From a virus, in the IMG/VR virus record IMGVR_UViG_3300035228_000846, positions 1 through 30,376 of that record: a stretch of 30,376 nucleotides of DNA. One strand, 5' to 3'. Under the pieces are notes generated by a model that was not told the DNA's origin, made no database searches, and saw nothing but the letters and a program-made list of their open reading frames with translations. How positions within the stretch are numbered: the stretch's first letter is position 1; every line of letters starts with the position of its first letter. This document shows, piece by piece, positions 1 to 30,376 of this stretch. The translations under genes were made by a program, and so were the position numbers.

Positions 1-3000
1 TTAACTCTCTTTAACCCAACTCCTGTGATATTAACTGTTCCACTTTGAGCACCACTACCACCTTGGAAAGCAGTAACTTGAATCGCATCAAACTTCACAC
101 CTGCCTTTTGGAATCTTGGTGGAATTGAGACTGTATGAGTTCCATTTCCTAGACCATGTTTAAGATAATTTCCAACATAAGTACCACCGACCAATACACC
201 TACACTAATTTTATCATCGATGACATCACCATCAACTGTTTTTGTATTAAAAGATCCAGAAATAGTTACTGTTATCGTATCAGTCTTTGATGAATCGGTC
301 ACCTGAAAACTTTGAACTCTAGGAACAAGTCCATTTTCAGTCGGATCTCCAGTATTATCAGCAGAAGTTATAGTTGTGGAGGGTAATGAATCTTGAATGA
401 TATCTGGTTCAGCAGGAAGAGTTGTGCTCATCAAAGAAGCGGTGGTCATACTTTCACTAATTTTTTTCCTGTTCCCAAGAAGAACTTTGAGTTTCCTTGC
501 CTTTTCTTTTGTGTTGGTTGCCTTCTTGACGTTTGCATCAATCTCAGGATTTCCTGTAGCAGGCATGAATTCTGCACTATGTGGATCTAACTTATCGTGC
601 TTATATTTCTGACCATATTTTGGATGATATCCATTCACTCTTTCTGGTGGTGGGTTATCAGGATGTATTGGTTTGATGTCTGGGTTATCAAGTGATGCAG
701 TTTTTATAGACTGAATTACTTTATCAACTTTGGTTTCTTTCTTTTGATACTTTTCATAAAGTTTTTCCATCTCTCTATCAAATTCTTGAGCCATTGCCTC
801 ATTAACTTTCTCTTGCCTTTCACGATCAGATCTCTCAATCAAAGTTGACCAATGATGTTCAGCAGCACCAACTAACTCAAGAACATGATTCTTTTTATCT
901 TGACTAGAAATTTCATTATATTTTTTATGACCTGCTTTCCATATAGCAGGATCAGGTTTGAAAGCCTTTGGACTTTCAATAGGTTTCATTAATTCAGCAC
1001 CAACAATTTTGTTATTTCTGCCAGTTGGTTTTACTTTAAATTTGGTTGGCATCTCCTTAACCTGAACTGGTTTCTTGATCTCACGAAGAATCCTTTTTTG
1101 TTTTGGAGTTACTATTTCTGTAACATTTTTTCTTTCTCTGTTCTTTAAGAACTTGGGTTTGTAACTTTCAGTCTTTTGATTTTTTCTATTTGTTCTCCAT
1201 TTTTTTGTTACTCTTGTCCTGTTGTTGCGTGCTTTTGTATAATTATCATATGCTCTATCAATTCTATCTGAATCTCCACTTGCCTCTGCATCTGTAGCTT
1301 CTTGTTCAGCATCTTGTAATTGTTGATCAGCATCTGCTACTTCTTGTTTTTCTGCCTCACTTGTGCCTTTCTCTCTTGCGTCTCCTTTTCTATCAGCCTC
1401 TGCTTTTTTTGCTGTCTCTACCGCATCTCTTTCTCTCTTGTAAGGATTGTCATAATCAGCAGAATCGCCAGTGCCAGCCGTACTACCAACATTAATTCCT
1501 GCCTGAATCAATAATGTAGTAACCGCAGCAGCACCAGCAGCAAGAGCAACTTGCCCAGCAGGTGTTGCAAGTAATCCAACGGCTACAGGAATGGCAGCAA
1601 TTTTTGCATACTCAGGTCCCATCTTAGAAAGATATGCTTTCAATCTTTTTTTATCTGCCTCTGACATACTACCATCTTGATTAACATAATCTTTAATGCC
1701 AAATGGATCATCATTGATATCCTCACCTTGATTAAATTCATTCCAATCTTTCATTACAGCAACAAAAAAGGGCCTGTAAAGTTCATCAATTTTGTCAGAG
1801 TATTCATCATTATATTTGTCACCAGTACCAAGATTATCTAATTTAGATTGTAATTCATCTCTTCTTTTTTTAGCATCTCTCGCGTCTTGTCTGCCTAGTT
1901 CTTGACTTCTATCGTCAAAAGCCCATGCTTCTTTTCTTAATTCATCAAACCCTCCAGGTCCTTCCCAGAAATTTATATACTCGGCAAATATTCTACCATA
2001 TTCTGCTTCTAGAAAGACTGCTTCATCATAGTCTTCTTTAGTATAATAGATATTTTGACCAGGTTGAGGAAAATTCTTATTAGAACGAATCTCCGTTAGT
2101 TTATAAGATCTTGAGACTATTTCATAAGCAACTCCAGTAAATTGTTCAGGTTGATGCCCATTATCTTTGGCATCCAAAATTGATAGAGGACCCACCCCAG
2201 GGTGGTATCTTCCATACTCATCTGGACCACTATTGTTATTAAAGAATCCAAGTCTTTCTCTTACACTATTATATTCACTAAAAGATTGTCCTGAACTTTT
2301 AAAATTTTGTTTAGTAAATTGTGCGCCCCAATTTACGCTACCCGCATAACGAACACCGTTTTCTGTCCAACCTCCACCTCCATATTCATTATAATTTTCA
2401 TCATGTGCATCTAGTTGACTCTGAATAGTTTCTCTTTCAGTTTCTCTTTCAGTTTCTTTATCCTCGTATTCTTGGTTTAGTTTATCAAGTTCATTTTGTG
2501 GAATGAGAGAATCTAATTTATCAAATGTATCATTTAACCAATCAGGATCAACTTCATAAATTAAATCCAAAGCTGATAATAGTTGATCACTATCCATAGA
2601 CCCTGGATTATCGATATTAAAATTAGTCAATCTTTTTGCTTCTGTTTCAGCATCCTTATCAATTTTTGCTAAATCAGAATCAGATAATCCTTTACCACCT
2701 TCCTTGGCAATATTATTTGCATCATTAGATGCTTTTTCTAATTGATCAGGAGATGAAGTTTTAGATACTTTATCAACATATCCATCAGCAGCTTCCATAC
2801 CACCAGAAAGACTTGGAACTGCTGTTGCTGTTTCCAACAAGTAGTTGTTTATTTGTTCTAGAAGTATCTTATTAGTATCATATTCATAAGAGTTATTAAA
2901 TTTTCTTGTTCCTCTTCTACTTCCAAATGATGGATTATTTTTAGGGTCATAGTTTCTAGATGAACTCTTATATTTCCCAGACCCAGGTCTTGATTGTGCC

Positions 3001-4067
3001 TTTACATCACTGTATGGTCCTCTAATATTATCTCCTCTAGTAAAGCTGCTCCCTTTTGATGGAGATGCTGCATTTGCTCTATTAATATCTCTCAAAACCT
3101 TATCCATTGGATCTTTTGGTTTAGCACCATCACCATATCTTGCTTTTGTCGGTCTATTTCCATATGTGATTTTGGGTTTTGGAGACCTCTTGAATGGATT
3201 AAGTCTACTAAGTGCTCTTCCAAATTTAGCAACATACCTTAATTTAGAACCAAGTATTGCTGCTCCTGCTGCTGAAGATGCTAGTTCTGGGAATAATAAT
3301 GCTACAACAGCGGCAATATCCAAACCCAACATTGCTGCATTCAAAATAGTCTGCATTAATTTATCATTCTTATCTTGTTCTTCTTCTTTTCTCTTCTCCC
3401 AAGGATATCCCTGAGATTCTGCATCACCCATAACATCAGGAGTGCGCTGTGTTTCTTCTCTTTCCGTTGCTTTTGTAGTTCCCGTAATTACAGCCAAATA
3501 TCTACCAAATCCATCTGCTGTGTTTGAAGGTGGACCAGGATAAAATGCTCTGTAATTTGGAGTATCATTATCAGCACCATTCAGTTTTGGGGTATTTTGA
3601 AAGAAAACTGCCTGTTCTAAAGTTAATTGACCATAACTAGTAAAATTTGATGATCCATCCCAACTTCCCAACTGACCAGTAATTCTGGCAAGGTTGACCA
3701 TTCTTCTATCAGACTGTCTGATGTATCCAATCTGAGTAAAGTTTCCCCAGGCATACCACATGGCTGACATGGGTCCAAGAATATAACTCGTATCTCCGGG
3801 TGGTTCTATAGTTAGAATAGTTCCATCACTGAGAAATAAACCCGTTGTATCATTTCCACTATATCCCTCTGACCCATCTCCATCCTGAGTAAAGTCTGCT
3901 GTTCTATCAACCTCGCCAGGAACTGTAACCGTGTTTATAATTGCAGGTTCAACAACATAAAGACCAGTAGTATTGTTTGTAGGCAATGCCTCAAGGATCT
4001 GAAGTTTCTCATCTACCTGAGAACTCTTCAGTACCTTAAGTGCTCTTGTATACCTATTCTTTGCCAT
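1..4067 (-). CDS. Giant virion structural protein (3' end outside window)
   Basis: The frame from ATG 4067 has no in-frame stop down to position 1, so at least 1355 codons are present and the C-terminus is missing. The protein starts MAKNRYTRALKVLK. Residues about 240-275 and 822-855 are long hydrophobic Ala/Leu/Val-rich stretches in an otherwise polar, Lys/Glu/Asp-rich, coiled-coil-prone chain. Late in the chain come basic stretches (KPKFLKNRERKN, KFKVKPTGRNNK), then the phrase DPHSAEFMPATGNPEID, and finally a Thr/Ser/Gly-rich part that looks like a beta-sandwich. From memory, such phrases recur in large virion structural proteins of T4-like cyanophages; that is recognition, not a search. 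A GATAAATA late promoter lies 20 nt upstream of the start, with AAGG about 7 nt before the ATG, which fits late expression. Exact virion role (tail, baseplate or internal protein) is unknown. Existence of the gene is certain; function is moderate. Confidence 0.85.
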   Translation of the reverse strand, partial: MAKNRYTRALKVLKSSQVDEKLQILEALPTNNTTGLYVVEPAIINTVTVPGEVDRTADFTQDGDGSEGYSGNDTTGLFLSDGTILTIEPPGDTSYILGPMSAMWYAWGNFTQIGYIRQSDRRMVNLARITGQLGSWDGSSNFTSYGQLTLEQAVFFQNTPKLNGADNDTPNYRAFYPGPPSNTADGFGRYLAVITGTTKATEREETQRTPDVMGDAESQGYPWEKRKEEEQDKNDKLMQTILNAAMLGLDIAAVVALLFPELASSAAGAAILGSKLRYVAKFGRALSRLNPFKRSPKPKITYGNRPTKARYGDGAKPKDPMDKVLRDINRANAASPSKGSSFTRGDNIRGPYSDVKAQSRPGSGKYKSSSRNYDPKNNPSFGSRRGTRKFNNSYEYDTNKILLEQINNYLLETATAVPSLSGGMEAADGYVDKVSKTSSPDQLEKASNDANNIAKEGGKGLSDSDLAKIDKDAETEAKRLTNFNIDNPGSMDSDQLLSALDLIYEVDPDWLNDTFDKLDSLIPQNELDKLNQEYEDKETERETERETIQSQLDAHDENYNEYGGGGWTENGVRYAGSVNWGAQFTKQNFKSSGQSFSEYNSVRERLGFFNNNSGPDEYGRYHPGVGPLSILDAKDNGHQPEQFTGVAYEIVSRSYKLTEIRSNKNFPQPGQNIYYTKEDYDEAVFLEAEYGRIFAEYINFWEGPGGFDELRKEAWAFDDRSQELGRQDARDAKKRRDELQSKLDNLGTGDKYNDEYSDKIDELYRPFFVAVMKDWNEFNQGEDINDDPFGIKDYVNQDGSMSEADKKRLKAYLSKMGPEYAKIAAIPVAVGLLATPAGQVALAAGAAAVTTLLIQAGINVGSTAGTGDSADYDNPYKRERDAVETAKKAEADRKGDAREKGTSEAEKQEVADADQQLQDAEQEATDAEASGDSDRIDRAYDNYTKARNNRTRVTKKWRTNRKNQKTESYKPKFLKNRERKNVTEIVTPKQKRILREIKKPVQVKEMPTKFKVKPTGRNNKIVGAELMKPIESPKAFKPDPAIWKAGHKKYNEISSQDKKNHVLELVGAAEHHWSTLIERSDRERQEKVNEAMAQEFDREMEKLYEKYQKKETKVDKVIQSIKTASLDNPDIKPIHPDNPPPERVNGYHPKYGQKYKHDKLDPHSAEFMPATGNPEIDANVKKATNTKEKARKLKVLLGNRKKISESMTTASLMSTTLPAEPDIIQDSLPSTTITSADNTGDPTENGLVPRVQSFQVTDSSKTDTITVTISGSFNTKTVDGDVIDDKISVGVLVGGTYVGNYLKHGLGNGTHTVSIPPRFQKAGVKFDAIQVTAFQGGSGAQSGTVNITGVGLKRV
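2427..2459 (-). repeat. 12-bp tandem repeat inside giant gene
   Basis: A 12-bp unit (agtttctctttc on the + strand) occurs twice in perfect tandem at 2427-2438 and 2439-2450, followed by a partial third copy. In the giant protein it encodes an ETER/ETER/ET run within a charged, probably helical segment. The unit is a multiple of three, so copy number changes keep the frame. Confidence 0.8.
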
Positions 4068-4076
4068 TACTTAGCC

Positions 4077-4607
4077 TTATATTGGAATATTTATCTGTTG
4101 TGTTGCATCTGAGTATTCTACGCATCCCTCAGGCCATCCAACAATAGTTATTCTATTATGAGTTGCACTAGTATTTACTACCCCAATACCATGAGGAACT
4201 TTTGGATTGATCCAAACAAACCGATTTGGTGCTGGTTCAATTTTGTCAACATCACAATTTTCAAACTTAAGATTACCTCCCCAAGAAGAATCCCATGTTG
4301 GATGAACATAATATACAAATCCACCAAAGTCAATATGGTATCCTGTTCCTGAAGATTCTCTGTCAACATTGGGTGGTAATGTATTTATGAAAGACCAACC
4401 ATCTATTGTACTATTCCAATGCTCTTGAAATAAATCAAGTTCAAAAAGTTTTTCTTTTATCCAACCAATAGTAGTCTTATATGGTTCATGAATATTTTCA
4501 ACAAACTCATCAGTATTCATATAATCACTCAAATTACTCTGAATCCAATTCCACTTATCCTCTGATAAGAAGTCATCTATAATAATTGCTGCTGTTCTTG
4601 TTGACAT
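4077..4607 (-). CDS. 2OG-Fe(II) oxygenase
   Basis: A 176-aa protein of the 2-oxoglutarate/Fe(II)-dependent dioxygenase superfamily (prolyl-4-hydroxylase-like double-stranded beta helix). The facial triad is visible: HID (H91, D93) in GYHIDFGG, and H139 in NPKVPHG. R152 in HNRITIVGW fits as the 2OG-binding Arg. The GGNLKF stretch before the PNRFVWI strand is typical. The substrate is unknown; cyanophages carry many such enzymes. ATG 4607 is chosen; an in-frame TTG at 4622 would add five residues and lies only 4 nt after the GGAGG arm of the hairpin. The gene follows regA across a terminator-like hairpin and a NATAAATA motif, so it probably begins the late unit that continues into the giant structural gene. 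Family is confident; substrate is not. Confidence 0.85.
   Translation of the reverse strand: MSTRTAAIIIDDFLSEDKWNWIQSNLSDYMNTDEFVENIHEPYKTTIGWIKEKLFELDLFQEHWNSTIDGWSFINTLPPNVDRESSGTGYHIDFGGFVYYVHPTWDSSWGGNLKFENCDVDKIEPAPNRFVWINPKVPHGIGVVNTSATHNRITIVGWPEGCVEYSDATQQINIPI
4088..4095 (-). promoter_or_regulatory. Late promoter motif (GATAAATA) for giant structural gene
   Basis: GATAAATA on the minus strand matches the NATAAATA late promoter box recognised by gp55-type sigma. Counting from the box puts +1 near 4082, giving a leader of about 15 nt that contains AAGG before the ATG at 4067. The box lies within the last codons of the oxygenase gene. Confidence 0.6.
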
Positions 4608-4608
4608 T

Positions 4609-4635
4609 AAAAAAGGAGGCAACTAACCTCCTTTT
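4609..4635 (-). terminator. Intrinsic terminator hairpin after regA, overlapping next gene's leader
   Basis: On the minus strand AAAAGGAGG pairs with CCTCCTTTT around a 7-nt loop (4611-4619 with 4627-4635) and is followed by six Ts (4609-4614). It lies directly after the regA stop and 1-2 nt before the oxygenase ATG. The 5' arm carries the only strong Shine-Dalgarno sequence (GGAGG) near that gene, so the hairpin may both end regA transcription and hide the ribosome site in read-through RNA. Confidence 0.7.
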
Positions 4636-4642
4636 ATTTATT
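4635..4642 (-). promoter_or_regulatory. Late promoter motif (AATAAATA) at regA stop
   Basis: AATAAATA on the minus strand overlaps the regA stop codon. By T4 late-promoter spacing the +1 would be near 4629, inside the 5' arm of the terminator hairpin, so a late transcript would lack most of that arm. Downstream genes are the oxygenase and the giant structural protein. Confidence 0.5.
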
Positions 4643-5072
4643 GTTCTACAACAACTTTCTTTTTACCAATATTATATTTCTGTTCAAGAATCCATTCGCC
4701 TTTGTCTTTATATGACAACACCTTGATTTGATTTAATGGTGCAATATCAAGACTATCATCTTCTTTGGTGATAGATATCAGTCCCCAATCAGAAAGCAAT
4801 CTAGCAATACGATTGCGTCTTTGCACATCATTAATAGTAAGGTTAGCATGTTTACCGTCTAAGGCAAACAGTTCCTTAAAGTGAACGATATAATAACGAC
4901 CCTGCTTATGAAGAATGTGGCAGGATTGGTATAGTTTCTTTTCTTTCCGAGAAGCAACACCAATTCGTGTCAGAGTCTCACGTACCTTCAGAAAATCATC
5001 AGGTTCATTGAGAACTACCTCAAGCATTTTTTCTTGTGACCAGTCAAAAGTGGGTTCCACAGTGGTAGTCAT
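4638..5072 (-). CDS. regA: RegA translational repressor
   Basis: A 144-aa homologue of T4 RegA (122 aa), an RNA-binding protein that blocks translation initiation on many early mRNAs, including those for the clamp, the clamp loader and itself. The T4-like core is clear: LNEPDDFLKVRETLTRIGVA, LYQSCHILHKQGRYYIVHFKE, and RRNRIARLLSDWGLI. About 14 extra residues precede the first family block. The start ATG overlaps the gp62 stop (ATGA), as expected for coupled translation. It is the last gene of the replication operon and is followed by a terminator hairpin. Very confident. Confidence 0.97.
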   Translation of the reverse strand: MTTTVEPTFDWSQEKMLEVVLNEPDDFLKVRETLTRIGVASRKEKKLYQSCHILHKQGRYYIVHFKELFALDGKHANLTINDVQRRNRIARLLSDWGLISITKEDDSLDIAPLNQIKVLSYKDKGEWILEQKYNIGKKKVVVEQ

Positions 5073-5437
5073 TTCATTCCTCCAACATCAAGTCGTTGTT
5101 TAATAAAGTTAATCTGTTCATTTGTCAGAATTTTCAGAGCTTGAGATGCCTTCTCGTTACTATAACCATAGTATTGTTTGACACATTCTAAATCCTGGAC
5201 TTTATCCTTTCGGATCCAAGGAGAGAATCTCTTCTTTTTCCTCAAAGTATTTAGATAAAAAGAATATTGCATATCTTTACTAAGAAAGTTATACTTATTC
5301 ATTTCATTTGCATACATCACACAATCCAAGTGCCCCGATAAGCAGCGATTTATAATGTATGGAGGATAAGAACTGATGTGTTCTGACAGATCTTCCTTAT
5401 TAAAATTAATTGAGTTGAGCCAGTATTTAAGTTCCAT
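5069..5437 (-). CDS. 62: Clamp loader small subunit gp62
   Basis: A 122-aa protein assigned as gp62, the small subunit of the 44/62 clamp loader, which loads the gp45 clamp onto DNA using gp44 ATP hydrolysis. Sequence similarity to T4 gp62 (187 aa) is weak; the call rests on position directly before regA, as in T4, and on size typical of the short cyanophage form. Visible blocks are YPPYIINRCLSGHLDCVMYANEM and NKYNFLSKDMQYSFYLNTLRKKKRFSPW, the second resembling the T4 segment with RGKRYGKW. It starts in a TAATG overlap with the upstream gene and ends in an ATGA overlap with regA. Confidence 0.82.
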   Translation of the reverse strand: MELKYWLNSINFNKEDLSEHISSYPPYIINRCLSGHLDCVMYANEMNKYNFLSKDMQYSFYLNTLRKKKRFSPWIRKDKVQDLECVKQYYGYSNEKASQALKILTNEQINFIKQRLDVGGMK

Positions 5438-6552
5438 TATCTAATAATTTGAATGTCATCATCTTCTGTCCAGAGTTCCACCTTGGTTCTGAATCTACCT
5501 TCTGTTTTTAGTTTTTCATATCTTTTACCTGATTTCTTCTTCCACCAAGAGATAATATTCTCTAGATAAAACTTATCCCAATTAGGACCACGAACTAACT
5601 TATCTTGCTCTTCCATGATTACCTCACGAACATTTGAATATCCATAGTCTGAGATATAGAACCTCTTCTTCTGAGTAAGTCCAAATGCTGTATTGATAAC
5701 TTCATTAAACTTTTTCAATTTATCTTGATCAGTTAAAGACTTCTTAATGATAGAAATCATCTTAGTTTGCCTCTTCATTTTTTTAGAAGATGCTTTATTA
5801 TCCGTTAGAGGGGTGTTGTTATTGAGTACCGTAAAACGGTCATGAAGGCGGTGAAAGACCTCATCATGCAGAAGAGGTAGGAACTTACTATCAGTCAGGC
5901 CCTTGTACCGCATGAAGGGTTTTAGACCATCATACTGAGATGCTGAGGTAGTAGACCCATATAGTGATGTGGTTTCAAATAGTGCAATATCTTTCTCAAA
6001 GACTTCATTCAGAGTCTCACGAGCAAAATGAGAGACACACATCAATGCCAAAAGTTTTCCACCAAGATAGTTATATCCAAAAGGTTGAGACGGGACAATT
6101 ACAAATCCCATTGCAGCATGGCGATTGAATACAGATAGATTGGGTGCCTTACCAAGCCATACATTTCTGGGTCTAGAATTAATCGTTGGAGACCCAAAGC
6201 GAATAAATCCAACTACAGTCTGAGTTTTCTTTTCAAACACCATCCAGCGCAACTCTCTACCAGGAATGTTACTTTCATTGTTATGAGAAGACACTGCTGC
6301 CAAAAGATTGCGATAGTGTTCTTGAGGTACTGAATTAGGAAAACGATTACCAACAAACTTAATGTCAAACTCCATCTCCTCAGGATGGATATCCACATTA
6401 AAGAACTCATCTTGTAAAGGAGTGAGTTGATTCGTTTGAGTGACTAGTTCTTTTTTTACATAACGAAGGTAGTCTTCAATAGACGTAAAGTTATCAAAGT
6501 AATTGATAAACTCATCAGCAGCCCATGAAGCATCAAGTTCAGATACAATCAC
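5437..6552 (-). CDS. DUF4338-like (DruA-like) protein
   Basis: A 371-aa protein of uncertain function. Blocks, in order: LRWMVFEKKTQTVVGFIRFG (about 102-121), NVWLGKAPNLSVFNRHAAM, FVIVPSQPFGYNYLGGKLLAL (about 150-170), and IALFETTSLYGSTTSASQYD followed by MRYKGLT. These follow the order I know for DUF4338, the family of DruA from the Druantia anti-phage system: G..L.Y.V, a strand-rich NxRFLILP-type segment, LETF..., then ..LG.T. The relationship is inferred by eye. The C-terminal third (about 250-371) is Lys-rich and probably helical. Start codon is GTG in a GTGA overlap with the membrane-protein gene upstream; the stop overlaps the gp62 start. It sits in the clamp-loader operon, so a DNA-related role is plausible but unproven. 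Expression: gene certain, family moderate. Confidence 0.6.
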   Translation of the reverse strand: MIVSELDASWAADEFINYFDNFTSIEDYLRYVKKELVTQTNQLTPLQDEFFNVDIHPEEMEFDIKFVGNRFPNSVPQEHYRNLLAAVSSHNNESNIPGRELRWMVFEKKTQTVVGFIRFGSPTINSRPRNVWLGKAPNLSVFNRHAAMGFVIVPSQPFGYNYLGGKLLALMCVSHFARETLNEVFEKDIALFETTSLYGSTTSASQYDGLKPFMRYKGLTDSKFLPLLHDEVFHRLHDRFTVLNNNTPLTDNKASSKKMKRQTKMISIIKKSLTDQDKLKKFNEVINTAFGLTQKKRFYISDYGYSNVREVIMEEQDKLVRGPNWDKFYLENIISWWKKKSGKRYEKLKTEGRFRTKVELWTEDDDIQIIR

Positions 6553-6764
6553 AGAAATCCCCCATAAGTATCTTCACCCTTGTGAAGCAGAACCCCATCA
6601 ACTTTATTGAGTAATTCTTGCATACCACCGTGCAGAACACGATATCCAGTGCCAACATAAAGTTGTCCCAAAACAACTGCTATTGTAGCAGTTCCCCAGA
6701 AAATATAATAGAATCTGGATTTAACTTGATTACATTGTTTTTCTTTAAGTTGTTTCTTTTTCAT
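6549..6764 (-). CDS. Small single-pass membrane protein
   Basis: A 71-aa protein: a Lys-rich N-terminus (MKKKQLKEKQ), one hydrophobic helix at about 19-40 (YYIFWGTATIAVVLGQLYVG), then a soluble tail. The basic N-terminus suggests N-in, C-out topology. It resembles small membrane proteins common in cyanophage replication operons (from memory). ATGA overlap with the gene before and GTGA overlap with the gene after show coupled translation. Function unknown. Confidence 0.75.
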   Translation of the reverse strand: MKKKQLKEKQCNQVKSRFYYIFWGTATIAVVLGQLYVGTGYRVLHGGMQELLNKVDGVLLHKGEDTYGGFL

Positions 6765-6943
6765 TCTTCTTCATCCACTCTCTCAAATTCTTCAATCATA
6801 TTTACTGGAACACTATGCTTATTAGCAATACGATACCAATGAGTTCCTTCTCCAGGTCCAATATATTTGATTTCCGTTTCCGGAATATTGTGCTCTCTTA
6901 TTGCAGCTTGCATTTTGAGGTGCATAAGATCTTCTTTTTTCAT
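6761..6943 (-). CDS. Small conserved hypothetical protein (60 aa)
   Basis: A 60-aa acidic protein, not recognised beyond its place in a run of small cyanophage genes. The end of the chain is Glu/Asp-rich (EEFERVDEEE). It is held by ATGA overlaps on both sides between the 59-aa and 71-aa genes, which supports that it is real. Confidence 0.7.
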   Translation of the reverse strand: MKKEDLMHLKMQAAIREHNIPETEIKYIGPGEGTHWYRIANKHSVPVNMIEEFERVDEEE

Positions 6944-7119
6944 TTGTTTTCAAAGTCCATAATTAATCGTTCAACTTGCTTTTTGTTAGTTCCGCAAGGA
7001 GCATTCTTTAAACAAATAAGAATGACATCAGTATCTGAGATTGTAGGTTTGATAGTAAATCCCCACTTATCAACTTCACCTTCAGCGGGTGCTTCAACGT
7101 AATCGAATTCATGTGGCAT
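6940..7119 (-). CDS. Small hypothetical protein (59 aa)
   Basis: ATG 7119 to TGA 6940 encodes 59 residues beginning MPHEFDYVEAPAEGEVDKWG and ending DFENK. It has a mixed alpha/beta look (WGFTIKPTISDTDVILICL) and two Cys (C37, C42). The start sits in a TAATG overlap with the 62-aa gene and the stop in an ATGA overlap with the 60-aa gene, so it fills exactly an otherwise empty slot in the operon. No function recognised. Confidence 0.75.
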   Translation of the reverse strand: MPHEFDYVEAPAEGEVDKWGFTIKPTISDTDVILICLKNAPCGTNKKQVERLIMDFENK

Positions 7120-7307
7120 TAAAATCCCCCACCTTTACCCATTTTCTTTGATTTAGGTAACATCTCTTTTAGTTCTTTTTCTGAGTAGTGATCATAGAGT
7201 TGAAGCATACGATCTAGTGCATATTGAAACTGAGAACCAGCACTCATCTTACTAAGCATATGATGTGCTACATCATATCTGAGTTCCTCTAGTTCGTTCT
7301 TGTTCAC
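7119..7307 (-). CDS. Small hypothetical protein (62 aa), GTG start
   Basis: A 62-aa, mostly helical protein (ELRYDVAHHMLSKM..., YALDRMLQLYDHYSEKELKEM) with a basic Gly-rich tail (KSKKMGKGGGF). Start is GTG, in a GTGA overlap with the gp44 stop; its stop overlaps the next ATG (TAATG). No family recognised. Its location directly after gp44 suggests co-expression with the clamp loader. Confidence 0.75.
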   Translation of the reverse strand: MNKNELEELRYDVAHHMLSKMSAGSQFQYALDRMLQLYDHYSEKELKEMLPKSKKMGKGGGF

Positions 7308-8248
7308 TTGAACTCACACTCTACCATAATTTCAGTCAAACAGGCCAACATGTTTATCTCTTGATCCGCCACAAATGCCATTTGATACTGATACTTAGCG
7401 AGAGTAAGCACAGCAGCAGGAATACTATTCGGAACCATGGAATCATAACAAGCATCGTAAATACGACGCAGTATGACAGAAGTATCATTGTCCAGGTTAT
7501 TGACAACCCATTTACGTACTTCGGGAAAATCTTTCTCTTTAAGTTTCTTAACCAAGTCATTTACTTTTACATCTGAAAAATGTGCCAGAATACCAGAATC
7601 AATCTTTCCACCTGCAGAGTAACGTTGGCACTCATTAAGAACACGTCTCCAATCAGGAAAGTGCTTATTGATTAATTCTACCAGGACCTTGTTATCATGT
7701 TCAATACCTTCTGCACCCAAGATTTCTTGGAGACGCTTGAAGAATTGTGCTGCAAGTTGGGGTTTGTTTTTGGAATTGGTTGAAAAATCAATACAGGCGC
7801 ATCGGGAGTGGAGAGGCTCGATGATTTTATTTTTAAAGTTGCAGGTGAAGATGAATCTGCAGTTGCCACTAAACTCCTCAGTAAACGCCCGTAGGAGGAG
7901 TTGTACATCATTGGTTGTGTTATCTGCCTCATCAATGATGATGACTTTGTGTTTGTCAGTTGCTTGAAGAGAGACGGTCGAAGCGAAATTCTTCGCAGTA
8001 TTTCTGACGGTATCAAGGAATCGTCCTTCATCGGATCCGTTGATGACATAAACATCTACTCCCAGTTCTTTACATAGTGCTTTAGCTACCGTAGTCTTTC
8101 CACACCCTGCAGGACCTGCAAGGAGCATATTTGGTATCTCACCCTTATTTAAGAAATCTTGGAAGGTCTTCTTAATATTTGTTGGTAAAATACAATCTTC
8201 AATTGTTTTAGGTCGATACTTCTCGACCCAGAGGAATTCATCACGCAT
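7304..8248 (-). CDS. 44: Clamp loader large subunit gp44 (AAA+ ATPase)
   Basis: A 314-aa AAA+ ATPase, subunit of the 44/62 complex that opens and loads the gp45 sliding clamp. Visible: the opening LWVEKYRPKTIEDCILP typical of clamp loaders, Walker A GPAGCGKT (45-52), Walker B IIIDEAD (103-109) and the SRC motif (148-150). T4 gp44 is 319 aa. ATG 8248 is chosen because it gives a T4-like N-terminus; an in-frame TTG at 8266 lies inside the upstream gene. Its partner gp62 is not adjacent as in T4 but separated by five other genes. Confidence 0.96.
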   Translation of the reverse strand: MRDEFLWVEKYRPKTIEDCILPTNIKKTFQDFLNKGEIPNMLLAGPAGCGKTTVAKALCKELGVDVYVINGSDEGRFLDTVRNTAKNFASTVSLQATDKHKVIIIDEADNTTNDVQLLLRAFTEEFSGNCRFIFTCNFKNKIIEPLHSRCACIDFSTNSKNKPQLAAQFFKRLQEILGAEGIEHDNKVLVELINKHFPDWRRVLNECQRYSAGGKIDSGILAHFSDVKVNDLVKKLKEKDFPEVRKWVVNNLDNDTSVILRRIYDACYDSMVPNSIPAAVLTLAKYQYQMAFVADQEINMLACLTEIMVECEFK

Positions 8249-8256
8249 AATAAAGG

Positions 8257-8784
8257 TTATACCCAATCAGGTTTACGATCTGGGATACGAAGATAATTAT
8301 CGCATACCCATGGTTTAGATGCAATGTACATCTTGTATGCAGTAAAGATGTCAATACTTGCATCATACTTGAACTCATCAGGACCAGCAAAGACAAATGA
8401 TGTTGGGCCCTTGCCACTGCGACCTTGAGGGTCTGATGTAGGGAGTATCTCTTTTGCTGCTAGGAGAGTCTTCTGGCAGGTGTGGACCTTACCATAACGA
8501 GCAGTGTACTCATCACACATAGCAAGTCCATGAGCAAGGAGCCATTGCCAATTGGTCACAAACTCATTCGCCCACTTGGTACATGGATGATTACGAAATG
8601 CACCTTTCTCAGTGGCATAAGGAGTACCGTCTGCTTTAGGAAGAGTGCCAAACCCATGACCCCACTTGTCGGAGCATACAATAGCAAGCATCTGACAGGT
8701 CTCTAATGGCATCTTGACAATATGCTTGTCAGGAAGAACAACGGCAGACTTATATGGACTGAGGTCAGTTACAAAGATGTTCAT
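8257..8784 (-). CDS. Conserved phage hypothetical, DKH-x2-KM motif
   Basis: A 175-aa protein that starts MNIFVTDLSPYKSAVVLPDKHIVKMPLE and has QMLAIV, then HPCTKWANEF...NWQWLLAHGLAMCDEY, and ends IASKPWVCDNYLRIPDRKPDW. The DKH-x2-KM-x-LE-x2-QML block, conserved Trp residues and HP pair look like conserved functional residues of an enzyme. I know this block from other phage hypothetical proteins but cannot name a function. It overlaps the speD stop (ATGA) and ends 8 nt before gp44. A DNA- or nucleotide-related role would be only a guess from context. Confidence 0.8.
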   Translation of the reverse strand: MNIFVTDLSPYKSAVVLPDKHIVKMPLETCQMLAIVCSDKWGHGFGTLPKADGTPYATEKGAFRNHPCTKWANEFVTNWQWLLAHGLAMCDEYTARYGKVHTCQKTLLAAKEILPTSDPQGRSGKGPTSFVFAGPDEFKYDASIDIFTAYKMYIASKPWVCDNYLRIPDRKPDWV

Positions 8785-9116
8785 TCTAGAGGTCTTTGAA
8801 ATTCATGAGAAACGATGTCGGTTGCCTTCAATTGTTCCTTCATATATTCTACACCAATTTCTGGCATAGCGGTATCCCCACAAGTAAATACGTCACATAC
8901 TGCCATTTCATTTTCGGGCCAAGTATGAATACTAATATGACTCTCAGAAATCATAGCAAATCCAGTTACACCTTGAGGATCAAATTTATGAACATTTAGG
9001 TCTAGAAGATTTGCTTTACATTCTTTGACTGTTTTATATAAGAGCATACGAATATACTCTCTATCGTTTAACAAATCAAATGGACATCCTTTCAAAGTGA
9101 AAAGAATATGTTTCAT
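8781..9116 (-). CDS. speD: S-adenosylmethionine decarboxylase proenzyme
   Basis: A 111-aa class 1B-type AdoMet decarboxylase, the pyruvoyl enzyme that makes decarboxylated AdoMet for spermidine synthesis. The self-cleavage site is visible in ISESHISIHTWPE: cleavage would fall between E58 and S59, with S59 becoming the pyruvoyl group; H64 and C79 (DVFTCG) have the same spacing as the processing and catalytic residues in the Thermotoga enzyme (Ser63, His68, Cys83). All key residues are present, so the enzyme should be active. ATG 9116 overlaps the gp45 stop (TGATG). The gene lies between the clamp and clamp loader. Probably a host-derived auxiliary metabolic gene; polyamines could help condense phage DNA or support replication (inference). 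Confidence 0.95.
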   Translation of the reverse strand: MKHILFTLKGCPFDLLNDREYIRMLLYKTVKECKANLLDLNVHKFDPQGVTGFAMISESHISIHTWPENEMAVCDVFTCGDTAMPEIGVEYMKEQLKATDIVSHEFQRPLE

Positions 9117-9805
9117 CAAGAAGAATAAGTAGAGTCTGGTTCCAATGCAATAAAGTACTTCAAATCATAATCACGACTAGTAAATCTAGAAAGAAGTTTC
9201 TGAGAAACAACTACTTCATAAGTTCCAGGGATAATTTTAATGTTCTCAACTTTAAAATTAAAACTAAACTCAGAGTTGGTCTCACCAACAATCTCACAAA
9301 ATTCATTAGATGTATCGTTCTTTTTATCACGAACCACTAGTTTAACAACACCATTCTCACCGACAGCAGAGAAATCTGGGAGGTGATAGACAGCAGCGGC
9401 TTTTAATAGTTTGTCTAACTGCTGCGTGTTAAGTTCAAAACAGACATCTTCACTAGGAAGAGAGATATCTTTATCAGGAGGAGTGACAATTACATTTGGA
9501 TCGGCAAAGAAGTACTTTGATCGAGAACGACCTTCTTTGATTATAACGTAACCATCATTTGTAAAATCTAAATCAGGACTCTGGTGAAGAGACAAACCAT
9601 TTAGGAATTGATTTAAATCGTAGATACCAAAATCTTGAGGGATCTCTTCATTAATGGTTACTTCAGCAAGAATATTCTTCATGACACTAATGGTACGAAG
9701 AGACCTACCTTTCTTAAAGAGAATAGACTGATTAATACCACTGAAATTTTTCAGTAGAGCCAAAGTCTGAACAGACAGTTTCATGGTTGTTTCGTTCAAT
9801 TTCAT
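9116..9805 (-). CDS. 45: Sliding clamp gp45
   Basis: A 229-aa homologue of T4 gp45 (228 aa), the trimeric clamp that tethers the polymerase to DNA and, in T4, also activates late transcription with gp33/gp55. Matches are LALLKNFSGINQSILFKKG near the start, FGIYDLNQFLNGLSL, and the ending YFIALEPDSTYSS (T4 ends VVALEADSTHDF). ATG 9805 overlaps the upstream stop (ATGA); an internal ATG at 9784 gives MKLSVQTLALLKNF, which aligns better with the T4 N-terminus, so the true start may be there. No strong Shine-Dalgarno separates the two. Confidence 0.96.
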   Translation of the reverse strand: MKLNETTMKLSVQTLALLKNFSGINQSILFKKGRSLRTISVMKNILAEVTINEEIPQDFGIYDLNQFLNGLSLHQSPDLDFTNDGYVIIKEGRSRSKYFFADPNVIVTPPDKDISLPSEDVCFELNTQQLDKLLKAAAVYHLPDFSAVGENGVVKLVVRDKKNDTSNEFCEIVGETNSEFSFNFKVENIKIIPGTYEVVVSQKLLSRFTSRDYDLKYFIALEPDSTYSS

Positions 9806-10242
9806 TGATTGTAAGTTTCACGTTTTGCATTCTTATTATTGAAATGCATTAGAAGAACAGCATAGTGTAGAATCTTCATAATGTCACGTCTGGAAGTGCC
9901 TTTCCTATCGTAGCGAGAGGCATACTTGAGGATATTGGATCGGCAGAATGCTTCACCATCACCACATGCTTCAATCAGATCAAGTGTTTGAATCTGATCA
10001 TCGCCCGCAGAATAGTGTTGATTATATGTTCCAATAATATATTCTTTTAGTTCTTTGAGGATTTCATCCTCACTATATTTGTAATTGCTAGTTTTAGGCA
10101 CAGTTAGGTCAAGTTTAAGTTCATCAATATGGTCAAAGGTAATACGATCCTCCCCGGAAGATCCAGAGCTCTGGTAACCAAGATTTAGTGTACCAGACTC
10201 TGAAGGAGTGAGATCGAATTTTAGTTTATCATCATTAGACAT
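9802..10242 (-). CDS. DUF3310 protein (T7 gp1.7 nucleotide kinase-like)
   Basis: A 146-aa protein whose C-terminal half holds the DUF3310 signature: NQHY (74-77), QTLDLIEACG (85-94), FCRSNILKYASRYDRK (99-114) and a following DIMKILHYAVLL helix. The family includes T7 gp1.7, an unusual dGMP/dTMP kinase, so a role in nucleotide supply is plausible. The N-terminal half is acidic and not recognised. ATG 10242 is chosen because the promoter just upstream would start RNA near 10275, downstream of the alternative ATG at 10281 (159 aa). First gene of the replication operon; its stop overlaps the gp45 start. Confidence 0.8.
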   Translation of the reverse strand: MSNDDKLKFDLTPSESGTLNLGYQSSGSSGEDRITFDHIDELKLDLTVPKTSNYKYSEDEILKELKEYIIGTYNQHYSAGDDQIQTLDLIEACGDGEAFCRSNILKYASRYDRKGTSRRDIMKILHYAVLLMHFNNKNAKRETYNQ

Positions 10243-10281
10243 GTTCAATTCATCAAATAGAAAGGACCAAGAGTTCACCAT

Positions 10282-10310
10282 ATTATATCAGTATTATGCC
10301 TCCAGGTCAA
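10282..10310 (-). promoter_or_regulatory. Strong sigma70-like promoter for replication operon
   Basis: On the minus strand TTGACC (10310-10305), a 17-bp spacer and TATAAT (10287-10282) form a near-consensus sigma70 promoter, with TG one base before the -10 (extended -10). The -35 lies in the last codons of the CobS-like gene. Predicted +1 is near 10275. It would drive DUF3310, gp45 and the following genes early in infection by host RNA polymerase. Confidence 0.75.
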
Positions 10311-11385
10311 CATAGAACTTTTCACCAGTAGCAGTGAGATCAAAGTCAGCATCAACCTTGTCATATAGTTCCAAGAATGCTTGCTTGGTTTCATCATCGA
10401 AACGATTGACACAAACACTAATAGCCTTTTCTTTATCATTGAAAATGCCATATGCTTTCACGATATGAACTAGACGACGAGTACTAATAATCTCCTCAAT
10501 ACCACCATCATAGAAGGTCTTACGGATAATGTCTGCCCAGTCAGCAAGACGCTTACAGAAGTTCTCATCATCACAAAGTTTGCTCAGAATTTTAGTTTCA
10601 ATAGAAACAGTTGGATACTCTTGCTCAAAGGTAACAGGGAATCGTTCTAGGAACGCTTCATTGAGCACGTTAGTTCCAATGAATCGGCCGTCGTCGCTAC
10701 CTTTACCCTTAGTGTTTGCTGTGGCGATGACGTTGAATCCACTTGCAGAGTCAACTCGCCGTCCGATTTTCTTAAGGAATACTCCTTTTCCTTCAAGGAT
10801 AGATTGGAGACAGAGAATTTTATTAGAGGCAAGGTCGATCTCGTCAAGGAGCAATACAGCTCCTCGTTCGAGTGCTTCCACGACTGGGCCATTGTGCCAG
10901 ACGGTATTGCCATCAACAAGGCGAAAACCGCCAATGAGATCATCTTCATCAGTTTCAATAGTAATGTTTACGCGGATGAGTTCACGTCCAAGTTGGGCGC
11001 AAGCTTGTTCAACGCTGAGCGTTTTACCGTTTCCAGAAAGACCCGTAATGAACGTAGGATAAAAAATATCGGACTTAATAATTTTTTTAATATCAGGGAA
11101 GTTACCAAAGCGGACGAAGGTATCATCTTTCGGGGGAATAAGATTTTGTTCAATAGCAGGCATAGCCGCAGGAGCACTATAAGATACTTCTAGTTCTTTG
11201 ACTGTTTTTTTCGTTACTTCTAAGTTCCATTTACCACGACCAACTTTATAATCGGTGAGTTTGTTAGTAACGGTTTGGTATGCACAGTCGTTCATGTTGC
11301 ACCATGCACGGACATCAGCAGCAGTGAACTCAACACCATAAAGATCTTGAAGTGAACTGATGATACCGCTTTTAGACAGACCCAT
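10294..11385 (-). CDS. cobS: CobS-like AAA+ ATPase (MoxR type)
   Basis: A 363-aa AAA+ ATPase of the MoxR/CobS group. Residues 1-70 look like a small DNA- or protein-binding domain; the ATPase follows with Walker A GLSGNGKT (115-122), the ETDEDDLIGGFRLVDGNTVWHNGP segment typical of CobS, Walker B LLLDEID (178-184), sensor 1 ATANT, and an arginine-finger region ERFPVTFEQEYP. Cyanophage homologues are usually called CobS, the ATPase subunit of aerobic cobaltochelatase. No CobN is visible here, while a CobT-like VWA protein is encoded just upstream, so a general MoxR-VWA remodelling machine is as likely as cobalamin synthesis. It has a terminator before it and a TATAAT about 22 nt before the ATG. 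Confidence 0.9.
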   Translation of the reverse strand: MGLSKSGIISSLQDLYGVEFTAADVRAWCNMNDCAYQTVTNKLTDYKVGRGKWNLEVTKKTVKELEVSYSAPAAMPAIEQNLIPPKDDTFVRFGNFPDIKKIIKSDIFYPTFITGLSGNGKTLSVEQACAQLGRELIRVNITIETDEDDLIGGFRLVDGNTVWHNGPVVEALERGAVLLLDEIDLASNKILCLQSILEGKGVFLKKIGRRVDSASGFNVIATANTKGKGSDDGRFIGTNVLNEAFLERFPVTFEQEYPTVSIETKILSKLCDDENFCKRLADWADIIRKTFYDGGIEEIISTRRLVHIVKAYGIFNDKEKAISVCVNRFDDETKQAFLELYDKVDADFDLTATGEKFYVDLEA

Positions 11386-11407
11386 TTGCTTTGTTTGAAC
11401 TTTAGTT

Positions 11408-11436
11408 ATTATAGACGAAAAAGGGAGGTTTTGAAC
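11408..11436 (-). promoter_or_regulatory. Possible promoter for the CobS-like gene
   Basis: TATAAT on the minus strand (11413-11408) lies 22 nt before the ATG at 11385. The best -35 (TTCAAA, 16-bp spacing) is weak and falls in the loop and arm of the preceding terminator hairpin. It makes sense functionally, because a gene directly after a terminator needs its own promoter. Confidence 0.4.
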
Positions 11437-11442
11437 CTCCCA
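11417..11442 (-). terminator. Intrinsic terminator after VWA/47-aa unit
   Basis: GGGAGGTT (11441-11434) pairs perfectly with AACCTCCC (11430-11423) around a 3-nt loop and is followed by TTTTT on the minus strand. It lies 5 nt after the stop of the 47-aa gene and separates the peptidase-VWA unit from the CobS-like gene. Confidence 0.85.
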
Positions 11443-11446
11443 CTAG

Positions 11447-11590
11447 TCACTTCTCAAACCGTCTATATTTGAATTTGAGTGCTTGAAGCATCCATGCTTG
11501 AGCAAGACTCTTTGGGCCTTCCTTAAGAACTTTTCTTATTTTAGGATCGCTCTCACATTGAAGTGCTATTTCCTTCCAATTCATCGTCAT
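11447..11590 (-). CDS. Small conserved hypothetical protein (47 aa)
   Basis: ATG 11590 to TGA 11447 encodes MTMNWKEIALQCESDPKI..., a 47-aa basic helical protein ending FKYRRFEK; starting at the second ATG (11584) gives 45 aa. The first ATG forms an ATGA overlap with the stop of the peptidase-VWA gene, and the stop is followed at once by a terminator, which supports a real gene. Function unknown. Confidence 0.7.
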   Translation of the reverse strand: MTMNWKEIALQCESDPKIRKVLKEGPKSLAQAWMLQALKFKYRRFEK

Positions 11591-13746
11591 GCAACCAGAG
11601 AAATAAATTCTCCAAGAACCTTTTTATTTAGTTTCTTTGTCTTTAAAGATTTTACAAAGGCAGATTTAATTTTTGCCTTTGTTGCATCTTCTTCCACTTC
11701 AAATTCAGAATCTGATGACAAAACGCTAGAAGAAATGCCAAAGTAAACATCATATCCAGAATTTTTTAGAGAAAAACTTTTTGTTTTTTTCCACTCATTC
11801 TGAATCTTTTCTTTTTTCTCAAAATAGTTAGAGTCCTTAAGAGGATCAAAATAGAGATTAAGGAATCGATTAATGTCTCTACCTTCAAGAACACGAATAC
11901 CAATGAAACTAGTATTAGGGAAATGATCTTTCAAGTTTTTCAAAAGAACATCAGTAAACTCAGAATAAGAGTATCCAAACTTATAAGTGACTCCCAATTT
12001 ACGGTCACGAAGGAAAGTTGCCTCAGGATTAACCCTACGACATCCCATGTAAGGTTCTGCATTAGGGCCACGTTCAACTATAACATGATATGGAACTGTA
12101 TTTGCTTCACCGTCTGTCAAGACAATACAATGAACTTTTTGAAGTCTATGCATCTTTTGAAAGTGTGGAATAATTTGATGAAGAGAAATGATTGCTTCAT
12201 TTAAAGGTGTCCCTGAAAGTGTCACCCTTGGAGGATAAGTATAACCACATGACCAAGAATTTTCAAAAGCACATGCAAGTCTCCAAACGTTGAGAAGTTG
12301 CTTTTCAATATTCTTGCCAGACATTTCACTAGTAATCATATTCATCATAGAGAATCTTTCATGAACAGAAAGGAGACCTTCTACTTTTTTATAGTGTGGT
12401 TTTACATCTGTAATAGTATGCTGTTCTAAAAGTTTATCAAAGTCATTCCTTTTCCACTCCCCAGTGAATGCATACACATTAAACGGAATTCCAACCTTCT
12501 TACAAAACCAAACAAGATTGAACAATTGTTTGCAGGTATCTTTTATAGTATATTGCATTGATCCAGACCAGTCTAAAACAAATAAAAGGCCATGATTTTT
12601 GCCATCAGGAAGAGTGGTTACTTTCTTGAACAAGTCTTCATTATATCGATAAGTGTGTAGTTTACTAGTATCAAGAACTCCAGTCCTACTAGTAGTAGCA
12701 CGAGCATAGGAGTCTGCAGATTTGCGACATTCAAATTCTTTGACAAGATAATTTACTTCCTTTTGAGCCGTCTGTTTGAATACTCTAAACTCAGTATCAA
12801 CTTTTTCATAGGGATTCTGTGCAGAATACTTCTCCTTCTGAAAACTAAACCACTCATCAATATAATCATGAATCTCAGAGTTATTAACTACAACAGTATC
12901 AAGATTGATTTTAGGAATTTCAACATAATTGTTTTCACATGTACCCCACCCAACTAAATCCTGAAGTTTATTTTCAAGAGAATCTGCGGTGCGAACATCT
13001 GGCGCATCATCATAATCCATTTCCGACGAAACACTATCAGTCTGCTTATTTTCTTCCTCCCGTCGCTCTGCTTCTTCCTGCATCTCCTCATGCGTCATTT
13101 CCCTATCACCTTGACTGGATCCTAAATCGGGAGATGATTCATCTTTAGGGATAGGAGGAAGGTTATCAAGTTGATCAAGATCTTTTATTTTTTGATCTCC
13201 ATCTTTTTCCTGTTTACAAAATTGATAAAGAGTTTCTGCTGCGATAGCAACATCTGCAAAAGTTTCACAAGCATTAATCAAGTCAACAATTTCCCTTTCT
13301 TTTTCAGAAAATTTAACCTGCACAAAATTACCAACCTTAGCATTGATGTTAATTTTATCAGCAAGATTATAAGTGTCTAAATCTTCACCTTGAATTTCAA
13401 AAAAATCTTCATCATTCAACTCTTGATATCCACGAAAGAAAGTCTTAGCAAGACCCATATACCTACGCTTCATCAATTTTTCAATACGACAGTCCTCAAC
13501 CACATTCACAAACTGATGAGGAATTCCTTTAGGAGGATCCTCGTCGGGTGTGTAGAGTGCATGGCCAACTTCATGTCCAACCAAAAGATCATATACAGTA
13601 TTACTTGCCTTCTCCCACATAGGAAGAGTCAACACACGAGTATGCACATTAAACTGAGCAGTCTTAACTCTTTTGTGCTCAACCACCAAATCCTCAGTAG
13701 CAAGCAGTTTGGCGAGTTGAGATTTGATTTCGTGAGAGACTGCCAT
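11587..13746 (-). CDS. HExxH metallopeptidase fused to VWA domain (CobT-like)
   Basis: A 719-aa protein with two domains. N-terminal: HEVGHALYT (H58-E59-x2-H62), a zinc-peptidase signature, followed by NVVEDCRIE (81-89), whose E84 could be the third zinc ligand. A Glu/Asp/Ser-rich linker covers about 180-255. From about 335 the sequence resembles CobT: ECRKSADSYARA..., TGVLDTSKLHTYRYN, then the VWA MIDAS DWSGS (392-396), with SGTPLNEAI (T513) and LTDGEAN (D545) completing the metal site. VWA proteins of this kind work with MoxR/CobS ATPases, and one is encoded next in line. The target (virion, host or cofactor) is unknown. The start lies inside the end of the basic 73-aa gene; the stop overlaps the 47-aa gene. 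Confidence 0.85.
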   Translation of the reverse strand: MAVSHEIKSQLAKLLATEDLVVEHKRVKTAQFNVHTRVLTLPMWEKASNTVYDLLVGHEVGHALYTPDEDPPKGIPHQFVNVVEDCRIEKLMKRRYMGLAKTFFRGYQELNDEDFFEIQGEDLDTYNLADKININAKVGNFVQVKFSEKEREIVDLINACETFADVAIAAETLYQFCKQEKDGDQKIKDLDQLDNLPPIPKDESSPDLGSSQGDREMTHEEMQEEAERREEENKQTDSVSSEMDYDDAPDVRTADSLENKLQDLVGWGTCENNYVEIPKINLDTVVVNNSEIHDYIDEWFSFQKEKYSAQNPYEKVDTEFRVFKQTAQKEVNYLVKEFECRKSADSYARATTSRTGVLDTSKLHTYRYNEDLFKKVTTLPDGKNHGLLFVLDWSGSMQYTIKDTCKQLFNLVWFCKKVGIPFNVYAFTGEWKRNDFDKLLEQHTITDVKPHYKKVEGLLSVHERFSMMNMITSEMSGKNIEKQLLNVWRLACAFENSWSCGYTYPPRVTLSGTPLNEAIISLHQIIPHFQKMHRLQKVHCIVLTDGEANTVPYHVIVERGPNAEPYMGCRRVNPEATFLRDRKLGVTYKFGYSYSEFTDVLLKNLKDHFPNTSFIGIRVLEGRDINRFLNLYFDPLKDSNYFEKKEKIQNEWKKTKSFSLKNSGYDVYFGISSSVLSSDSEFEVEEDATKAKIKSAFVKSLKTKKLNKKVLGEFISLVA

Positions 13747-13915
13747 GGGTTATGTTCGGTATGTAGCCACAATACAACAAAAGATCGCCTTTACGACGAC
13801 CCATGTGCTGCTTTTTAAACTGGCGCAATGCTTCACGCCTAGCTCTCATCGCTTGTGGTTTTAGTTTTCTTTTCTGCTCCTTCTTGGAGTGATGTTGCCA
13901 GTTAGGCGTTGTCAT
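13694..13915 (-). CDS. Small basic protein (73 aa), overlapping both neighbours
   Basis: A 73-aa protein packed with Lys/Arg in its first half (KKEQKRKLKPQAMRARREAL, then QFKKQHMGRRKGD), suggesting nucleic-acid binding. Its start overlaps the epimerase gene by 14 nt and its end runs 53 nt into the peptidase-VWA gene in another frame. The tail after about residue 56 is only the shifted reading of that gene. No family recognised; the long overlap lowers confidence. Confidence 0.55.
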   Translation of the reverse strand: MTTPNWQHHSKKEQKRKLKPQAMRARREALRQFKKQHMGRRKGDLLLYCGYIPNITHGSLSRNQISTRQTACY

Positions 13916-14633
13916 CGGTTGAAACAGTATCCAGAATATTTATTGTAGGAAACCATCCAATACTAGTCAAGATAGAGATATCAGCAATATTATCAATTGC
14001 TTCTCCAGGTGTAATCTCTTTGACTGGCAGATCACCTTGACCAAACTTTTCTGCCAGTTTTTTAACTGGGACAGATTCACCATATCCAATAGGGACCACT
14101 CCAGTAATATCACTTGAAGCAAGATACCTAATGGCACGACACACATCTTTTACATGAATCCAATCTCTCTTATGATTAGTGACATATGTTGCCTTTTTAT
14201 CTCTAAGAAGTCCATACATCATATTGGGACGAACATCCGGGCCATAGACTGTAGTAAACCTCATTCCCACAGAATTTGGTGGTGCCATCTGTTCATTAAC
14301 CCACTTGCTCATGGCATATGGATTTTCCCAATACTTATCATCAACAGCACTTGAAGATGCATACAAAAGACGAGTATTAGTCTCACCACACCAATCAAAA
14401 ATAGGTTTTGCTTTGACTACATTATTATTATAATATTCTTCTGGTTTTTCCAGACTCTCACGAATGTCTGCCCATGCTGCGAGATGTATGACAAGATCAT
14501 AATCTCCACCTTTAAATTCTGAGATATCATCGGGACGATCAAGTCCGTGAGCAAGATATCCTACCTGATCTCTCCAATCAGCAAAGACATATCTTCCAAT
14601 AAATCCTCTATGTCCAGTGACTAATACTTTCAT
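13902..14633 (-). CDS. NAD-dependent epimerase/dehydratase (extended SDR)
   Basis: A 243-aa extended short-chain dehydrogenase acting on nucleotide sugars. Visible: Rossmann motif TGHRGFIG (G7, G10, G13), D40s segment DLVIHLAAWADIRES, SSS (93-95), and the catalytic YAMSK (Y106, K110). The C-terminal substrate domain is short compared with typical 310-340-aa enzymes. ATG 14633 overlaps the stop of the UDP-glucose dehydrogenase gene (ATGA), so the two are translated together; the substrate may be UDP-glucuronate or a product of it (UDP-galacturonate or UDP-xylose), but this is inference from the pairing. Confidence 0.88.
   Translation of the reverse strand: MKVLVTGHRGFIGRYVFADWRDQVGYLAHGLDRPDDISEFKGGDYDLVIHLAAWADIRESLEKPEEYYNNNVVKAKPIFDWCGETNTRLLYASSSAVDDKYWENPYAMSKWVNEQMAPPNSVGMRFTTVYGPDVRPNMMYGLLRDKKATYVTNHKRDWIHVKDVCRAIRYLASSDITGVVPIGYGESVPVKKLAEKFGQGDLPVKEITPGEAIDNIADISILTSIGWFPTINILDTVSTDDNA
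13937..13944 (-). promoter_or_regulatory. Possible late promoter motif (AATAAATA)
   Basis: AATAAATA on the minus strand lies inside the epimerase gene, 21 nt before the ATG of the basic 73-aa protein. It would give late expression of that gene and perhaps of the peptidase-VWA gene. AT-rich coding sequence produces such words by chance, so support is weak. Confidence 0.25.
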
Positions 14634-15418
14634 GTTATAGGCCAATCAATTACTTTTCTAATTTGTTCATTGTATTTCCAGACTTCTTTCAGCATGTCTG
14701 CATTGACACCTTTAGATTCCATTTGGACTACCAGGGAGTTAAGATCTTTGGGGAAACAAGTTCCACCAAATCCACGATCATTGTCAATACCAGGGACTTG
14801 AGTGTGAGATCTTCCAATCCTACTATCAGCAATTACTGCATCACATACCATATCATAATTCATACCAGATGCTACGCAAAAGTCATACATCTTATTAAAG
14901 TATGCTACCTTACATGCAAGAAATGTATTAGAAAAATATTTAATAGCCTCACTTTCATCAGAGGAGACTAGGATATTATTAATTTTTGGAAAACATTTAG
15001 AGAAGATTTTTGCAAAGTCTCTACAAAGTTCAATATCTCCACCAATCACATTTCTCTCAGAGTTAGCAAAATCTTGAACCGCATTTCTTGCTGTTAGGAA
15101 CTCTGGATTATGAATTACATTATGACGTTCGGAATACTTTCTAGTTGTTCCAACTGGAACTGTAGATTTAATAATTAAAGTACCTGCTATGTAATCTGGA
15201 ACTGATTCAAAAAAATCATCCAAAATTGTCAAGTCACATTCACCACCAGACTTCATTGGGGTTGGAAGACAGACAAAAATATAATCACACTCCAATACTT
15301 CTAAAAGAGTATTAAAAGATTTATTTTTATCTACATCATAAACTTTAGTAGTTACCTTATCTCTAAAGTTTTGGTAGACTGCATTTCCAACAAATCCATT
15401 ACCAACAATACCAATCAT
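14630..15418 (-). CDS. UDP-glucose 6-dehydrogenase family protein (short)
   Basis: A 262-aa member of the UDP-glucose/GDP-mannose dehydrogenase family, which oxidises a nucleotide sugar to the uronate with two NAD. N-terminal Rossmann motif VGNGFVGNAV (G6, G8, G11), then IFVCLPTP, KSTVPVGTT, HNPEFLTARNA, and the catalytic cysteine in GFGGTCFPKD (C221). It ends soon after the central domain, so the C-terminal UDP-binding domain of full enzymes (about 400-450 aa) is missing; many phage versions share this short form. The start overlaps the gp46 stop (ATGA). It probably supplies sugar for surface glycan change or virion glycosylation together with the epimerase (inference). Confidence 0.9.
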   Translation of the reverse strand: MIGIVGNGFVGNAVYQNFRDKVTTKVYDVDKNKSFNTLLEVLECDYIFVCLPTPMKSGGECDLTILDDFFESVPDYIAGTLIIKSTVPVGTTRKYSERHNVIHNPEFLTARNAVQDFANSERNVIGGDIELCRDFAKIFSKCFPKINNILVSSDESEAIKYFSNTFLACKVAYFNKMYDFCVASGMNYDMVCDAVIADSRIGRSHTQVPGIDNDRGFGGTCFPKDLNSLVVQMESKGVNADMLKEVWKYNEQIRKVIDWPIT

Positions 15419-17127
15419 GTTGCCATCCTACTAAATCCTTTAATTTTTTCAAATCGTATCACGTCTTCAAATCGGTCATCCATCCCACTCTTGTGAGAGA
15501 TGACAAAGATATTTGCATCCTTAACTACGAACCGAATAATTTTTAAGAATTCTTCTGTCCCTTGGCCATCAAGTGAACTATCAAATACTTCATCCAAAAT
15601 CATAAGATTTGTAGCAACAGAGTTTTTAAATTTTGCAACTTCTCTCCAAGTGAATAGAAGTGCTAGATCAATTCTCTGTTTCTCACCTTCACTAAAAGAA
15701 GCATATGAAAAGTCTTCATGTATAGCTGATTGAACGGTTTCGTTAAACTCTTCATCAAGAGTAAAGTTTATGTAAAAGTCCATCATCTGCAGATAACGGT
15801 TTACTTGCTGATTTATCAGCGGTAGATACTTTTTGATGATTTTAGATTTAACTCCACCGTCCTTAAGTAGACTATAAGAAAAATCGTAGTAGTTAATTGT
15901 GTCTTTTTTTGAAGCTAGTTCGTCGTATGTAGTTTTTAAATTGTCCTTGAAGGTTTCTAGTTTCTCATGTTCAGTATTTCTGTTTGCAAGGTTATCGGCA
16001 ACTCTTTGAATTTCCGATTCCAGATCTCTGATCTGTCGTTGACATCCAGATATCCGAGTATTGTTTTGAGAAATGCCATTATTGAGTTTAGTAATCTCCT
16101 TTGATAGTGCAGTAAATTGACGCTCTCGCTCTTGTTCGCTTTTAATTGCCTCTTCTAGTTCTTTATAACCAGATTGCAACTCTTGAGCTTTATTTTGTGC
16201 GTCGTCAATTTTATTTATTCTAAAGTCTTCTTTAATTGGTTGGGTACAAGTAGGGCAGACCGTATTTTGTGTGAAAAATTTATGTTCCTTAGTAATAGTT
16301 GATACTTTGTTAGAAATCTTACCCTTTAGGTTACCCAACTTTTTTAGTTTTTCTGTAGCCCCTGTGACACATTCTTGCTCTTTAGTATACTTAAAAATAT
16401 CTTCCTCGGTAAAAGAGTTCTCTTTCATGTATAAAAGAATCTCTTCATCTAAGTTTAAAATTTTATTTTTTCTATCTTCAATATTTTTCTTACTGCGTTT
16501 TTCAATCTCATCAATAAAGTTACTTTGCATCTCAACTTTGTCACTAAGAGATTCTTTCTTTAAATCAAGAGTTCTAACTTCTTCTTTTTCTTGACGAATT
16601 TTATCTTTAAGAATACTGTTCATTGAAGAGAAAATCTTAATGTCCAAAAGATCTTCAATTACTTCTCTACGATTATTAGTAGACAATTGCATAAAAGGAA
16701 CAAAGGCACTACTACCTAGAATAACAATCTGAGTAAATGACTTGTAATTCATTTTAATAACATTCTGCTCCAACCACTTTTGCTGATCTATGGATGAAGC
16801 AAACTGATCCATCAAACAGTTATTTTTCCAAATCTCAAATACGTTTGGTTTTATTCCACGAACAATTTTCCAATCTGTATTATTAATAGAGAAGCAAACT
16901 TCTACATTACAATCTTTTTCATTTGTAGAATTTACCAGTTGAGGTTTATTAATTTTTCTAAATGGTTTACCAAATAATGAAAAAGTAAGAGCATCAAGAA
17001 CTGTACTCTTACCAGAGCCATTTGAACCAACAATTAATGTAGTGGCTTTTTTTTGGAAATTAACTTCAGTATATTGATTGCCGGTAGAAAGAAAGTTTTT
17101 CCAACGAACTTTTTCAAATAAAATCAT
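15415..17127 (-). CDS. 46: Recombination nuclease subunit gp46 (Rad50/SbcC-like)
   Basis: A 570-aa SMC-like ATPase, partner of gp47 in the DNA-end resection complex needed for recombination-dependent replication and host DNA breakdown. Visible: Walker A GSNGSGKST (34-42), a coiled coil of about 175-410 interrupted by the zinc hook CPTC (291-294), the ABC signature SFSEGEKQR (477-485) and Walker B LMILDEVFD (508-516). T4 gp46 is 560 aa. The start overlaps the DUF3110 gene by 14 nt. Very confident. Confidence 0.97.
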   Translation of the reverse strand: MILFEKVRWKNFLSTGNQYTEVNFQKKATTLIVGSNGSGKSTVLDALTFSLFGKPFRKINKPQLVNSTNEKDCNVEVCFSINNTDWKIVRGIKPNVFEIWKNNCLMDQFASSIDQQKWLEQNVIKMNYKSFTQIVILGSSAFVPFMQLSTNNRREVIEDLLDIKIFSSMNSILKDKIRQEKEEVRTLDLKKESLSDKVEMQSNFIDEIEKRSKKNIEDRKNKILNLDEEILLYMKENSFTEEDIFKYTKEQECVTGATEKLKKLGNLKGKISNKVSTITKEHKFFTQNTVCPTCTQPIKEDFRINKIDDAQNKAQELQSGYKELEEAIKSEQERERQFTALSKEITKLNNGISQNNTRISGCQRQIRDLESEIQRVADNLANRNTEHEKLETFKDNLKTTYDELASKKDTINYYDFSYSLLKDGGVKSKIIKKYLPLINQQVNRYLQMMDFYINFTLDEEFNETVQSAIHEDFSYASFSEGEKQRIDLALLFTWREVAKFKNSVATNLMILDEVFDSSLDGQGTEEFLKIIRFVVKDANIFVISHKSGMDDRFEDVIRFEKIKGFSRMAT

Positions 17128-17380
17128 GATCAGTTGTTACAGGAGGAACCACAATATCGTTTTTTGTTATAACCGTGTATTCATATCCTTGAGTTTCACA
17201 GACTGCTATCATAGCATCATCTTCAACTTCAGTGATACTCATTTCAGGAGATCCATCTTCTTCTAGCATCATAGCATATCTATCTACATCGTCCCTTTCT
17301 TCAAAGATGTAAAGCACTTGATTGCCATCTTCGTTTTGTACAGAATACACTCCTTTCCCATCTATTGCTAAGATGTACAT
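17114..17380 (-). CDS. DUF3110-like protein of cyanobacterial type
   Basis: An 88-aa protein that matches the pattern of DUF3110, a small family known from cyanobacteria: YSVQNEDGNQVLYIFEERDD, VDRYAMMLEEDG, a run of alternating acidic residues, then GYEYTVI and IVVPP. The family has no known biochemical function. Its presence suggests transfer from the host. It is inserted between the gp47 stop (TAATG overlap) and the gp46 start (14-nt overlap), so it is co-translated with the two nuclease subunits; whether it acts with them is unknown. Confidence 0.75.
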   Translation of the reverse strand: MYILAIDGKGVYSVQNEDGNQVLYIFEERDDVDRYAMMLEEDGSPEMSITEVEDDAMIAVCETQGYEYTVITKNDIVVPPVTTDHDFI

Positions 17381-18429
17381 TACACTAACTCACATGCCTC
17401 TTGATAAATTTCTTGCATGATTTTTTGAACTAAAGATTTATCAAGATTAATCTCTGCTTCTTCAATGTATCTATTTAATATAGAAATAGTATCTTCAGAT
17501 TCAAGAGGATTAAAATCTTCTTCACCATACCATCCACCAAAATTAAAGTTTTCAACAATCTTTAATTCTGCTACACCTGAAGAATAGAGTTTATCAATGA
17601 ACTTCTCAAAATCTTTAGTACTTGTTTTTTTACGAACAATTACTTTTACGATTTTATTTTCATAAAGAGTTGCATCAAACAATTGATGAGGAGTGTCCTC
17701 ATAATATACATTATAGAACAATCGGTAAGGATTGTCTACATGAAAATGTTCAAGAGTTTCTGTATCAAAGATGGCGAATCCTCTCCGATCACCAACATCT
17801 GTCCAGAACATTTCGTATGGGTTTCCCAAGTAATAGACCCGTCCATTATCCGATCTAGTGTGATAGTGACCGCTATAGACCTTGGAGAACTTTGAATATA
17901 ACTCGCTCTCATGACCATGGTCCATGACGATTTGTCTATTAACTCTAAATCCGTTGAGCTCAAGGTGCCCCATCGCACACTTGCAACTTGTCTTTTTAAT
18001 AAGTTGATGAGTAGTTTTTTCATTTTCCTGATTAATCCATGGAATAAACAGTGTCTTCAGTCCACTCAGATTGACTTCTGTTGCTTCTGAATATACAGTT
18101 ACATTTTCATACTCACGAAGAAGAAGATCAACTGCATTGATATTATTTGTGTTTTTATAATATGCCGTGTGATTACCTACGATAGTATGAACTGTGACAC
18201 CCATGTCACTTAGTTTATCGTAGTAATTATTCTTTGCCCATGATAGTGCAGAAAAATCAATACCCTTTCTACTATCAAAGGTGTCACCCATATCTATAAT
18301 TGTAGTAATTCCATGCTCTTTCAAATAAGGAAAGAACACGTCATTATAAAACTTCAGGAAATAGTCGTGAAATAACTTAGAGTTTTTACGAGCTCCAAAA
18401 TGTTGATCAGTGATAATTGCAACTTTCAT
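17380..18429 (-). CDS. 47: Recombination nuclease subunit gp47 (Mre11/SbcD-like)
   Basis: A 349-aa metallophosphoesterase, the nuclease of the gp46/gp47 complex. The metal-binding motifs appear in order: DQH (D8, H10), MGD (D49), GNH (85-87), GHLEL (H155) and SGHYH (186-190). T4 gp47 is 339 aa. ATG 18429 overlaps the gp55 stop (TGATG); a TTG one codon earlier is the only alternative. Very confident. Confidence 0.97.
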   Translation of the reverse strand: MKVAIITDQHFGARKNSKLFHDYFLKFYNDVFFPYLKEHGITTIIDMGDTFDSRKGIDFSALSWAKNNYYDKLSDMGVTVHTIVGNHTAYYKNTNNINAVDLLLREYENVTVYSEATEVNLSGLKTLFIPWINQENEKTTHQLIKKTSCKCAMGHLELNGFRVNRQIVMDHGHESELYSKFSKVYSGHYHTRSDNGRVYYLGNPYEMFWTDVGDRRGFAIFDTETLEHFHVDNPYRLFYNVYYEDTPHQLFDATLYENKIVKVIVRKKTSTKDFEKFIDKLYSSGVAELKIVENFNFGGWYGEEDFNPLESEDTISILNRYIEEAEINLDKSLVQKIMQEIYQEACELV

Positions 18430-18947
18430 CAATAACGAAGTTTGGAATGTACAGCGTCTTTGATACTATTATAATCAGCAGAATTGCTTCCGTCAACCCC
18501 ATCATCATAAAACACTTGGTCATAGCCAGACTTTTCAAGAATTTTGTTTTTGATTTCTAACTGACGCTTTTCCCTTTGGATCCTACGGAGAAATGCATAA
18601 TGAATGATCTGCGTAAAGTAAGCAAAAGGATTTTGGGATTTCTGAGGATTAAAATTATGAATGTACTGAACGCAATTTTCGATTCCATCTGAGATCATGT
18701 CCTCCTTGAACATGTAGTTAACAAAGTTTGGTTTAAATGATAGATGATTTGCAATCTTTAAGAAGCACTCACCAATGTATCTTGGGATAGGAGGTTTAGT
18801 ATCCCAACGCTTTCCTCTATCATCCTTTGTGGGTTCTCTACCATATTTTCTAATAAAAGTAATTTCAACTTCACTTTGGTAATGGGTTAGAGCTGCTAAA
18901 AATTCTTTATTGTTAACGTAGTGTTCAGATCTTTTACGTTTTGCCAT
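18429..18947 (-). CDS. 55: Late transcription sigma factor gp55
   Basis: A 172-aa homologue of T4 gp55 (185 aa), the small sigma-like factor that directs host RNA polymerase to TATAAATA late promoters. Matching blocks: YVNNKEFLAAL near the start, PNFVNYMFKEDMISDGIENCV, IHNFNPQKSQNPFAYFTQIIHYAFLRRIQREKR. ATG 18947 (MAKRKRSEHYVNNKE) is preferred over ATG 18965, since it has CGGGA upstream and matches family length. It is preceded by a good sigma70-like promoter and overlaps gp47. The many NATAAATA sites in this window are its expected targets. Confidence 0.96.
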   Translation of the reverse strand: MAKRKRSEHYVNNKEFLAALTHYQSEVEITFIRKYGREPTKDDRGKRWDTKPPIPRYIGECFLKIANHLSFKPNFVNYMFKEDMISDGIENCVQYIHNFNPQKSQNPFAYFTQIIHYAFLRRIQREKRQLEIKNKILEKSGYDQVFYDDGVDGSNSADYNSIKDAVHSKLRY

Positions 18948-18993
18948 AGTTCCCGATTTAATCATAAAGAAATATTATCACTATTATGTAGAT

Positions 18994-19022
18994 AGTATAG
19001 CATTTTCAATCTATAATGGCAA
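18994..19022 (-). promoter_or_regulatory. Sigma70-like promoter for gp55-47-46
   Basis: On the minus strand TTGCCA (19022-19017), a 17-bp spacer and TATACT (18999-18994) with TG just before it (extended -10). Each hexamer matches consensus at 5 of 6 positions. It lies in the only 100-bp-plus gene-free gap of the window and would start RNA near 18987, about 40 nt before the gp55 ATG. This would make the late sigma factor an early or middle product. Confidence 0.75.
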
Positions 19023-19080
19023 GCTTGACAAGGTATCAAATAATCACTATAATAACTCTGTTAGGGTTGATAAGGATTAA

Positions 19081-19473
19081 TTAGCTCTTTTTGTAAAGCT
19101 TCTCTAAAATATCCTTAGCATCATTTACTGTAGATATAAATCCCATTTCTCTTGTTATTTTTGGTTGGCCTGTCTTTGATTTTTCAGAGTCTCTTACGAA
19201 TTGTTGATATATGGTTATCATTTCTAAATCAGATGACTCTGATAGAGTTAATATATCATCTAAATTTAAAATGAATAAATCTTCTTTAGTTGTTTTTAAC
19301 CAAGGTTCTACCTTATAACCAGATAGACCAGTTCTTGTTTTTACTTCAACGATGGTAATTGGATTAGAAATAAGGAGCATTGTTCTGTTCTCTTCTTCAG
19401 AGGCTGCTACTTTAGCATAGATCTCTTCTCCAGTTTTAAGTTTTATTGTTGCGTAGAAATCGTCTTCTATCAT
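19081..19473 (-). CDS. LSm-like small protein (130 aa)
   Basis: A 130-aa protein whose first 60 residues look like an LSm/Sm-type small beta barrel: FYATIKLKTGEEIYAKVAAS (Sm1-like strand-turn-strand with TG-E), LLISNPITIVEV, then PWLKTTKEDLFILNLDDILTLSE. The C-terminal part is helical (ITIYQQFVRD..., NDAKDILEKLYKKS). Similar small proteins occur after uvsW in cyanophages (from memory). RNA binding or a structural role is possible; not shown. ATGA overlap with the uvsW stop indicates coupled translation. Confidence 0.75.
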   Translation of the reverse strand: MIEDDFYATIKLKTGEEIYAKVAASEEENRTMLLISNPITIVEVKTRTGLSGYKVEPWLKTTKEDLFILNLDDILTLSESSDLEMITIYQQFVRDSEKSKTGQPKITREMGFISTVNDAKDILEKLYKKS

Positions 19474-20945
19474 ACTTTTAATTGAATAGTGATTATCTCA
19501 TAGTTAAAATTTTCTTCGTTATAAATTTTAATTCTTTCTATTAGGTGGTTTAAAGTGTAGTTTCTTCTTGACTTATGAGTACAATCATCAGAGATGTCAT
19601 AGAGGATTGCTTTAGTTTTATTTTTTCCTTTTCTAAGAACTCTTCCAATTGATTGTAAATTTCTAACTCTTGATTTTGATGGAGATGCGAAGATAACGTT
19701 ATGGAGATTTTTAATATTGATACCAGTAGAAAAAGTTCCATAAGAGGCAACAATAATGGCATTATTTTCTCTTTCAGTTATTTCTCTCACCAATTCTCTT
19801 TCTTCAGCATCAACACCGCCATGTATAAAAAATACTTTGCGGTTGTCACCCTTGTTTTTATTTATCTCCTCATAGAGAATTGCTCCATGACTTTCAACTC
19901 TCTGAAAAAGAACAAGTGAATTTCCTTTAAGATCAAGTGCTAGATTTTTAATAAATCGATTTCTTTGTTCATGAGAGATAAGATATTGGATCTCATCTTC
20001 ATAAGTATCAAAAGTTCGTGGATTGTGTTTGAGAACAAGACATTGAATATCTAACTGAGATAAATGACCTTGACGCATCAATTCATCAGTTTTAGTGACT
20101 TTATATGATGGTCCGAATAGACCTTCTAACACCCACTTATGGGTTTGTGTTCCATCTAAAGTTCCAGTAAATCCAAATCTATATTTTGCATGGTGTAATT
20201 TTGTCATTATAGATATTAAAGATTTACTTTTAAAAAGGTGGGCTTCATCTCCAATTACAACGTTATATTCTTCAAAGAAAGATCTTTCAAGTTTATAAAC
20301 AGATTGCCAAGTTGTAATTGTAACAGAAGCATCATTACTCTTTTCTTTACCGGAATAGATACGGTGGCAATATGAATCAGCATCCCAACCATAATCAAAA
20401 AAATCCTTATACATCTGCTCTACAAGAGATGTCGTTGGAACAACTAGCAAGATTTTTTGACCTTTGTCAACGTAATATCTTACAAGAGAGTAAATCATCA
20501 GAGATTTGCCGCTTGCAGTGGGTGATATCAATAGTTTTCTATTGTGCTTTAGAGCGCCGTATACTCCCTCAATTTGATACTTCCTTGGTGAGTGAGAACA
20601 TATAGACTGCATATAATCTTTAACACCCTCATATGAAATCCTATCATTGACTTCAAATGGAGTTCCATAAAATTTATTATCTTCAAACTTATAAGTATAA
20701 TCGTGTCTTTCACAGAAAGAAATAATTTTATCTAACAGTCCAACATAGATCTGTTTAGATCGCATATCATATAAATGAATCTCTCCATTCCAATTTCTGC
20801 CTCGATACTGAGGCATGAACTTAGCATTGGGAACTTCAAATTTGAAATGATCACGCAGCTCATACTCGATATGAGGTTCTGCGTTGATCTTTAAAAATAC
20901 TTCGTTCGATTTTGATATAACAACATTCGCAGTCGTGTCAATCAT
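19470..20945 (-). CDS. uvsW: Recombination helicase UvsW
   Basis: A 491-aa SF2 helicase that, in T4, unwinds R-loops and branched DNA and shifts replication from origins to recombination. Visible: Walker A SPTASGKS (141-148), DEAH box (233-236), FGFTGTLDG (motif III region), LFQRVESHG, and motif VI QSIGRVLR (431-438). T4 UvsW is a late protein; here an AATAAATA box and a hairpin lie directly before the ATG, consistent with the same timing. The N-terminal 100 residues match the small substrate-recognition domain region. Stop overlaps the LSm-like gene. Confidence 0.97.
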   Translation of the reverse strand: MIDTTANVVISKSNEVFLKINAEPHIEYELRDHFKFEVPNAKFMPQYRGRNWNGEIHLYDMRSKQIYVGLLDKIISFCERHDYTYKFEDNKFYGTPFEVNDRISYEGVKDYMQSICSHSPRKYQIEGVYGALKHNRKLLISPTASGKSLMIYSLVRYYVDKGQKILLVVPTTSLVEQMYKDFFDYGWDADSYCHRIYSGKEKSNDASVTITTWQSVYKLERSFFEEYNVVIGDEAHLFKSKSLISIMTKLHHAKYRFGFTGTLDGTQTHKWVLEGLFGPSYKVTKTDELMRQGHLSQLDIQCLVLKHNPRTFDTYEDEIQYLISHEQRNRFIKNLALDLKGNSLVLFQRVESHGAILYEEINKNKGDNRKVFFIHGGVDAEERELVREITERENNAIIVASYGTFSTGINIKNLHNVIFASPSKSRVRNLQSIGRVLRKGKNKTKAILYDISDDCTHKSRRNYTLNHLIERIKIYNEENFNYEIITIQLKV

Positions 20946-20947
20946 AA

Positions 20948-20964
20948 CGTAGATTTCATCTACG
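20948..20964 (-). promoter_or_regulatory. Hairpin blocking the uvsW ribosome-binding region
   Basis: A perfect 7-bp inverted repeat (CGTAGAT with ATCTACG, 3-nt loop) ends 2 nt before the uvsW ATG. In RNA read through from uvsY it would cover the ribosome entry site. RNA started at the overlapping late promoter (+1 near 20961) would lack three bases of the 5' arm and fold only weakly. Confidence 0.55.
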
Positions 20965-20966
20965 AT

Positions 20967-20974
20967 TATTTATT
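20967..20974 (-). promoter_or_regulatory. Late promoter motif (AATAAATA) for uvsW
   Basis: AATAAATA on the minus strand begins at the last base of the uvsY stop codon, 21 nt before the uvsW ATG. T4 uvsW is also expressed from a late promoter, so location and biology agree. Confidence 0.6.
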
Positions 20975-21411
20975 TACCCTAGTCCAGAGTTAAATCTTAT
21001 AAACTCAATTGCATTCTTGATTTGATATGTGCGATTTTGAATGACCTTTAGAATGCTTTCCAAATAAACTAACATCGTATCATAATAGTCAATCTTGAGA
21101 TTTGCATTTGACAGTTTTCCATCAGCATCAAGATACTTAGTCATCGTATCTTTATCTCTAATTTTTTTAGGAAAGGGGTTTTCAATATAAACGTCAGGAT
21201 CAGCCTTACCACTAAAATATTCATACCTTTCATGACGAATATTTTTTCTTTGTTGCTCTGCTTTTTTTCTTAAAAGAAAAATTGTATTATATAGTTCAAA
21301 GTATTTTGCATGAAGAGATGCAATATTCAAAGACTCAGTATGTAAATTATCTGGATCTATTTTTGAATCTTTTTCCCACATCTCTTGAATTGAATCAAGA
21401 TCAATGCTCAT
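20974..21411 (-). CDS. uvsY: Recombination mediator UvsY
   Basis: A 145-aa homologue of T4 UvsY (137 aa), which loads the UvsX recombinase on gp32-covered single-stranded DNA. The family pattern is visible: YNTIFLLRKKAEQQRKNIRHE, RYEYFSGKADPDVY (T4 has LDYYSGRGDGDEF), and a C-terminal helix KVIQNRTYQIKNAIEFIRF (T4 AIKSRGFAIKHIQDMRAF). The start overlaps the gp3-like gene (ATGA). The neighbour uvsW confirms the assignment. Confidence 0.94.
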   Translation of the reverse strand: MSIDLDSIQEMWEKDSKIDPDNLHTESLNIASLHAKYFELYNTIFLLRKKAEQQRKNIRHERYEYFSGKADPDVYIENPFPKKIRDKDTMTKYLDADGKLSNANLKIDYYDTMLVYLESILKVIQNRTYQIKNAIEFIRFNSGLG

Positions 21412-21968
21412 AATTTTTTATTCTCTAAATCAGTCACTGTGTAGCTAGTATACTTGAAACTTACGTCAGCTGTAAAGTATTGGATATCCGTATCTGTAGC
21501 GTCAAAGTTTAATGTTGTCAATGAATATGGGAATAGATCCTTAAAATTTACATTGAATTTAGGAACTAAATTACTACTCAGAATTTGTAGAGTTCCATCT
21601 GAATAAACATTTCTTTTGTCTTTAGCATATGGTCCTTTGTGATCAGCCTCTGACTCAAGATCTCTAAATTCTTGATTCTCTTCAGGGAATCCTAAACCTC
21701 TCATCCAGTTTTGAACTTCCATAAAGTTCTCAAGATTTTCATCAACTAAGAATGTCAAATTTAAATCACCAAAATCAATCTTATCTCCTGGTGTCGGAAT
21801 ATCTCTTAGATAGTTTGGTTGTATAGCAATTCCAAGACTCAAATCTGGGATGTTTGCAGATTGGCAGAAAAATGCAACCTTAGGACTTCTTCTCATTGAG
21901 AACTTGAATCCTACTGGTGCAAGAAAATTTCTATTTTCTATCTGACCATATGGGTTTGCTTTTGCCAT
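21408..21968 (-). CDS. 3: Tail completion and sheath stabiliser protein gp3-like
   Basis: A 186-aa structural protein in the position of gene 3 in cyanophages (between gp23 and uvsY). In T4 gp3 caps the end of the tail tube. The sequence shares a tube-protein pattern with gp19 in this window: FFCQSANIPDLSLG against FMCKAANLPASNIA, then a GDKIDF/GDRTID strand and a DE...NWM/AWM helix, so it clearly belongs to the tail-tube fold family. The choice of gp3 rather than another tube-like protein rests on gene order. The stop overlaps the uvsY start. Confidence 0.8.
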   Translation of the reverse strand: MAKANPYGQIENRNFLAPVGFKFSMRRSPKVAFFCQSANIPDLSLGIAIQPNYLRDIPTPGDKIDFGDLNLTFLVDENLENFMEVQNWMRGLGFPEENQEFRDLESEADHKGPYAKDKRNVYSDGTLQILSSNLVPKFNVNFKDLFPYSLTTLNFDATDTDIQYFTADVSFKYTSYTVTDLENKKL

Positions 21969-21974
21969 TTAAAA

Positions 21975-22133
21975 TTAATTACTAATAATCATGCTGTACC
22001 ACTCTTCACTCATACCAGTGATGATGTGATCAGCAGATTCGTGATCCTGTGCGTAACCTTCTTGTATCAAATGTTCAACAACTAAATTATATTTTTCCAG
22101 AGTTTCTCTGGTTTCTCTAGGTGTCTGTTTCAT
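21975..22133 (-). CDS. Small hypothetical protein (52 aa)
   Basis: ATG 22133 to TAA 21975 encodes MKQTPRETRETLEKYNLVVE... ending EEWYSMIISN, a 52-aa helical protein. It lies between the gp23 terminator and the gp3-like gene, 6 nt before the latter, on the same strand. The phrase GYAQDHESADHIITGMSEEWY looks like a conserved small helical domain (cyanophages carry similar proteins, from memory). Function unknown. Confidence 0.75.
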   Translation of the reverse strand: MKQTPRETRETLEKYNLVVEHLIQEGYAQDHESADHIITGMSEEWYSMIISN

Positions 22134-22163
22134 TTTAGATATTTTATCCGTATTCTTATTTAG

Positions 22164-22192
22164 ATAAAAAAAGAGGGGTCCGAAGACCCCCC
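22164..22192 (-). terminator. Intrinsic terminator after gp23
   Basis: GGGGTC and GACCCC (22190-22185 with 22180-22175) pair around a TTCG tetraloop and are followed by a T-rich tract containing seven Ts on the minus strand (22172-22166). The UUCG-capped GC stem is a classic strong terminator and closes the highly expressed capsid unit. Confidence 0.93.
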
Positions 22193-22223
22193 TTACACTT
22201 CCTTCACACGTAAGGAAATTATA

Positions 22224-23648
22224 TCACATCAAGTTCTTAACAGCAACTCTTCTGTAGTAGCGGTTTTGGTTGACGTGCAGTTCACCTGAACCTTGGTTGG
22301 TTCCTTCCGCGAATGGGTTAGCAACAATTCCGTAGCGGGTCTTGAAGCCAATTTTTGGTTGGAAGTTGTTCTCACCAACGGCGCGAACCATTTGGAGAGG
22401 AACGTAAGGACAGTAGAACAGTCCAGCGTCATAAGGTGAAGTACCTTTGTAACCTACGACGTAATACTGGTTACCAGGAGTTCCGTTAGCGGAAGTCAGG
22501 TTTGCAGCATATGGGTCGATGTAGACGCGGAATTTACCCATCAGGGTTCCAGCAAACGTGTTGCCGGTATCGTCAACATTGAGGTTTGCGTTGAGTGCAG
22601 GGGTGTAATCGAGAACACCAGCCATGGTCAGTGCAGATGCTACGTCTGCAGAACACATGACGATGTTGCCCTTCCCGCGACGAGTTCTTTGTGCGATGGC
22701 GTTAGCATCACGCTCGATTTGGAACAGGAGACCTTTGAACTTCTCAACACTCCAGCGACCGTTGGAGTCGATGTCAAGGTCAAATACACCAGCAGTGGCG
22801 GTGTTCTGTACAGCACCTTGCTCAGCAGTCTTGTAGATGGTTCTGATGACTTCGCGGTTGATCTCAGCAAGAATCTCAGTAGAGAGAATATTTGCGAGTT
22901 CCGCTTCAGCATTCAGACCATGGATTGCCTTAAGGTCCTGTGCCAGTTCCAAAGAGTACTCTGCTTTCAGAGCTCTTGACTTGGCGGTAACGGTGACTTT
23001 CTCGATCGAGAATGCCATCTGGTTGAAGGCATTGTTACCAGTGCCATCAAGAGATTCTGCGTCATCAGTACGCATACCCTGACCGACTTTATAGCCGAGG
23101 GAGGATGCAGAACCAACGGGATTCAGTACACCTGGGTTAGTACCTGCCTGAGCAGTAGTACCCATACCAGCAACAGGATCGCTCTGACCGTCTTGGCCGT
23201 TGGATGCCTTGTCGCGACCGGAGAATGCGGAATCGACTTCGTTGTAGAATGCCTCGCTGCCAGACTGGTTAGTATAGCGGGAGCGCATTGCGAAGATCAG
23301 TCCAGTAGGACCGGTCATTGGTTGAACGCCTGCGAGGTCATATGCGACCAGATTAGGCATTGCGCGTCTGATCAGCGAGATCAGAACTGGATCGAAACCA
23401 GCGGTTGGACCGCCTGCGGTTGCGCCAGCGGAGAAACCTGCATTAGCACCACTTTGGGTATTAACGTTAGGTTGCTCAGTCAGGAATGATCCTGAATCGG
23501 AGAAAGCATTTTGCTCTCTTAAAAACTTTTCTTGGTTTTCAAGCAGGGTAGCGGTGACGGCTCTCTTGTGGTTGTCTTCGATTGAACCAAGACCCTCATA
23601 ATTGAGGAGAGGTGCCCACTTTTCCTGCAATTGCTCTGAATTGAACAT
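22224..23648 (-). CDS. 23: Major capsid protein gp23
   Basis: A 474-aa homologue of T4 gp23 (521 aa), the hexameric shell protein. Recognised by the start FNSEQLQEKWAPLLN, the block PNLVAYDLAGVQPMTGPTGL, IFAMRSRY and the ending YRRVAVKNL. The N-terminal about 60 residues are Gln/Glu-rich and should be removed by gp21 during maturation; a site of the T4 type (L-x-E) is LTE at 56-58, with LRE at 43-45 as an alternative. GC content and Gly/Ala use are higher than in neighbouring genes, as expected for the most abundant protein. The gene has AGGT before its ATG and a strong terminator after it. Confidence 0.98.
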   Translation of the reverse strand: MFNSEQLQEKWAPLLNYEGLGSIEDNHKRAVTATLLENQEKFLREQNAFSDSGSFLTEQPNVNTQSGANAGFSAGATAGGPTAGFDPVLISLIRRAMPNLVAYDLAGVQPMTGPTGLIFAMRSRYTNQSGSEAFYNEVDSAFSGRDKASNGQDGQSDPVAGMGTTAQAGTNPGVLNPVGSASSLGYKVGQGMRTDDAESLDGTGNNAFNQMAFSIEKVTVTAKSRALKAEYSLELAQDLKAIHGLNAEAELANILSTEILAEINREVIRTIYKTAEQGAVQNTATAGVFDLDIDSNGRWSVEKFKGLLFQIERDANAIAQRTRRGKGNIVMCSADVASALTMAGVLDYTPALNANLNVDDTGNTFAGTLMGKFRVYIDPYAANLTSANGTPGNQYYVVGYKGTSPYDAGLFYCPYVPLQMVRAVGENNFQPKIGFKTRYGIVANPFAEGTNQGSGELHVNQNRYYRRVAVKNLM

Positions 23649-23699
23649 TGCGGTTTTACCTAATTTAAATGTTTACGTTTGATTTAATATTAAAATCAG

Positions 23700-24833
23700 T
23701 TATTTGCTAAATGATGAAAGAGTTCTCAGGTATGCAGCCATCGAACCATTAATGGTTTCGGGTGAACTGTCAACACCCTCAGAAAGATTCTCTTTCTTAG
23801 CTGATGGAGAAACTGTTTTTGAAGGGAAATATGATTCCTTCAATGTCTCCAGTTTTTCACGATATTGATTTTCACTTTCAAACTCCACACTTTCAGCAAG
23901 TGAGGCGAGCTTCTCTTTCTGAGTCTGTGCAAGACCTTCAGAGACTTGATCTACGATTCCATCAGCAACCGACTCTGCGAGACGCTTGTTAAGTGAAACA
24001 TTTTTCTCAATTTGCTCATTGAGTTTGGTTTCCATATCATCTAATTTTTCTACCATGCTCTCAAGTACATTATACTTTTCTTCAGGGATTGATACATAAT
24101 GTTCTTCAAAAAGACTCTTCATTCCGGTAAGGAACGATTCGGTCATCTCACTCTTGAGACCTGCTTCAACTGCAAGTTGGTTCTCAGTGAACCACTCTTC
24201 AGCAACGTACTCAAGGTAAGAATCGACACGCTCATTTAATTCCTTCTTAATATCCTCAACTTCTTCAGCGAGAACTTCGGAATAGCGTGCTTCTAATGCT
24301 TCTTTGACTTCAGCAACTTTTGCAGTAATTGCTGTTTCAAAGATCGTGCGTGCTTTCTCTTGGAACTCTTCAGAGAGTTCTTCGCCTTGGAGAAGAGCAT
24401 TAACATCTTCTTCGATGTCATACTCAGCAACGACTTCTTCTTCGACTGTCTCTTCTTCAGTAGTTTCTCCTTCAGCAACTACTTCATTTTCTTCAGTCTC
24501 TTCTTCGGTAACCACCTCATCGGTGACTTCCTGATCTTCTTCGACAACGGCTTCGGTATCGAGTTCTTCCTCTTCCTTCATGCCTTTTGCTGCTTCAGCA
24601 GCTTTAGCACCCTTGTTGATGACATCCTTAACTTGCTTAAGGGATCCACCTGGTGTCTTTAACTTGGCAGAATCATCATCGCTTTTATAATTCTCGGGGG
24701 TAGGACCACCGAGATCTTCATAAGAACCTGCTCCTGATGCATCCATTGCGTCCGCTGCTCCCGCTTTAGCATTTACAGCGGTCTTGGATTGCTTTGTGCC
24801 TACTTCCATTTCTTGTAAATCTCCACGAGACAT
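23700..24833 (-). CDS. 22: Prohead core scaffold gp22
   Basis: A 377-aa scaffold protein between the prohead protease and the capsid protein, as in T4 (269 aa there). About residues 85-150 are almost wholly acidic (Glu, Asp, Thr, Val), followed by a long coiled-coil-rich segment (about 150-330) and a C-terminus ending YLRTLSSFSK. It forms the inner core around which gp23 assembles and is digested by gp21. The extra N-terminal 140 residues explain the length above T4. Two overlapping late promoter boxes lie 35-46 nt upstream. Confidence 0.92.
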   Translation of the reverse strand: MSRGDLQEMEVGTKQSKTAVNAKAGAADAMDASGAGSYEDLGGPTPENYKSDDDSAKLKTPGGSLKQVKDVINKGAKAAEAAKGMKEEEELDTEAVVEEDQEVTDEVVTEEETEENEVVAEGETTEEETVEEEVVAEYDIEEDVNALLQGEELSEEFQEKARTIFETAITAKVAEVKEALEARYSEVLAEEVEDIKKELNERVDSYLEYVAEEWFTENQLAVEAGLKSEMTESFLTGMKSLFEEHYVSIPEEKYNVLESMVEKLDDMETKLNEQIEKNVSLNKRLAESVADGIVDQVSEGLAQTQKEKLASLAESVEFESENQYREKLETLKESYFPSKTVSPSAKKENLSEGVDSSPETINGSMAAYLRTLSSFSK

Positions 24834-24867
24834 TTGAACTCTCCGAACCTTGTACGAATTTAATCTA

Positions 24868-24879
24868 TATTTATTTATA
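24868..24879 (-). promoter_or_regulatory. Late promoter motif (perfect TATAAATA) for gp22-gp23
   Basis: TATAAATA (24879-24872) and an overlapping AATAAATA (24875-24868) on the minus strand, in the gap between gp21 and gp22. This is a perfect match to the T4 late box and the nearest one upstream of the capsid gene. Confidence 0.8.
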
Positions 24880-24889
24880 ATTTAATAAA

Positions 24890-25540
24890 TTACAATGATT
24901 TTATGAACTCATTGAATAAATTTAACTTATGTTCATCTAAACGTCTTTGATCAACCAAAGTGTTTATTCTTCTTTCAACACTCTCCGCAAATTTTTCACG
25001 AAGAATGCCACCATCCCAAATCCAATCTTTACCTTCCATGATACCCTGAACAAAGGCATCAGGTGCAGATGGATCTGCAACAATATCGGCAGCTGTCGCT
25101 AACATAAAATCTTCACCGACTTCCATAACTCCCTCTTTATTTTGGGAGATAGAACCAATACCACGGGATGAAACTCCGAGAGTGACACCTTCTTTTAAAA
25201 GTGACTCTGCAATCTTACCCATTGGTGTAGAAAGAATCTGTGCTTTTCCAATAAAATTATTACCTTCTTGCTTAAGAGAAACAATCTTATGCGAAACTCT
25301 ATCGAGATTGACGGTAGGACCATCGGGGTGACCCAATTCCCCAAGAGCACGACCTTTAGAAATATAGTTCTCAGCATATCTCGCAACTTCTTTCTGCATC
25401 GTTGGAAGACGATACATTCTTTGATTGCGATTTACCTTTTCAGTTTGCAGAAAAGGACCCTCAATAAAGAGTTTCTTTTCGGCACCCCTACCTTCGGTGA
25501 TAACCTTTACTGATTCAATTTCTTCTCTAATGAGTTTCAT
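24890..25540 (-). CDS. 21: Prohead core protease gp21
   Basis: A 216-aa serine protease (T4 gp21, 212 aa; family S80-type prohead protease), which digests the scaffold and trims capsid proteins. The conserved segments are visible: PFLQTEKVNRNQRMY, GELGHPDG with H71, GVTLGVSSRG with S124/S125, and ADIVADPSAPDAFV; H71 and one of the serines are the likely catalytic His and Ser, with an Asp of the last block as third residue (inference). It lies between the 187-aa protein and gp22, as expected. Confidence 0.95.
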   Translation of the reverse strand: MKLIREEIESVKVITEGRGAEKKLFIEGPFLQTEKVNRNQRMYRLPTMQKEVARYAENYISKGRALGELGHPDGPTVNLDRVSHKIVSLKQEGNNFIGKAQILSTPMGKIAESLLKEGVTLGVSSRGIGSISQNKEGVMEVGEDFMLATAADIVADPSAPDAFVQGIMEGKDWIWDGGILREKFAESVERRINTLVDQRRLDEHKLNLFNEFIKSL

Positions 25541-25545
25541 TTGAC

Positions 25546-26109
25546 TTACGTGTTTTGAATTTGTTGGAAATAAAGTGCTCCACCGCCACCTGCATCAGCA
25601 GCACCTTGAAGAACCGAAATTCTTTGCGTTGTGAATACAGATGCTCCAGAGTTTGCAGTAAATGCAGTACTAATGCCAGTGGTATTAGCTTCAACCGTTA
25701 CTGAAGATTGGAAATTTCCATTAATATCAGAGGTTGTATTTACAGCAGTAACTTGTGTATTGGAGATCAGAGTATTGTAGTTAGAGTCATTTGCATCAAC
25801 CATAGTAATTCTGTCACCAATACCAAAAGGCATTTGAGTTCCTTCGGGTGCAGTAATAACTGTGGTTGTTCCTTTTGTAATACTAGCAACTACTTGAGAT
25901 GCTTTCGTCATTGCAAGAGTTTCGGGTTCGCCAGTAGCAACATAAAAATTGGCAGATGTCGCTACTGGATCAGTTCCAATTGCAACATGACAACCCTTTC
26001 CTTTTGCAACAACACGCAGTGCATTAGTCCGCACTCTAAAAGCAGATGAAGTTGTTGCGGTTCCAGCGATAATAACAGAAGCTCCTGCTCCTACTGGTCT
26101 TAAAGTCAT
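25546..26109 (-). CDS. Putative virion structural protein (187 aa)
   Basis: A 187-aa protein with no T4 counterpart that I recognise. It is Thr/Ala/Val/Gly-rich with almost no charged clusters and is probably all beta: it reads MTLRPVGAGASVIIAGTATT, then FYVATGEPETLAM, ITMVDANDSNYNTLISN and ends GGGGALYFQQIQNT. This composition suggests a capsid-surface or other virion component. It lies between gp67 and gp21 and has its own perfect TATAAATA box 25 nt before the ATG, so it is probably made in quantity late. Decoration protein is one guess, not evidence. Confidence 0.75.
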   Translation of the reverse strand: MTLRPVGAGASVIIAGTATTSSAFRVRTNALRVVAKGKGCHVAIGTDPVATSANFYVATGEPETLAMTKASQVVASITKGTTTVITAPEGTQMPFGIGDRITMVDANDSNYNTLISNTQVTAVNTTSDINGNFQSSVTVEANTTGISTAFTANSGASVFTTQRISVLQGAADAGGGGALYFQQIQNT

Positions 26110-26133
26110 TGATATACTCGGGTCATTTATTTT

Positions 26134-26141
26134 TATTTATA
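26134..26141 (-). promoter_or_regulatory. Late promoter motif (perfect TATAAATA) for the 187-aa gene
   Basis: TATAAATA on the minus strand just after the gp67 stop, with predicted +1 near 26128 and a leader of about 18 nt. No clear Shine-Dalgarno is seen in that leader. Confidence 0.75.
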
Positions 26142-26142
26142 A

Positions 26143-26304
26143 TTACTCTTCCGAGTCACCTTCGGCATCAAACATCGAAGTTGCTACTTGCGGCCGTTGA
26201 GTTTCTACTTTTTCAGCAGCTTTTGTATAAAGAACTTCTTTAATTTTGTCGCTGATTCCTGCTGGTGATTCATCAGCAACAATCATATCCATTAAATCAT
26301 CCAT
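26143..26304 (-). CDS. 67: Prohead core protein gp67-like (53 aa)
   Basis: ATG 26304 to TAA 26143 encodes 53 residues starting MDDLMDMIVADESPAGISDK, then IKEVLYTKAAEKVETQ, RPQVATSMF and an acidic tail (DAEGDSEE). T4 gp67 is an 80-aa acidic core protein at the same place between 20 and 21. The short cyanophage form keeps an SD-IK-LY-KA-EK helix and an SMF/acidic end. A perfect late promoter box is 31 nt upstream. Sequence similarity to T4 is slight, so the call rests on place, size, acidity and the cyanophage-type pattern. Confidence 0.72.
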   Translation of the reverse strand: MDDLMDMIVADESPAGISDKIKEVLYTKAAEKVETQRPQVATSMFDAEGDSEE

Positions 26305-26335
26305 GAAAATATGTTATAAGAGTAACATCAGATAG

Positions 26336-26343
26336 TATTTATA
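26336..26343 (-). promoter_or_regulatory. Late promoter motif (perfect TATAAATA) for gp67
   Basis: TATAAATA on the minus strand between the 75-aa gene and gp67. Predicted +1 is near 26330. The leader then holds a 6-bp inverted repeat at 26311-26328 (ATGTTA with TAACAT), six nt before the gp67 ATG. Confidence 0.75.
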
Positions 26344-26348
26344 AACTA

Positions 26349-26576
26349 TTAATTTCCCTGATCATGAGTGTATTGCAAAATCATTGCATAAGTTTTATAT
26401 TTTAACGACATTAAGTATTCTTGTTCCTCTGCGGGCCGAGCAGGAGAACCTGGCCAAATTTCAATTGAATAGCAAATGTGATCATAAAACAGGCGAAGTT
26501 CATCGATTCCCATGGTTAATTGAACGTACCAATCTAGTTCTTCCTGAGGATCATAATCCTCAAACTCATCATACAT
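26349..26576 (-). CDS. Conserved hypothetical protein (75 aa)
   Basis: A 75-aa protein with an acidic start (MYDEFEDYDPQEELDW), many aromatic residues (WY, YDHICYSIEIWPGSP) and a helical end. It lies between portal gp20 and gp67 on the same strand, where T4 has no gene. Position suggests a head-assembly role; nothing in the sequence proves it. T4 gp68 lies on the other side of gp67 and does not look similar. Confidence 0.75.
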   Translation of the reverse strand: MYDEFEDYDPQEELDWYVQLTMGIDELRLFYDHICYSIEIWPGSPARPAEEQEYLMSLKYKTYAMILQYTHDQGN

Positions 26577-26599
26577 CGTTATTTGCAGTTTCAGTCAAA

Positions 26600-28255
26600 T
26601 TAAATTTCTCCCCCCTTTGGCAACTCTGGTGCCTCAGTGGATTGTCCCTGTTTTTCTAAATCAGGTTCCGTGATGGGTTGACCAAGATCCATTGGTTGAC
26701 CAGTTTCAGGATCAATTGGTTCGACCATAGGGTCTAAAATAACTCCGTCTTTAATTTCTTTCTTAATGAGTCTATCTTGCTCAATAATTTCTTCATCTGT
26801 TTGACGTAGAATATGGCGACGAACATAATCTTGTGAGAAGTATTTTCCAATATAAGGTTCTGCTGTTTGAAGACTACCTAGTCTTTCGTTTAGCAGTTCA
26901 GACTCCTTAAGTTCGGAGAAGTGATTGTCATAGAGGAAATCATACTGAATGTGCTCACTCATCGTTTCCCAATCTTCGGGAGTAATTACATTCTTTAGAA
27001 TTAATTGAGTCTTCAGCATGTCATTAAACATGTTGGAGAATCTTTTTCTCAAACGTCCAACAAACTTAGTAAATTTGAGTTCGTCTCTTAAGATCTCAGA
27101 AGATCTCCCCAAGTTAAATCCACCTTCTCCATCCATTCTTGAGGGGGGAACGTTAAGCGAACGGTAGAGTTTCTTTTTAAAATACTCAATATCAGTGATT
27201 TCGCCCAGATTTTGTCCTCCGGGGAGAGTAGTGATTTCTGTTCCTCTTCCGCCTTCGCGTCTTGGGAGCCAGAAGTCCTCAAGCATTGCCATGTGTTTTT
27301 TGTCATCACGAATTTCTCCAGTGGATGCGTCGTATACTAGTTTGTTACGATATCTCATCATAACATCACGCAGATATTGTTCTGCTTTGACTTTTGGAAG
27401 ATTGCCAACATCAATATAGAAAATTCTACGTTCTGGAGCACGGGATAATCTATAGATGACCAGTGAATCCTCAATCATTCTTAATTGATTAAGTGACTTG
27501 ATTGCCTTATGAAGATACGAAAGAACAGTTCCTTTGTTACGATCTACCAGACCAGATGTGCAATATGAAATAGCATCTTTTGTTATCTTAATTCCTTGAT
27601 CCGAACCTTGCGATGCGATGGTAGAAGTTGGATACGAAAGTTTTGGATTATATATGAAATACTCATCAATTTCTGGGAACTGATAAGCCATTGGATCTTC
27701 TTCTAATTTGAAGACAGAAGCTCTCTGTATATTTGGATCAATTTTTTTCTGAACTCTTATATGACGCATTTTCATTGCATCAATATATCTAAGTTCTTTA
27801 ATACCTTCTTCAGGTTTTTTGAAATCAATTACTTTATGATAGTAAATGCGTCCATCAACATACCAATTTCTATAAATTTCATGAGCTTTTTTATCAAAAT
27901 CCATTAAGTTTAATATGTGCTTAAACTCACTACGAATATTGTTTTTTATTCCATCACTAGCATTTAAATTGTCTAGATCAATTTCAATAGGACTATCATT
28001 TGAATCGGAAACGATAGCTTCATTGACAATATCTTCAATAGCACTATCCGTTTCTGGATGGAGTGCCATCTCACGATATCTTTTAATTAAATCAGTTTCG
28101 GTTTTATATACACCCTCAATATCCAGATGTGTACCAAAAAAACCACTACTCATATAATGGGATACCCCGTCCTCGTCGTTAGGAGCGACGGGGGAAACCG
28201 CATTTGGTGAGAGTGGTTCATTGTCCTCTATCGAGAACCCAAATAATTTGGACAT
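26600..28255 (-). CDS. 20: Portal vertex protein gp20
   Basis: A 551-aa homologue of T4 gp20 (524 aa), the dodecameric portal at the head-tail vertex, start point for head assembly and channel for DNA. Recognised by YREMALHPETDSAIEDIVNEAI (about 60-82), RIYYHKVIDF, LRYIDAMKMRHIR, ALEDFW-type block LEDFWLPRREGGRGTEITTLPGG, and NVPPSRMDGEGGFNLGRSSEI. The C-terminal 70 residues are acidic and Pro-rich. Its late promoter box overlaps the gp19 stop. This is the classic cyanophage marker gene. Confidence 0.98.
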   Translation of the reverse strand: MSKLFGFSIEDNEPLSPNAVSPVAPNDEDGVSHYMSSGFFGTHLDIEGVYKTETDLIKRYREMALHPETDSAIEDIVNEAIVSDSNDSPIEIDLDNLNASDGIKNNIRSEFKHILNLMDFDKKAHEIYRNWYVDGRIYYHKVIDFKKPEEGIKELRYIDAMKMRHIRVQKKIDPNIQRASVFKLEEDPMAYQFPEIDEYFIYNPKLSYPTSTIASQGSDQGIKITKDAISYCTSGLVDRNKGTVLSYLHKAIKSLNQLRMIEDSLVIYRLSRAPERRIFYIDVGNLPKVKAEQYLRDVMMRYRNKLVYDASTGEIRDDKKHMAMLEDFWLPRREGGRGTEITTLPGGQNLGEITDIEYFKKKLYRSLNVPPSRMDGEGGFNLGRSSEILRDELKFTKFVGRLRKRFSNMFNDMLKTQLILKNVITPEDWETMSEHIQYDFLYDNHFSELKESELLNERLGSLQTAEPYIGKYFSQDYVRRHILRQTDEEIIEQDRLIKKEIKDGVILDPMVEPIDPETGQPMDLGQPITEPDLEKQGQSTEAPELPKGGEI

Positions 28256-28275
28256 GATTAACGGTTTATTTTAAC

Positions 28276-28283
28276 TATTTATC
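28276..28283 (-). promoter_or_regulatory. Late promoter motif (GATAAATA) for gp20
   Basis: GATAAATA on the minus strand overlaps the gp19 stop and lies 20 nt before the gp20 ATG. Predicted +1 is near 28270, giving a 15-nt leader without clear Shine-Dalgarno. Confidence 0.6.
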
Positions 28284-28872
28284 AACCATTAGGTCCGCCA
28301 GCTTTCGAGAGTGTGAATGACTGTACTTGGAAAGTAACAGTAAACTCTTCGATAGTATCGCTGCTATCATATGAAAGATCAATCTGAGAAACTTCCGTTG
28401 GGAAGATATCAATGAATTCATACTCGGCAAGGACCACATTAGAATCACCTGCATTATTTCTGCTGCTAGCAACAGAACCTCTACCAAGTTGGAACACTGA
28501 CGCATTTGTCATGTATGCCTCAGGAAGAGTTGCTCCTAAGTTATTCTCTAACTTAGCAATTTGATCCATCCAAGCTTCCATTGCTGTTCTAAGAGCAAAA
28601 CCTTCATCGTTGATGATGGTAATGGTCCAGGTATCAATGGTTCTGTCTCCAGCAACTTTAAAAATACGACCTCTAAAAGGAACATCGATATTAGCGATGT
28701 TTGAGGCAGGCAGGTTTGCTGCCTTACACATAAATCTAAAGTTGTCTGCATCCCAGGGAATCCCTCCTGGGAGTGTTGTTAATTCTACCTCAAATAGATT
28801 GGAGCGTGCGCCGCCCCCAATGAGTGCAGATTTGAATTGAGAAATAGTTTTGTTTTCTCTAGATGTTGCCAT
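28282..28872 (-). CDS. 19: Tail tube protein gp19
   Basis: A 196-aa homologue of T4 gp19 (163 aa), which stacks as hexamers into the tail tube. Visible family features: SNLFEVELTTLPGG, FMCKAANLPAS, GDRTIDTWTITIINDEGFALRTAMEAWMD, and YEFIDIFPTEVSQIDLSYDS near the end, followed by the TVTFQVQSF strand. AGGAGA lies 8 nt before the ATG, the best Shine-Dalgarno in the tail module. It sits between sheath and portal, as in T4. Confidence 0.96.
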   Translation of the reverse strand: MATSRENKTISQFKSALIGGGARSNLFEVELTTLPGGIPWDADNFRFMCKAANLPASNIANIDVPFRGRIFKVAGDRTIDTWTITIINDEGFALRTAMEAWMDQIAKLENNLGATLPEAYMTNASVFQLGRGSVASSRNNAGDSNVVLAEYEFIDIFPTEVSQIDLSYDSSDTIEEFTVTFQVQSFTLSKAGGPNG

Positions 28873-28909
28873 TTTTGTATTCTCCTAGTGTTATTTAAAT
28901 TAATCTAGA

Positions 28910-30376
28910 TCAAACTCTACCTGCGACTTCTTCAAAACTCACGCCTGTGCGTGTAGCAACGAAGGTCAAGGTAACGTAGTTGATTGACTTTGCAGGCTTC
29001 AGGAAGATGTCTGCTCGGAATTCATTATTATCAATAACATCTGGAGTGTTGTTGGTTGTATCACAAATGACGAGGAATCCGTAAATACCCCTCTTTGCCT
29101 CAACATCTCTCAAGAATGGTTCAACAATATTTCTGAAGTTTGCCCTCGTTAACTCATCGTTGAGTTCAAAGAGTTGTGCTTCAGCAGCACCTTCAAGTGC
29201 TTGTTCAATTGTAAGGAACAAGCGGCGAACATTAATTCTATCAAATGCTGATGCGAAACCAAGAGCGGTTTTATCTCCGAAAAGAAGTGTTCCAATACCA
29301 GGTTTTGTGATAATGGAATTAACTCTTGCGGGATAAAGACGATCTCTCTGTGTCTTAGTTGGATTATATGCAAGTTTGACAACGTTATTGAGGATACCTC
29401 TTTGTTGACCTGCAGGCGAGAACCACGGATATGCTTGAATCGCAGTTCTAGTCATCAATCCAGCAACATCAGAGTTGGTTGGAATATAACGGAATTCATT
29501 ATTGAATCTGTCATACTTATATGCATATCCAGAATCGAATGTTGCATATGAGGAACTACTGAGTGAAGAGTAATACTGAAGTAAGTTTTCAGTCTGAGTC
29601 TCAGTGTTTGTTACGTTGATTAGATCCGCTCTATGAGGTCCAACCACTGCCATACAATCTTTTCTTCCCTGTGCAAGAGCAATCAGATGATTTGCTTTTG
29701 CCTGCGAAAGATCTCTTGATCCAAGACCAGGACCCATGATCAAATAATCTACAGCAATCTCATCTTTATTCTGGAATAACTCATAGGATGTCTTAAGACC
29801 TCCAAGAGTTGCAGTCATGCCACCATTTGAACCTCTGGCAGGTACTCCTGCACTATAGTCCTCACCACCACCAAGGGAGTAAGAAACATTTCCGAGAGCA
29901 GTAAAGACATTATTTTGAGCAGCTTTACCCCAGAGACCTTCTCCAATTGTATATGGAGTATATGATGTAGAGAATCCAGTTGCTCTAGGAGTAACGGTTT
30001 CGCCATCAATCGTCTTGTGGAAAGTATCAGCAACTGCAGATGGATTATATCCAGCAAACAGATTTGTTGAGAAATCTGCGATATAGTTTTTGTAGTAATT
30101 CTTTTGTGGAGAATTTACTGAAGAAATTGAATCTTCTGCTTTAGAAAGACCAATGTGCTTCTCAATAATATTACCTTCAATACCAGTTACAACACCATAG
30201 TCATCGATAACAACAACATGGATAGCATCATTTTTACCACTGCGATTCAGAGTGTATTGAGTAGTTACTGGTTTTGGTGCAACTGTGCTCCAATAGATCG
30301 TAGAGTTCTCAAGATTAAGAGTTTGCTCATTGTACCAATCTTTAATACTATCGGGAGTGTAAGTTGCTACGGTTGC
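28910..30376 (-). CDS. 18: Tail sheath protein gp18 (5' part outside window)
   Basis: The frame is open from the right edge to TGA 28910, giving the last 488 residues or so; the N-terminus lies beyond the window. The C-terminal domain is typical of contractile sheath proteins: YPWFSPAGQQRGILNNV, then YPARVNSIITKPGIGTLLFG, INVRRLFLTIEQALEGAAE, and the ending strand of the handshake region (SINYVTLTFVATRTGVSFEEV). T4 gp18 is 659 aa. The upstream part includes GKNDAIHVVVIDDYGVVTG, matching the sheath's inner domain. An internal ATG at 29818 is not the start, as homologous sequence continues upstream of it. Confidence 0.96.
   Translation of the reverse strand, partial: ATVATYTPDSIKDWYNEQTLNLENSTIYWSTVAPKPVTTQYTLNRSGKNDAIHVVVIDDYGVVTGIEGNIIEKHIGLSKAEDSISSVNSPQKNYYKNYIADFSTNLFAGYNPSAVADTFHKTIDGETVTPRATGFSTSYTPYTIGEGLWGKAAQNNVFTALGNVSYSLGGGEDYSAGVPARGSNGGMTATLGGLKTSYELFQNKDEIAVDYLIMGPGLGSRDLSQAKANHLIALAQGRKDCMAVVGPHRADLINVTNTETQTENLLQYYSSLSSSSYATFDSGYAYKYDRFNNEFRYIPTNSDVAGLMTRTAIQAYPWFSPAGQQRGILNNVVKLAYNPTKTQRDRLYPARVNSIITKPGIGTLLFGDKTALGFASAFDRINVRRLFLTIEQALEGAAEAQLFELNDELTRANFRNIVEPFLRDVEAKRGIYGFLVICDTTNNTPDVIDNNEFRADIFLKPAKSINYVTLTFVATRTGVSFEEVAGRV

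Follow-up and report, generated by a model that had tools for sequence, protein, structure and literature searches.

Marine T4-like cyanophages possess cobS as a core gene, and in ecology it is treated as an auxiliary metabolic gene for cobalamin and also serves as a community marker. Its product has been called a host-derived "cobalamin synthetase" (PMC9983427) and an enzyme of the "final step" in cobalamin synthesis (PMC2984593, PMC5083919). Liu et al. 2021 (PMC8651126) discuss cobS and its neighbour as "cobST", a pair that hijacks host CobN, and regard the peptidase annotation of cobT as an error. For jumbo phages, Iyer et al. 2021 (PMC7824862) interpret the same architecture as a virion-assembly machine. 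These two published readings of the pair contradict each other; annotations of the two genes usually read "vitamin B12 synthesis" and "peptidase". The pair is therefore not new, and the evidence given below fits neither published reading well.

The window, i.e. the whole stretch of viral DNA analysed here (30,376 nucleotides, IMG/VR record IMGVR_UViG_3300035228_000846), encodes such a pair on its minus strand. The first gene (11587..13746) codes for a CobT-like HExxH-VWA protein of 719 aa that matches PHROG 459, "peptidase", with 2.3e-260. The second (10294..11385) codes for a CobS/MoxR-type AAA+ ATPase of 363 aa with Walker A (GLSGNGKT, residue 115) and Walker B (LLLDE, residue 178). This protein matches AAA_5 (E=1.9e-18) and PHROG 249 (2e-135), and among PDB entries CobS (1.6e-17) and NorQ (4.6e-15). 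Both genes and all motif residues lie where the original prediction had placed them. Translation reveals a 47-aa ORF (11447..11590, minus strand) that overlaps the stop of the VWA gene (ATGA). Its homologue is present in S-SM2 and, at most 1.5 kb away, in 45 of 139 loci, so that it represents an optional third member. Upstream of the AAA+ gene, a candidate terminator-like hairpin and sigma-70-like promoter (11408..11441, minus strand) are recognized by consensus matches only. The next gene after the AAA+ gene is a DUF3310 gene (PHROG 480; 9802..10281, minus strand), whose place is occupied by T4-GC 152 in S-SM2 and P-SSM4.

The only HExxH motif of the 719-aa protein is HEVGH at residues 58-62 (13561..13575), with H58 and H62 as putative zinc ligands and E59 as putative catalytic residue. 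It is followed by NVVED at residues 81-85 (13492..13506), where E84 is the putative third ligand. The VWA half (residues ~330-719, 11590..12759) contains the MIDAS motifs DWSGS (392-396, with D392, S394 and S396), LSGTPL (T513) and TDG (D545). A Walker A/B AAA+ gene thus adjoins a VWA domain with complete MIDAS, as is typical of MoxR-VWA pairs. Since random shuffling of the protein yields an HExxH in 4% of cases (0.6% for HExxH combined with a downstream glutamate and DxSxS), the motif by itself is weak and the question is settled by conservation. A first deep scan for relatives used HEVGHAL as search word; because this carried a risk of ascertainment bias, the scan was redone from the VWA half only. 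HExxH and NxxEDxR are kept in all 72 relatives with N-terminus present that were chosen in this way, which rules out a chance motif. H58, E59, H62, E84, D85, D392, S394, S396 and D545 are invariant in an alignment extending down to 23% identity. Free variation of H58, E59 and H62, which the original prediction named as evidence against itself, is thus not observed in cyanophages. Among mobile-element proteins compared, including very divergent ones, 15 of 19 retain HExxH. Both histidines are lost in one distant clade (Pseudomonas hairong, Acinetobacter p5768, Stenotrophomonas ANB28/BUCTxx99); cutting is therefore not essential to every member and would be dispensable in that clade.

The N-terminal domain (residues 1-190, 13177..13746, minus strand) is predicted by AF2 to have a minigluzincin layout (pLDDT 90, pTM 0.85). 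HExxH lies on helix 49-65 and the downstream glutamate on a second helix, 77-95, the arrangement expected of gluzincins. The Foldseek list of PDB matches is led by zincins, selecase and ArdC, all of them weak (E at least 0.1); the best one, selecase, has E 0.11, probability 0.97 and ~10% identity. The N-terminal domain is also related to the corresponding profile of phage-plasmid and IncC proteins (hhalign E=3e-12). The VWA half matches VWA domains of NorD and human MDN1-MIDAS. DUF2201_N (PF13203) is a putative metallopeptidase domain situated ahead of a VWA-like domain. Membership in this family was dropped, as PF13203 found no match in the window.

The original prediction proposed examining whether the two genes occur together across cyanophages, and they do. 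The AAA+ gene lies at most 2.5 kb downstream of the VWA gene in 65 of the 72 loci with room for it; in five of the remaining seven it is farther off or overlapping. The pair is present in about 460 cyanophage records and is carried by nearly all T4-like cyanophages. More distant pairs are found in pelagiphages, in Ochrobactrum, Rhizobium, Roseobacter, Vibrio and Gordonia phages, in enterobacterial phage-plasmids and in IncC plasmids. Staphylococcus phage Staph1N was left out of the count: its AAA+ match is weak, and the neighbouring 682-aa and 281-aa proteins contain neither HExxH nor a DxSGS MIDAS. An anti-phage defence reading was dropped as well, since PADLOC search gave no match.

The vitamin B12 label of the pair is poorly supported. 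According to the reading of Liu et al. (PMC8651126), the pair joins host CobN in a cobaltochelatase that raises cobalamin for replication, and it is wrong to call the neighbour a "peptidase". The homology itself is genuine: PF06213 (CobT) matches the N-terminal domains of phage-plasmid and roseophage proteins (9e-27 and 2e-15, respectively), which are linked to the cyanophage domain. Direct hhalign comparison of the cyanophage domain with true CobT is unconvincing alone (E=0.0095, probability 4%); judged from such profiles, the relation is probably remote, and only the two-step link through phage-plasmid relatives convinces. Hosts would also leave a place for the pair. CobN is above cut-off in 18 of 21 cyanobacterial genomes, while no true CobS was found above cut-off in 292 and no true CobT in 291, so that the phage proteins could in principle substitute. 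On the other hand, the AAA+ protein scores 58 bits against TIGR01650 (CobS), whose curated cut-off is 558.55. Neither PF06213 nor PF11775 matches the window protein or appears among families matched by 43 relatives. HExxH, strictly kept in cyanophages, is absent from four full-length true CobTs examined. Phage-type HExxH-VWA is represented in 292 cyanobacterial genomes by a single 50-residue match, with stops. These genomes thus provide neither CobS/CobT nor the phage form as a source from which a host-derived auxiliary metabolic gene might be taken. The pair also occurs in SAR11 phages and E. coli phage-plasmids, and to our knowledge these hosts do not make the corrin ring. Its neighbours are replication genes instead of corrin genes, and no CobN annotation was seen in the gene neighbourhoods examined. 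Absence of CobN from the window, on which the original prediction partly relied, means nothing, because the record is a 30 kb fragment and hosts carry CobN. Taken together, we regard a viral CobST as unlikely.

Further, we examined the gene context. In cyanophages the order is gp46-pair-gp45, and in Ochrobactrum phage OC the pair is located beside gp46 and the sliding clamp. DNA polymerase III alpha is found near the pair in E. coli, Salmonella, Rhizobium, Pseudomonas, Stenotrophomonas and Acinetobacter elements, often along with ligase, primase or recombinase. Polymerase and primase/helicase are neighbours in T5S1, and ssb-bet-exo lies beside the relative in an IncC plasmid. In most lineages examined, the pair thus resides within DNA replication/recombination modules; the neighbourhoods in ICP2, GodonK and Reynauld are mostly unannotated. 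Such a gene context suggests a phase of action and says nothing on the target. No paper on SXT/IncC cobST came up in literature searches, nor any cyanophage transcriptome study that names cobS.

The same evidence bears on the proposal that the pair acts on structural proteins, remodelling and trimming them during virion assembly or maturation, as put forward for group 2.2 jumbo phages (Iyer et al. 2021, PMC7824862). Proteases are common in phage maturation, and tail assembly of archaeal ATV employs a MoxR-VWA pair, one without peptidase (PMC7824862). However, the window already contains a separate head maturation protease, gp21 (24890-25540), and a relative of the pair is present on IncC plasmids, elements that form no virions. 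The late-promoter motif is carried by gp22, gp20, gp19 and a fourth gene of the structural region, but is not enriched upstream of the pair genes (6/135 and 3/122). As far as promoter motifs can tell, this shortage speaks against a virion assembly factor. In the text of the S-SM1 proteome paper (PMC3037559), T4-GC 15 and 190 are named as cyanophage-core virion proteins and cobS is listed separately. A virion machine thus appears quite unlikely, and of the "host or virion" target proposed originally, the virion half is disfavoured.

We favour, at roughly even chances, an AAA+/MIDAS remodelling machine that bears a metallopeptidase and acts in replication, recombination or takeover, and not in virion building or cobalamin synthesis. 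The CobS/MoxR-type AAA+ ring and its adaptor, a MIDAS VWA fused to a minigluzincin-type metallopeptidase, would form one physical complex. If the pair works like midasin, NorQD and CobST, its VWA domain would bind to the ring, and the MIDAS metal would be offered to an acidic residue in a target protein. ATP hydrolysis by the ring would pull on or remodel the target, and the site formed by H58, H62 and E84, if it binds zinc, would cleave it with E59 as catalytic residue, presumably during DNA replication, recombination or takeover. If this is true, the part of viral metabolism surveys that concerns cobS needs revision. In a broader and doubtful version, cobS would have no metabolic role and would instead drive a mobile-element AAA+/MIDAS protease whose task is to clear or process proteins that are bound to DNA or take part in replication. 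Phages, phage-plasmids and IncC plasmids would have this protease in common, and the CobT of cells would have arisen within its family by loss of the peptidase site and reuse for cobalt insertion.

Several known MoxR-VWA pairs act in insertion of metal cofactors. CobT, a close analogue, serves this purpose too, and action of the pair on a metal cofactor is therefore conceivable. The pair would then serve a phage or host enzyme in the manner of NorQD or CoxDE, with HExxH holding metal for delivery or structure and no peptide being cut; the relationship to NorD and NorQ agrees with this. Nevertheless, E59, a catalytic base needless for metal binding, is invariant together with the ligands, and no common metalloenzyme is seen among shared neighbours. 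We consider insertion quite unlikely as well.

Comparison with known systems places the proposed metallopeptidase-bearing remodeller as follows. Midasin (MDN1/Rea1) and NorQD, both recovered as PDB matches, likewise combine an AAA+ motor with a MIDAS VWA that engages and remodels a client; neither is known to carry a peptidase domain within its own chain. Selecase and ArdC resemble the N-terminal domain weakly and at fold level only. DUF2201_N metallopeptidase-VWA proteins embody a similar idea, although their profile fails on the window. CobS/CobT share the AAA+ and VWA adaptor plan and, through phage-plasmid relatives, the N-terminal domain, but differ in HExxH and in the CobS score. Group 2.2 jumbo-phage MoxR and metallopeptidase-vWA proteins (ASV44729/ASV44728), compared by description, have the same architecture and pairing, and differ in the virion-assembly role proposed by Iyer et al. 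2021. The original prediction is supported in its core, a remodelling machine distinct from cobaltochelatase in which a CobT-like MIDAS VWA bears a domain of peptidase type and is partnered by a CobS/MoxR AAA+ protein. Its term "little-described" is not quite right, given PMC7824862 for the architecture, PMC8651126 for the cyanophage pair and the name that PHROG 459 already bears. Both proteins match the cyanophage pair PHROG 459 and PHROG 249 ("porphyrin biosynthesis", cyanophage cobS) over full length, with the same families, order and gp46-gp45 context; there is no difference of substance, and the window is a member of this group.

The window is a fragment of a Kyanoviridae-type cyanophage and carries structural genes, UvsW/UvsY, gp55, gp47, gp46, two nucleotide-sugar genes, the pair analysed here, a DUF3310 gene, gp45, speD, gp44 and regA. 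The pair consists of genes for a 719-aa HExxH-VWA protein (13746..11587, minus strand; PHROG 459 'peptidase', 2.3e-260) and a 363-aa AAA+ ATPase (11385..10294, minus strand; AAA_5, 1.9e-18; PHROG 249 'porphyrin biosynthesis', 2.1e-135) with Walker A at residue 115 and Walker B at residue 178. Motif positions of the original prediction were borne out in the larger protein: a single HExxH at 58-62, NVVED at 81-85, DWSGS at 392-396, T513 and D545. A 47-aa ORF (11447-11590, minus strand) has its start inside ATGA, overlapping the stop of the HExxH-VWA gene. A homologue is known in S-SM2; as 45 of 139 loci have it no farther than 1.5 kb away, it counts as an optional third member of the module. UDP-glucose dehydrogenase and NAD-dependent epimerase genes (13902-15418, minus strand) separate gp46 from the pair; S-SM2 and P-SSM4 have no such genes at this place. 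Elsewhere, the product of 4077-4622 (minus strand) is labelled 'DNA endonuclease V' by PHROG 274 versus 2OG-Fe(II) oxygenase by Pfam (8.8e-7); the pyrimidine-dimer glycosylase domain sits in 8257-8784 instead, and the PHROG name is probably a label error. A 1355-aa ORF (3-4067, minus strand), without PHROG or Pfam match, extends past the window edge.

Since HExxH arises in 4% of shuffles of the 719-aa protein, the motif alone is no evidence; its conservation is. In an alignment of relatives reaching down to 23% identity, H58, E59, H62, E84, D85 and MIDAS residues D392, S394, S396 and D545 are invariant. IMG/VR was searched using the VWA half (residues about 330-719) as sole query, so that loci were not chosen by HExxH. 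Both HExxH and NxxEDxR are kept in all 72 loci with an N-terminus; free variation of H58, E59 and H62, named in the original prediction as an argument against itself, is thus not seen in cyanophages. The AAA+ gene lies at most 2.5 kb downstream in 65 of the 72 loci with room, and overlaps or lies slightly farther away in five of the other seven. Among 50,697 phage records, counts of both proteins, compared group by group and not per record, are equal in cyanophages (365 Synechococcus, 61 Cyanophage, 24 Prochlorococcus). The module is real and strongly conserved.

The N-terminal domain (residues 1-190) of the window protein matches no Pfam family. AlphaFold2 (pLDDT 90) predicts a helix, three short strands, helix 49-65 with HExxH and helix 77-95 with E84. 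Small gluzincins have such an arrangement of helix, strands, HExxH helix and glutamate helix, and we read the modelled domain as a putative minigluzincin. In Foldseek comparison with PDB, selecase, a minigluzincin, came first (probability 0.97, weak E-value of 0.11), ArdC was also leading, and lower matches were another metallopeptidase, ZMPSTE24 and LTA4H. Families leading the list are zincins, although E-values are weak. Profile comparison connects the cyanophage domain with those of phage-plasmids, roseophages and an IncC plasmid (E 3e-12, probability 97.6), and the latter with true CobT (E 2e-7, probability 93.6). PF06213 (CobT) directly matches PhiR41 (9e-27) and CRP-810 (2e-15) proteins, and HExxH is absent from the four full-length true CobTs compared. 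Both published names thus have grounds, the 719-aa protein being CobT-like as well as peptidase-like.

Pairs of an HExxH-VWA protein and an AAA+ protein were found in cyanophages, the pelagiphages HTVC008M and Mosig, Ochrobactrum phage OC, SSU5/PhiR41-type phage-plasmids, Rhizobium and Roseobacter phages, Zobellviridae T5S1, ICP2 and GodonK. A close PhiR41-type copy is found in 219 of 5,426 complete E. coli genomes, plasmid-borne every time. The conjugative IncC plasmid pNDM-US (L036/L042) belongs to this set as well, with the CobS-like AAA+ gene six genes off the HExxH-VWA gene; the two flank a DUF3150 gene and ssb-bet-exo, a recombination module. The Reynauld protein carries HExxH, with no CobS-like gene among its annotated neighbours. 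In a small FastTree phylogeny of the VWA half, true CobT falls inside the mobile-element set, beside the roseophage/T5S1/IncC group (support 0.97). HExxH is missing from CobT and from one other clade (hairong, p5768, ANB28, BUCTxx99), which has SEIAK, QEVAK or REVST at this position. Since the root is a midpoint root and several supports are low, loss of HExxH in CobT and the hairong-type clade is only suggested as the direction of change. This hairong-type clade of Pseudomonas, Acinetobacter and Stenotrophomonas elements (L026, L032, L037, L038) keeps VWA and AAA+ genes and the glutamate, both HExxH histidines being lost.

Liu et al. 2021 (PMC8651126) described viral cobST, held cyanophage cobT to be 'mistakenly annotated as a peptidase' and proposed CobN hijacking. 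We found CobN over cut-off in 18 of 21 cyanobacterial genomes. CobS exceeded the cut-off in 0 of 292 cyanobacterial genomes and CobT in 0 of 291 taken as cyanobacteria (G022, the genome at their centre, stems from a locus with the title Tatlockia, but the drawn genomes are those of the 292 draw). The phage HExxH-VWA protein has no credible match in the 292, only a single short stretch with stops. Present-day host cyanobacteria of the sampled kinds are therefore not the source of the pair. In Caulobacter vibrioides, one of the control genomes, CobT passes the cut-off and CobS is matched while CobN is not, a hint that CobST may exist without CobN. That the pair serves as a cobaltochelatase we consider unlikely.

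For the MoxR and metallopeptidase-vWA pair of group 2.2 jumbo phages, virion assembly was proposed (Iyer et al. 2021, PMC7824862). Against such a role, which we regard as less probable still, stand gene context and promoters. Replication or recombination genes accompany the pair in most annotated lineages. NWTAAATA late-type sites lie close upstream of four structural-region genes; they precede the pair genes in 6/135 and 3/122 cases, by rough estimate about chance level in DNA this AT-rich. A part in DNA metabolism or takeover, at an early or middle stage, thus seems the more probable one. Our preferred reading, at about even chances, is an AAA+/MIDAS remodeller bearing a predicted working metallopeptidase; it ranks above cobaltochelatase, virion assembly and, least probable of all, other metal insertion.

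In one usage cobS and cobT name chelatase subunits, in another late enzymes of the nucleotide-loop pathway, which are unrelated genes. These two sets appear to be mixed up in PMC2984593, PMC9983427 and PMC11288001, and apparently in phage record Cyrano. Cyanophage cobS was placed in the core genome (Sullivan et al. 2010, PMC3037559), and a review states that it is in fact no homologue of bacterial cobS (PMC5083919). The two genes were already known as a pair; this analysis adds an unbiased conservation test, the reading as a minigluzincin, the link to CobT with HExxH loss, host gene counts, and promoter and context evidence.
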